From an uncultured Clostridia bacterium (lineage in GTDB: Bacteria; Bacillota; Clostridia; TANB77; CAG-465), in contig CANQYI010000004.1 of the NCBI GenBank assembly GCA_947628005.1, positions 144,042 to 192,475 on the forward strand: DNA of 48,434 bases, given 5' to 3'. Position numbers and translations under genes: made by a program. The notes below the pieces were generated by a model that had not been told where the DNA came from, ran no database searches, and saw nothing but the letters and a program-made list of their open reading frames with translations. Of this stretch, positions 1-48,434 are shown piece by piece (position 1 is the stretch's first letter; the number at the start of each line of letters is the position of its first letter).

Positions 1-75
1 AATGGTTATGAATCAGCAACAATAAATGTATATGTAAATGGTGTTCTTAAAAAGGAACAAAAAATTAATTTTTAA
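1..75 (+). CDS. C-terminal end of a PASTA-type protein, probably Ser/Thr kinase PrkC (partial)
   Basis: An open frame enters from the window edge and stops with TAA at 73-75, giving 24 residues. It contains the stretch YESATINVYVNG followed by a short Lys-rich tail. Alternating beta-type residues ending in a turn near the C terminus suit the last strand of a PASTA domain. In Firmicutes the order prpC-prkC-rsgA-rpe is common, and rsgA and rpe follow here, so PrkC is the likely parent. The call rests mainly on neighbourhood; the visible sequence is too short to prove the family. Confidence 0.5.
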   Translation, partial: NGYESATINVYVNGVLKKEQKINF

Positions 76-83
76 ATTATTTT

Positions 84-130
84 AAACTAGCTTTGTTTAT
101 TTTGCAAAAATATACAAGGCTAGTTTTACT
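84..130 (+). terminator. Hairpin between the upstream gene and rsgA, possible terminator
   Basis: AAACTAGCTTTG (84-95) pairs with CAAGGCTAGTTT (115-126), 12 bp with one G-T wobble and a 19-nt loop, followed by a short T-rich stretch. The long loop and weak T-run suggest a leaky terminator or a processing hairpin rather than a strong stop. Confidence 0.45.
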
Positions 131-147
131 TAAAAGAGAGGAATAAA

Positions 148-1047
148 ATGGAACAAAATGTAGCAAGGGTCATAAGTAAAAATGTAGATAGATATAATTT
201 GGAAGATATAAAAACAAATGAAATGTTTTTTGCTATATTAAAAGGAAATGTAAAAAGTAATAAAAGAAATATATTAGTTGGTGACACTGTTGCATATGAA
301 AAAATATCAGATGTATATGTCATAACAAAAATATTAGAAAGAAAAAATTCACTAATAAGACCTGCGGTTGCAAATATAGATAACTTGATAATTACATTGT
401 CCATAAAAGATCCAGTTATAGACTATAATTTACTTGATAAAGAACTAATACTCTGTTTTGCCAGTAAAATTGAGCCTATAATATGTATAAATAAAATTGA
501 TTTAAAAGATGAAACTAATAAAGCTGAAATAGAGTATATAAAAAGTGTGTATGGTAAAATTTGTAATAATATACTATTTACTAGTGCAAAAGATGACATA
601 CAAACTGATAAATTATGCAAATTGTTAAAGGGCAAAATATCTGCTTTTTCAGGAAATTCTGGAGTGGGAAAATCTAGTCTTATTAGTAAACTTTCTTCAA
701 ATGATAATCTAGAAATAGGAGATATAGCAAAAAAGACTAAAAAAGGAAGACATACTACAAAATCAGTTACATTATATAAAATAGCTAAAGATACATATAT
801 TGTTGATACACCAGGATTTTCAAGTTATGAAATTTACAATATAGAAGCCTGTGACTTAAAAAAGTATTATCCAGAATTTCATAATAATGATTGTGATTTT
901 GACGATTGTAATCATATAAATGAAGGCAGTAATGTGTGTGCAATAAAAAGAGATATTGATAAAAATATAATAGATAGGGCAAGATATACTAGATATGTAT
1001 CCTTCTACAATAAATTGAAAGCAGAAGAAATGTATAAATATAAATAG
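148..1047 (+). CDS. rsgA: Ribosome small-subunit biogenesis GTPase RsgA
   Basis: Circularly permuted GTPase that acts late in 30S subunit maturation. An N-terminal OB-fold region (about residues 1-70) precedes the GTPase motifs in permuted order: G4 NKID, then the P-loop GNSGVGKS at residues 169-176, then G3 DTPG. A C-terminal zinc site follows with C249, C254, H256 and C264; the last spacing is two residues longer than the usual CxHx5C. Its 299 residues are normal for the family. The start follows a good SD (AGAGAGG). The next gene begins 16 nt after the stop, consistent with the known rsgA-rpe operon order. Confidence 0.95.
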   Translation: MEQNVARVISKNVDRYNLEDIKTNEMFFAILKGNVKSNKRNILVGDTVAYEKISDVYVITKILERKNSLIRPAVANIDNLIITLSIKDPVIDYNLLDKELILCFASKIEPIICINKIDLKDETNKAEIEYIKSVYGKICNNILFTSAKDDIQTDKLCKLLKGKISAFSGNSGVGKSSLISKLSSNDNLEIGDIAKKTKKGRHTTKSVTLYKIAKDTYIVDTPGFSSYEIYNIEACDLKKYYPEFHNNDCDFDDCNHINEGSNVCAIKRDIDKNIIDRARYTRYVSFYNKLKAEEMYKYK

Positions 1048-1063
1048 GTTGGAGGTACTTAAA

Positions 1064-2458
1064 TTGAAACAAGAAAACATTTCAATTTCCATACTAAATG
1101 CAGAAGATAAAAATATGGTATTAGATAATTTATATAAAGCAAATAAAAAAATAAATGAAATTAAAGTTTTAGATAAATTTAATAATATTATACATTTTGA
1201 TATAATGGACAATAAATTTGTTAAAAATGTTGGGGTAGAATTAGAATATATAAAAACTGCTAAAAAATATGGATTTGTAGCAGATGTTCATCTAATGGTA
1301 AAAAGACCACTAGAGGACGGCTATATAGATAGAGCAATAGACTATGGTGCAGATTTAATAACTATACACTATGAGATTGATAATTTTGAAAAAGCATTAA
1401 AATACCTAAATGATAAAAATATAAGAGCAGGAGTTGCAATAAAGCCAAATACAGATATTAAAGACATTCAAAAATATAAAAATAAGATAGATACAGTATT
1501 AATAATGACTGTTGAACCAGGTTACGGAGGCCAGAAGTATATTGATGAAGTTAATGAAAAAATAAAAATTGCCTCAAAAATATTTAGTGATAAAAATATT
1601 GAAATAGATGGTGGCGTAAATGAAGATACAATAAGATTTGGTATTGAAAATGGTGTTAGTACATTTGTAATTGGAACATCTATTGTGAAGAGTAAAAATT
1701 ATTATAATACTTTAGTAAAATATAATATTATTAGACAATTAGAAAAATTTAATAAAAAAGCAGATAAAAAATTTGATGAAAATACATTGATGATAAAAGA
1801 TGGCGGATATGGTTATGGTGATATTTTACTTGGAATTTGTGTACCAGATACAAGAAAATGTTCAAAAGTTTGGTATAAATATGTAACCTACGATACAATA
1901 GAATTTTTTTTAAAATCTAAATATCATGAATATAGAAGACTTGCAACATTTTTAATGTCAAATATTTCAAAAGATAATAAAGAAAATATAAAAGTTTTAA
2001 AAGATGTTAATAATATAATTGAAAGTAATATACAATTTATAAATAATTGGGATTTAACAGATGAGGTAGGACCAAATATTTTAGGGTATTATCTTATGTT
2101 ACTAGATAAAACTAATCAAGATAAAGTTTTAAATAGGTATTTGAGTAGTAATAAAATATGGGAAAAAAGGATTGGAATAGTTTCACTTTTAAGATTTGCA
2201 AGAAATGGACAAAATGATTTTTGCTTAAAAAAAATAAATTTAGTTCTGTATGAAGATTTTCATTTATTTCAGAAAGCAAGTGGTTGGGTGCTAAGAGAAG
2301 TGTATAAAAATTGTAATGATTTAGTAATAAAATATTTATATACAAATAATAAGAAAAAAAAGTTACCTAGTATATTACTTTCCTATGCGACAGAAAAGAT
2401 GAATAAGCAACAAAAAGATTATATAAAAAATATTGAAAATATTTCTTTTAAATGCTAA
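1064..2458 (+). CDS. rpe: Ribulose-phosphate 3-epimerase fused to an AlkD-like DNA glycosylase domain
   Basis: The N-terminal part (about residues 1-225) is a ribulose-phosphate 3-epimerase TIM barrel. It has HFDIMDNKFVKN, DVHLMVKRP, MTVEPGYGGQ and IDGG, the family's metal-binding His/Asp set, and interconverts ribulose-5-P and xylulose-5-P. The C-terminal part (about 230-460) matches AlkD HEAT-repeat DNA glycosylases: GDILLGICVPDTRK, YHEYRR, WDLTD with W329 and D333, and GWVLREV with W408. These correspond to the W109, D113 and W187 of Bacillus cereus AlkD. The frame is continuous with the same AT-rich codon use throughout. The chosen start is TTG at 1064, 8 nt after GGAGG (1051-1055); a TTG at 1049 lies upstream of that SD and is unlikely. 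Confidence 0.9.
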   Translation: MKQENISISILNAEDKNMVLDNLYKANKKINEIKVLDKFNNIIHFDIMDNKFVKNVGVELEYIKTAKKYGFVADVHLMVKRPLEDGYIDRAIDYGADLITIHYEIDNFEKALKYLNDKNIRAGVAIKPNTDIKDIQKYKNKIDTVLIMTVEPGYGGQKYIDEVNEKIKIASKIFSDKNIEIDGGVNEDTIRFGIENGVSTFVIGTSIVKSKNYYNTLVKYNIIRQLEKFNKKADKKFDENTLMIKDGGYGYGDILLGICVPDTRKCSKVWYKYVTYDTIEFFLKSKYHEYRRLATFLMSNISKDNKENIKVLKDVNNIIESNIQFINNWDLTDEVGPNILGYYLMLLDKTNQDKVLNRYLSSNKIWEKRIGIVSLLRFARNGQNDFCLKKINLVLYEDFHLFQKASGWVLREVYKNCNDLVIKYLYTNNKKKKLPSILLSYATEKMNKQQKDYIKNIENISFKC

Positions 2459-2503
2459 TATTATATATAGAATTATAAGTACAAATGAGGAGGTTATAAA
2501 ATT

Positions 2504-3580
2504 ATGAAAAAAATAGCTTTAATGACAGCAGGTGGAGATTGTGCAGGACTAAATTCTGTAATAAAAGCTGTTGTAATGGCTGCAATAAAAAAGGGAATAG
2601 TTGTTGTAGGTGTACTAGATGGGTATATTGGCTTTGTAGAAAAAAGATATATTGTATTAGATAGAAACAATGTAAATGACATTGAAACAACTGGTGGAAC
2701 AATACTTGGCTCATCTAATAAAGAATGTCCATTTCATTACCCAAATGAGGAAGATCCTACAAAATTTGAAGATAAAGTGCCAAGTGGAATCAGAGCTTTA
2801 AAAAAACTTGGTGTAGAGGGAATGATAATTATTGGAGGAGATGGAACACTAGATTCAGCACGTGTAATACATGAAGCAGGAATGCCAGTTGTAGGAATTC
2901 CTAAAACAATAGATAATGATATGGTAGCAAGTAATCCAACAATTGGTTTCGAAACAGCCTTAGAAAATGCAGTTGATGCAATACGTAAATTAAAAACAAC
3001 AGCATATTCACATAGAAGAATAATAGTTGTTGAGATGATGGGAAGAACTTCTGGCTATTTAACTTTATATGGAGGTGTTGCAGCAGGTGCTGATATAATA
3101 TTACTACCAGAAGTAGACTATGATTTAGATGTGGTATGTGATAAGGTAAAGGAAATAATGCAATCAGGAAAAAGATATGTAATTATTGCCGCTTCAGAGG
3201 CAGCAAAAGAGAGAGGAAAGAGTGCTTCTGTTTCAAGAATATTAAAAGATAGCTTTGAACAAACAAGATACGGTGGAATAGCAGATAAATTATCAAAACA
3301 AATTGAAGAAAAAACTGGGTATGAGTCAAGACCAATGGTCCTAGGTCATATTCAAAGAGGTGGAGAACCTTGTGTGTCAGATATCATTCTTGGTGCAAGA
3401 CTAGGAGATTATGCATTAAATTTAATTGCTGATGATAGATCAGGTTATATAGTAGGTGCTCATGAGGGCGGACTTAAGAAAATGGAATTTCCTAAAGTAA
3501 GAACCGCAAGATTACTAGACTTGGAGACTAACGATGTATATAGAGTAGCAAAAGATATGGGAATTTGTTTTGGAAATTAA
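2504..3580 (+). CDS. pfkA: 6-phosphofructokinase
   Basis: Phosphorylates fructose-6-phosphate in glycolysis. The phosphate-donor motif GGDCAG is at 10-15, GGDGT at 111-115, and the catalytic PKTIDND at 133-139 (base D137). Gly at the position that is Asp in PPi-dependent enzymes suggests ATP use. Lys in PKTIDND is typical of the group III (mixed-lineage) enzymes rather than the E. coli/Bacillus type, which has Gly there. The 358-residue length also suits that group. MGRTSGY (substrate loop) and the C-terminal sugar-phosphate region are present. SD GAGGAGG precedes the ATG. It probably shares a transcript with rsgA and rpe and is followed by a terminator. Confidence 0.93.
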   Translation: MKKIALMTAGGDCAGLNSVIKAVVMAAIKKGIVVVGVLDGYIGFVEKRYIVLDRNNVNDIETTGGTILGSSNKECPFHYPNEEDPTKFEDKVPSGIRALKKLGVEGMIIIGGDGTLDSARVIHEAGMPVVGIPKTIDNDMVASNPTIGFETALENAVDAIRKLKTTAYSHRRIIVVEMMGRTSGYLTLYGGVAAGADIILLPEVDYDLDVVCDKVKEIMQSGKRYVIIAASEAAKERGKSASVSRILKDSFEQTRYGGIADKLSKQIEEKTGYESRPMVLGHIQRGGEPCVSDIILGARLGDYALNLIADDRSGYIVGAHEGGLKKMEFPKVRTARLLDLETNDVYRVAKDMGICFGN

Positions 3581-3596
3581 AAATATATAAAAATTT

Positions 3597-3633
3597 AAGC
3601 TTTGAAACACTTTATGTGTATTCAAAGCTTTTT
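3597..3633 (+). terminator. Rho-independent terminator after pfkA
   Basis: AAGCTTTGAA (3597-3606) pairs with TTCAAAGCTT (3621-3630), extended inside by ACAC/GTGT, followed by TTT. Confidence 0.8.
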
Positions 3634-3641
3634 CATATTTA

Positions 3642-3670
3642 TGAATAAAAAACTAATTTTTAAAATATAA
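3642..3670 (+). promoter_or_regulatory. Weak candidate forespore (sigma-G/F-like) promoter upstream of the spoIVB pair
   Basis: TGAATA at 3642-3647 matches the -35 box of sigma-G-type promoters. About 16 bp downstream lies AATATAA, a partial match to CATNHTA. Bacillus subtilis spoIVB is under sigma-G, which makes this plausible, but the -10 match is poor and the region is very AT-rich. Confidence 0.25.
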
Positions 3671-3701
3671 ATATATTATAAATATGAAAGAAGGGTTTAG
3701 T

Positions 3702-4061
3702 ATGAAAAATATAAAATATTATACGATAAATTTAGGTGTGTCTTTTTTAATATCAATTATATTTCTTTTTATAACAGCAATTATATTTGCATATACTAGT
3801 ATAAATGATAGATATTTAAATATGTTTATTTTTGGTATTGTAGCAATATCAGTGCTAATAGGATCAATTTTACTACTTAGAAAAATAAAAGAAAAAGGCT
3901 TTATGTATGGAATAATATTTGGTCTTATGTATATATTTTTAATTTATTTTTTTACAGTAATTGCATATAAAGGATTTTTCTTTACAAATACTTTAGGAAT
4001 ATATGCACTTATTTGTTCATTAGCAGGTATGCTTGGAGGTATATTAGGAGTAAATATTTAA
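3702..4061 (+). CDS. Small four-helix membrane protein, TIGR04086/YrzE-like
   Basis: A 119-residue, very hydrophobic protein with four predicted membrane segments (roughly residues 8-30, 40-60, 65-90, 95-118). A short basic loop RKIKEKG lies between helices 2 and 3, and the Gly-rich end GMLGGILGVN is typical of the uncharacterised TIGR04086 membrane family. The start is taken at 3702, 6 nt after AGAAGGG; the in-frame ATG at 3684 lies upstream of this SD. It ends 15 nt before spoIVB, so the two are probably co-transcribed. Function unknown. Confidence 0.65.
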   Translation: MKNIKYYTINLGVSFLISIIFLFITAIIFAYTSINDRYLNMFIFGIVAISVLIGSILLLRKIKEKGFMYGIIFGLMYIFLIYFFTVIAYKGFFFTNTLGIYALICSLAGMLGGILGVNI

Positions 4062-4076
4062 GGATGATGTTAAGTA

Positions 4077-5141
4077 ATGAAAGATGTAATTGCCAGTAAA
4101 TTTAGTAAGAAGAAAATAATATCAATTATTTTTTGTATAGCTATATTAGTATTTACGTATATACTAATAAATATAAGAGAGTTAGTAAGCGTTTATAATT
4201 CAGAAAAAATAGCAAAAGAAAATATAAAAGATATGCAAATTGTATTAGGGGGAGAGGCAGTAGGAATAAAATTACTTGCAACTGGAGTATTAGTAATGGG
4301 TATTGATAGGCAAGATACGAGCTTGCAAGTAGGAGATATAATTTTAAGTGTTAATCAAAAAAAGGTAGAGTCTAATAGACAAATAGTAGATATAATAAAA
4401 GACTTAGATTCAGAAAGCATAGTAGAATTAGAATTTAGTAGAAATGATGAAATATATAATGCAAAACTGCCACTTCAAAAAGATGGTGTAACAGGTGAAA
4501 ATAAATTAGGATTGTGGGTAAAAGATAGTAGCGCCGGTGTCGGTACAATGACCTTTTATGATAAAAATACATATAAATTTGCTTCTCTAGGACATGGAGT
4601 TACAGAAACAAAACAAAATTTTATATTGCCAATTACTTCTGGTGGAATAACTAAAACATTTATATATTCCATAAAAAAAGGAGAAGTAAAGGAAGCTGGA
4701 GAATTAAAGGGCACACTTTCTAATACAATTCTTGCAGATATAGCATTAAATACGCAAAATGGAATATATGGATATTTGACTGAAGAAGGTAAGTCATTTG
4801 TAGATAAAAAAGATACAATAGATATACTTACAAAATCTAATATTAAAGAGGGAGATGCATATATATATTGTACTTTAGATGATAACAATGTGGAAAAATA
4901 TGAAGTAAAAATAGAAAAGGTATTACTTACCTCAGAATCTAATAAAAATATGATTATAAAAATAACTGATGAAAGATTAATAAATAAAACAGGAGGTATA
5001 ATTCAAGGAATGAGTGGTTCACCAATAGTTCAGGATGGAAAACTTGTTGGTGCAATAACTCATGTATTTTTGAACGATCCAACAAGGGGATATGGCGTAT
5101 TTATAGAAAATATGATAGAAAACATGAGTATGGTTAAATAA
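4077..5141 (+). CDS. spoIVB: SpoIVB serine peptidase (S55 family)
   Basis: Sporulation signalling protease; in Bacillus subtilis it is secreted from the forespore and triggers pro-sigma-K processing. Order: one N-terminal membrane segment (about 14-33), a PDZ domain (about 60-130, LQVGDIILSVNQKKV), then the S55 protease domain starting with GLWVKDSSAGVGTMTFYD. Catalytic candidates are H173 in LGHG and S315 in GMSGSPIV; the following THVFLNDPTRGYG is strongly family-specific. Its 354 residues are slightly short for the family. spo0A, the usual neighbour in Bacillus, is not next to it here. Confidence 0.95.
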   Translation: MKDVIASKFSKKKIISIIFCIAILVFTYILINIRELVSVYNSEKIAKENIKDMQIVLGGEAVGIKLLATGVLVMGIDRQDTSLQVGDIILSVNQKKVESNRQIVDIIKDLDSESIVELEFSRNDEIYNAKLPLQKDGVTGENKLGLWVKDSSAGVGTMTFYDKNTYKFASLGHGVTETKQNFILPITSGGITKTFIYSIKKGEVKEAGELKGTLSNTILADIALNTQNGIYGYLTEEGKSFVDKKDTIDILTKSNIKEGDAYIYCTLDDNNVEKYEVKIEKVLLTSESNKNMIIKITDERLINKTGGIIQGMSGSPIVQDGKLVGAITHVFLNDPTRGYGVFIENMIENMSMVK

Positions 5142-5205
5142 TATATCTAAAAGTATATAAATGTTTAAAGTGAAAATAATATAAAATAAGAGAGGTTGAT
5201 ATATT

Positions 5206-5859
5206 ATGGAAAAAGTAAATCAGATACTTATGCAAAAATACCCATTTGCAGCTTTCGAGCTTTCATTACCAAGTGATGCATGTAGTCCAGTTATAAGTAA
5301 AGATACTATAGTTCACCATTATGAATATTTTAAAAATTATGTAGATGAATTAAATATAATTTTTTCACAATTTGAAGAATGTCAAAAACTAAATTTAATG
5401 GATATATTTATGGAACATGAAAAAATAGATAAACGAATACGAGCAAAAGTGCTAGAACTTGCAGGTGGAATTTTTAATCATGAATTTTTATTTTATTTGA
5501 TGGCACCCCCAATAGGATTAGAGCCTAGTGGCAATTTATTAGATAAAATTAATAAAGATTTTGGCAGTTATGAAAAACTTAAAGAAAAAATAAAAGAGGT
5601 GGCTTGTGAAAGTTTTGGTTCAAGATATGTAGGACTTGTGTTAGATGAATTTAATGATTTAAAGGTGTTAACTTTAGAAAAAGAATCTACACCGTATGTA
5701 TTTTCACTAAAGCCATTATATTTGCTAGATTTATTTGAACATGCATATTATTTAGATGAAAAAGAAAATGTAGGAAAATATATAGATAAATCATTTAAGT
5801 GTATTGATTTTGTAAAAATTGAAGAAATGTTTAATGAATATATGAAAATAAAAAAATAG
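5206..5859 (+). CDS. Divergent iron/manganese superoxide dismutase family protein
   Basis: The Fe/Mn-SOD fold is recognisable along its length. All four metal ligands appear kept: H38 (in VHHYEYF), H92 (FNHEFLFY), D175 and H179 (LDLFEHAYY). Second-shell residues differ from typical enzymes. The KHH after the first ligand is YFK-like, the Trp after the second His is Phe (F96), the Trp before EHAYY is Phe (F177), and GSGW is GSRY. It may therefore be a low-activity SOD, a cambialistic variant, or a protein with another role. No signal peptide, so cytoplasmic. SD AGAGAGG precedes ATG, and a hairpin overlaps the stop codon. Single-gene unit. Confidence 0.8.
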   Translation: MEKVNQILMQKYPFAAFELSLPSDACSPVISKDTIVHHYEYFKNYVDELNIIFSQFEECQKLNLMDIFMEHEKIDKRIRAKVLELAGGIFNHEFLFYLMAPPIGLEPSGNLLDKINKDFGSYEKLKEKIKEVACESFGSRYVGLVLDEFNDLKVLTLEKESTPYVFSLKPLYLLDLFEHAYYLDEKENVGKYIDKSFKCIDFVKIEEMFNEYMKIKK

Positions 5860-5890
5860 TGCGTAATTTTAAAATTACGTACTATTTATT
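5858..5890 (+). terminator. Terminator overlapping the SOD stop codon
   Basis: AGTGCGTAATTTT (5858-5870) is followed directly by AAAATTACGTACT (5871-5883), a 13-bp inverted repeat with one wobble, then ATTTATTT. The AT-rich centre forms the loop. Confidence 0.65.
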
Positions 5891-5946
5891 TCTATTACAT
5901 TAATATATAATGAATTATTTTCATAAATATATATAAGGTGATATTT

Positions 5947-7119
5947 GTGAAAAAAAATACGTACAGATGTAAATTTATTTTTTTATTAATTTCTTTTTTG
6001 TTATTTTCTATAAACTATACATATGCAGAAAGTGATAATAATTCTAAAAGCTTTGTAAATATTGAATCAAAATATGCAGTTGTAATAGATTTTGATACTG
6101 GTAGAGTTTTATACGAAAAAAATGCATATGATAGAAGCAAAATGGCATCTTTAACTAAAATGATGACTTCTATTTTATTAGTTGAAAATTGTAAAATGGA
6201 CGAACTAATAGAAGTACCAAAAGAAGCAACTTTAATCGGTGGTTCAGAGGTTGGATTAAAAAGTAATGACATGGTAAGTGCAAAGGCTTTATTATATGGA
6301 ATGATGTTACCTAGTGGAAATGATGCAGCATACACTGTTGGTCTTCATTTAGGAGGAACAATAGATAATTTTGCAGATATGATGAATAATAAGGCAAAGA
6401 AGATAGGAGTATATAATACTAACTTTGCAAATCCACATGGACTTGATGATGAAAATCATTATTCTACTGCTTATGATATGGCAATGATAACTAGATATGC
6501 TTTGAAAAATAAGTATATAAATGAGGCAGTAAAAACTAAATCAATAACACTAAATTTCGGCTCAACTACCAAAACTCTTACTAATACAAATAGACTCTTA
6601 AAACAGTATGGTAATATAGATGGAGTTAAAACTGGTTTTACTAATGGAGCTGACAGATGTGTAATTGCATCTCAAACAGTTGGAGATAGTAGATATATAT
6701 CTGTAATATTAGGAGCTACAAATACAGATTATAGATTTAACAATGCTAAAAAAATTCTTGATGCATGTTTTGATAGATATACTAAGACTGATATATCGAA
6801 TCTATTAAACTTTTATATAAATATTCCAGTAGAAAAAGGAAATATTGACTCTTATGAAAGAAAAATTTGTGACAATTTAACGCTACCACTAGCTAGTGGA
6901 GAATATGAAAAAATATATGTAAAGCAAGATATAATAGAAAAAATAGTTCCGCCTATGAAAAGAGGAGATAAAGTAGGTACAATTAAGTTATTAATAGATG
7001 ATGAAGTAATATATGAAAAAGATATAAATTTAGAAGAAGATATCAGAGTAAAAACAATAAAAGATTATTTAAAGGATGCAGTAACATCAATTTTTGATCC
7101 AATTGAAACTAGAATTTAG
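5947..7119 (+). CDS. dacF: D-alanyl-D-alanine carboxypeptidase (S11, DacF/DacB type)
   Basis: Exported penicillin-binding protein that trims the terminal D-Ala from peptidoglycan stem peptides. A signal peptide covers about residues 1-27 (hydrophobic core FIFLLISFLLFSI, cut near TYA). The catalytic motifs are SLTK (S68-K71), SGN (123-125) and KTG (228-230), followed by a C-terminal PBP5-like beta domain (about 275-375). The short tail may be amphipathic for membrane attachment. The start is GTG at 5947, 6 nt after AAGGTG; the GTG at 5938 lies inside that SD. The dacF name is by resemblance; in Bacillus dacF is a sporulation gene, but vegetative paralogues look alike. Confidence 0.88.
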   Translation: MKKNTYRCKFIFLLISFLLFSINYTYAESDNNSKSFVNIESKYAVVIDFDTGRVLYEKNAYDRSKMASLTKMMTSILLVENCKMDELIEVPKEATLIGGSEVGLKSNDMVSAKALLYGMMLPSGNDAAYTVGLHLGGTIDNFADMMNNKAKKIGVYNTNFANPHGLDDENHYSTAYDMAMITRYALKNKYINEAVKTKSITLNFGSTTKTLTNTNRLLKQYGNIDGVKTGFTNGADRCVIASQTVGDSRYISVILGATNTDYRFNNAKKILDACFDRYTKTDISNLLNFYINIPVEKGNIDSYERKICDNLTLPLASGEYEKIYVKQDIIEKIVPPMKRGDKVGTIKLLIDDEVIYEKDINLEEDIRVKTIKDYLKDAVTSIFDPIETRI

Positions 7120-7150
7120 TAAAATAATGTAGAAAAATGAGGCATTATAA

Positions 7151-7179
7151 TTGAACAAAGTTTTAATATAATATATAAT
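7151..7179 (+). promoter_or_regulatory. Sigma-A-type promoter for the 7198-9126 gene pair
   Basis: TTGAAC (7151-7156), a 17-bp spacer and TATAAT (7174-7179). The ATG at 7198 follows with its own SD. Confidence 0.7.
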
Positions 7180-7197
7180 AAAATAAAGGTGAAGTAT

Positions 7198-8220
7198 ATG
7201 AAAAACCAAAAACATGGAGATAATTTAAAACTTGTAGAAGCAATAACATATTCTGTGTTAATTATTGTCGTAATACTTGTTAATGCGTATGGACCAATAT
7301 ATATAAGAATGTTGCCTCTTTTGTTTATACTTGGAATAATTGGTAATGTATTTTTTGGTAGACCAATTGTAACTACAGTATTTGGAATAATAGCATCAAT
7401 GTGTATTGTACATTTAAAAGATAAATATGGATTCTTCCAAAATATATTTATAAGTTTTACTTTGGGATTAAATATTGCCCTTGGTGAAGTAGTTGGAGAC
7501 TTCTTAAAAAAGACTTACACATATCTTAAAAATCATAAAAAAAGTTTTTTAAAAAAGGAAATTGTAACATATATAATTACAATAATATTGTTATTTGTAA
7601 TATGTCCTCTAGTTCATGGATTTATTAATGGAAATTATACAAAATATAATAATGCGAAACAAAAATTAAATGATTACTTAAAAGAAGAATATGATACAAC
7701 TTATCAAAATTTTGTCATTAAGAATGCGTATTATAAATTACAAAAGGACAGAAATTATTTATTTTACGTAAAAATACAAGATAATATATATACTTTTAAA
7801 GTATATTTAAATGATAATTTAAATGTTTTAGACGGGTATAAAGAAAGCATTTTAGAAAAGAATAATAATAAAATTAAAAGTGAATTTAATAAATATGTAG
7901 CTAATTTAAATGTAAAAAACTTTAATAATATTTTATTTGATGAAAAAATCAATTTAGTATCTATATTGTATGAATCTGAGAATGTTAATGAAAATTTCGA
8001 TGAAATATTAGAAAAGATTTTTGTAGACGTAAATAATTTAGTTAATTTTAGTTATATTCAAGATATAAATAGTGTTAATATTTTGATAAACAGTAAATCA
8101 GATGATAGGGAATCAATTGATACTTCTATAGATATAAAGAATTATTCTAATATATTATCTGATGAAGAAAAACTTGAATACTTAAGAAAAGCGTTTTATA
8201 TAGAGTATATGGAATATTAA
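7198..8220 (+). CDS. Unknown membrane protein with a large soluble C-terminal domain
   Basis: Not recognised. The first 150 or so residues carry about five hydrophobic segments, including VLIIVVILVNAYG and a final one near residues 120-140. Then comes a hydrophilic, Asn/Lys/Tyr-rich domain of about 190 residues, probably outside the cell, beginning YNNAKQKLNDYLKEEY. The start is ATG 7198, 5-6 nt after AAAGGTGAA; the GTG at 7189 is part of the SD. It sits 21 nt upstream of a putative membrane-anchored metallopeptidase, so the two probably work together at the cell surface. Codon use matches neighbours. Confidence 0.75.
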   Translation: MKNQKHGDNLKLVEAITYSVLIIVVILVNAYGPIYIRMLPLLFILGIIGNVFFGRPIVTTVFGIIASMCIVHLKDKYGFFQNIFISFTLGLNIALGEVVGDFLKKTYTYLKNHKKSFLKKEIVTYIITIILLFVICPLVHGFINGNYTKYNNAKQKLNDYLKEEYDTTYQNFVIKNAYYKLQKDRNYLFYVKIQDNIYTFKVYLNDNLNVLDGYKESILEKNNNKIKSEFNKYVANLNVKNFNNILFDEKINLVSILYESENVNENFDEILEKIFVDVNNLVNFSYIQDINSVNILINSKSDDRESIDTSIDIKNYSNILSDEEKLEYLRKAFYIEYMEY

Positions 8221-8241
8221 TTTTAAGAAACGGAGGAAAAA

Positions 8242-9126
8242 ATGGCTGAGCAAAGGTTGAAGCAGTCAAAAAGATTATCAATAATTACAGATGGCTTAAT
8301 ATTTATTTTAGCATTAATATTAGTGTTTTTAATTATAAATATTTTTAACCTGAACTTTAACATATTTTCAAATAACGAATATGAACAACTTGCTTTAATT
8401 TCAAGTGAAGAATCAGTTACAAAAAATATTGAGCAAGAAAATACGTATTATATAAGAAGAATAAAAGATACGTATGGTATAAATGTAAGTTATGGGCAAG
8501 ATACCAAAAATTATGTTAATAAAGTAAATGCTAATGTTGAGTTAAATGAATTAATCACAAATAATAATTTGAAATTATTATTACAATCATTAGAAAAGTA
8601 TCCAATTGATCTTTTTTCTAAGATTAATGAATCTGATTATTCGATAAATATAATACTTGTTGATAGTTTTAATAATAATAATGTGGCGTTAGCATCAAGA
8701 AACAATATTAATGAATATAAAATATACATAAGTAATAATTCTAATTTTGAAAGAGCGTTTCACCATGAAATGTATCACGTACTTGAATATTATATGAACA
8801 GCATAGATAGTAATATAAATAATGCATGGAATTTATTTAATCCGGATGGATTTTATTATAACAGTAATATAGATGATTTAGACAAAGATTATGTTTATTA
8901 TACAAATGCAGATTTAGATAATTCTTATTTTGTAAGCAAATATTCAAAAGTAAGTGATAAAGAGGACAGAGCAGAAATATTTGCTCAGGTTATGATTATG
9001 GAGAAAAAAGCTTCGTACTTAAAAGAGGGACAAAATATATATTATAAGACTATATATATATTAAATAATATACACAAACTTATAACGAATTCAGAAATAT
9101 ATATTGATAAAGTAGTAAATTATTGA
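8242..9126 (+). CDS. Membrane-anchored putative zinc metallopeptidase (HExxH)
   Basis: One N-terminal membrane segment (about 15-36), so the rest is probably extracellular. The motif HHEMYHVLEYY contains H175-E176-x-x-H179, a zinc metallopeptidase signature. A candidate third ligand lies about 65 residues later in EDRAEIFAQ (E241 or E245). This layout resembles the gluzincin-like anthrax-lethal-factor (ATLF) type domains that occur singly in Firmicutes. Family assignment is by motif only; no wider similarity could be tested. SD CGGAGG precedes ATG. Likely co-transcribed with the membrane protein at 7198. Confidence 0.65.
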   Translation: MAEQRLKQSKRLSIITDGLIFILALILVFLIINIFNLNFNIFSNNEYEQLALISSEESVTKNIEQENTYYIRRIKDTYGINVSYGQDTKNYVNKVNANVELNELITNNNLKLLLQSLEKYPIDLFSKINESDYSINIILVDSFNNNNVALASRNNINEYKIYISNNSNFERAFHHEMYHVLEYYMNSIDSNINNAWNLFNPDGFYYNSNIDDLDKDYVYYTNADLDNSYFVSKYSKVSDKEDRAEIFAQVMIMEKKASYLKEGQNIYYKTIYILNNIHKLITNSEIYIDKVVNY

Positions 9127-9131
9127 TAAAT

Positions 9132-9160
9132 TTGAATTTTTTACTAAAGTATGATATAAT
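9132..9160 (+). promoter_or_regulatory. Sigma-A-type promoter with extended -10
   Basis: TTGAAT (9132-9137), 17-bp spacer, TATAAT (9155-9160) preceded by TGA. Drives the 9204-12521 operon. Confidence 0.75.
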
Positions 9161-9203
9161 ACATGTCAAAATATTTACTTAATCTTTAGGAGGATTTTGA
9201 CTA

Positions 9204-10664
9204 ATGTTTAATAAAAAGAATATAAATAGATGTTTTATGTTATTTTTATTTATTTTCTGTTTTATATTTTTTAATAACTTATATGCTGCAGAAGATGAAA
9301 AAAATGTTGCATATAAAGATATAGAACAGTCAATGGAATACATAAAACAAAATATAAATTATGTAAATAATAAAATTACTCAAATAAAGAGAACTGATAT
9401 ATATAAAACTTACCCTGCAATAAGACTTAATGTAGAGACTCCTTTATTTGGAATTAATTCTACAATAAATAATAAACTTGTTATAAAAGAAAATGTAGCT
9501 ACTACAGATATAATAAATAAGTATTCAGTATATGATATTATAAGAACAAATAGCGTTAAAGTTCCAAGTCTTTCAGTGGGATCTGTAGTTGTTTCAACAC
9601 GTGATATTAAACTTGATGATGAAATGACTATGTCTGATTTAAATTCCTCATTAAGTATACTACTTACTAGCATGAATAAATCAGATGAAGTAAAAAATTT
9701 TATTGATGAATATACAAATAAGACTCTTTATGAATACATTAGTAAAGATAAAAAAGATCTTTTGAGTAAAGTTGATAGTGATATAAAAATTTTACTAGAA
9801 AAATTGAATGGAATTGATAACAAATTAATTTTGTTAAATGTATTAAATACGCAAGTTTATGATGAATGTTTAAAAGAATATAATGCTATATATGATTCAA
9901 TTTATTCAATAAAAGACCAAAATAAAAATATTTTAATTACAGATGAACAGTTACAAGATAATATTGAAAATATAGATAAATTATCAAAAGATATAGAGGC
10001 ACTATTAAAAAAAGTAAATGAAAATATCGAAAAATTAGATGTGAATTTAGATAATGTTGGAATTAACTTTATACAAAAATCAAACGATTATTTAAATAAT
10101 ATAGATTTATATTTAAATAATTCACAACAGATTTTAAGCCTTGAAGAAATAAAAGAAATGAATAATACAGATGATTCTAATTCATATTCTAGTCAAAAGT
10201 ATCCTGTAATATCAGAAAATTCTATTAATTTAATAGAAGATGAAATTAAAAAAATGGTTGAAACCAAATTAGAATATGAAAATAGTGAAAAGAAATATGA
10301 GTATGATAGTAAAGAATATAATGAAATATTGAATAAATATATAGGCTGTTATACTAATATAATAGAGAATGTTAAAAATTTTTATAATAGTAATTGTGAA
10401 TTACTATTAGATGATGTTGCAATCAAGAGTAAATCTATATCAGAGTATACTGATGAAAATATAGTAAATGACTTTTTGTATTCAAATTTTTATGCTCCTA
10501 ATGAACTAAAAAAGACAAGTCAAAAATATGATGATTATAAATCTACTATAAGTAATTTAAACGTTGTAACATATATTAATACTAATATGAATAAAATAAT
10601 GCAAAGATATATAAAAATAAACAATTTATACAGTGAACTCACAAAGTTAGGCAAGGTAAGTTAA
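9204..10664 (+). CDS. Secreted coiled-coil protein of unknown function
   Basis: Not recognised. A clear signal peptide: basic start MFNKKNINR, hydrophobic core to about residue 25, cleavage near LYA-AE. The mature protein of about 460 residues is Asn/Lys/Asp/Ile-rich and largely helical. Heptad-like stretches lie around 190-300, and a more beta-like region with Val/Thr runs at 60-150 (VKVPSLSVGSVVVSTRD). No Cys pair, LPxTG or cell-wall repeat seen. SD AGGAGG precedes ATG. It ends 10 nt before the radical-SAM-like gene, an unexpected partner, so the operon is probably positional rather than functional. Confidence 0.75.
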   Translation: MFNKKNINRCFMLFLFIFCFIFFNNLYAAEDEKNVAYKDIEQSMEYIKQNINYVNNKITQIKRTDIYKTYPAIRLNVETPLFGINSTINNKLVIKENVATTDIINKYSVYDIIRTNSVKVPSLSVGSVVVSTRDIKLDDEMTMSDLNSSLSILLTSMNKSDEVKNFIDEYTNKTLYEYISKDKKDLLSKVDSDIKILLEKLNGIDNKLILLNVLNTQVYDECLKEYNAIYDSIYSIKDQNKNILITDEQLQDNIENIDKLSKDIEALLKKVNENIEKLDVNLDNVGINFIQKSNDYLNNIDLYLNNSQQILSLEEIKEMNNTDDSNSYSSQKYPVISENSINLIEDEIKKMVETKLEYENSEKKYEYDSKEYNEILNKYIGCYTNIIENVKNFYNSNCELLLDDVAIKSKSISEYTDENIVNDFLYSNFYAPNELKKTSQKYDDYKSTISNLNVVTYINTNMNKIMQRYIKINNLYSELTKLGKVS

Positions 10665-10674
10665 GAGGGGTTAT

Positions 10675-12075
10675 ATGAGAAAGTTAACAAGAGGCGATTT
10701 GCTAGAAGTACAAAAGCCAGTTAGATATGTTGGCGGAGAATTTAACGAATGTTTCAAAGATAAAGAAAATAAGGTTAGAATTTGCGATGCATATTCTAAC
10801 CTTTATGAAATTGGTATAAAAGATAAAACATTTAATGACATATACTATATTCAAAATTTAGATAATGATGTATTCTGTGAAAGAGTATTTTTCCCATATT
10901 GCGATGTTCTAAATATTATGAAACAGAAAAATATTGCACTTACTTCACTAGAATCTAATGACTTTTTAACTAAATTTGATATGATAGTATTTAACGTAAA
11001 TGATGTACTAGAATACCCAAATGTCTTGAAAATGTTAGAAATATCATCATTTCCGCTATATTCTAAAGTTAGAATGGAGGAGAGGTATCCATTTGTGATG
11101 GCTTTAGGTGATGCTATTAATTTAAATTGTCTTCCTTTATCTGAGTTTGTTGACTTTTTTATAATAGGTAATGCAAATGATGCATTAAAAGTTGTAGTTG
11201 AAAAATATAAGAGCTTTAAAAGTAATAACTTGCCTAAAATAGAATTTTTAAGAAGTTTGAAAAATGTACAAGGTATATATGTACCTTCAATCCATAAAAA
11301 TAATAATTTAATTTATAGTGCTAAGGATTCAGAACTTTCGTTAAAAAATAATAAATTTATATGCCCTAATATGTATGAAGCATATAATAAAACAGTAAAC
11401 ACAATTGATGTTTATACTATTTCAAATAAGATTAGGACTTTATTAGATTTAAAAAATATAGATTTAGATACAACAAAGCAAAGTATACAAAACCTTTTAA
11501 ATCAAAATGTAAATCTAAATATAAGGTTTACTATAGGACTTCCTACAGAAACGTATGAAGATATTTTAGAAACTATAAAATTTATAAAAGATATAACTAA
11601 TAATTCCACATTAAATAATATCACAGTAACATTTGATAATTTTTTAATTTATCCACATACAAAATTACAGTGGTATAAAAAAAATAATCTTGATGAACTT
11701 ATAAATAAACAAAAATTTATATTAAACAATATAGAAGATTTAACTGATAACATTAATTTTACCTTTATAAGTCCTCATATAAGTTTATTAAAGCAATTAT
11801 TATTGTTTTGTGATCAAAATTTATTTAAATTCTTAGAAGAATTAAAAAATCAAAATTTTTTCTTCTATGATGAGTTAAATAAAGGGTGTATAGAAATTGC
11901 AGAGCAAATAAATATTAATAATTATCAAGAATATTTGAAAGAAAAAAATATAGATTATAAATTTGATTTTAATAATTTTGTGTTGCCAGAATCGCAGGAA
12001 ATAAAACTAAGAAAAGAATACAAAAAATTTTATTTAAATTTACATTCAGAAAATGGAGAGGAAGAAAATTTATGA
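10675..12075 (+). CDS. Degenerate B12-binding/radical SAM-like protein (TIGR03960-related) without cluster cysteines
   Basis: The N-terminal 190 or so residues resemble the TIGR03960 family of B12-binding radical SAM proteins: VRYVGGEFNE, YEIGIKDKTFNDIYYI, ERVFFPYCD, LTSLESNDFLTKFD, then PLSEFVDFFIIGNANDA. A later match is RFTIGLPTETYEDILETIKF. The stretch between these blocks, where the family carries the CxxxCxxC iron-sulfur motif, is only about 100 residues long here and contains no such motif; a single Cys is found. The reading frame is intact, so the protein is probably expressed but cannot do radical SAM chemistry in the usual way. Its stop overlaps the smpB start by 4 nt (ATGA). Confidence 0.75.
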   Translation: MRKLTRGDLLEVQKPVRYVGGEFNECFKDKENKVRICDAYSNLYEIGIKDKTFNDIYYIQNLDNDVFCERVFFPYCDVLNIMKQKNIALTSLESNDFLTKFDMIVFNVNDVLEYPNVLKMLEISSFPLYSKVRMEERYPFVMALGDAINLNCLPLSEFVDFFIIGNANDALKVVVEKYKSFKSNNLPKIEFLRSLKNVQGIYVPSIHKNNNLIYSAKDSELSLKNNKFICPNMYEAYNKTVNTIDVYTISNKIRTLLDLKNIDLDTTKQSIQNLLNQNVNLNIRFTIGLPTETYEDILETIKFIKDITNNSTLNNITVTFDNFLIYPHTKLQWYKKNNLDELINKQKFILNNIEDLTDNINFTFISPHISLLKQLLLFCDQNLFKFLEELKNQNFFFYDELNKGCIEIAEQININNYQEYLKEKNIDYKFDFNNFVLPESQEIKLRKEYKKFYLNLHSENGEEENL

Positions 12076-12521
12076 GTGATACAAAAAGAATATCTATTGT
12101 AAATAGGGAGATAAACTATAAATATGATATAATTGAAAAAATGGAATGTGGAATATCACTCAAAGGTACAGAAGTTAAATCTATAAGAGATAATGGATGT
12201 AATTTAAAAGATAGTTTTGCAATGATAAAAAATAATAATTTAATATTAAAAAATATGCACATAAGTCCCTATGAAATGGGTAATATTAATAATGTTGAAC
12301 CAGAAAGAGACAGAGTACTGCTTGTACATAAAAATCAGATACTTAAATTGTTGCAGTATATTAAACAATCTGGGTATACTTTAGTTCCAAGTAAAATATA
12401 TGAATCAGGTAGATGGATTAAAGTTGAACTTTGTGTTGTAAGAGGAAAAAAATTACACGATAAGAGAGAAACATTAAAAGAAAAAGAAGCCAAAAAACAA
12501 ATTAACATATATAAAGTATAA
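12072..12521 (+). CDS. smpB: SsrA-binding protein SmpB
   Basis: Brings tmRNA to stalled ribosomes for trans-translation. Family blocks are clear: ISLKGTEVKSIRDNGCNLKDS, HISPYEMGN, GYTLVPSKIY and VRGKKLHDKRET, with a basic tail as usual. Length 149 is normal. Starts inside the end of the preceding gene (ATGA), so translation is coupled. No ssrA gene was seen nearby. Confidence 0.95.
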   Translation: MSDTKRISIVNREINYKYDIIEKMECGISLKGTEVKSIRDNGCNLKDSFAMIKNNNLILKNMHISPYEMGNINNVEPERDRVLLVHKNQILKLLQYIKQSGYTLVPSKIYESGRWIKVELCVVRGKKLHDKRETLKEKEAKKQINIYKV

Positions 12522-12550
12522 GGAAATTTATTCCCTATACTTTATTTTTA
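12513..12550 (+). terminator. Terminator at the end of smpB
   Basis: AAAGTATAAGG (12513-12523) pairs with CCTATACTTT (12534-12543) with one bulged base, then ATTTTTA. It overlaps the smpB stop and lies between convergent genes. Confidence 0.7.
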
Positions 12551-12763
12551 GTTAGTTTTAATTGTACTGTTATCATTTGAATTACATGAACTAATAAAAG
12601 TAGAAATTATTGCTAAATTTTGACCGACGGCCTGTAATAAAACACTTAATAAATTTATATCATCAACAGACATATTTTTAGATATTATTATTGCAAGTAT
12701 TGCACTATATATGACAAGCCCATCTGCTGAATAAGTACAATCATAGCATGATAAATTATTCAT
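12548..12763 (-). CDS. Small protein of the Cys-rich sporulation-type operon (gene 3)
   Basis: 71 residues, not recognised. The N terminus has two Cys in LSCYDCTYS, the middle is hydrophobic/helical (LVIYSAILAIIISK), and the C terminus has one Cys. It begins one base after the stop of the preceding minus-strand gene (TAA-T-ATG) with no SD of its own, so translation is probably coupled. As third gene behind the sigma-K-like promoter at 13438-13464 it may be a spore-coat or mother-cell protein. The order and coupling are seen; the function is inferred. Confidence 0.6.
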   Translation of the reverse strand: MNNLSCYDCTYSADGLVIYSAILAIIISKNMSVDDINLLSVLLQAVGQNLAIISTFISSCNSNDNSTIKTN

Positions 12764-12764
12764 A

Positions 12765-13046
12765 TTAACTACAAGATATATTTAATATATGACTACAGCA
12801 ACAATCTGATGATATATAAATTTGTGTTTCATAGTTATAGATATTTCTAATTATTACATTTTGACCATTTTGTATAATAACAGTACATCTTGTATCACTT
12901 TGAGATATTAAATTTAAAATATATCCATTTAACAAAGTAATGGTAGTAGAAAATGAATTGATTAAAACTTCTTTCTCGTATATCTGCTTACAATTATTGC
13001 AAATAATACAGTCTCTTATATTTAAAGTTACATTTATCTCTTGCAT
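12765..13046 (-). CDS. Small Cys-rich protein of the sporulation-type operon (gene 2)
   Basis: 93 residues, not recognised. Cys occur in two clusters: CIICNNC near residues 13-19 and CCCSHILNISC at the C-terminal end. The middle is rich in Ile, Asn, Thr and Ser with a beta-strand pattern (TTITLLNGYILNLI). An excellent SD (AAGGAGATGA read on the minus strand) precedes the ATG. It lies 31 nt downstream of gene 1. Clustered terminal cysteines around a beta core would suit a disulfide-crosslinked coat or exosporium protein, by inference. The first cluster could alternatively bind metal. Confidence 0.7.
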   Translation of the reverse strand: MQEINVTLNIRDCIICNNCKQIYEKEVLINSFSTTITLLNGYILNLISQSDTRCTVIIQNGQNVIIRNIYNYETQIYISSDCCCSHILNISCS

Positions 13047-13077
13047 ATACTATCATCTCCTTTATATATGTATTAAA

Positions 13078-13416
13078 TTAAAAAGCACTACAACATGTAT
13101 TGTTACTACTTTGGCAAGAACAGTTAACTGCTATAGCACCGATGTATACTCTTAGAGAACCAGTTTCAATAGGCAAGTCAAAAATTTTATAATTATCAAG
13201 CGGTATGTTGAAATTTATGTCTGGAATAAAGTTAGGGTTACTTATACGTATAGTAATGTAATTTCTAGATATACTTGTAAATGTGACACTATATCCAAAA
13301 CTTAAAGGAAATACTGAATTTAATGTTGCATTAGTATATACATTATCGAATTGCCTAGGGATACCATTTTCACATCTTCTTTGTCTTATTGCAATAGTAT
13401 AACAACAATTATTCAT
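13078..13416 (-). CDS. Small Cys-rich protein of the sporulation-type operon (gene 1)
   Basis: 112 residues, not recognised. Starts MNNCCYTIAIRQRRC and ends with CSCQSSNNTCCSAF, so Cys pairs sit at both ends of a beta-rich middle (VTFTSISRNYITIRI). No signal peptide. SD GAGGTGG lies 5 nt before ATG. It is the first gene after a promoter that matches the sigma-K consensus closely, which points to late mother-cell expression. This supports, but does not prove, a spore-coat or exosporium role. Confidence 0.72.
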   Translation of the reverse strand: MNNCCYTIAIRQRRCENGIPRQFDNVYTNATLNSVFPLSFGYSVTFTSISRNYITIRISNPNFIPDINFNIPLDNYKIFDLPIETGSLRVYIGAIAVNCSCQSSNNTCCSAF

Positions 13417-13437
13417 CTAGACCACCTCATATAATTA

Positions 13438-13464
13438 TATTTTATGAAAATATTGAAAAAAAGT
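13438..13464 (-). promoter_or_regulatory. Sigma-K-like promoter of the Cys-rich operon
   Basis: Read on the minus strand: AC at 13464-13463, exactly 16 bases, then CATAAAATA at 13446-13438. This matches the Bacillus sigma-K consensus (AC, 16-17 bp, CATAnnnTA). The start site would fall near 13431, directly before the SD of the first gene. The AT-rich context lowers certainty. Confidence 0.55.
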
Positions 13465-13502
13465 TCTTAAAATGTAATTATATGTAAAAATAATAAAAAT
13501 AC

Positions 13503-13531
13503 TTGCTTTTTATTTTTTAATTATATATAAT
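13503..13531 (+). promoter_or_regulatory. Candidate promoter for spoVS
   Basis: TTGCTT (13503-13508), 17-bp spacer, TATAAT (13526-13531). Divergent from the sigma-K-like promoter across about 40 bp. In Bacillus spoVS is driven by sigma-H, whose consensus I could not place with confidence here. Confidence 0.5.
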
Positions 13532-13590
13532 ATATTTGTAAATAACAGTAAGTTATAAAACAAAAGATAAAGTATTAGGAGGTAGTAATT

Positions 13591-13851
13591 ATGGATATAC
13601 TTAAGGTATCTGCAAAATCAAGTCCAAACTCAGTTGCAGGAGCAATAGCTGGTCTTGTAAAAGAAGAAGGTAGAGCAGAAATGCAAGCTATTGGAGCAGG
13701 AGCAATTAATCAAGCTGTTAAAGCTGTGGCAATTGCAAGAGGATTTGTTGCACCAACAGGGGTTGAACTTACATGTTCTCCAGCTTTTACAGAAGTTTCA
13801 ATTGATAATGAAGAAAAAACAGGTATAAAATTTATTGTAGAAGCAAAATAG
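13591..13851 (+). CDS. spoVS: Stage V sporulation protein S (SpoVS)
   Basis: 86-residue Alba-like protein needed for normal sporulation in Bacillus. Highly conserved sequence: ILKVSAKSSPNSVAGAIAG, GAGAINQAVKAVAIARGF and the C-terminal TGIKFIVEAK. AGGAGG precedes ATG and a terminator follows, so it is a single-gene unit. Confidence 0.96.
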   Translation: MDILKVSAKSSPNSVAGAIAGLVKEEGRAEMQAIGAGAINQAVKAVAIARGFVAPTGVELTCSPAFTEVSIDNEEKTGIKFIVEAK

Positions 13852-13868
13852 TAAATATAAATATTAAT

Positions 13869-13914
13869 AAAGTTTCTTTAATCTAATAAATTAAGGTAAC
13901 TTTATTTTTTTTTT
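13869..13914 (+). terminator. Terminator after spoVS
   Basis: AAAGTTTCTTTAA (13869-13881) pairs with TTAAGGTAACTTT (13891-13903) with minor mismatches, followed by a run of at least nine T. Confidence 0.8.
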
Positions 13915-13937
13915 AACTTTATTTATGAGTTTTTTTA

Positions 13938-13946
13938 TGATATAAT
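13938..13946 (+). promoter_or_regulatory. Extended -10 promoter for the 13983 operon
   Basis: TGATATAAT (TGn plus TATAAT). No convincing -35 box at 17 bp (TTTATT), consistent with an extended -10 promoter. Confidence 0.6.
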
Positions 13947-13982
13947 TGGTTAAAATATTTATTAGTACGTGGAGGTATTTTT

Positions 13983-15632
13983 GTGAATCCTAAAATAATA
14001 GATGCAGATAGATATAAAAAAACTACAACTAGAAAAGTAAAAAATAAAAAGAGACAAAAAATAGCACAGGCCAAATATAATAAAGATATAGTAAAGCCAG
14101 AGAAAATAAAAAAAACAAAGAAGAAGAATGTAAAAAATAGTAAGCTATTTAAAATATTTGCTTGTGTTGCTGTAATATTTTTAATTGGAATTCTATCTAA
14201 AAAAATAGTTAAATTAGAAAATATACCAATTGTTAAAGCTTTCTTTAATAATGATGAAAAAGATTTTGTAAAAGACTATGAATTTAAAATAGGGCTTTTA
14301 AATATGGATACGACAGATGTTAAAACTACTAAAAATATGACACTTAATGAAATAATTAATTTGTCATGTTTAAAATTACTAGAATATGATGAAAATTACA
14401 AAATAAATTATTCTGTATTAGATAATATTACTACAAGTGATAATAGGGTATTTAATTTAACATTAAAAAAAGATTATAAAATAAATTCAGATATAGTAAA
14501 AACAGAAATTGAAAATATAATTTCACTAGGAGAAAATAATATATATTTTAGTAAATTAAAAGATGTGGCATCAATTAATATATTAGATGAAGATAAATTA
14601 CAAATAACTTTAAATTCTTCTAACCCATACTTTGTGTATGCCTTAGACTTTCCAATTTATTCTACTATTTCAGATACAAAATTAAGTACAGATTATGTGC
14701 TAGCTGGAAGCTCACAAAATATTATTAATTTTAGTAAAAATAACACTAAAAGTACTAATAGAAGTATTAATATTCTAAACTATGACAAATCTAATATTAT
14801 GGTTGAAGAATTTAAGAATCAAAATTTAGATATGTTTGTAACTTCAAGTGATAGTGTAATTAATTTGATAGGTAAATATGGTTACAATATAAAAAAAGTT
14901 AGAAATGGAGAAAGCATTTTTATATTAGGTAACCCACAGTCAAAATTGTATAGTAGAAAAGAAGTAAGACAAGCGATTGCTTATTCATTAAATAGAGAAG
15001 AACTTGTAAAAATTGCAAGTAGTTCATTTACTGAACTTATAGATTTACCATATATATATTCTGATATAAGGTATAAATATGATACTTATGCTGCTACAAA
15101 TAATTTAATTAGTAATGGTTGGAAGCTAGTAGGTGGCACATATTCAAATACTTTAAATGGTGAAAAATTAGATTTAAATTTGAGCTTATTAGTAAATAAA
15201 GATGATATAATGAAACAAAAACTTGCAGAAAAAATAAAAGAGATGCTTGAAAAAATTTCTGTACATGTTAATATTGAACTTCTAAGTACAGAAGAAATAG
15301 ATTCAAGAATACAAGAAAAAAATTATGATTTAGTACTTGCAAGTGTAAATATAAATTCTAATCCAGATATAAGATATTTAGAAAGTTATATAAATATAAA
15401 TGATGTAGTAAATCAAGCAATTGAAAATGTAAATTCATCAAGTATAAATAATTTAGATGTAAATATTCAAAATTTACAAACTGTACTTTCTGATCAAATA
15501 GCATGTATTGGAGTTGTGGCTTATGATACAAATGTAATATATCAAAAATATATAGCTGGATTTGATAATTTAACCTATCTTAATATATTTAAAAAATTTA
15601 ATGAGATAGGAAGAGTACAAAAAATTGACTAA
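13983..15632 (+). CDS. Membrane-anchored protein with an oligopeptide-binding (SBP family 5) type domain
   Basis: The first 54 residues are strongly basic (many Lys/Arg) and would be cytoplasmic. One membrane segment follows at about 55-71 (LFKIFACVAVIFLIGIL), then about 470 extracellular residues. These resemble family 5 peptide/nickel-binding proteins: EIINLSCLKLLEYDENYKI near the start of the domain, and EVRQAIAYSLNREELVKIA later, a hallmark of that family. Unlike normal ABC binding proteins it has no lipobox and no permease or ATPase genes beside it. GTG start at 13983 after GGAGG (13972-13976). It lies just upstream of pta and probably shares its transcript. Confidence 0.75.
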   Translation: MNPKIIDADRYKKTTTRKVKNKKRQKIAQAKYNKDIVKPEKIKKTKKKNVKNSKLFKIFACVAVIFLIGILSKKIVKLENIPIVKAFFNNDEKDFVKDYEFKIGLLNMDTTDVKTTKNMTLNEIINLSCLKLLEYDENYKINYSVLDNITTSDNRVFNLTLKKDYKINSDIVKTEIENIISLGENNIYFSKLKDVASINILDEDKLQITLNSSNPYFVYALDFPIYSTISDTKLSTDYVLAGSSQNIINFSKNNTKSTNRSINILNYDKSNIMVEEFKNQNLDMFVTSSDSVINLIGKYGYNIKKVRNGESIFILGNPQSKLYSRKEVRQAIAYSLNREELVKIASSSFTELIDLPYIYSDIRYKYDTYAATNNLISNGWKLVGGTYSNTLNGEKLDLNLSLLVNKDDIMKQKLAEKIKEMLEKISVHVNIELLSTEEIDSRIQEKNYDLVLASVNINSNPDIRYLESYININDVVNQAIENVNSSSINNLDVNIQNLQTVLSDQIACIGVVAYDTNVIYQKYIAGFDNLTYLNIFKKFNEIGRVQKID

Positions 15633-15670
15633 TTATTTTTTATATGGTAGAATTTTTCAAGAGGTGTAAT

Positions 15671-16678
15671 ATGGAATTTAGTGGAATTTTAAATGAAATT
15701 ATAAATAATGCAAAGAAAGATAAAAAAAAGATAGTTTTACCTGAATCATTAGATGTAAGGGTACTTAATGCATGTAAAATATGTATTGAACAAGATATAG
15801 CTGATATAATCCTTATAGGAGATGAAAAATTAATAAAAGATACTTGCAATCAAAATGGTATAGATATTGATTTTTCTAAAATAAAAATAGAAAATCCTTT
15901 AAGCAGTCCACTTAGAGAAAAATATATAAATGAATTTTATGAGTTAAGAAAAAATAAAGGTATTAGTATTGATGATGCTAGAAATATAATAAATGATAGT
16001 GTGTATTTTGCAACTATGATGGTAAAGATGTCTGATGCAGATGGACTCGTTAGTGGAGCTGTACATTCTACTGCCGATACTTTAAGACCAGCTCTACAAA
16101 TAATTAAAGCCAAAAATAATGTTAATACAGTTTCTTCTTTCTTTTTAATGGAAACGCCAGATAAAACTTTAGGTGAAGATGGAATATTTGTATTTTCAGA
16201 CTGTGGACTTATTGAGTTCCCAACTGAAGATCAATTAGTAGATATAGTAAATCAAGCACAAGCAAGTTTTTTAAATTTTGTTAAAAAACAGCCAAAGGTA
16301 GCTCTGCTCTCTTATTCTACAAAAGGTAGTGCTAAATCAGAAGCAATAGATAAATTAAATAGAGTCTTAGAAAGAGTAAAAAGCACGAATAAGGACCTAT
16401 TAATTGATGGAGAGTTACAGTTAGATGCAGCTATAATAAAAGAAGTTGCAGAAAAGAAAGCACCGGAGAGTAAAGTAGCTGGAAATGCAAATGTACTAAT
16501 ATTCCCAGATTTACAATCTGGTAATATAGGATATAAGCTAGTTCAAAGGTTTGGGAATGCTGTAGCACTTGGGCCAATTACTCAAGGCTTAGCAAAGCCA
16601 GTAAATGATTTATCAAGGGGATGTAACGCTAAAGATATTGTAGGCGTTATAGCAATAACATGTGTACAAGCACAGTAA
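15671..16678 (+). CDS. pta: Phosphate acetyltransferase
   Basis: Converts acetyl-CoA and phosphate to acetyl phosphate. Single-domain form of 335 residues (no DRTGG or BioD-like N-terminal part). Recognisable blocks: KIVLPESLDVRVLNA, ADGLVSGAVHSTADTLRPAL, FSDCGLIEFPT, LSYSTKGSAKS, ELQLDAAI and NVLIFPDLQSGNIGYKL. The start is ATG 15671, 5 nt after AGAGGTG; the ATG at 15644 lies before that SD. ackA follows 21 nt later. Confidence 0.96.
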   Translation: MEFSGILNEIINNAKKDKKKIVLPESLDVRVLNACKICIEQDIADIILIGDEKLIKDTCNQNGIDIDFSKIKIENPLSSPLREKYINEFYELRKNKGISIDDARNIINDSVYFATMMVKMSDADGLVSGAVHSTADTLRPALQIIKAKNNVNTVSSFFLMETPDKTLGEDGIFVFSDCGLIEFPTEDQLVDIVNQAQASFLNFVKKQPKVALLSYSTKGSAKSEAIDKLNRVLERVKSTNKDLLIDGELQLDAAIIKEVAEKKAPESKVAGNANVLIFPDLQSGNIGYKLVQRFGNAVALGPITQGLAKPVNDLSRGCNAKDIVGVIAITCVQAQ

Positions 16679-16699
16679 AATTTTAGAAAGGGGATTTTT

Positions 16700-17902
16700 A
16701 TGAAAGTTTTAGTTATTAATTGTGGGAGTTCAACAATAAAATATCAATTAATAGATATGGAAAAAGATAATGTCATTGCAAAAGGCAGATGTGATATGAT
16801 TGGGTATGAAAAATCTAATATGATATATACTAATGTAAGAGATGATATAAAAAATAATTTCTTAGTTAATATGCCAACTCATAAAGAGGCAATGCAAGTG
16901 TTATTAAATACATTATTAGATAAAGATACAGGGGTATTAAAAAGTTTAGATGAAATTTATGCCGTAGGACATAGAGTTGTACATGGTGGAGATAAATTTT
17001 CATCAGCTGCTTTGGTAAATGATGAGGTAATAAACAAAATAAATGAACTTTCTGAACTTGCTCCTCTACATAATCCTGGTGCAGTAATGGGAATACAAGC
17101 TATAATGGAAGTTGCTCCATTATTAAAAAATGTAGTAGTTTTTGATACTGCATTTCACCAAACTATACCAGATTACAATTATTTATACGCTTTAAATCCT
17201 AAATATTATGAAAAATATGGAATAAGAAAATACGGATTTCATGGTACATCTTATATGTACATATTAAATAGATTAACTGAAATACTTAATAAGCCAAAAA
17301 AAGATATAAATGCAATTATATGTCATTTGGGCTCAGGTGCTTCTTGTTGTGCTATAAGAAACGGAAAATCTTATGATACTTCAATGGGATTTACTCCTCA
17401 TGAAGGACTTGTAATGGAGACTAGATGTGGAGATATAGATGCAACAGCTGTTACAAAAATTATGGAAAAAGAAAACTTAACACCAGCAGAGATGGAAAAA
17501 ATATTAAACAAAGAATCTGGTAGAGTTGGACTATGCGGAATAGGGGATCAAAGAGAACTTATTAGTGCAGCAAATAGTGGAAATAAACAGGCCATGCTTA
17601 CAAGAAAGATACAATGTAATAGAACAAGAAAATATATAGGGGCTTATATGGCAGAACTTAATAGAGTAGATGCTATCGTATTTACTGGTGGAGTAGCAGA
17701 AAATAATTTCTGTGAAAGACTTTATACAATTCAAGATATGGACTGTTTAGGAATAAAAATAGATAAAGATGTCAATTTTGAAGGCTCTGGAAAAGAGACT
17801 AAAATATCAGCATCAGACTCAAAAATACCAGTATATGTAATACCTACAAATGAAGAATTAGAAATTGCAAAACAAACTGTGGAAGTGGTAAGTCAATGTT
17901 AA
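16700..17902 (+). CDS. ackA: Acetate kinase
   Basis: Makes ATP and acetate from acetyl phosphate, the energy-yielding end of acetate fermentation. ASKHA-fold motifs: VINCGSSTIKYQL, GHRVVHGG, FDTAFHQTIP, KYGFHGTSY, HLGSGAS, TRCGDID and FTGGVAENN. Two positions differ from the usual pattern: METRCGD where MGTR is normal, and FHGTSY where FHGTSH is normal. The catalytic Asp, His and Arg positions look kept. Normal length (400). It overlaps the next gene by 7 nt. Confidence 0.96.
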   Translation: MKVLVINCGSSTIKYQLIDMEKDNVIAKGRCDMIGYEKSNMIYTNVRDDIKNNFLVNMPTHKEAMQVLLNTLLDKDTGVLKSLDEIYAVGHRVVHGGDKFSSAALVNDEVINKINELSELAPLHNPGAVMGIQAIMEVAPLLKNVVVFDTAFHQTIPDYNYLYALNPKYYEKYGIRKYGFHGTSYMYILNRLTEILNKPKKDINAIICHLGSGASCCAIRNGKSYDTSMGFTPHEGLVMETRCGDIDATAVTKIMEKENLTPAEMEKILNKESGRVGLCGIGDQRELISAANSGNKQAMLTRKIQCNRTRKYIGAYMAELNRVDAIVFTGGVAENNFCERLYTIQDMDCLGIKIDKDVNFEGSGKETKISASDSKIPVYVIPTNEELEIAKQTVEVVSQC

Positions 17903-19113
17903 AAAAAGTTCAAAACATTTTAAAAATGTTTTCGAAAGATGTGTGGATACTATACAATCATGAAAATTCAGATAAATATTTTTGTAAATTAATATCTGAA
18001 AATTTATCAACTTCATCAATATGTTTTATTACAAAAAAAGATATTTATATACTCATTAATGAACTTGATAGTAAAAATATAGATTCTATAAAATATAAAG
18101 ATGAAAATTTACATATAATAATATATAGTACAAATACAAGTTTACAAGAAAAAATTGAAGATGTTATAGCAGATTTGAAATTTCCAAAAGAAATTGCTCT
18201 GTCTTATTCTACTATGTCTGATAAAAATATTGATATACTTGGACATGGAGAATTTATAGCATTTTCTAAACTTATAAGGAAACCGTATGTAAAGTATAAT
18301 AAGAAAGTAAAATTTTCTTCTGCGGAAAAAATAATATATGAACTGGATTCTGAAAAGACTAGTTTAGAAATAAATAGACTTAAAATACTTGCTACAATTA
18401 CTAATAAGATATTAGAAAAAACTTTTAATAGCATAAAGATTTCTAGTACTGAAATACAAATTGCAAATCTTACTCGTCAAATAACTCAAGATACTATGAA
18501 AACATTAATAAATAAATTAGAGATAGTGGAGTATGATATGGCATGGGATAACTGCCCTATAGTTTTAACTGGTGTAAATCTTGCTAAAGGAGGTCATTCT
18601 ACTCCAAGTGATAAAAAGTTACTTCCTGGAGATACTGTATACTTTGATTTTGGTATAAAAGCAAAATTTTCTGATGGTATGGTACTGTATACTGATATGC
18701 AAAGAATGGGTTATGCTCTAAAAACTAATGAAGAAGTTGCACCAAAAAATATTGAAAAGGTATTTAATACCTTGGTCGATTCAATCGAAGAAGGAATGGA
18801 GTATACGAAACCTGGAGTAAAGGGATATGTAGTTGATGAAATTGTAAGACAAAAAATTACAAAAGCAGGTTACCCAGATTATAATCATGCAACAGGACAT
18901 CCAGTTGGAAGGCAAGTACATGATAGCGGAGCAATAATTACTTTAAAGATTTCTAAACGTTCAAGACTTGGGTTAGTTGAAAATGGAATATACACTTTAG
19001 AGCCAAGAATAAATATTGCAAATGGTGGTTCAATCGAAGAAATGGTACTCGTAACGAAGTACGGTGGAATTCCACTTTGTGATACTCAAAAGAAATTATA
19101 TTTAATAAAATAA
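17896..19113 (+). CDS. M24-family metallopeptidase (Xaa-Pro aminopeptidase-like)
   Basis: Cytoplasmic pita-bread peptidase. The N-terminal half (about 1-150) is a creatinase-type domain; the C-terminal half carries the metal site. D251 (YFDFG) and D267 (YTDMQR) are the Asp pair, with a loop about five residues longer than usual between them. The His is in GHPVGRQVHD, and the Glu residues are in YTLEPRI and GGSIEEMVLV. Probable role is trimming Xaa-Pro peptides. It starts inside the end of ackA with SD GGAAGTGG. The M18 peptidase follows after 18 nt, suggesting a peptide-use unit behind the acetate genes. Confidence 0.9.
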   Translation: MLKKVQNILKMFSKDVWILYNHENSDKYFCKLISENLSTSSICFITKKDIYILINELDSKNIDSIKYKDENLHIIIYSTNTSLQEKIEDVIADLKFPKEIALSYSTMSDKNIDILGHGEFIAFSKLIRKPYVKYNKKVKFSSAEKIIYELDSEKTSLEINRLKILATITNKILEKTFNSIKISSTEIQIANLTRQITQDTMKTLINKLEIVEYDMAWDNCPIVLTGVNLAKGGHSTPSDKKLLPGDTVYFDFGIKAKFSDGMVLYTDMQRMGYALKTNEEVAPKNIEKVFNTLVDSIEEGMEYTKPGVKGYVVDEIVRQKITKAGYPDYNHATGHPVGRQVHDSGAIITLKISKRSRLGLVENGIYTLEPRINIANGGSIEEMVLVTKYGGIPLCDTQKKLYLIK

Positions 19114-19131
19114 GAAAAGAGGTTATTTGTT

Positions 19132-20517
19132 ATGGATTTAAAATATGAAAAGAAAGATATTTATACTAGTCTAAATAAAGAAGAATTAAAAAAAGTTGAT
19201 GAATTTTCTAAAAATTATATTAATTTTTTAAATAAAGGAAAAACTGAGTATCTTTGTGTAGAAGAGGCAGTAAAATTATTAGAAAAAAATGGATTTGAAG
19301 ATATATCAAAAAAAGAAAGCTTAAAAAAATTAGATAAAGTGTATTTCATAAATAAAGATAAATCATTATATGCTGCAGTTATAGGCAAAAGTAGTTTAGA
19401 TAAAGGATTAAATATAATAGGAGCTCATATAGATAGTCCTAGACTTGATTTAAAACCAATGCCTCTATTTGAAAGACAAGGAGCTGCATTACTAAAAACT
19501 CAATATTATGGAGGTATAAAAAAATATCAATGGATGTCTATTCCACTAGCAATGCATGGTGTAATATATAATGAAAAAGGTGAAAAAATAAAAATAGATA
19601 TTGGCGAAGAATCAGATGATATATGCTTTACAATAACAGATTTACTTCCACATTTATCAAAAGATCAAATGAAAGCAAATGCAAATGAATTTATAGATCC
19701 AGAAAAGATGTCTGTGCTTATTGGAAGCATAAAAGATAATAAAGCAAAAGAAGAACAAATAAAAGCTAACATTTTGAAAATATTAAATGATAAATATGAT
19801 ATAAAAGAGATAGATTTTGCAAGAAGTGAAATTTCATTAGTTCCTGCATTTAAAGCAAAATATGTTGGACTTGATAAAAGCATGATAGGTGGTTATGGTC
19901 AAGATGATAGAGTATGTTCATATTCTACATTATTAGCCATGATTGATACAGTAAAAGAACAAAAAGATATAAATAAAACTATGGTAGCTATGATAGTAGA
20001 TAAAGAAGAAATAGGTAGCTACGGAAATACTTCTATGAGTTCAAATACATTTGATATGTTTATAAATAAATTAATTAAATTAACACAAAATAAAGATTTA
20101 GATATTTTTGAAATTTATTATAATTCTAATATGTTATCAGCAGATGTTTCAACTTGTGTTGATCCAGATTATGAAGAAGTTTCAGATATTCAAAACGGTA
20201 ATATTTTGGGATGTGGAATAGCATTAGAAAAATATACTGGAAGTGGCGGAAAATATAATGCAAGTGATGCAAATGCAAAATATGTATCTTATGTTATGCA
20301 ATTATTTGAAAGAAATAATATTAAATTTCAAATGGGCACTTTAGGAAAAATTGGAAAAGGTGGAGGCGGAACAATAGCTTATATTTTAGCAGCTAAAGGC
20401 GTAAATGTAATAGATTGTGGCACACCAGTTTTAGCTATGCATTCACCATTCGAAGTTACAAGTAAGTACGATGTTTATATGACTTATCTTGCATATAAAG
20501 CATTCTTTAAAGAATAA
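19132..20517 (+). CDS. M18-family aminopeptidase
   Basis: Dizinc aminopeptidase acting on acidic or hydrophobic N-terminal residues. All metal and catalytic motifs are visible: GAHIDSPRLDLKP, GGYGQDDRVCS, VDKEEIGSYG, SADVSTCVDP, and AMHSPFEV near the C terminus. Length 461 fits the M18 (ApeA/ApeB) family. SD AAGAGG precedes ATG. Last gene of the pta-ackA operon, followed by a strong terminator. Confidence 0.93.
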   Translation: MDLKYEKKDIYTSLNKEELKKVDEFSKNYINFLNKGKTEYLCVEEAVKLLEKNGFEDISKKESLKKLDKVYFINKDKSLYAAVIGKSSLDKGLNIIGAHIDSPRLDLKPMPLFERQGAALLKTQYYGGIKKYQWMSIPLAMHGVIYNEKGEKIKIDIGEESDDICFTITDLLPHLSKDQMKANANEFIDPEKMSVLIGSIKDNKAKEEQIKANILKILNDKYDIKEIDFARSEISLVPAFKAKYVGLDKSMIGGYGQDDRVCSYSTLLAMIDTVKEQKDINKTMVAMIVDKEEIGSYGNTSMSSNTFDMFINKLIKLTQNKDLDIFEIYYNSNMLSADVSTCVDPDYEEVSDIQNGNILGCGIALEKYTGSGGKYNASDANAKYVSYVMQLFERNNIKFQMGTLGKIGKGGGGTIAYILAAKGVNVIDCGTPVLAMHSPFEVTSKYDVYMTYLAYKAFFKE

Positions 20518-20523
20518 AAAATT

Positions 20524-20560
20524 AAACCTCTTAGAACTAATTTTTCTAAGAGGTTTTTTC
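20524..20560 (+). terminator. Strong terminator, probably bidirectional
   Basis: AAACCTCTTAGAA (20524-20536) pairs with TTCTAAGAGGTTT (20544-20556), 13 bp perfect, then TTT. On the minus strand it has an A/T-rich flank and lies right after the convergent gene at 20562-20813. Confidence 0.88.
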
Positions 20561-20561
20561 T

Positions 20562-20813
20562 TCAGGCCTGACTTGCCATTACGAAAAGATTATTTGCAAT
20601 TGTATATGTTTTTACATCGTCTGAAACTGGCTTACTGTCTTCCCAGGAAACTTTGCAACGGTATTTAGCTTCTGATATTTGCTTTAATACTGTTACGTTT
20701 AGCCCCTTTTTGATTAGAGATTCTATAGTCCGTTTCCAGAGTACGAGTTCAACTTTGAATTTGCCGTTTTGTGCAACACATTCCAATCTTTCTAAAATAC
20801 CAATATTGTCCAT
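20562..20813 (-). CDS. Small protein of unknown function with atypical codon use
   Basis: 83 residues starting MDNIGILERLECVAQ, not recognised. It has a mixed helix/strand pattern, two Trp (ELVLWKRT, KVSWEDS) and no signal peptide or membrane segment. The start is taken at 20813 because AAGGAGG lies just upstream on the minus strand; the in-frame ATG at 20846 is upstream of that SD. Codons such as CGG, CGT, CTC, GGG, GGC and TGC are frequent here and rare in neighbouring genes, so recent acquisition is likely. The gene at 40007 shows the same shift. Confidence 0.7.
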   Translation of the reverse strand: MDNIGILERLECVAQNGKFKVELVLWKRTIESLIKKGLNVTVLKQISEAKYRCKVSWEDSKPVSDDVKTYTIANNLFVMASQA

Positions 20814-20903
20814 TAAAAATTTCCTCCTTATTAAAGTTAAAATCAAAATTTAAAACTGTAATCTATATTTTATCACACATATAGTAAAAAATCAAATAAA
20901 TTA

Positions 20904-20932
20904 TTGAAAGTATTTGGAAAAAAGTGTATAAT
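20904..20932 (+). promoter_or_regulatory. Sigma-A-type promoter for rodA
   Basis: TTGAAA (20904-20909), 17-bp spacer, TATAAT (20927-20932). Confidence 0.8.
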
Positions 20933-20972
20933 CATTTTAAAATAATATATATTATTAAAAAAAGGAGAAAAA

Positions 20973-22091
20973 GTGTTTAAGAGTTTATTAAAAAATACTG
21001 ACTATATATTACTTGCTGTTGTGTTAATATTATTTATTATAGGAATAATAGGAATATATAGTGCAGGTTATAATACACAAATAAATAAAGATGAATATGT
21101 AAAACAGATAATTTGGTTTACTGCAGTAATGATTGCTATGATAGTAATATGGTCGTTTGATTATAAGATATTTGATATTTTTGGGTATATTATATATATA
21201 ATCAATTTGATATTACTTGTAGTAGTACTATTTATGCCTACATTGATGGGAGCTAGCAGCTGGCTTAATTTTGGCTCTTTTTTGTATCAACCATCAGAAC
21301 TTATGAAGATAGGTTATATACTTTGTGCAGCAAAGTTTATATCATTATTTAATGGCGTAAATAAAACTGATAAGAAAAAAAGAATAATACTTATAATAGC
21401 AATATCTCTGTTAGGCATTATTCCGACTGTATTAATATTATTACAACCTGATTTTGGTACAGCAATAGTATTTGTTTTAATAACAGCATTTATGTTATTT
21501 AGAGCAGGAATAAAGTATAGATATATATTTATAGCATTGGCATTAGTTATAATATTAATTCCACTTGTTTATATGTTTTTACTAAATCCTATCCAAAAAC
21601 AAAGAATAAATGTCTTCTTAAATCCAGAATTAGATCCATTGGGCAGTGGTTATAATGCAATACAATCAAAAATTGCTGTAGGCTCTGGTATGTTATTTGG
21701 AACAGGATTTTTAAAGGGAGCACAAACTCAATATGGCTATTTACCAATTAAGTCGTCCGATTTTATTTTTTCAGTACTTTCGGAAGAAATGGGATTTGTA
21801 ATGTCGGTTACAATAATTGTACTATACTTAATATTAATTTTAAGGTTAATAAGAATTTCAAAGCGCACAAAAGATGAATTTGCATCTCTAGTTGTAATAG
21901 GAATCACAGGAATGATATTTTTTCACTTTGTACAAAATATAGGAATGACTATTGGACTTTTACCAATTACTGGTGTTCCGCTTCCATTTTTAAGTTATGG
22001 TGGTAGTAATATAATTACAAATGGAATAGCAATAGCAATAGCATTAAATATCTCTGCTAGAACTTCTAGTAACAATTTGTTTGCAGATTAA
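20973..22091 (+). CDS. rodA: SEDS-family peptidoglycan polymerase, RodA type
   Basis: Integral membrane glycosyltransferase that polymerises lipid II, working with a class B PBP. About ten membrane segments. SEDS signatures are the block GSGYNAIQSKIAVGSG, then SSDFIFSVLSEEMGF, and PLPFLSYGGSN near the C terminus. Its 372 residues and short N terminus fit RodA better than FtsW or SpoVE, but paralogues are hard to separate by eye. GTG start at 20973 after AAAGGAG. Its likely partner PBP2 (mrdA) is at 31332. Confidence 0.88.
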   Translation: MFKSLLKNTDYILLAVVLILFIIGIIGIYSAGYNTQINKDEYVKQIIWFTAVMIAMIVIWSFDYKIFDIFGYIIYIINLILLVVVLFMPTLMGASSWLNFGSFLYQPSELMKIGYILCAAKFISLFNGVNKTDKKKRIILIIAISLLGIIPTVLILLQPDFGTAIVFVLITAFMLFRAGIKYRYIFIALALVIILIPLVYMFLLNPIQKQRINVFLNPELDPLGSGYNAIQSKIAVGSGMLFGTGFLKGAQTQYGYLPIKSSDFIFSVLSEEMGFVMSVTIIVLYLILILRLIRISKRTKDEFASLVVIGITGMIFFHFVQNIGMTIGLLPITGVPLPFLSYGGSNIITNGIAIAIALNISARTSSNNLFAD

Positions 22092-22121
22092 AAGTTATGT
22101 ATATTTTTACATAACTTTTTT
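22091..22121 (+). terminator. Terminator overlapping the rodA stop
   Basis: AAAGTTATGTA (22091-22101) pairs with TACATAACTTT (22108-22118), 11 bp perfect, then TTT. Confidence 0.8.
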
Positions 22122-22130
22122 GCTATTGTA

Positions 22131-22159
22131 TTGAAAAAAAATACGCGTTATGATATTAT
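22131..22159 (+). promoter_or_regulatory. Sigma-A-type promoter for 22183-24476
   Basis: TTGAAA (22131-22136), 17-bp spacer, TATTAT (22154-22159); an overlapping TATAAT lies at 22157. Confidence 0.65.
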
Positions 22160-22182
22160 AATTTTGATAAGGAGAGATTGAT

Positions 22183-23037
22183 ATGCAAGATAATTTAAAA
22201 GCGGTACAAATAATTGAAACACAAATAGAAAATGCGTTATATTTATTAAGGAATGAACCTTTGAGAAGTGTGAATTCGGATTCAATAAACGTTAAAGAAA
22301 GTTTTAAAGAATTATTAAGGTATGTTCAAGGTAATTTTGATTCTCTAGTAAGTGATAGACAGCTTGCATACAAAATGATGGGTAAAATTGAAGAAATAGC
22401 TGGTTATTATGAAGCAATTACTAAAAAAGAATTTGCTAAATGTAGAGAATGTGAAAGTGAAAATTTGCATGGCATCCAAAATTGTTGTCAAAGAAGCTTA
22501 TTTAATAAAGTAGAAGAAATGGATGTAAGTCAAATTAAAGATGAATTAAATGTTCATTTAGAAAAATTTAAAACGACTTTCAATGATTTAAGAGATGATG
22601 AAAACGGTAAATTAAGAAATTCTGTATTAAGTAGAGTAGAGAGTATGGTATCAGAAGAAATGTTAAGTCAAATAAATTCTACATTAGCTTATAGTGAATT
22701 TGATCGAAAAGATGAAATGATGCACTTTATAAATAATTATTTAAAAACAAGACTAAAAGATACTCTAATTAATGGATTTAATTCAAATTCAGAACAAGTA
22801 GATTCAAGAATTTCAAGTATTTTGGATGATTCAATACAACAAGTACGTAATGATATAATTAAGAAAATGAATGAAGAAAGACCAACATCATTTAGAGATC
22901 AGTTGCAAGGAAAAACAAAGAACTTAAGAGAATTTGTGGATGAAAGAGAAAGCGCTAATAATCAAAAAAATGAAGAAAATATATCAGATCCAGAGCATAA
23001 TACCCCAGGAGGTCTTAATGATGATGTAATATATTAA
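22183..23037 (+). CDS. Helical cytoplasmic protein of unknown function with a Cys cluster
   Basis: Not recognised. 284 residues, almost wholly helical by composition, no signal peptide or membrane segment. A short Cys-rich stretch near residues 87-104 (CRECESENLHGIQNCC) could bind zinc. Two helical segments follow (about 110-165 and 170-240), then a disordered, Glu/Asn-rich tail ending GGLNDDVIY. SD AAGGAGAG precedes ATG. The prepilin-like gene starts 12 nt after its stop, so a role with that surface protein is possible. Confidence 0.75.
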   Translation: MQDNLKAVQIIETQIENALYLLRNEPLRSVNSDSINVKESFKELLRYVQGNFDSLVSDRQLAYKMMGKIEEIAGYYEAITKKEFAKCRECESENLHGIQNCCQRSLFNKVEEMDVSQIKDELNVHLEKFKTTFNDLRDDENGKLRNSVLSRVESMVSEEMLSQINSTLAYSEFDRKDEMMHFINNYLKTRLKDTLINGFNSNSEQVDSRISSILDDSIQQVRNDIIKKMNEERPTSFRDQLQGKTKNLREFVDERESANNQKNEENISDPEHNTPGGLNDDVIY

Positions 23038-23049
23038 GGAGGCTTTATA

Positions 23050-23484
23050 ATGAAAAATGGTGTTTCACTTTTAGTTGTAATACTTGCAATATCTATAATG
23101 TTAGTATTGATATCAACAGCTTCCATTATAGGAACTAGAGCAATTATTACAGCAAACTTTGACGAATTTAATTTAACTTTAAAAAGAGTATCAGATGAGG
23201 TAAATCAGTATTATATTGAAAACAATGAACTACCAATAAGAGTAGAAAATATTAACATTGAAAGTTATTCTGAATTGTATTCTTATATTAGTAAAAAAAC
23301 AAATGATACAGGTGCTAATTTTTATGTAGTAGACTTAGATAAATTAAATGATAATACAATTCAAAAAGGTAGAGGGCAAACTTCTAGTTTAGATGTATTT
23401 ATTGTAGCGGAAAATTCACATAATATTTACTATTTAGCAGGATTTACATATAATAAAGAAAAATATTTTGGACTTAGCAAATAA
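23050..23484 (+). CDS. Prepilin-like membrane protein
   Basis: 144 residues. The N terminus KNGVSLLVVILAISIMLVL looks like a class III (type IV prepilin) leader: a short basic segment, Gly, then an uninterrupted hydrophobic helix. The usual Glu at position 5 of the mature protein is absent, as in many clostridial pseudopilin-like proteins. The rest (about 110 residues) is a small soluble domain containing YYIENNELPIRV. No pilus assembly genes are nearby, so export by prepilin peptidase is an assumption; a simple N-terminal anchor is the alternative. SD AAGGAGG. Confidence 0.65.
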   Translation: MKNGVSLLVVILAISIMLVLISTASIIGTRAIITANFDEFNLTLKRVSDEVNQYYIENNELPIRVENINIESYSELYSYISKKTNDTGANFYVVDLDKLNDNTIQKGRGQTSSLDVFIVAENSHNIYYLAGFTYNKEKYFGLSK

Positions 23485-23495
23485 AAGGAGTAAGT

Positions 23496-24476
23496 ATGCA
23501 ACAATACATAAAACAACTAAAAATAGGAAATGTTACAACAAAAAATAATGTCTTTATGGGTCCGATGGCTGGAGTTAGCGATATACCATTTAGAACTATT
23601 TGTAGAAAATTTAATCCAGGGTTAACATTTACTGAAATGGCTAGTACAAAAGCTATGGAATTTGGAAGTAAAAAGACTCAGGATTTAATAAAAATTCCTG
23701 AATATGAAAGGCCATCTGTCGTTCAAATATTTGGGAGTGATGTAGACGCAATTACAAGCACAATAGAAAAATTAAATGAAAATCCAGACATTGATATAAT
23801 AGATATAAATATGGGATGCCCAGCTCCAAAACTTGTTAAAAATAATGATGGGGCGGGCTTATTATTAAATTTAAATAATATAGATAAAATTTTAAATAAG
23901 GCAGTAAAAGTTTCAAAGAAGCCTATAACCGTAAAGACAAGAAAAGGTTTTGACGATTCTAAAATTACAGCAGTAGATGTGGCAAAAATATGTGAGGATA
24001 ATCTAGTTTCAATGATAACTATACACGGCAGAACAAGACAACAGTACTATTCTGGAAATGTAGATATAGATATAATAAGAAAAGTTAAAGAGTCCGTATC
24101 TATACCTGTTATAGGAAATGGAGATATAGTAGATGTTGAGAGTGCCAAAAAAATGTTTGAAGAAACTGGATGTGATGGCATAATGATATCAAGAGGTGCT
24201 ATAGGAAACCCATGGATATTTAAAAGTATACTACATGGTAAAAATTACAATCCAAGTTTAGAAGAAAAATTTGATATGATGTATTATCACATAAATTTAA
24301 TGTTAGAACAGTATGGAATGGTACAGACAAATCTAAAATTTAGAAAATATGTACCTTATTATTTAAAGGGACTAAAAAATAATGCAAAGCTAAAAGATAC
24401 AATAAATAAATTAAATAGTATAGATGAAGTACAAAATGTGTTAAAACAATATTATGAGTATTTAAAATGCACTTGA
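23496..24476 (+). CDS. dus: tRNA-dihydrouridine synthase (Dus family)
   Basis: FMN-dependent reduction of uridine to dihydrouridine in tRNA. TIM-barrel motifs: MGPMAGVSDIPFRTI at the N terminus, NMGCPAPKLV with catalytic C108, then ITIHGRTRQQYYSG and IPVIGNGDI, followed by a C-terminal helical RNA-binding region. DusB-like length (326). SD AAAGGAG precedes ATG; the terminator stem overlaps the TGA stop. Confidence 0.94.
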   Translation: MQQYIKQLKIGNVTTKNNVFMGPMAGVSDIPFRTICRKFNPGLTFTEMASTKAMEFGSKKTQDLIKIPEYERPSVVQIFGSDVDAITSTIEKLNENPDIDIIDINMGCPAPKLVKNNDGAGLLLNLNNIDKILNKAVKVSKKPITVKTRKGFDDSKITAVDVAKICEDNLVSMITIHGRTRQQYYSGNVDIDIIRKVKESVSIPVIGNGDIVDVESAKKMFEETGCDGIMISRGAIGNPWIFKSILHGKNYNPSLEEKFDMMYYHINLMLEQYGMVQTNLKFRKYVPYYLKGLKNNAKLKDTINKLNSIDEVQNVLKQYYEYLKCT

Positions 24477-24495
24477 AATATGGAGTGCATTTTTT
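24464..24495 (+). terminator. Terminator overlapping the end of dus
   Basis: AAAATGCACT (24464-24473) pairs with AGTGCATTTT (24484-24493), 10 bp perfect, then TT. Confidence 0.78.
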
Positions 24496-24507
24496 GGCTT
24501 AATTTTG

Positions 24508-24536
24508 TTGATAAAAGTCGTATTATTTGATATAAT
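24508..24536 (+). promoter_or_regulatory. Strong sigma-A promoter placed directly at the ylmH start codon
   Basis: TTGATA (24508-24513), 17-bp spacer, TATAAT (24531-24536) with TGA just before it. The -10 box ends 6 nt before the ATG at 24543, so the RNA start should fall on or next to the start codon. Confidence 0.85.
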
Positions 24537-24542
24537 GAAAAA

Positions 24543-25358
24543 ATGATAAGTAAAGATATAAGAAATAAAATATTAAATTCATACGAAAAGAAAGAAGAAA
24601 AAATATTTGTAGCATCATTAATTGATATAGCTTCAAAATTTGAAAATACAGATAGAATTTTTCATACTAATTTTTTAGATAATTATGAAAGTAGTATTGC
24701 AAGTCATGTGTTAAATACTTTAAAAATAAGCTATGTAAAATTTGATATATTAGAAGATATACAAAGAACTGTTATATTTTTTATACCAGAATATTTAAAT
24801 AAGAAAGATTTAAATAAAATTTTTGATGAATATATAGCAGTATTAAAAATTAAACCTGGTGATAAAGAGGCTCATTATTTAAAACATAAAGATTATATGG
24901 GAACATTATATTCCATGGGAATAAAAGAAAATTTAATTGGAGATATATTTGTAAATGATAAGGGCGGATACGTGTTTTTATTTAGAACAGTCATAGATTA
25001 TTTTTTAAACAATTTGGACTGTATAAAAAGATATAAGGTAAAAAATGAAGTATTGAGTGTAAATTCAGATGAAGTAAGGACACTTAAAATATCATATAAA
25101 AGTGAAGATTTAATTATATCATCGTTAAGAGTAGATAATGTACTTGCAACTTTATATAAAATGAGTAGAAGTGAAGTAAAAGACAAGATACAAAATGGCG
25201 ACTTAATTATAAATTCTAAGGAGATGCTTTTTGTTGCCTGTAATATAAACGAAAATGATATAGTCTCTTTTAGAAAATGTGGAAAATTTAAAGTTGGAAA
25301 AATTATTAGAAATACAAAGAGTGGAAAAATTGTTTTAAATGTAAAAAAATATACATAA
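24543..25358 (+). CDS. ylmH: YlmH-like RNA-binding protein with S4 domain
   Basis: 271 residues. The central motif HKDYMGTLYSMGI with GDIF is the YlmH family hallmark, and the C-terminal S4 domain (about 195-265) reads SLRVDNVLATLYKMSRSEV and on to GKFKVGKI. Relatives bind ribosomes or nucleic acid and have been linked to ribosome rescue and to division. The N terminus aligns as complete, yet there is no SD and no room for a leader after the -10 box, so the mRNA is probably leaderless. The neighbours are not division genes here. mtaB follows after 15 nt. Confidence 0.88.
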   Translation: MISKDIRNKILNSYEKKEEKIFVASLIDIASKFENTDRIFHTNFLDNYESSIASHVLNTLKISYVKFDILEDIQRTVIFFIPEYLNKKDLNKIFDEYIAVLKIKPGDKEAHYLKHKDYMGTLYSMGIKENLIGDIFVNDKGGYVFLFRTVIDYFLNNLDCIKRYKVKNEVLSVNSDEVRTLKISYKSEDLIISSLRVDNVLATLYKMSRSEVKDKIQNGDLIINSKEMLFVACNINENDIVSFRKCGKFKVGKIIRNTKSGKIVLNVKKYT

Positions 25359-25373
25359 TTTAAGGAGAATTGT

Positions 25374-26660
25374 ATGAAAGTAGCTTTTTATACTTTGGGA
25401 TGTAAAGTAAATCAATATGAAACAGATATAATGAAAAAACAATTTAAAGATAGTGGTTATCAAATAGTTGAATTTGATGAAAAAGCAGATGTATATGTTG
25501 TAAATTCTTGCAGTGTTACTAATTTAGCTACAAGAAAGACAAGACAGTATATAAGTAGAGCTAAAAAATCCTTAGGAGTAGTAGTACTTTGTGGATGTTA
25601 TGCCCAAGAAATAAAAGAAGATAAAGAAAATTTAAAAAATGTAGATATAATTTTAGGAAATGAAGAAAAGAAAGATATAGTAAAATATATAGAAGAGTAT
25701 ATTAAGACTAATAAAAAAGTATACAAAATTTCTGATATAGAAGATGTAAAAAAATATGTGCAAAAAGTAACTTTAGATGAAGGAATAAATATAAGGGAAA
25801 GTATAAAGATAGAAGATGGATGTAATAATTTTTGCTCATATTGTATCATTCCATATCTTAGAGGAAGAGTAAGAAGTAGAAATATAGACCAGATAAAATC
25901 AGAAGTAAAAAAGGTAGCATTAAGTGGAGTAAAAGAGGTAGTACTAGTAGGTATAGAAATTGCATCTTATGGAAAAGATTTAGATTGCGACTTAAACTTA
26001 ATTGATGTGGTAGAACAAATATCTGATATAGATGGAATAGAAAGAATTAGATTAGGCTCAATAGAGCCAAGAATTCTTACAGATGAAAATATAATAAGAC
26101 TTTCAAAAGTAAAGAAACTATGTAATCATTTTCATATATCAGTTCAAAGTTTAGATGATACTGTATTAAAGAAAATGAATAGAAAATATGATTCTAAATA
26201 TGTAGTATCAATTATCGAAAAATTAAGAAAATATTTTGATGATCCAGCCATAACATGTGATATTATAGTAGGCTTCCCAGAGGAAACTGATGAAGAGTTT
26301 TTAAATACATATAATATGGCAAAAAAAATAGGTTTTAGTGATATACACGTTTTTAAATATTCAAAGAGAAAATACACTAAAGCGGCTAGTAATAAAAATC
26401 AAGTAGATGGAAATGTAAAAAATTATAGAAGTGAGGAATTAATAAAATTAGCATCTAAATTAAAAGAAGAATATATGAAAAAATATATTGGAAAAACAGA
26501 GAAAGTATTATTTGAATCATATTCTAAAGATGGTTATTTAGAAGGTTATACTTCTAATTATTTAAAAGTAAAAGTAAGAGGAGATAGAAGACTATGGGCA
26601 AAAGTCTTAGAAGTAGAATTGCTTTCAATAGACGAAGATTTAATCTTAGGAAAATTATAA
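25374..26660 (+). CDS. mtaB: tRNA (N6-threonylcarbamoyladenosine(37)-C2)-methylthiotransferase MtaB
   Basis: Radical SAM enzyme that turns t6A37 into ms2t6A37 in tRNA. N-terminal UPF0004 domain with YTLGCKVNQYE, NSCSVTN and CGCYAQ, whose three Cys hold the second cluster. Radical SAM motif C150xxxC154xxC157 in DGCNNFCSYC. The C-terminal TRAM domain (about 365-428) ends with VELLSIDEDLILGKL. Complete and canonical. SD AAGGAG. Its last 67 nt overlap the next gene in another frame. Confidence 0.95.
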   Translation: MKVAFYTLGCKVNQYETDIMKKQFKDSGYQIVEFDEKADVYVVNSCSVTNLATRKTRQYISRAKKSLGVVVLCGCYAQEIKEDKENLKNVDIILGNEEKKDIVKYIEEYIKTNKKVYKISDIEDVKKYVQKVTLDEGINIRESIKIEDGCNNFCSYCIIPYLRGRVRSRNIDQIKSEVKKVALSGVKEVVLVGIEIASYGKDLDCDLNLIDVVEQISDIDGIERIRLGSIEPRILTDENIIRLSKVKKLCNHFHISVQSLDDTVLKKMNRKYDSKYVVSIIEKLRKYFDDPAITCDIIVGFPEETDEEFLNTYNMAKKIGFSDIHVFKYSKRKYTKAASNKNQVDGNVKNYRSEELIKLASKLKEEYMKKYIGKTEKVLFESYSKDGYLEGYTSNYLKVKVRGDRRLWAKVLEVELLSIDEDLILGKL

Positions 26661-27805
26661 GTATAAGAAATACAGTAATTTTAGTAAGCATAGTATTTGT
26701 TTTAATTGTAGGTGTAAGTGTTACAAGTACCTTATTGTTAAAAAGAAAAGTGGCAAATTCTACAGTAAAATATAATGAAGAAACTGATATTGCAGTAAAT
26801 TCTACATTAGATAATGTTGAAGATAAAGAAAATACTCAAAGCGATGGAAAAGTCGAAAATACGAATGATAACAATAATATAACTATAAATTTATTAGGGG
26901 AAATCATGATGGGAGGAGAAGTCTCAAAAAATCTAGGTTATGTATATTCTTATGCGTTTAAAGATATTTATACTATAACTAGAGCATCAGATTTTACTTA
27001 CGCAAATTTATCTACAAATATAACTAATTTAGATAAAATTGAAGACCCAAAAAGTAAATATATAGTTACAAAAGATGTTATAAACGGTATTAATGCTTTA
27101 GGCATTGACTCTATATCAGTTGCATCAGATCATATGTTAGATTTTTCAGAAAAGATGTTTAGAACAACTAGAGGTATATTAGAAAATAGCAATATATATG
27201 TAGCGGGTCAAAAAGATAATCCGGTATACTTTGAAAAAAATAATAAAAAGATAGCTATAATATCAACAAACTCAGTAATTTTAGGCACAAAAAATAATTA
27301 TGAAAATAGCGGAATAAGTGTCTATAGTGCTAATAATTTAAAGAAAAATATTGAAGAAGCAAAAAAGAGTGCAAATGTTGTTATAGTTGACGTGCATTGG
27401 GGCAGAGACTATGAATATGGAGTAACAAATGAAATGAGCCAAATAGCACACAATGCAATAGATTATGGAGCAGATTTGGTAATTGGAACTCATGCTTTGG
27501 GTGTATATCCAATAATAAAATATAAGGACAAACCAATAATATATAGTCTTGGTTATTTAATTTCAGATACAGATTACCTTGTTGGAAAAGATAGTTTTAT
27601 TTTTAATTTGGTAATAGATTCAAATTCTAAAATAACTACTCTTAATATGATACCAATATATATAAAAGATAAAAAGCAGACAGTACTATATAAAAATTAT
27701 GATGAGTATAAAATGCGAGATTATTTAAAGCAAATGAATGATTGGAATGTAGAAAATTCTTTAGATTCAAAAATAGTAGATGATACTATTGTTATAAATT
27801 TTTAA
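26594..27805 (+). CDS. CapA/PgsA-like metallophosphatase-fold protein with altered metal residues
   Basis: Basic N-terminal tail, membrane segment at about 27-48, a linker, then a CapA-type domain (about 97-370). Matches include LLGEIMMGG, VHWGRDYEYG, IDYGADLVIGTH and YSLGYLISD. Several expected ligands are changed: the first Asp (GD) is E103, the Glu of NxE is missing (ANLSTN), NNH is SDH, and the GxHxH site has one His (GTHALG). So either catalysis is altered or it is a non-enzymatic relative. The ATG at 26594 has GAGGAG 9 nt upstream and is the only in-frame candidate, giving the overlap with mtaB. Confidence 0.8.
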   Translation: MGKSLRSRIAFNRRRFNLRKIISIRNTVILVSIVFVLIVGVSVTSTLLLKRKVANSTVKYNEETDIAVNSTLDNVEDKENTQSDGKVENTNDNNNITINLLGEIMMGGEVSKNLGYVYSYAFKDIYTITRASDFTYANLSTNITNLDKIEDPKSKYIVTKDVINGINALGIDSISVASDHMLDFSEKMFRTTRGILENSNIYVAGQKDNPVYFEKNNKKIAIISTNSVILGTKNNYENSGISVYSANNLKKNIEEAKKSANVVIVDVHWGRDYEYGVTNEMSQIAHNAIDYGADLVIGTHALGVYPIIKYKDKPIIYSLGYLISDTDYLVGKDSFIFNLVIDSNSKITTLNMIPIYIKDKKQTVLYKNYDEYKMRDYLKQMNDWNVENSLDSKIVDDTIVINF

Positions 27806-27816
27806 TTTTGTATAAT

Positions 27817-27857
27817 AATGAAGTATTTATATAAAAGTGTAAATGCTTCATTTATTT
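27817..27857 (+). terminator. Terminator after the CapA-like gene
   Basis: AATGAAGTATTTA (27817-27829) pairs with TAAATGCTTCATT (27840-27852) with one wobble, followed by TATTTG. Confidence 0.7.
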
Positions 27858-27868
27858 GTGTAATATTA

Positions 27869-27897
27869 TTGAAATTTTGTGAAAAAAGTTATATAAT
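27869..27897 (+). promoter_or_regulatory. Sigma-A promoter of the DUF4321-radC-mre operon
   Basis: TTGAAA (27869-27874), 17-bp spacer, TATAAT (27892-27897). Confidence 0.82.
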
Positions 27898-27923
27898 ATG
27901 GACAAGTTTTTAAGAGGTGAAAT

Positions 27924-28184
27924 ATGAGAAGATTTGTTATTATTGTTTTTGCTATACTTGGTATGATTGTAGGTGTAGCGTTAGGTGAAGCTTTTGCATC
28001 TGTTCCTTATTTGTCATGGCTATCACTTGGTGGAGAAATTGGATTAAAAAATCCTGTTACAATTGATCTTAATTTTTTACAATTTACAATAGGTTTTTGG
28101 TGCAAAATAAATATAGCGGGAGTACTTTGTATGGTAGTATTTGCGTTAATTTCACATCAAATTGCAAGGATTATTAAGATATAA
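27924..28184 (+). CDS. DUF4321 small membrane protein
   Basis: 86 residues with two membrane segments (about 4-25 and 62-82) joined by a loop containing the family-type GGEIGLKNPVTIDLNFLQFTIGF. This uncharacterised family is commonly found just upstream of radC/mreB in Clostridia, as here. SD AGAGGTGA. Its TAA stop shares bases with the proposed AUA start of radC (ATAA). Confidence 0.82.
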   Translation: MRRFVIIVFAILGMIVGVALGEAFASVPYLSWLSLGGEIGLKNPVTIDLNFLQFTIGFWCKINIAGVLCMVVFALISHQIARIIKI

Positions 28185-28864
28185 TTAATATTCCTAAAAT
28201 AGATAGACCGTATGAAAAATTAGAACTTAAGGGGAGTTCTAATCTTACTAATTCTGAATTACTTGCAATTATTATAAAGACTGGAACAAAAGATAGTAAT
28301 TGTGTACAGATAGCTCAAAATATTATTAATAAAAAATTGGATGATAATATTTCGTTGTTAGAATATTTAGATTCTTTGTCTTTAGAAGAACTAAAATCAT
28401 TTAGTGGTATTGGTAGAGTAAAGGCTATACAGATAAAAGCTGTTGTAGAACTTGCAAAGAGATTTTCTAAAGATTTTAATTTAGATAAATTAAAGATTAA
28501 ATCTCCAAAGGATGTATTTGATATTTTGGTAACTGAGTACATTTGTAAAAAACAAGAGATATTAAAAATAGTTATTTTAAATAAGCAAAATAAAGTAATA
28601 TTAATACACACGATAGCAATTGGTAGTACAGATAAAATTGATGTTGGAATAAAAGAATGTTTATCTGAGCCAATAAAGAATATGGCAAATGCTATAATAC
28701 TTGTACATAATCATCCTAGTGGAAGCTTAAAACCTAGTGCGCAAGATATTAATTTTACTAAAAAAATACAGGAATATTCTAAAATTTTTTCAATAGAATT
28801 ACTAGATCATATAATTATTGCAAATAATAATTATGTGAGTTTAAAAGAATTAGGATATTTTTAA
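28181..28864 (+). CDS. radC: RadC-like JAB/MPN domain protein with a non-AUG start
   Basis: N-terminal helix-hairpin-helix region (FSGIGRVKAIQIKA) and C-terminal JAB metalloprotease-like domain with H176, H178 and D189 in HNHPSG and SAQD. The family's conserved N terminus is encoded in frame (RPYEKLELKGSSNLTNSELL), but there is no ATG, GTG or TTG before the TTG at 28337, which would delete about 52 conserved residues. An ATA at 28181 overlaps the upstream stop as ATAA, with AAGGA 10 nt before it; ATT at 28184 is the alternative. From 28181 the protein has 227 residues, the usual length. Exact function of RadC is unknown despite the name. Confidence 0.85.
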   Translation: MINIPKIDRPYEKLELKGSSNLTNSELLAIIIKTGTKDSNCVQIAQNIINKKLDDNISLLEYLDSLSLEELKSFSGIGRVKAIQIKAVVELAKRFSKDFNLDKLKIKSPKDVFDILVTEYICKKQEILKIVILNKQNKVILIHTIAIGSTDKIDVGIKECLSEPIKNMANAIILVHNHPSGSLKPSAQDINFTKKIQEYSKIFSIELLDHIIIANNNYVSLKELGYF

Positions 28865-28903
28865 TTTACAAAATATACTCATTTATTAAGAGGGGGCAAA
28901 AAT

Positions 28904-29923
28904 ATGGGATTTATTTCAAAAGATATAGGTGTTGACTTAGGGACATCAAATGTAAGAATTTTTGTAAAAGGCAAAGGAATTGTTCTTTGCGAGCCTTCTG
29001 TTGTTGCAATTAATAAAATAACAGATGAGGTATTAGCAGTTGGAAATGCTGCAAAAGAAATGCTTGGAAGAACACCTGAAAATATAGTTGCTGTAAAGCC
29101 ATTAAAAGATGGAGTTATAGCTGATTTTGAAGCAACAAAAATGTTATTACAGGCTTTTATATCAAAGGTAATGCCTAGAAGTCTATTTTCAAGACCAAGA
29201 CTTGTAATTTCTATTCCTTCTGGAATAACTGATGTAGAAGAAAGAGCAGTAAAAGGTGTGGCTTATAAAGCTGCTGCTAAAGATGTCTACCTTATAGAAG
29301 AAGTTATGGCAGCTGCTATTGGTGCATCTATGACAGTAGAAAGACCAGAGGGCTCAATGATTATAGATATGGGTGGTGGAACTACTGAAATTGCAGTGCT
29401 TTCTTTAGGAGGAATAGTTGTATCAAAGACTACAAAGGTTGCTGGAGATAGATTTGATAGAGATATAGTAGAATATATTAAACAAAAATTTAACGTTATA
29501 GTTGGTCTTAGTGAAGCAGAAGAAGTAAAAAAACAAATAGGTGCTGCAACTGATGCTATGACTGAAGAAAAAATGACTATTAAGGGAAGAAATTTAACGA
29601 CTGGACTTCCTGAGACAATAACAGTAACTACTAATGATATAAATGAAGCTATAAAGGATTCATTATTTGAAATAATGAGAAATATTAAATTAACTTTGGA
29701 AGAAACTCCACCTGAACTTGCTGCTGATGTAATGGAAAAAGGAATTGTGATTTGTGGAGGACTTTCTTTACTAAAAAATATTGACAGGTTTATAACTGAT
29801 GAAACAGGAATTCCTGTGTTTATAGCAGAAAGACCAGAAGAATGTGTAATTAAAGGTGTAGGAAATGCTTTAGAAAGTATGGAAACATTAAAGAAAACTG
29901 TAAAGTCATCAAGAAAGTTTTAG
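28904..29923 (+). CDS. mreB: Rod-shape actin homologue MreB
   Basis: Bacterial actin that guides side-wall synthesis. Motifs: GVDLGTSNVRIFVKGKGIV (phosphate 1), IDMGGGTTEIAVLSLGGIV (phosphate 2), VICGGLSLL and the adenosine-site region near the C terminus. 339 residues, complete. SD AGAGGGGG, first of the mreB-mreC-mreD-mrdA run. Confidence 0.97.
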   Translation: MGFISKDIGVDLGTSNVRIFVKGKGIVLCEPSVVAINKITDEVLAVGNAAKEMLGRTPENIVAVKPLKDGVIADFEATKMLLQAFISKVMPRSLFSRPRLVISIPSGITDVEERAVKGVAYKAAAKDVYLIEEVMAAAIGASMTVERPEGSMIIDMGGGTTEIAVLSLGGIVVSKTTKVAGDRFDRDIVEYIKQKFNVIVGLSEAEEVKKQIGAATDAMTEEKMTIKGRNLTTGLPETITVTTNDINEAIKDSLFEIMRNIKLTLEETPPELAADVMEKGIVICGGLSLLKNIDRFITDETGIPVFIAERPEECVIKGVGNALESMETLKKTVKSSRKF

Positions 29924-29933
29924 AGAGGAATTT

Positions 29934-30779
29934 ATGAAATATAGATATACATTTGATGATAGAAAAAGAGAAAATAAAAAAAAGATTATATTTATAATAG
30001 TAGCTTTATTTGTGATAATACTTTTTACAGGTATTATATTTAGAAATAGTTCTAATGTAGTCGTAAATAAAATATCTAATGTAATTATTTATCCACTTAA
30101 AGCAATACATAATCAAACACTTAAAATTTCTTCATCTATTGACAAAAAATTTGCAAATACATCAGAAGTTGTAACAGAAAATGAAAATTTAAAGCAGGAG
30201 AATAGTCAACTTAAATTACAACTTCTTGAAAGTGAAAGAATATTGAGAGAAAATCAAACTTTAAAAGAAATGCTTAATATAAAAACAGTATATCAGCATT
30301 TCGATATAGTATTAGGTAATATTGTATTAAGACAACATGATAATTGGACAAAAACTTTTACAATTGATGTAGGCTCAAATGATGGTATAAAAGTAAATCA
30401 AGCTGTAGTTCATAAAGATGGACTTGTAGGTTATATTTCAAGTGTTAGTGAAGATAAAAGTGTAGTAACAACACTACTTGACCCTCAGACATCTGTAAGT
30501 GTTAATATAAGTACAATTAATGAACCTGCAATTTTAAAAGGAGATTTAGAATTAAAGGAACAAAATAAATTAAGACTTGAATCAATACCTATTGAAGCAG
30601 AAGTTTCAAATTCTGATATGTTATATACATCAGGACTTGGATCAAAGTTTCCAGCTTCTATACCAGTGGGAAAAATAGTTGAAGTAACTTCAAAAAAAAG
30701 TGATATGAATAGGTATGCTATTGTTGAACCTTCAGTTAATATATCAAAAATTTCTGAAGTTGGAATTATAATAAATTAA
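29934..30779 (+). CDS. mreC: Rod-shape-determining protein MreC
   Basis: Single-pass membrane protein (segment about 17-36) with a periplasm-side coiled coil (about 70-110, ENLKQENSQLKLQLLESE) and the two beta-barrel MreC domain (about 120-281, including NWTKTFTIDVGSNDGIK and LVGYISSV). It bridges MreB to PBP2/RodA outside the membrane. SD AGAGAGG, 10 nt after mreB. Confidence 0.95.
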   Translation: MKYRYTFDDRKRENKKKIIFIIVALFVIILFTGIIFRNSSNVVVNKISNVIIYPLKAIHNQTLKISSSIDKKFANTSEVVTENENLKQENSQLKLQLLESERILRENQTLKEMLNIKTVYQHFDIVLGNIVLRQHDNWTKTFTIDVGSNDGIKVNQAVVHKDGLVGYISSVSEDKSVVTTLLDPQTSVSVNISTINEPAILKGDLELKEQNKLRLESIPIEAEVSNSDMLYTSGLGSKFPASIPVGKIVEVTSKKSDMNRYAIVEPSVNISKISEVGIIIN

Positions 30780-30789
30780 GGGGTAAAAA

Positions 30790-31314
30790 ATGAAAAAGAA
30801 TATATTAGCATTTATATATATTTTACTGTTTGTAATTCTTATATATTTTGCTCAAACATGTATAATTTCAGATAATACCTTATTTGGTGTAAAACCTAAT
30901 TTAATCTTAATATCAGTTATTATAGTAAGTTTGTGGTACGGATTATATGCGGGAACTATATATTCATTTATTATTGGATTTATAACTGATATTCTTTATT
31001 ATAGTAATATTGGGATGTTTACAGTTGCATATACAATTTCTGGAATAATAATAGGACTTTTATATCACTATAATCAAAGACATAGTAGAATTTCTATAAT
31101 ATATGCAACTTTTATATCAGTTACAGTTTTTGAAATGGTAGAGTGTATATATTATATAGCTTTAACAAGTCATATATTTAACTTATTTTATTTATTAAAA
31201 CAGATACTTATTAGCTCTATATTAAATATTGTAATAACTTATATATTTTATGAATTACTTTTAAAATTTACAGAAAGTATTGATTCAAAAATAAGGAAGG
31301 ATAGCGCTCTATAA
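30790..31314 (+). CDS. mreD: Rod-shape-determining protein MreD
   Basis: 174-residue integral membrane protein with about five to six hydrophobic segments. The pattern FGVKPNLILISVIIVSLWYG and GIFT-like FIIGFITDILYYS is typical of MreD. Position between mreC and the PBP2 gene fixes the call. SD AAGGGG. Confidence 0.9.
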   Translation: MKKNILAFIYILLFVILIYFAQTCIISDNTLFGVKPNLILISVIIVSLWYGLYAGTIYSFIIGFITDILYYSNIGMFTVAYTISGIIIGLLYHYNQRHSRISIIYATFISVTVFEMVECIYYIALTSHIFNLFYLLKQILISSILNIVITYIFYELLLKFTESIDSKIRKDSAL

Positions 31315-31331
31315 GATGTAGATGATGAGAG

Positions 31332-33449
31332 GTGATTAAAATAAAAAAAATATTTGAAAAGATATATAATTTTTTTAATAACAGATACCTAATTTTGTCT
31401 ATAATTACAGTAGTGATATCCTTAATTTTTATTATTAGATTATTTGATTTACAGATTGTTCATGGACAAGAATATAGAGAAAAATCAGAAAGAAGGATGC
31501 TTAGAACAGAAATAATTACAGCGCCTAGAGGAGAAATAGTAGATAGAAATGGTGTAATACTTGCTACTAATAAACTTTCTTTTAATGTAGAATTATATAA
31601 AGTAAATGTCAGTGTAGAAGAACAAAATGAATCTTTGGTAAAACTTATAAACATTTTAGAATCTAATAATGATAAAATTTACTCTTCTTTTCCAATTAAT
31701 GATGATATGACTGGATTTAATTTTGAAAACGAGGAGGATGAAATAAGTTGGAAAGAGGAAATGAATTTTGATTCAAAATTAGATTTTAATCAAATAATAG
31801 AAAAATATATTGAAAGATATGCTTTAGAAAAATATGATAGACCAACTCAAATAAAATTAATTATGATAAAGTATGAAGGAAATTTATACGGCTATTCTTT
31901 ATTTAGTAGTGCAACAATAGCTAAAAATATATCTGAAAAATCACATGCACTAATAGAGGAAGATATTTATGAACTATATGGAGTAAACATTGTAAGTGTT
32001 CCAATAAGATATTACCCAAATGGGAACTTTGCTTCTCATATACTAGGTTACGTAGGAAAAATTTCTAACACAGAGTATAAAGAAAAAAAGGATGAAGGCT
32101 ATACTGTTAATAGTATAGTAGGAAAATCTGGAGTAGAATTATCTTTTGAAAAATATTTAAAAGGTGAAGATGGTGAAAATAAGGTAGAAACAGATTTAAG
32201 GGGAAATACCTCTTCAAAGACAACAACAAAAAAAGCAACAGCTGGAAATACATTGACTTTAACAATAGATTATAGATTACAAAAAGTAGCAGAAGATTCT
32301 TTAAAAAATACTATTTATAAATTAAAAGATGGTACTCTAGTTGGAAGAACTATACCAGATGCTGACTCAGGTGCAGTTGTGGTTTTAGACGTTAAGACAG
32401 GTGAAGTATTAGCAATGGTTAGTTATCCAGATTATGATATTAATTCATTAGTTAGAGGATTATCTTCTGAAGAATGGAACAAGTTAAATAATGATCCATT
32501 AAATCCTATGTATAATAGAGCTATATCAGGAACATATTCTCCAGGTTCTACTTATAAGATGTTAGTCGGTATGGCAGGACTTATGAATCAGAAAATAACA
32601 GTAGATGAAAAGATATTAGATCCTGGAATTTATCCTTATGGTCATAAGCCTAAATGTTGGATATTTAGTTATTATGGAATAACACATGGCTATGTTAATC
32701 TAACAGAAGCACTTAAAGGCTCATGTAATTGTTATTTTTATGAAGTTGGTAGAAGAATAGGCATAGATGAAATTGTAAAATATTCAAAAACTTTTGGACT
32801 TGGTGAAAAAACAGGTATAGAGCTTACTAATGAGGCAAAAGGAATAATAGCAGGTGAAAATAGAAATGATAATGAGTGGTACTTAGGAATGACTCTGTCA
32901 GCTGCAATAGGACAGTCAGATAATGCTTATACACCAATACAACTTGCAAATTATATTTCTACAATTGCTAATGGTGGGACTTTAAATAAAGTATCAATAA
33001 TAAAGAAAGTTACAAATGAGGAAACAAATATTGATGTAGATTTATCTGAAATTGAAGAATATGCATCAAGTATTACAGGAGTAAATTTTGAAACTAAGAA
33101 AACTAGCATAGATGTAAGTTATATAAATGCTATTAAAGAGGGAATGAGAGCTGTTACAAATGATACAGGCGGAACATCATATAATTTATTTAAAGATTCT
33201 AAAATAGAAGTTGCCGGAAAAACAGGAACCTCTCAAGTATCTAGTGGATCAAATGATGGTATTTTCGTTGGCTTTGCACCATATGATGATCCAGAAATAG
33301 CAGTTGTAGCTATAATACAACATGGTGAAGAAGGAACTTATACTGCTCATGTTGTAAAGCCAATAATGGATGAATACTTTAATATTTCAACTGAAGAAAA
33401 AGCAAACGAAAAGCAAGGAAATTTTGTAGAACAAAGGGTAAATTTTTAA
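31332..33449 (+). CDS. mrdA: Penicillin-binding protein 2 (class B transpeptidase)
   Basis: Side-wall transpeptidase partner of RodA. N-terminal membrane anchor (about 18-38), a dimerisation domain starting APRGEIVDRNGVILATN, then the transpeptidase domain with S406-T-Y-K409 (SPGSTYK), the SxN motif as S-C-N in KGSCNC, and KTGTSQ. An acidic insertion at about 120-170 lies in the dimerisation domain. The start is uncertain: GTG at 31332 sits inside the SD-like GAGAGGTGA, while the base triplet at the ideal 6-nt spacing (31341) is ATA. No ATG is available. Confidence 0.93.
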   Translation: MIKIKKIFEKIYNFFNNRYLILSIITVVISLIFIIRLFDLQIVHGQEYREKSERRMLRTEIITAPRGEIVDRNGVILATNKLSFNVELYKVNVSVEEQNESLVKLINILESNNDKIYSSFPINDDMTGFNFENEEDEISWKEEMNFDSKLDFNQIIEKYIERYALEKYDRPTQIKLIMIKYEGNLYGYSLFSSATIAKNISEKSHALIEEDIYELYGVNIVSVPIRYYPNGNFASHILGYVGKISNTEYKEKKDEGYTVNSIVGKSGVELSFEKYLKGEDGENKVETDLRGNTSSKTTTKKATAGNTLTLTIDYRLQKVAEDSLKNTIYKLKDGTLVGRTIPDADSGAVVVLDVKTGEVLAMVSYPDYDINSLVRGLSSEEWNKLNNDPLNPMYNRAISGTYSPGSTYKMLVGMAGLMNQKITVDEKILDPGIYPYGHKPKCWIFSYYGITHGYVNLTEALKGSCNCYFYEVGRRIGIDEIVKYSKTFGLGEKTGIELTNEAKGIIAGENRNDNEWYLGMTLSAAIGQSDNAYTPIQLANYISTIANGGTLNKVSIIKKVTNEETNIDVDLSEIEEYASSITGVNFETKKTSIDVSYINAIKEGMRAVTNDTGGTSYNLFKDSKIEVAGKTGTSQVSSGSNDGIFVGFAPYDDPEIAVVAIIQHGEEGTYTAHVVKPIMDEYFNISTEEKANEKQGNFVEQRVNF

Positions 33450-33476
33450 TAATTTCAGTTTTTTTAATGAAAATAC

Positions 33477-33505
33477 TTTAAAAATACCAAAATTTGTGTT
33501 ATAAT
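33477..33505 (+). promoter_or_regulatory. Promoter with extended -10 for rmlD
   Basis: TTTAAA (33477-33482), 17-bp spacer, TATAAT (33500-33505) with TGT before it. Confidence 0.72.
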
Positions 33506-33550
33506 ATACTTGCTAAGTTTACATATAAAATTTATAAGGGAGTGTATGAT

Positions 33551-34417
33551 ATGAAAAAAGTTTTAGTTATAGGTCAAGATGGAATGCTAGGAGGAGAATT
33601 GTATGAAAGATTAAATAATAATCCTTTATACGAAGTATATAAAACTACAATTGAAACTTTAGATATTTGTAATGAACAGGCTGTTATAGAAAAAGTAAAA
33701 GAAATAGAGCCATATTTTATAATAAATTGTGCTGCATATACTAATGTTGATGGTTGTGAAACTAATTTTGAACTTGCAAATTCTGTAAATGGAAAGGCTG
33801 TATTAAATATAGCAAATGCTGCAAATTTAGTTAATGCAACATTAATTCAAATTAGTACGGATTATGTTTTTGATGGAAAATTAGATATAGATAAAATCTA
33901 TACTGAAGATATGCAAACAAATCCAGTTAGTGCTTATGGCAAGTCAAAGCTTTTAGGTGAACAAAATGCAGCCAAGGCAAATAAATATTATATATTAAGA
34001 ACAGCTTGGCTATATGGTTTAGGCGGTAAAAACTTTGTTAAAACTATGCTTAAGCTTTCTAGTACAAAAGATGAAGTAAGTGTTGTAAACGATCAACATG
34101 GAAGTCCTACTTCTACAACAACATTATGCCAAATTATTGAAAAGGTTATGGAATTAGAACCGGCATATGGTATTTACCACTCTACAAATGAAGGCTTTAC
34201 TGTTTGGAGTGATTTTGCAAAAAAAATATTTGAACTTGCAAATGTAAAAACAAAAGTAAATCCTATAACTTCAAAAGAATATAAAGATATGTATCCAAAT
34301 TCTAGTGATAGACCAACTAATAGTATGCTTTCTAAAGAAAAATTACATTCTGTTGGTATCAATCCAGAAAAATGGGAAAATGCACTTGAAGAATATTTGA
34401 GGGAGGAATTAAAATAA
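33551..34417 (+). CDS. rmlD: dTDP-4-dehydrorhamnose reductase
   Basis: Last step of dTDP-L-rhamnose synthesis. SDR-type protein with VLVIGQDGMLGGELY (nucleotide loop), NCAAYTNVDGCE, STDYVFDG and the catalytic pair in YGKSK, then TAWLYG. The start is ATG 33551, 8 nt after GGGAG; the upstream in-frame ATG at 33494 lies within the promoter. 288 residues is normal. Its TAA stop overlaps the next ATG (TAATG). Confidence 0.94.
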   Translation: MKKVLVIGQDGMLGGELYERLNNNPLYEVYKTTIETLDICNEQAVIEKVKEIEPYFIINCAAYTNVDGCETNFELANSVNGKAVLNIANAANLVNATLIQISTDYVFDGKLDIDKIYTEDMQTNPVSAYGKSKLLGEQNAAKANKYYILRTAWLYGLGGKNFVKTMLKLSSTKDEVSVVNDQHGSPTSTTTLCQIIEKVMELEPAYGIYHSTNEGFTVWSDFAKKIFELANVKTKVNPITSKEYKDMYPNSSDRPTNSMLSKEKLHSVGINPEKWENALEEYLREELK

Positions 34418-35871
34418 TGAAAGGAATTATTTTAGCAGGTGGAAGTGGTACTAGATTATATCCCGTAACACTTGCAGTATCTAAACAATTGTTGCCAGTT
34501 TATGATAAACCTATGATATATTATCCACTAGCAACTTTAATGGATGCAGGTATAAGAGAAGTATTAATAATATCTACACCTGTGTATTTACCAATGTTTG
34601 AAACTCTTTTTGGTGATGGACTTGAATTAGGAATGAGAATAGAGTATGCTGTTCAAGAAAAGCCAGTAGGACTTGCTGATGCATTTAGAGTCGGCGAAGA
34701 ATTTATTGGAGATGATAGTGTTTGCTTAATCTTAGGAGATAATATGATTTATGGTCCTAATTTAAGACAAATGCTAAGAGAAGCTACTGAGTTAAAAGAA
34801 GGTGGAGTTATATTTGGTTACGAGGTTTCTGATCCAACTTCATATGGTGTTGTTGAAATAGATGATAATGGAAATGCTGTATCTATTGAAGAAAAGCCTC
34901 AAAATCCAAAATCAAACTTTGCTGTACCAGGATTATATTTCTATGATAATTCTGTTGTTAAAATTGCTAAAACTATTAAACCAAGTGCAAGAGGAGAATT
35001 AGAAATTACAGACGTTAACAACGAATATATGAAAAAAGGAAATTTAAAAGTTTTAACACTAGGTCAAGGATATGCGTGGTTTGATACAGGTACTCCAGAC
35101 AGATTATCTGATGCTGCAGATTTTGTAAAAGCCATTGAACTTCGTCAAGGAAATCAAATCGCTTGCCTTGAAGAAATAGCATTTAAAAACGAATGGATTG
35201 ATAGAAATAGAGCATTAGAACTTGCTAAAAAATATGCAAAAACTGATTATGGTAAATACATAAATAAGGTAGTAAAATCAGCTAAAGTAGAAAATAAAAA
35301 ATTTAAAAGAATAGATACATCAATAGATGGAGTTTATATTATTGAACCAACAATATTTGGAGATGAGAGAGGCTACTTTATGGAAACATATAGTAAAGAA
35401 GCCTTTGAAGAAATAGGAATTAATAATATATTTGTACAAGATAATAAATCAAAATCTAAGAAAGGTGTATTAAGAGGACTACATTTCCAAAAAGAAAATA
35501 CTCAGGCAAAACTTGTAAGTGTTTCTAAGGGAGAAGTATTTGATGTTGCAGTAGATTTAAGACCAGGTAGTAAAACTTATGGTAAATGGGAAGGCGTTAT
35601 ACTTTCAGATGAAAATCATAAGATGTTTATGATACCAAGAGGATTTGCACATGGATTCTTAGTTTTATCTGATGAAGCTGAATTTTCTTATAAATGTGAT
35701 GATGTATATAATCATTCAGCTGAAGGTGGATTAAAATGGGACGATCCAGAAGTAGGAATTAAATGGCCAACAGAAGGCTTAAAACAAGATTCACTTATAT
35801 TATCTGAAAAAGATCAAAAATGGCCTTCACTAGATGAATTACGAAAAACGGATTTATTTAAAAATTTATAA
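34417..35871 (+). CDS. Fused glucose-1-phosphate thymidylyltransferase (RmlA) and dTDP-4-dehydrorhamnose 3,5-epimerase (RmlC)
   Basis: Residues 1 to about 290 are RmlA: ILAGGSGTRLYPVTLAVSKQ, PVYDKPMIYYPLATLMDAGI, LGDNMIYG, EEKPQNPKS and WFDTGT. Residues about 297-484 are RmlC: GVYIIEPTIFGDERGYFMET, GVLRGLHFQ with the catalytic His, DVAVDLRPGSKTYG and EFSYKCDDVYNH with the catalytic Tyr. The linker is short and Lys-rich. The two enzymes are normally separate; here one chain does the first and third steps of rhamnose activation. Frame and codon use are continuous. Starts at TAATG with rmlD. Confidence 0.95.
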   Translation: MKGIILAGGSGTRLYPVTLAVSKQLLPVYDKPMIYYPLATLMDAGIREVLIISTPVYLPMFETLFGDGLELGMRIEYAVQEKPVGLADAFRVGEEFIGDDSVCLILGDNMIYGPNLRQMLREATELKEGGVIFGYEVSDPTSYGVVEIDDNGNAVSIEEKPQNPKSNFAVPGLYFYDNSVVKIAKTIKPSARGELEITDVNNEYMKKGNLKVLTLGQGYAWFDTGTPDRLSDAADFVKAIELRQGNQIACLEEIAFKNEWIDRNRALELAKKYAKTDYGKYINKVVKSAKVENKKFKRIDTSIDGVYIIEPTIFGDERGYFMETYSKEAFEEIGINNIFVQDNKSKSKKGVLRGLHFQKENTQAKLVSVSKGEVFDVAVDLRPGSKTYGKWEGVILSDENHKMFMIPRGFAHGFLVLSDEAEFSYKCDDVYNHSAEGGLKWDDPEVGIKWPTEGLKQDSLILSEKDQKWPSLDELRKTDLFKNL

Positions 35872-35876
35872 ATTTC

Positions 35877-35904
35877 AAATCGAGCTTTAGGCTCGATTTT
35901 TTTA
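35877..35904 (+). terminator. Terminator after the rmlA-rmlC fusion
   Basis: AAATCGAGC (35877-35885), TTTAG loop, GCTCGATTT (35891-35899), then TTTT. Confidence 0.85.
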
Positions 35905-35927
35905 TATTTGATAAAATTTTAATTTTC

Positions 35928-35956
35928 TTGACATATTAAAAAATATAATATATAAT
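35928..35956 (+). promoter_or_regulatory. Perfect consensus sigma-A promoter for rmlB
   Basis: TTGACA (35928-35933), 17-bp spacer, TATAAT (35951-35956). Confidence 0.88.
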
Positions 35957-35986
35957 TACGAATATAAGATTTTGGAGGAAAGAATT

Positions 35987-36949
35987 ATGAAAAATATATT
36001 AATTACAGGTGGAGCTGGATTTATAGGATCTAATTTTGTAAATTATATGGTAGAAAAATATGGTGATAAATATACATATGTTGTATATGATAAAATGACT
36101 TACGCAGCAAATATGAAAAATTTAGAGCCATCTGAAGGAAAATTTGAATTTGTAAAAGCAGATATTTGTGACTTTAATAAAGTAAAAGAGACTCTAGAAA
36201 AATATAATATTGACGCAGTTGTTCACTTTGCAGCAGAATCTCATGTTGATAATAGTATAAAGAGACCACTAACATTTACAGAAAATAATGTTTTAGGTAC
36301 AAACTCTTTGATAGAGGCTTGTAAACAAGTTTGGGGTGAAGGATCTGAAAATAGATTCGTTCACGTATCTACTGATGAAGTTTATGGTACATTAAAAGAT
36401 GGAGATGGAATGTTTGTTGAAACATTGCCTCTTGCACCAAATAGTCCATATTCTGCTTCAAAAGCAGGATCTGATCTTGTAATTAGAGCTTACTTTGAAA
36501 CATTTAAGATGAATGTTTGTATAACTAGATGTTCTAATAATTATGGCCCAAATCAATATGAAGAAAAATTAATTCCACTTATGATAAAAAAAGCAAAAGC
36601 ATCTGAAAAATTACCAGTATACGGTACAGGAAATAATATTCGTGATTGGTTATTTGTAAAAGATCACTGTAGTGCTATAGATACTGTTCTACATAATGGT
36701 AAAAAAGGTGAAATTTATAATGTAGGTGGAAATAACGAAAAAACAAATATTGAAATTGTAAAAACTATATTGAAACAATTAGGAAAATCTGAAGATTTAA
36801 TAACATTTGTTGAAGATAGAAAAGGACATGACTATAGATATGCTATAGATTCTTCTAAGATAAAAAGAGAGCTTGGTTGGGAACCTTCTGTTACTTTAGA
36901 GGAAGGATTAAAGCAAACTATAGAATGGTACGCAAATAAAGATTATTAA
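35987..36949 (+). CDS. rmlB: dTDP-glucose 4,6-dehydratase
   Basis: Second step of dTDP-L-rhamnose synthesis, NAD-dependent. Motifs: ILITGGAGFIGSNFV, HFAAESHVDNSI, STDEVYG with the catalytic Asp-Glu, and YSASKA with Tyr/Lys; RCSNNYGPNQ is family-typical. 320 residues. The start is ATG 35987 after TTGGAGGAA; the TTG at 35972 is part of that SD. Transcribed on its own, apart from rmlD/rmlAC. Confidence 0.96.
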   Translation: MKNILITGGAGFIGSNFVNYMVEKYGDKYTYVVYDKMTYAANMKNLEPSEGKFEFVKADICDFNKVKETLEKYNIDAVVHFAAESHVDNSIKRPLTFTENNVLGTNSLIEACKQVWGEGSENRFVHVSTDEVYGTLKDGDGMFVETLPLAPNSPYSASKAGSDLVIRAYFETFKMNVCITRCSNNYGPNQYEEKLIPLMIKKAKASEKLPVYGTGNNIRDWLFVKDHCSAIDTVLHNGKKGEIYNVGGNNEKTNIEIVKTILKQLGKSEDLITFVEDRKGHDYRYAIDSSKIKRELGWEPSVTLEEGLKQTIEWYANKDY

Positions 36950-36990
36950 AATAATATCCATCCATATAAAGGATGGATATTATTTTTTAT
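36950..36990 (+). terminator. Strong terminator after rmlB
   Basis: AATAATATCCATCC (36950-36963) pairs with GGATGGATATTATT (36971-36984), 14 bp perfect, then TTTT. The T-run merges into a tandem repeat. Confidence 0.9.
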
Positions 36991-37021
36991 TTCTTTTTTA
37001 TTTCTTTTTTATTTCTTTTTT
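36983..37021 (+). repeat. Three perfect tandem copies of an 11-bp T-rich unit
   Basis: TTTTTTATTTC repeats at 36983-36993, 36994-37004 and 37005-37015, followed by six more T. It begins in the terminator T-run and ends just before the promoter of the next gene, so copy number could vary by slippage. Confidence 0.9.
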
Positions 37022-37025
37022 CTTG

Positions 37026-37054
37026 TTGAAAAAAGAAGTTAATAATGATATAAT
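37026..37054 (+). promoter_or_regulatory. Promoter for the deacetylase-glycosyltransferase-galE unit
   Basis: TTGAAA (37026-37031), 17-bp spacer, TATAAT (37049-37054) preceded by TGA (extended -10). Confidence 0.8.
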
Positions 37055-37083
37055 CAAATTGGTCAAGTATTTGGAGGTTTTTA

Positions 37084-37971
37084 GTGAAAAATAATAGTAA
37101 AAAAACAAGTATTGTTATAATTTTATTAATAATTATAATTTTATTATTAATTTTGGGCTTTGCTATATTGTCCAAAAATGTAAATAAAAGAACTTTTAAT
37201 GTTATTGTTGATGATACAAATGTAGATAAAGATAGCAATAATTCTATTAGTAAATTAAAAGAAGAAAAACTTAAGCCTAAATCTTATAGTGCAGTAATTC
37301 CTACATATATGTATCATTGGGTAAAAGAAGATACTGGTGGTTATGAATATCCTGAAATGATGGTAAAACCTAGTGAAATAAAAAAACAATTTGAATATTT
37401 AAATACTAATAATTACGATACTATATTTATAACTGATTTAAATGAAATATATAATTTTAAAAAACCTATAGCATTAACTTTTGACGATGGTTGGCAAGAT
37501 GTATATAACAGTGTTTTTCCTTATGCAAAGGAATATAAAATTAAGATTTCTATGTATGTAATAACTGATTTGATTGGTACACCAGGATACTGTACAATAG
37601 ATCAATTAAAAGAAATGAGAGATAGTGGACTAGTAGATATACAATCACATACTGTTACACATAGAGAACTTGCAACTTTAAGTAATGATGAAGTATATAA
37701 AGAGTTATCAGAATCAAAAAAATATTTAAAAGATAATTTAAATATTGATACAACAGTTATATGTTATCCATCAGGTTCATTTAATAATTCTGTAATTAAA
37801 ATTGCAGAGGATCTTGGATATACCTACGGACTTGCGATGGACGGTGGAATATATTATACTAATAGATCTGATAAAATGGAGATTACAAGAATTTTTCTAA
37901 CAAGATCAATGAGTCTTCAAACTTTTATAAATTATTCTTCAAATGCTAATGTTGTTGTTAATTGGGAGTAA
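37084..37971 (+). CDS. Membrane-anchored polysaccharide deacetylase (NodB domain)
   Basis: Carbohydrate esterase family 4 type. N-terminal membrane anchor (about 9-27), then a short linker and the NodB domain: IALTFDDGWQDVY with the catalytic and metal Asp pair, SHTVTH with the two metal His, and the later CYPSGSFNNSV block. Substrate cannot be read; peptidoglycan or a surface polysaccharide fits the neighbours. GTG start at 37084 after TTGGAGG. The next gene starts 2 nt after the stop. Confidence 0.9.
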   Translation: MKNNSKKTSIVIILLIIIILLLILGFAILSKNVNKRTFNVIVDDTNVDKDSNNSISKLKEEKLKPKSYSAVIPTYMYHWVKEDTGGYEYPEMMVKPSEIKKQFEYLNTNNYDTIFITDLNEIYNFKKPIALTFDDGWQDVYNSVFPYAKEYKIKISMYVITDLIGTPGYCTIDQLKEMRDSGLVDIQSHTVTHRELATLSNDEVYKELSESKKYLKDNLNIDTTVICYPSGSFNNSVIKIAEDLGYTYGLAMDGGIYYTNRSDKMEITRIFLTRSMSLQTFINYSSNANVVVNWE

Positions 37972-37972
37972 T

Positions 37973-38866
37973 ATGGATAAAAAAGTAGCAATCATAATAT
38001 TAAATTATAACGACTCTGAAAATACTATAAGATATGTAAATGAAATATCAAAGTATGATATTTTAAATAAAATAGTAATTGTCGATAATCATTCAAATAA
38101 AGAAAATGAATATGAAAAGTTATTAAAACTTGCTTCTGATAAAGTAGATGTTATTAGATCAGATAAAAATGGTGGTTATTCTTATGGAAATAATTATGGA
38201 TTAAAATACTTGGAAAGAAAAAATTTACAATTAGACTATGTAATAATTTCTAATTCTGATATTTCTGTAGAAGAAAACGCTATCAAAGAATGTATTGAAT
38301 TCTTAAAATCTAATAAAAATGCTGCAATTGTAGCGCCTCGAATGTATTATGTCGATGGCCCTGCAAGACGCTCTGCTTGGAAAAAAAGAACACCTATTGT
38401 AGATATAGCAAATTCTACTCGTTTAACTGAGCTTATTTTATTTCCTATATTTAAGTTAGCAGAATATGGGAAAAAAGATTTTGAAAATAAAATAACTAAA
38501 GTAGATAATATATCTGGAGCATTTTTTGTAGCAGATTATAAAAAATTTAAAGAAATTGACTTTTTTGATGAAAATGTATTTTTATTTTATGAAGAAGATA
38601 TCTTAGGTTACAAGTTTTCTAAGTTAGGTTATGAAATTTATAGTATAAATGACATTAAATTTATTCATTATGACAGTAGGACTATTGGGAAAATAATGAA
38701 TATGTTTAAAAAACAAGATATATTATTTGATAGTAGAAAGTATTTCCAAAAGGTATATAATAAAGCAAATTTTTTAGAAATTTTTATACTTAATATTCTA
38801 AGATATATAAGAAAATTTGAGTTAATATTTGAAGTACCAATTAGAAAAATTACATCAAAAAAATAA
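37973..38866 (+). CDS. Family 2 glycosyltransferase, rhamnosyltransferase-like
   Basis: GT-A fold: [18 protein letters not shown] at the N terminus, [19 protein letters not shown], the acceptor of the DxD type in ISNSDIS, and [20 protein letters not shown], which resembles rhamnosyltransferases. No membrane segments of note; the basic C terminus may lie at the membrane. The start is ATG 37973 with GGGAG 4 nt upstream; the ATG at 37943 lies within the deacetylase gene. Next to rhamnose genes, so dTDP-rhamnose is a likely donor, by inference. Confidence 0.85.
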
Positions 38867-38877
38867 GGAGGATTTTT

Positions 38878-39885
38878 ATGAAAAAAATATTAGTAACTGG
38901 TGGAGCAGGTTATATTGGAACACATACATGTGTAGAACTTTTAAATAGAGGTTATGAAATAGTAGTACTTGATAACTTTTCAAATAGCAAAGAAAGTGCT
39001 TTAGAGAATGTAAAGAAAATAACTGGCAAAGATTTTAAATTTTATAATGTAGATATGATAGATAAAAAGGCATTAGATACTATATTTGATGAAAATGATA
39101 TAGAAGCTGTAATAGATTTTGCTGCATATAAAGCAGTAGGCGAATCTGTAGAAAAACCAGTTGAGTATTATACAAATAATGTCTCTACTGTACTTAATCT
39201 ACTTGACAGAATGAAAGCACATAACGTAAAAAAAATAGTATTTAGTTCTTCAGCAACTGTATATGGTGATCCAAAAGTTGTTCCAATTACTGAAGAGAGT
39301 CCTACAGGTGGTACAACAAATCCATATGGTACATCAAAATATATGGTTGAACAAATATTAAAAGATTTATATAAATCTGATAATACATGGGACATTGCAA
39401 TTTTAAGATACTTTAATCCTATAGGAGCACATGAGAGTGGATTAATTGGAGAAGCTCCAAATTCTATACCTGCAAATTTAATGCCATACATAGTAAAAGT
39501 TGCATCTGGAAAATTAGAAAAATTATCTGTTTTTGGTAACGATTATAATACAAAAGATGGAACAGGAGTTAGAGACTACATACATGTAGTTGATCTTGCA
39601 GTAGGACATATAAAAGCTATTGAAAAATTGAATAAAGAAGGAAAAGGACTATTTATATATAATTTAGGTACAGGAAAGGGGTATAGTGTATTAGATATTG
39701 TAAACACATTTGAAAAAGTAAACAATATCAAAGTAAATTATACTATTGCTCCTAGAAGAAAAGGTGATATAGCAACTTGTTTTGCTGATCCAGAAAAGGC
39801 AAGAAAAGAAATTGGATTTGAAGCAAAGAAAACATTAGAAGATATGTGCAGAGATTCATGGAATTTTGAGAAAAATATCAATTAA
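38878..39885 (+). CDS. galE: UDP-glucose 4-epimerase
   Basis: Interconverts UDP-glucose and UDP-galactose (or the N-acetyl forms). [41 protein letters not shown], the catalytic YGTSK and [14 protein letters not shown] are all standard for GalE. 335 residues. AAGGAGG precedes ATG, 11 nt after the glycosyltransferase. Confidence 0.96.
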
Positions 39886-39894
39886 ATAATAAAT

Positions 39895-39931
39895 AAAAAA
39901 AGAATTAGAGTAAAAATCTAATTCTTTTTTG
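39895..39931 (+). terminator. Terminator after galE
   Basis: AGAATTAGA (39901-39909) pairs with TCTAATTCT (39917-39925), flanked by A-run and T-run that extend the stem, ending in TTTTTT. Confidence 0.88.
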
Positions 39932-39941
39932 CTATATTATG

Positions 39942-39970
39942 TTGACTTTTGAGTGAAAAAATGTTATAAT
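39942..39970 (+). promoter_or_regulatory. Strong extended -10 promoter for the 40007 gene
   Basis: TTGACT (39942-39947), 17-bp spacer, TATAAT (39965-39970) with TGT before it. Confidence 0.82.
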
Positions 39971-40006
39971 TATAAGTGAAAATTTTATTTTAAGGAGGCC
40001 AAGATT

Positions 40007-41269
40007 ATGGCTAAAAAAAATGTTAATACGGAAATGAAAAAGATGTGTGAGTCCACTCAAACAATAATGGCTGCAAGAGAGGACTTAAAGCGGATCTATG
40101 AAGGTCCATTGAAAGTTTTGCACGCAAGTGCAGAGAGACTTTCACAAGCAACCGTCCTAAAACCAACGTCTTTAAGGTTTAAGTCGGACGACGATTCTGA
40201 CCTGCTGAAAATTAGACTTTCGCAGGTAGAGGAAGGTCTAAAGGCAGCAGAAAAGTTGCCTAAGGATCTTGCAGAAAATATAAAATTGTCCCTTGAGAAA
40301 GAACGGGACAAGATAATAAGTAAGCTTGATGATAACACATCTGTGCAAAAGATAATGGCAGATGTGAACCAAGGCTTTTTAGCCTACATCAAAGCTACCG
40401 AAGAGGCAGCTAAAATCGAAGAGATTTTAGCAAATGAAATTGTTGAGCTCAAGAAAATTTATGATCCGAAGGGACATGCAGAAAAAAAGGCCCTTGCTGA
40501 GACACTAAAGTCTCAGATTATAACTTTGAAAGTCTCCAAGGACAAACTACAAGATGACCCCGTAGCAGGGGAGATTTTGAGCGAAAAAGTTCTCTCTTTG
40601 GAGGAGGAACTGAAGGAAGTAAATTCTTGCCTCCAAATTTACGATGAGGCAAAGAATTTGCTAAATCCACTTCCTGCGATGGAAGAAAAGATCCCTCCTA
40701 TTACAACGGCTGTCTCTCCTGAGAAGGCGGAAAACAAGCCGCCAGTGGTGGAAGTTCATAAGCCGGAAGGAGCAGAGAAAAAAGCTCCCAAAAAGGAGCA
40801 TGAGGCGGAGCTCCTGGTCTTTCAGAAATTCTTGAAGACGGGACTTCCGATAGTAAACGCTATTGGAAGCAAGTTAGCGTGGGAGAACTTTGTCGAGAGA
40901 GATTATCTCGAGAAACTTAGTTTTAATGAGATAGTGTCTCTTTGCAGTTTCCTTTGCAGTGAGATGGGGACAAAGTTTAAGGTTGCAACTGCCTTCTATG
41001 AGGTTGTAATCAGCTTTTTGGAGAAGAGTGAGGATTACGGTGATGCCTCACTTGTTGAAAAGCTGGTCGACGCAGAGCTTATAAAAGAAGATCTCGTCGG
41101 CAGGACTCCCGTTCGCTTCAAGGACGCGGAGGAGTACTCTGCAGTAATCTCGGTCTATATCAATGACTATATTAATGGTCGAGAATTGACAAAGTACGCA
41201 GATAGCCGATTCATCTTTAATGATGAGGAGGCAATCAAAGCTGCGTACGCAGCAAAGGAAGTAGCGTAA
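40007..41269 (+). CDS. Unrecognised helical protein with atypical, GC-richer codon use
   Basis: 420 residues, no signal peptide or membrane segment. About 1-220 is helical and coiled-coil prone (RLSQVEEGLKAAEKL, LSLEEELKEVNSCLQIYDEA). About 225-265 is a Pro/Lys/Glu linker with repeated PP and KxP. About 270-420 is a compact helical domain with a few Cys and aromatic residues (VSLCSFLCSEMG). Codons such as CTC, CTG, CGG, CGC, TCG, GTC and GGC are common here and rare elsewhere in the window, apart from the gene at 20562-20813. Promoter, SD (AAGGAGG) and terminator look native. Function unknown; recent acquisition likely. Confidence 0.8.
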   Translation: MAKKNVNTEMKKMCESTQTIMAAREDLKRIYEGPLKVLHASAERLSQATVLKPTSLRFKSDDDSDLLKIRLSQVEEGLKAAEKLPKDLAENIKLSLEKERDKIISKLDDNTSVQKIMADVNQGFLAYIKATEEAAKIEEILANEIVELKKIYDPKGHAEKKALAETLKSQIITLKVSKDKLQDDPVAGEILSEKVLSLEEELKEVNSCLQIYDEAKNLLNPLPAMEEKIPPITTAVSPEKAENKPPVVEVHKPEGAEKKAPKKEHEAELLVFQKFLKTGLPIVNAIGSKLAWENFVERDYLEKLSFNEIVSLCSFLCSEMGTKFKVATAFYEVVISFLEKSEDYGDASLVEKLVDAELIKEDLVGRTPVRFKDAEEYSAVISVYINDYINGRELTKYADSRFIFNDEEAIKAAYAAKEVA

Positions 41270-41278
41270 ACTTCTTTA

Positions 41279-41313
41279 AGAGACACTTCAATTTGAAGTG
41301 TCTCTATTTTTTT
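41279..41313 (+). terminator. Terminator after the 40007 gene
   Basis: AGAGACACTTCAA (41279-41291) pairs with TTGAAGTGTCTCT (41293-41305), 13 bp, then ATTTTTTT. Confidence 0.9.
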
Positions 41314-41342
41314 ATTTTATTACATATATTTTAAATATAATG

Positions 41343-41371
41343 TTGACAAAAAATCATAAATGAAATATAAT
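41343..41371 (+). promoter_or_regulatory. Perfect consensus sigma-A promoter for the coiled-coil operon
   Basis: TTGACA (41343-41348), 17-bp spacer, TATAAT (41366-41371). Only the rmlB promoter in this window is equally good, which suggests high expression. Confidence 0.88.
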
Positions 41372-41398
41372 TTATGTAGTTAAAAGAGAGGTATATAT

Positions 41399-41566
41399 AT
41401 GGAAAATAGTTATCAAAATTTAGATGAAGATATGTTAATTACTTCAAGTAGAATTGATGAAGTAGAAAGCAATATAGATTATTTGCAAGATATTAATAGT
41501 TTAATATTAGAATTAAGAAGAATAAGAGAAGAACTTAATAATGTCCAGAATGGAGGAAATATTTAA
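41399..41566 (+). CDS. 55-residue acidic helical protein, first gene of the coiled-coil operon
   Basis: ATG at 41399 follows AGAGAGG; the stop TAA overlaps the next ATG by one base (TAATG). The sequence begins MENSYQNLDEDMLITSSRID and has heptad-like hydrophobic spacing (LILELRRIREELNN), suggesting a coiled-coil partner of the next protein. Codon use matches the genome. Not recognised. It is short but well supported by promoter, SD and coupling. Confidence 0.78.
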   Translation: MENSYQNLDEDMLITSSRIDEVESNIDYLQDINSLILELRRIREELNNVQNGGNI

Positions 41567-42786
41567 TGGAAGAAGTAATAAAAAAGTATGAGGAACTTTT
41601 ACAAGAAACAAAAGATAAATTAAAAGAATTAAATTTACCTGGAAATGGAGAAGTTGAGCTTACCGAAGATGATTTCAAAATGTTAGGAATGTCAGATTTA
41701 TATGAAAAAAAAGAAAAAATGGATAAAAAAATTTCTACTTTAGAAGAATTGCTAATTAAACATAGAGAAGAATATATAGATAAGATAAATTCTGATATAG
41801 AAAAGAGTAAAGATGAGCTTTCTGAACATAAGAAAAAATTAGAAGAAATGACTAATGAAAAAGAAGAAAAGGAATCACAATTAAAAGAATTAGCTGATAA
41901 AAATCCAGAAGAACTTACTGATGAAGAGAAAGAACAAATAACTGAGTTAACAAATGCTGTTAATGAATTGAATTCAAAAATAGAAAGTGCAAAATCTACA
42001 ATTGATACTTTAAATTCTAGAGTTGAAGAATGTGAAAAAAAATTAGAAGAACAACAAAATGCATATAAAGAGCAAACAGGTAAAGAATATACTGGCAAAG
42101 AAGAAAAAGAAGCAGAACAAAAGAAAGAAAATAAAAACTCTCAGAGAGGAAATAATGGCGTAGTTGCTGGTGGTTATGGAGTTCCTGCTCAACAACCAAC
42201 TGATTTAGTTCCAAAAGAAGATAAAGAAGATGGTTTTTGCAGAAGATATAATTCTTATGATAGTGATGTAGAAGTTTATTCTATGTTTTTAGATAATGTT
42301 CCATCTGTAAAGTGGTATAATAAAGCTTTTATAGGTAAAAAATTAAAAAATAAAACAGCTGATGTCTTATCAAACTTGAAACCTGAAGAAAAAGAAATAT
42401 TATTAAATATGTTTAAAGATAAGGAAACTTTAGCTAAATATGAAGTTCCAGATATGTATATTAACGCTGTTAAGGACAACCTAATACAAGAAAAAAATAC
42501 TTTAGATGAAGAAGCTGATAAAGAAAAAATTAAAGAATTAGATGATGCAATAACATCAATGTCTCTTATACTAGATGGAAGAAAAGCCGATAAAACTACA
42601 GTTAAATTTTTAAAAAATGAAGATAATATTCATTCTTTAGCAGATAAGAGCCAAAAGATAAAATGTGCTGAGAAATCAAAAGAAAGTATGGGGGATTCAC
42701 TAAAAAAAGATGTTAAAGGCGATGGTGAATATAAACCTGATGATAGGACAAAATCTAGAGAATCTAGAGGTAGAGATGCAAGATAA
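41566..42786 (+). CDS. Unrecognised coiled-coil protein
   Basis: 406 residues. About 40-175 is a long Glu/Lys coiled coil (KKLEEMTNEKEEKESQLKEL), about 180-225 a low-complexity region with Gly/Pro/Gln (GGYGVPAQQPTD), about 230-345 a folded helical domain with aromatic residues (VEVYSMFLDNVPSVKWYNKAF), and the last 40 residues a basic, Arg/Ser-rich tail (TKSRESRGRDAR). No signal peptide or membrane segment. GGAGG lies 10 nt before ATG, inside the upstream gene. Function unknown; a structural or RNA/DNA-associated role is possible from the basic tail. Confidence 0.78.
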   Translation: MEEVIKKYEELLQETKDKLKELNLPGNGEVELTEDDFKMLGMSDLYEKKEKMDKKISTLEELLIKHREEYIDKINSDIEKSKDELSEHKKKLEEMTNEKEEKESQLKELADKNPEELTDEEKEQITELTNAVNELNSKIESAKSTIDTLNSRVEECEKKLEEQQNAYKEQTGKEYTGKEEKEAEQKKENKNSQRGNNGVVAGGYGVPAQQPTDLVPKEDKEDGFCRRYNSYDSDVEVYSMFLDNVPSVKWYNKAFIGKKLKNKTADVLSNLKPEEKEILLNMFKDKETLAKYEVPDMYINAVKDNLIQEKNTLDEEADKEKIKELDDAITSMSLILDGRKADKTTVKFLKNEDNIHSLADKSQKIKCAEKSKESMGDSLKKDVKGDGEYKPDDRTKSRESRGRDAR

Positions 42787-42790
42787 AATT

Positions 42791-42824
42791 TTATAGATAT
42801 GGCTTAGGTCATATCTATAATTTT
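42791..42824 (+). terminator. Hairpin between the coiled-coil gene and the SDR gene
   Basis: ATAGATATGGC (42793-42803) and GTCATATCTAT (42808-42818) pair with one wobble around TTAG, followed by AATTTT. The SD of the next gene starts right after, so it may act as a partial terminator. Confidence 0.6.
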
Positions 42825-42835
42825 AGGGGGATATA

Positions 42836-43573
42836 ATGAAGAAAACAGTTTTAATTACAGGTGCTGCAAAGGGAATTGGTAGAGCAATAGCAATTAAATT
42901 TTCAAAACTTGATTATAAAGTAGTAATAAATTACAATAAATCTTATGAACTTGCAAAACAATTACAAAGTGAATTATTGAAAGAAAATAAAGATATATAT
43001 ATATGCAAGGCAGATATTACAAAAAAAGAAGAAATTGAAAACCTAGTAAATTTTACTTTGGAAAAATGTGGTTCAATAGATGTTCTTGTAAATAATGCAG
43101 GAATAAGTAAAGCAAATTTATTTATAGAAGATAGTATCGATGAAATGAATGAAATAATAGCAGTAAATCTTATGGGAACATTAAATGTTACACAAACAGT
43201 CCTAAAAAAATATATGATAAATAAAAAGGACGGCGCAATAATAAATTTATCATCAATTTGGGGAATAACAGGTGCATCATGTGAAGTAATGTATTCTACT
43301 ACAAAAGCAGCTATAATTGGCTTTACAAAGTCACTTGCAAAAGAAATTGGACCATCAAATATTAGAGTAAATACAGTGGCACCTGGGTTTATAATGACAG
43401 ATATGACTTCAAATTATACACAAGAAGAAATTAATGACTTTAAGAGTAAAATACCATTAGATAGAGTAGGAAATACTGATGATATAGCAGGTGTAGTAAC
43501 TTTTTTAGCTAGTGATGATGCTTCTTATATCACAGGACAGGTAATAAGTCCAAATGGTGGTGTTGTAATATAA
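42836..43573 (+). CDS. Short-chain dehydrogenase/reductase, FabG-like
   Basis: Rossmann-fold NAD(P)H reductase of 245 residues: VLITGAAKGIGRAIA (TGxxxGIG), NNAG, a catalytic Ser in INLSSIWG, and YSTTK (YxxxK), then RVNTVAPGFIMTDMT. Best resembles 3-oxoacyl-ACP reductase, but no other fatty-acid genes are near, so the substrate is open. SD AGGGGG. A strong terminator follows. Confidence 0.9.
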   Translation: MKKTVLITGAAKGIGRAIAIKFSKLDYKVVINYNKSYELAKQLQSELLKENKDIYICKADITKKEEIENLVNFTLEKCGSIDVLVNNAGISKANLFIEDSIDEMNEIIAVNLMGTLNVTQTVLKKYMINKKDGAIINLSSIWGITGASCEVMYSTTKAAIIGFTKSLAKEIGPSNIRVNTVAPGFIMTDMTSNYTQEEINDFKSKIPLDRVGNTDDIAGVVTFLASDDASYITGQVISPNGGVVI

Positions 43574-43608
43574 AAATTGAGCTTAAATTTTTTAAGCTCA
43601 ATTTTTTT
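43573..43608 (+). terminator. Bidirectional terminator between convergent genes
   Basis: AAAATTGAGCTTAAA (43573-43587) pairs with TTTAAGCTCAATTTT (43591-43605), 15 bp perfect, with T-runs on both strands. It overlaps the end of the minus-strand gene at 43598. Confidence 0.9.
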
Positions 43609-43816
43609 CTTTATTAAATTTTTCCCATTCCTTCAATTTCATTTTATATTCCAACATCTGACACAAATATTTATAGTACATATATTGTTGTTCATAATAC
43701 ATTGCAGGATTCATCGTTTCTGCAGGTGGCATATCTGGCATAGCTTGAGGCATCTGATTTGTCATAGGTGGAATATTAAAATTATAAGGATCAAAAAAAG
43801 GTTGATTTTTTTCCAT
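43598..43816 (-). CDS. Met/Pro/Tyr-rich mini-protein, possibly spore-associated
   Basis: 72 residues. The first half is Pro/Met/Asn-rich and probably disordered (MTNQMPQAMPDMPPAE). The middle is Tyr-rich (YYEQQYMYYKYL) and the end is a charged helix (LKEWEKFNKEKN). An excellent SD (AGGAGG, minus strand) precedes ATG and the terminator lies at its end, so it is very likely expressed. Composition resembles small coat-associated proteins, and ylbJ lies just upstream on the same strand; the link is inference. Not recognised as a named family. Confidence 0.7.
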   Translation of the reverse strand: MEKNQPFFDPYNFNIPPMTNQMPQAMPDMPPAETMNPAMYYEQQYMYYKYLCQMLEYKMKLKEWEKFNKEKN

Positions 43817-43851
43817 AATTTCCTCCTAAAAATGTATAAAAAATATTATTA

Positions 43852-43886
43852 GGGTAAAAATACTAATGTAAACATTAAGTTTACCC
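43852..43886 (-). promoter_or_regulatory. Leader with two competing hairpins before the mini-protein gene
   Basis: The + strand segment GTTTAC (43879-43884) can pair with GTAAAC (43868-43873), or, as TTTACCC (43880-43886), with GGGTAAA (43852-43858). The two pairings exclude each other. Read on the minus strand the second is followed by an A/T stretch with TTTTTT, so an attenuator is conceivable. Confidence 0.35.
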
Positions 43887-43898
43887 CCCTTCTTTAAG

Positions 43899-43931
43899 AC
43901 AGTAGTCAATTTTTAAGGCTACTGTTTTTTT
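43899..43931 (+). terminator. Plus-strand terminator-like hairpin at the 3' end of ylbJ
   Basis: ACAGTAG (43899-43905) pairs with CTACTGT (43919-43925), followed by seven T on the plus strand. There is no plus-strand gene just upstream, so it may block antisense readthrough into ylbJ. Confidence 0.45.
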
Positions 43932-45090
43932 GATTGCTTTTAAAAAATATATTACTAAATAATAAGTATATTAAAAAAAGTAAAGCAATTATTAACAATA
44001 TATTAAAATAATTAAGTCTAATAATACTTTTTATATTTAATAAAATATATGATATTAAGAAAGATAATATTCCTTGCAATAATTTAAATTTTATAATGTA
44101 AAAAATTGAAAAATTAAATTGTGATATAGTTGAATGTATTTGAGCTATAATAGAAAACCCACTAAATCCTAAAGAAAAAGATATTAAGCATACTTTCATT
44201 ATATATGAATAATCACTTAAGAAAATATTTCTACTTCCACTAGTCATTTCTAATATTGCAGAAATTAAACATCTTATTTTAAAATCAACACCTAATTGTG
44301 CTAGGAAAAAATCTAAAGTATTAAATATTAAATTAAAAATAACCAAAAATCCAAATATTAAACTTAGACTTTTTAATGTATTAATGATACTACTTTTTAT
44401 TATTTCCATAAAATTTGTATTTTCTTTATTATTTATTACTTTTTTATCATAATTTTCTTTATAAAATGTCTTTTCCTCTTCTTTTAAAATTCTATATTTC
44501 TTTTCCAATTTTGTATTTTTTTTATTCAAAAACTTTAAATTATTGCGATTTTCGTGTATAATTAGATTATCATCAATGTTATTAGACATAATACCAATTA
44601 TTATTGAACTTAAATAGTGAGAAATAAGTATTAAAAATCCAATTTTAACATTATTAAATAATCCAATTCCAATTGTTGAAATAATAAAAGCTGGATTGCA
44701 ATTATTTGTAAACTTTAAAAGGTAGTTTGCAATCTTTTTTGATATTTTTCCTTGTTTATATAAATTATTTATTGCTGTTGCACCCATTGGAAATCCACAT
44801 AAAAATCCTGTTATTACTGCTATGTAAGCATTGCATGGAATTCTAAATAAAGTAGATATACTTTTTCCTAAATGTCTGCATACTGTATTAATAATTTCAG
44901 TGTTTAAAATAATTTCAGTAAATAAAATAAATGGAAAAAGAGATGGCAATACTTGTTTTTCAAAAATATCTATGCTTGTCGACACAGAATTAAAATTAGA
45001 TTCTGAAAGAAATAAAAGAATGCATAAAGTAGTAAAAAAAATTGATATCTTAAGAATTTGTTTTAATTTGACTGTAATAAATAAATTCAT
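43906..45090 (-). CDS. ylbJ: Sporulation integral membrane protein YlbJ
   Basis: 394 residues with about eight membrane segments. Family-typical blocks are FEKQVLPSLFPFILFTEII, then FRIPCNAYIAVITGFLCGFP with MGATAINNL, and FTNNCNPAFIISTIGIG, which belong to the nucleoside-recognition (Gate) type domain. A long charged cytoplasmic loop (about 180-230) separates the halves. Required for spore formation in Bacillus; substrate unknown. Start at 45090 with AGGTG upstream; divergent from the methyltransferase gene. Confidence 0.87.
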   Translation of the reverse strand: MNLFITVKLKQILKISIFFTTLCILLFLSESNFNSVSTSIDIFEKQVLPSLFPFILFTEIILNTEIINTVCRHLGKSISTLFRIPCNAYIAVITGFLCGFPMGATAINNLYKQGKISKKIANYLLKFTNNCNPAFIISTIGIGLFNNVKIGFLILISHYLSSIIIGIMSNNIDDNLIIHENRNNLKFLNKKNTKLEKKYRILKEEEKTFYKENYDKKVINNKENTNFMEIIKSSIINTLKSLSLIFGFLVIFNLIFNTLDFFLAQLGVDFKIRCLISAILEMTSGSRNIFLSDYSYIMKVCLISFSLGFSGFSIIAQIHSTISQFNFSIFYIIKFKLLQGILSFLISYILLNIKSIIRLNYFNILLIIALLFLIYLLFSNIFFKSNQKNSSLKN

Positions 45091-45134
45091 ATTAATTTAC
45101 ACCTAATAATTTTTATGAAAGAAGGAGAAAAAAT

Positions 45135-46007
45135 ATGCGATATAATAAGAATTTTAAAGATTATGAACTATTAGATATGGCAAATGGTCAAAAATTAGAA
45201 AAATGGGGAAAGTATATATTGATAAGACCAGATCCTCAAATTCTTTGGAAAAACAAAATGTTTCCAGAGTTATGGAATAAGGCACATGCTAAATATATAA
45301 GAAGTAATACTGGTGGAGGATATTGGGAAAAATTAAAGAATATGGAAGATAATTGGCAAATAAATTATAAGGATTTAGTATTTAATTTAAAGCCAATGGG
45401 ATTTAAACATACAGGACTTTTTCCAGAACAAGCCGTAAATTGGGATTTTATATACGATAAAATAAAACAAAGAACGGACATGAATAAGGAAGTAAATGTA
45501 TTAAATTTATTTGCATATACTGGTGGAGCAACACTTGCTTGTAGCAAAGCTGGAGCTTTTGTATGTCATGTTGATTCATCACAGGGAATGACAAATTGGG
45601 CAAAAGAAAATTTAAAATCTAGTAATATGGAAAATAATAAAGTTAGATTTATAGTAGATGATGTTGTAAAATTTGTTTCTAGGGAAATAAGAAGAAATAA
45701 TAAGTATGATGTTATAATAATGGATCCACCATCTTATGGAAGAGGAAAAAATAAAGAAGTATGGTCTATAGAAAAAGATTTATTTGATTTATTAGAATTA
45801 TGTAGTAAATTATTAAGTGATAATCCTTTGTGCGTACTTATTAACACTTATACAGGTGGTTTGTCAGGAACTATAATTATGAACATGGCAAATATGATAT
45901 TTAAGAAAAATAATGTAAAAAAAGTAAGTTTTGATGAAATAGGCATAAAACAAAAAAATACTGATATCTTTTTACCATGTGGTATCACTACTATATGTGA
46001 ATTTTAG
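45135..46007 (+). CDS. Class I SAM-dependent methyltransferase, RlmI-like (rRNA type)
   Basis: 290 residues. The catalytic half has motif I VLNLFAYTGGATLACSKAGA, the acidic loop HVDSSQGMTNWAKEN and motif IV MDPPSYGRG, as in the Methyltrans_SAM family of rRNA m5C enzymes such as RlmI. The N-terminal part (about 1-100) is a small beta domain (KWGKYILIRPDPQILW) without the PUA domain of full-length RlmI. The probable target is 23S rRNA, by family. SD AAGGAG. Confidence 0.88.
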   Translation: MRYNKNFKDYELLDMANGQKLEKWGKYILIRPDPQILWKNKMFPELWNKAHAKYIRSNTGGGYWEKLKNMEDNWQINYKDLVFNLKPMGFKHTGLFPEQAVNWDFIYDKIKQRTDMNKEVNVLNLFAYTGGATLACSKAGAFVCHVDSSQGMTNWAKENLKSSNMENNKVRFIVDDVVKFVSREIRRNNKYDVIIMDPPSYGRGKNKEVWSIEKDLFDLLELCSKLLSDNPLCVLINTYTGGLSGTIIMNMANMIFKKNNVKKVSFDEIGIKQKNTDIFLPCGITTICEF

Positions 46008-46009
46008 AC

Positions 46010-46038
46010 TTTACAAATTCTTATAAATATGTTAAAAT
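46010..46038 (+). promoter_or_regulatory. Candidate promoter for rpoZ
   Basis: TTTACA (46010-46015), 17-bp spacer, TAAAAT (46033-46038). This puts the RNA start near 46045, after the in-frame ATG at 46043, which supports the start at 46070. Confidence 0.5.
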
Positions 46039-46069
46039 TATAATGTTATTTGAAAGGGGATTTTATTTT

Positions 46070-46336
46070 ATGTTATCAGATCCAAATGTAAAAAAAATAA
46101 TGCCAAAAGTTGGAAATAGATATGAGGTTGCTTTAGCAATAGCTAAAAGAGCTAGAGAAATAGCACAAAAAAGATACGAAGAAAATGATCCTGATATTAA
46201 GGATCCAGTTGATATAGCTGCTACTGAAATAGCAGAAGAAAAAGCATTTGTAAAAAAAGATGGAAAGTATGTTGTAGAACCAGTATTAGACGAAGATGAT
46301 TCTACAGAGGAAGAAAAAAATATAGTTAAGGAGTAG
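46070..46336 (+). CDS. rpoZ: RNA polymerase omega subunit
   Basis: 88 residues. The conserved core GNRYEVALAIAKRAREIAQKR and DPVDIAATEIAEEKAFVK match the omega family; an acidic tail follows. The start is ATG 46070 after GAAAGGGGA. The usual partner gmk is absent; a CMP-kinase-like gene follows after 5 nt. Confidence 0.88.
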   Translation: MLSDPNVKKIMPKVGNRYEVALAIAKRAREIAQKRYEENDPDIKDPVDIAATEIAEEKAFVKKDGKYVVEPVLDEDDSTEEEKNIVKE

Positions 46337-46341
46337 TATTT

Positions 46342-46902
46342 ATGGTTAAAAAGCATATTATTACTATAGCGGGAGATCATGCTAGTGGTCAAGGAACATT
46401 GTCAGATAAATTGCATGAAAGATTAGGTTATGAAATATATAGAAATGGTCAGTATATAAGACAACTTGCAAAAAGTATGGGAATGTCAATAATAAAATTT
46501 CAAGAATATCTAGATGAACACGAAGAATTAGATAGAGAAATTGAAAAGAAAGCTAGTGAATATGCTAATACTCATGACAATTTAATAATAGATGCAAAAT
46601 TAGGGTGGTATTCTGTGCCAAATTCCTTTAAAGTATATTTAAAGGTAAATATTGATGTTGCAGCTTTAAGAATTTTTCATGATGAAAAAAGGAAAGACAC
46701 AGAGAAGTCCAATTCTATAGACGAAGTAAAACAAAAGATAGTTTATAGGTATAATGAAGAAAGTACAAGATGGTTTAAAACTTATGGAATAAAAAGAGAA
46801 GATATGTCAAATTATGATTTAATAATTGATACAACTCATATTACACCAGATGAAGTTTGTGATGAGGTAATAAAAGCTTATCAAGAGTGGTTAAAAAAAT
46901 AA
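46342..46902 (+). CDS. Cytidylate kinase-like protein with altered P-loop
   Basis: 186 residues resembling archaeal-type CMP kinases: IITIAGDHASGQGTLSDKL at the N terminus, NGQYIRQLAKSMGMSIIKFQ, HEELDREIEKKA, and the end pattern YRYNEESTRWFKTYGI with SNYDLIIDTT. The P-loop reads GDHASGQGT: Gln17 replaces the Walker A Lys and Gly18 the following Thr. The nucleotide-binding Arg of the usual GRL is Lys (DAKLGW). It may be inactive, act by another mode, or belong to a subfamily without the Lys (some cytidylate-kinase-like families read GSGG there). SD AAGGAG. Confidence 0.8.
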   Translation: MVKKHIITIAGDHASGQGTLSDKLHERLGYEIYRNGQYIRQLAKSMGMSIIKFQEYLDEHEELDREIEKKASEYANTHDNLIIDAKLGWYSVPNSFKVYLKVNIDVAALRIFHDEKRKDTEKSNSIDEVKQKIVYRYNEESTRWFKTYGIKREDMSNYDLIIDTTHITPDEVCDEVIKAYQEWLKK

Positions 46903-46905
46903 AGA

Positions 46906-46954
46906 AAGGTGGTGTATAAGATAATAAAATATTTTTATTTTATTATCTTACTTT
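46906..46954 (+). promoter_or_regulatory. SD, 15-bp hairpin and start codon arrangement before the phosphohexomutase gene
   Basis: A strong SD (AAGGTGGTG, 46906-46914) is followed by TAAGATAATAAAATA (46917-46931), TTTT loop, and TATTTTATTATCTTA (46936-46950), a perfect 15-bp hairpin. The ATG is at 46955 with no SD of its own. Folding leaves about 8 nt between SD core and ATG, against 42 nt when unfolded. Confidence 0.6.
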
Positions 46955-48334
46955 ATGCAAATTACTAGGGATATTAATCCACATATTTTTAGAGGATATG
47001 ATATAAGAGGTATATATAATGAAGATTTATTTGAAAGCACTGCATATACAATAGGAAAGGCATATGGTACATATTTAAAACAAAATATAGGTGCAGATAA
47101 AGTTATTATTGGAGAAGATAACAGATTATCTTCTCCATGTCTTGCGAAGGCTTTAATTGACGGTGTATTATCTACAGGTGTTAATGTTATATATTTAGGT
47201 GTAGTTACAAGTCCTATGTTGTATTTTGCAAATGAAATATATAATATACATGCAGGAATAATGGTAACAGCAAGTCATAATCCAAAGGAATATAATGGAT
47301 TTAAAATTGCTTTCGATGAAAAAGGAGAAATATGTGGAAACGAAATAGCAGAATTTAGAGATTTCGTTCATGATGCTGATTTTATTGAAGGTCAAGGAAA
47401 TTTAGAAACAGTAGACATAAAAGATAGATATGTCGATATGTTAGTATCAAAATTTAATTTTAATAAAAAACTTAAAGTAGTTGTAGATGCAGGAAATGGT
47501 ACTTCATCAATAATAGTTAGAGATATTTTTGATAGATTAAATTTGGATGTAACATATATATTTTGTGATAGTGATCCAAATTTCCCAAATCATCATCCAG
47601 ATCCTGCAGAAGCAGAAAATATGGTTGATTTACAAAAGAAAGTAGCAGAAATTGGAGCAGATATAGGTATTGCATTTGATGGTGATGCAGATAGAGTAGG
47701 ATGCGTAGATAATGAAGGAAAAGTTATTTCTAGTGATTATTACATGGCAATAATGAGTAAATATATACTTCCTACTATAGAAAAAAAAGGAATTATGTTT
47801 GATGTAAGTTGTTCTAAGACATTATCAGATGAAATAAGAAAAAATGGAGGAGATCCTAAAGTATATAAAACTGGTAATTCATATATAAAAAGAGAAATGT
47901 TAAAAGAGGGCTTATTGTTTGGTGGAGAGATATCAGGACATACATTTTTTAAAGATAAATTTTATGGATTTGATGATGGTATATATGCAGGATTAAGAAT
48001 GATTGAAGTAATTGATAATGAAACTAGAAAATTATCAGAAATTGAGTCAACTTTAAAAAAATATTATTCTACACCTGTGTTAAAAATATCTGTATCAGAG
48101 GAAAGTAAAGCAAAAGTAGTAGAAAAAGTAAAAGAATATTGTATTAATAAAGGTTATAATACTTCTACAATAGATGGAGCAAGACCAGAATTTGATGATG
48201 GATTTGCTATTATAAGGATGTCAAATACTAGTCCAAAACTTACAATTAGATTTGAAGCTGAAACAGAAGATAGGCTTGAAGAAATGAAAAATGAATTCTT
48301 AACATTAGTAGAAAAGTTAATAAAAGAAGTCTAG
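46955..48334 (+). CDS. Phosphomannomutase/phosphoglucomutase
   Basis: Alpha-D-phosphohexomutase interconverting hexose 1- and 6-phosphates, feeding sugar-nucleotide synthesis. Four family loops: the phosphoserine loop TASHNPKEYNG (S107), the Mg loop FDGDADR, the sugar loop GGEISGH and the phosphate-binding RMSNTSPKLTIRFEA. FRGYDIRGIYNEDL at the N terminus is standard, so the ATG at 46955 is right even though it lacks a nearby SD. 459 residues, complete. It would supply glucose-1-P to RmlA and to UDP-glucose synthesis. Confidence 0.94.
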   Translation: MQITRDINPHIFRGYDIRGIYNEDLFESTAYTIGKAYGTYLKQNIGADKVIIGEDNRLSSPCLAKALIDGVLSTGVNVIYLGVVTSPMLYFANEIYNIHAGIMVTASHNPKEYNGFKIAFDEKGEICGNEIAEFRDFVHDADFIEGQGNLETVDIKDRYVDMLVSKFNFNKKLKVVVDAGNGTSSIIVRDIFDRLNLDVTYIFCDSDPNFPNHHPDPAEAENMVDLQKKVAEIGADIGIAFDGDADRVGCVDNEGKVISSDYYMAIMSKYILPTIEKKGIMFDVSCSKTLSDEIRKNGGDPKVYKTGNSYIKREMLKEGLLFGGEISGHTFFKDKFYGFDDGIYAGLRMIEVIDNETRKLSEIESTLKKYYSTPVLKISVSEESKAKVVEKVKEYCINKGYNTSTIDGARPEFDDGFAIIRMSNTSPKLTIRFEAETEDRLEEMKNEFLTLVEKLIKEV

Positions 48335-48347
48335 ATTATGTAATTTT

Positions 48348-48392
48348 AAAGTTCAAAATGTTTTGATATAATCAAATTTTTTGAACTTTTTA
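48348..48392 (+). terminator. Terminator-like hairpin after the phosphohexomutase gene
   Basis: AAAGTTCAAAA (48348-48358) pairs with TTTTGAACTTT (48379-48389). Inside the loop a second small stem TTTGAT/ATCAAA (48362-48376) can form. Confidence 0.65.
48364..48372 (+). promoter_or_regulatory. Extended -10 element inside the terminator loop
   Basis: TGATATAAT, the same nine bases as at four other promoter sites in this window. It could start transcription of a gene beyond the window edge. No good -35 box (TTTTAA at 48344). Confidence 0.4.
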
Positions 48393-48434
48393 CATAGCAT
48401 TAAAAAGGCGTTAGACATCAAATCCGACAGGTGC
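48393..48434 (+). other. Unassigned end of window with raised GC
   Basis: No open frame of use. The last 28 or so bases (around GGCGTTAGACATCAAATCC) are much richer in G and C than the surrounding intergenic DNA. They could begin an RNA gene, a repeat or a transferred segment. Confidence 0.3.

Follow-up and report, generated by a model that had tools for sequence, protein, structure and literature searches.

A conserved sigma-K-type operon encoding paralogous beta proteins, likely of the spore surface, in a family of uncultured gut Clostridia

Three short genes, here termed A, B and C, lie in tandem on the minus strand of a stretch of 48,434 nucleotides from an uncultured Clostridia bacterium (the window), behind a sequence that resembles a promoter of the late mother-cell sigma factor sigma-K, and the question that this locus raises is whether their products belong to the surface of the spore. 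In the preliminary description of this DNA, the genes had been read as a Cys-rich operon for a disulfide-linked layer of the coat or exosporium, of no recognised family and next to spoVS. The locus comprises the following features.

12072 to 12521, plus strand: smpB (NCBIfam SmpB), convergent with gene C; kept in 15 of the 20 relative loci that were extended
12511 to 12545: hairpin where C and smpB converge, likely a terminator for both (from fold energies)
12548 to 12763, minus strand: gene C, open reading frame of 71 amino acids, with Cys at 6, 9 and 60
12765 to 13046, minus strand: gene B, open reading frame of 93 amino acids, with Cys at 13, 16, 19, 54, 82, 83, 84 and 92
13078 to 13416, minus strand: gene A, open reading frame of 112 amino acids, with Cys at 4, 5, 15, 99, 101, 108 and 109
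13422 to 13428, minus strand: ribosome-binding site of gene A, GAGGTGG (from the sequence); GAGGTG-like in nearly all relatives
13438 to 13446, minus strand: predicted -10 element, CATAAAATA (from the sequence); CATAnnnTA in 29 of 30 relatives
13463 to 13464, minus strand: predicted -35 element, AC (from the sequence); kept together with the -10 element in 29 of 30 relatives
13591 to 13851, plus strand: spoVS (Pfam SpoVS, E 1.5e-37), divergent and outside the operon

The three Cys-bearing open reading frames were found exactly where the preliminary description had placed them, and are separated by 31 nt (A to B) and 1 nt (B to C). The dN/dS of close pairs was 0.03-0.17 (A), 0.05-0.23 (B) and 0.09-0.27 (C), with 0.03-0.28 as the range overall; from these low values it follows that all three genes are translated and constrained, i.e. 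by sequence comparison they are under purifying selection. The mean Cys content is 5.4% for A and 5.6% for B, with 3-13 Cys in each protein. Relative to the 1.1% Cys in 35 larger plus-strand open reading frames of the window, the claimed Cys richness holds for A (P = 3e-4) and B (P = 1e-5), and for C only marginally (P = 0.04).

Genes C and smpB converge and end 26 nt apart, with a strong hairpin inside, for which fold energies of -17.5 kcal/mol on the minus strand (z -6.7) and -12.2 kcal/mol on the plus strand (z -3.6) were calculated; its T run is in favour of the plus strand. On the other side of the operon, the adjacency to spoVS is real in the window, and was absent from all 20 extended loci of relatives; it therefore carries no functional weight and is taken as incidental, and a functional link to spoVS was ruled out for want of synteny. 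The neighbour that is conserved is smpB.

Two further plus-strand genes of the window may be mentioned as separate observations. The gene at 10675-12075 gives a clear match to Radical_SAM_N2 (E 3.6e-37) and a weak one, below the cut-off, to Radical_SAM; the motif CxxxCxxC was not seen by eye in the translation, and the product is possibly a radical SAM relative in which the cluster site has been lost. The gene at 8242-9126 encodes a protein with a predicted membrane anchor, an HExxH motif (FHHEMYHV) and no more than a sub-threshold metallopeptidase match, and is kept in the same neighbourhood of many relatives.

Upstream of gene A, AC and CATAAAATA are separated by a spacer of 16 bp, as had been described, and transcription would start near 13431. 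The bare sigma-K pattern is not rare in the window (nine sites in 48 kb), and the promoter is remarkable because of its conservation across relatives, not because of the count in the window. The strict pattern AC-N16/17-CATAnnnTA was found upstream of A in 29 of the 30 relatives, against a mean of 0.4 regions and a maximum of 4 in 500 first-order resamplings, a comparison that does not constitute a probability, the relatives being mostly of one genus and not independent. It lies mostly 28-37 nt ahead of the start codon of A; the spacer letters vary between species, and the -35 and -10 elements stay. The most distant relatives (G028, G030, G032 and G034) retain a CATA-type -10 element, with the full strict pattern in G028.

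In C. difficile, AC is the mark of sigma-K and ATA that of sigma-E (PMC3789822); with CATAnnnT as the -10 element, AC was present in 30/30 and ATA in 0/30 of the upstream regions of the relatives. Furthermore, the sigma-K-type promoter of C. difficile sigK reads CATATAAT with AC (PMC3789822), and CATATAAT is the commonest -10 form among the relatives' upstream regions. The proposed assignment of the A-B(-C) promoter, and of its regulation, to the sigma-K class is backed by this conservation and is well supported at the level of sequence.

Two other observations concern this pattern. At two of the relatives' loci (L026 and L030), no more than 13 nt separate the -10 element from the ATG chosen for A; probably, either the start codon is further downstream or the transcript is nearly leaderless. 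At position 23429 of the window (plus strand), an intergenic AC-N-CATAnnnTA match lies about 70 nt upstream of an open reading frame of 326 amino acids (MQQYIKQLKIGNVTTKNNVFMGPMAGVSD...), and may be a chance match, given the nine bare patterns in the window.

SigK-, SigE- and SigG-type genes were all found in the genome that contains the window; its SigK-like factor scores 286 bits, i.e. above the NCBIfam SigK subfamily cut-off (252) and under the stricter TIGR02846 cut-off. Among the relatives, a single SigE-like sigma match was found in G001, SigK is truncated in G033, and the A-B pair is present in G024 and G029, in which SigK was not detected. In several relatives, sigK was present only in part or broken into two halves, with ends near profile position 118-133 (G033, C6:3135-3500; G036, C26:71183-71530 and C35:393-746; G039, C31:192544-192927; G056, C34:37292-37681), and sigK could be interrupted by a skin-like element in this order. 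A tie between loss of the A-B pair and loss of SigK is not claimed, since draft genomes and the interruption of sigK confound it and since G024 and G029 carry the pair.

The distribution of the genes was searched in 36 whole genomes of the GTDB family of the window, a group of uncultured Clostridia of the gut whose genomes measure 1.1-2.1 Mb. For 14 relatives the named records are MAGs, assigned to uncultured Clostridia or Clostridiaceae, and several of these come from rabbit or water-deer gut by isolate name. The profile of A matched in 34 of the 36 genomes, comprising all five genera, and the profile of B also in 34, with every B directly downstream of A; the two genomes that miss the pair are both drafts (92 and 90% complete). 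No convincing match to the profile of A was obtained in 391 genomes of the class outside the family (one partial match, E 0.007), nor was one obtained with the profile of B beyond the family among 191 genomes of the order (a single partial match, E 0.002); genome contigs scanned with A alone gave no match. Gene C was present in 17 of 30 operons. The A-B pair is kept in nearly all of the family, with C as an inconstant member.

The product of gene C is a small helical protein with two hydrophobic or amphipathic stretches and Cys on their flanks; it most likely has an accessory or anchoring role and is an optional member. Homologues of C stand alone in relatives, beside ymdB-like, typA-like and other genes (names read from the translations); such loci (L151-L158, e.g. 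L155:4498-4743, L154:4676-4915 and L157:4723-5016) have no strict sigma-K pattern upstream, and one stand-alone C was found in another family of the order (G038). The profile of C reaches weakly into other families. Two to three C homologues match DUF6774/DUF6944 weakly (E 0.01-0.03, not significant), the C of the window being unmatched, and no paper on DUF6774 was found in a search of the open-access literature.

For A and B, structures were predicted with AlphaFold2 using the family alignments (A, pLDDT 82.8 and pTM 0.71; B, pLDDT 92.6 and pTM 0.81). Both models are all-beta with identical strand order and a short helix at 39-41; in the model of A, the first element is a strand at 4-16, and a disordered, Cys-bearing C-terminal tail follows the domain from about residue 101. 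The profiles of A and B align by hhalign over 91 collinear columns (E 1.3e-4, probability 53%), in several genomes the profile of B picks up A (1e-4 to 4e-3), and one B is in turn picked up with the profile of A (7e-5). That A and B are paralogues, which had gone unnoticed when the locus was read as a set of three genes, is well supported.

Searches with A, B and C against Pfam, NCBIfam and PDB sequences gave nothing significant, which bears out the preliminary statement that no family was recognised. DUF5460 was rejected for A (best 4.8e-4, covering about 40 of 375 model positions, below the cut-off), and matches of B to the NOB1 zinc ribbon and to latrotoxin were below the cut-offs and attributed to chance. 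In Foldseek and VIA-align searches, the best scores reached were Z 8.1 for the model of A and 7.7 for that of B; the matches, all of middling quality, were to secretins, C2 domains and designed beta proteins and were read as a common beta arrangement. No solved spore-surface protein was among the matches listed for A or B, in fold or in sequence. A and B constitute a new protein family, probably with a job of a known kind; the family itself is well supported by the sequence comparisons.

Coat and exosporium proteins are made at the sigma-K stage, in the mother cell. A sigma-K promoter implies that the genes are transcribed late in sporulation, in the mother cell, and hence a role of the coat or exosporium type, and to this extent the preliminary proposal is supported, as an inference from the promoter. 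Small beta proteins with no apparent signal peptide (none is visible in A or B), with Cys at both ends and encoded as a paralogous pair, are read on these grounds as structural subunits, and a structural role of A and B at the spore surface is likely. In the reading that we consider probable, A-B(-C) is a late mother-cell sigma-K operon whose paralogous beta proteins co-assemble into a lineage-specific layer or appendage outside the spore. The mother cell at the sigma-K stage would make A and B, the subunits would be deposited from the mother cell onto the developing spore, and A and B would co-polymerise through their strand edges. Disulfides across subunits would then lock the assembly, the predicted partners being Cys4/5 and Cys15 of A, Cys99 and the tail Cys at its C-terminal end, and the Cys of B at either end.

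The conservation of the Cys is consistent with such locking. In A, Cys15 is kept in 29/29, Cys5 in 26/29 and Cys99 in 27/29 sequences, and the tail Cys are variable; in B, 20-23 of 28 sequences retain the Cys columns near 15 and 18 and the one at 82, but shifts of register between species (CxxC, CC) blur which Cys would pair and tell against the proposal. The conserved Cys of A fall at its N-terminus, within the first strand and at its C-terminal end, and a disulfide-linked layer is plausible.

The strategy of disulfide-stabilised assembly itself is well known. CsxA of the Clostridium sporogenes exosporium is Cys-rich and self-assembles into disulfide-linked spore arrays, and boiling in 2 M DTT is required to take its crystals apart (PMC7333573); CsxA and Ena1B, which are not homologous to each other, are precedents for the mechanism proposed for A and B. 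CsxA and A/B are both Cys-rich clostridial proteins with disulfide self-assembly (predicted for A/B), but are set apart by size and Cys count (about 33 kDa and 25 Cys for CsxA; 9-13 kDa and 3-13 Cys for A and B). Likewise, CotY/CotZ/ExsY (PF10612) are Cys-rich proteins of the sigma-K-era outer spore layer, but A and B do not match this family, and Spore-coat_CotZ was found in 0/35 relatives, with a positive B. subtilis control. A and B are themselves Cys-rich with conserved Cys (Cys5, 15 and 99 of A are nearly invariant), and by analogy may work like the Cys-bearing spore-surface proteins of the sigma-K stage.

A more specific alternative, which we judge unlikely, is that A and B are the subunits of a pilus-like appendage of the endospore that works like S-ENA or F-ENA without being related in sequence; the subunits would stack by strand augmentation, and their N-terminal Cys would be stapled to Cys that other subunits carry at the C-terminal end. 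In Ena1B, the N-terminal Cys10/11 bond Cys109 and Cys24 of other subunits (PMC8619143), and Cys4/5, 15 and 99 of A come in a similar order. Furthermore, Ena1A/Ena1B (DUF3992, PF13157) are, as are A and B, a small all-beta paralogous pair of similar size, with Cys near the N-terminus, on the first strand and at the C-terminal end and with late mother-cell expression (predicted for A and B); sigma-K is believed to control the ENA genes (PMC12921279). However, A and B have no sequence or profile similarity to Ena: the hhalign probabilities are 3.3% and 0.3%, and Pfam Enas gave 0 matches among 29 A and 28 B, when the same Ena alignment recovered the solved Ena 7a02 and 8pdz as a control. In the model of A, the first strand begins at residue 4, which would leave no room for a 15-residue N-terminal connector as in Ena. 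No Ena or F-ENA entry was among the fold-search matches listed, an absence that leaves a jelly-roll fold possible. F-ENA (DUF4183, PF13799) are beta proteins of about 10 kDa on spores, also in Clostridia (PMC11952670), and small beta proteins as are A and B, but are linked by N-terminal hooks; A and B have no DUF4183 match, the DUF4183 search in the relatives reached no A or B locus, and no collagen-like partner or anchor was seen beside the A and B genes.

The Cys might instead bind zinc, with the CxxC, the C-terminal Cys and a conserved His of B as the site and with A and B as small metal-binding spore proteins; B often carries CxxC near 15-18 and C-x0-2-H near 82-86, His86 is nearly invariant, and the weak NOB1 matches are to a zinc ribbon. 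Those Pfam matches are under their cut-offs, however, several B carry CC for CxxC or miss the C-terminal Cys, and the paralogue A has no such set, so that zinc binding appears very unlikely. The operon could also be expressed late in sporulation for products other than a surface structure, e.g. mother-cell factors for maturation of the spore or a secreted small protein, since the promoter gives time and compartment only, and since C has hydrophobic stretches and stands alone elsewhere. Against this, the small size, beta fold and conserved terminal Cys of A and B, together with the lack of a visible signal peptide and of a match to an enzyme or regulator family, are better explained by structural proteins, and we regard a non-structural role as distinctly improbable.

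Spore-surface proteins diverge fast, and most lineages have no recognisable ones; to our knowledge, the uncultured gut Clostridia have barely been studied as spore formers. Taking up again the reading of A and B as co-assembling subunits outside the spore, they might even constitute a third, independently evolved disulfide-stapled endospore appendage or lattice, with a fold new to spore biology, in one small-genome gut lineage with no recognisable Ena, DUF4183 or CotZ, an extension that we hold to be rather doubtful. They would be a further apparent case of unrelated Cys-bearing proteins adopting one assembly strategy. A and B are small and soluble-looking, so that their assembly is testable with recombinant proteins and without growing the organism, and the lineage-wide, single-copy and sigma-K-driven A-B pair offers a handle on the spore coats of uncultured gut Clostridia.
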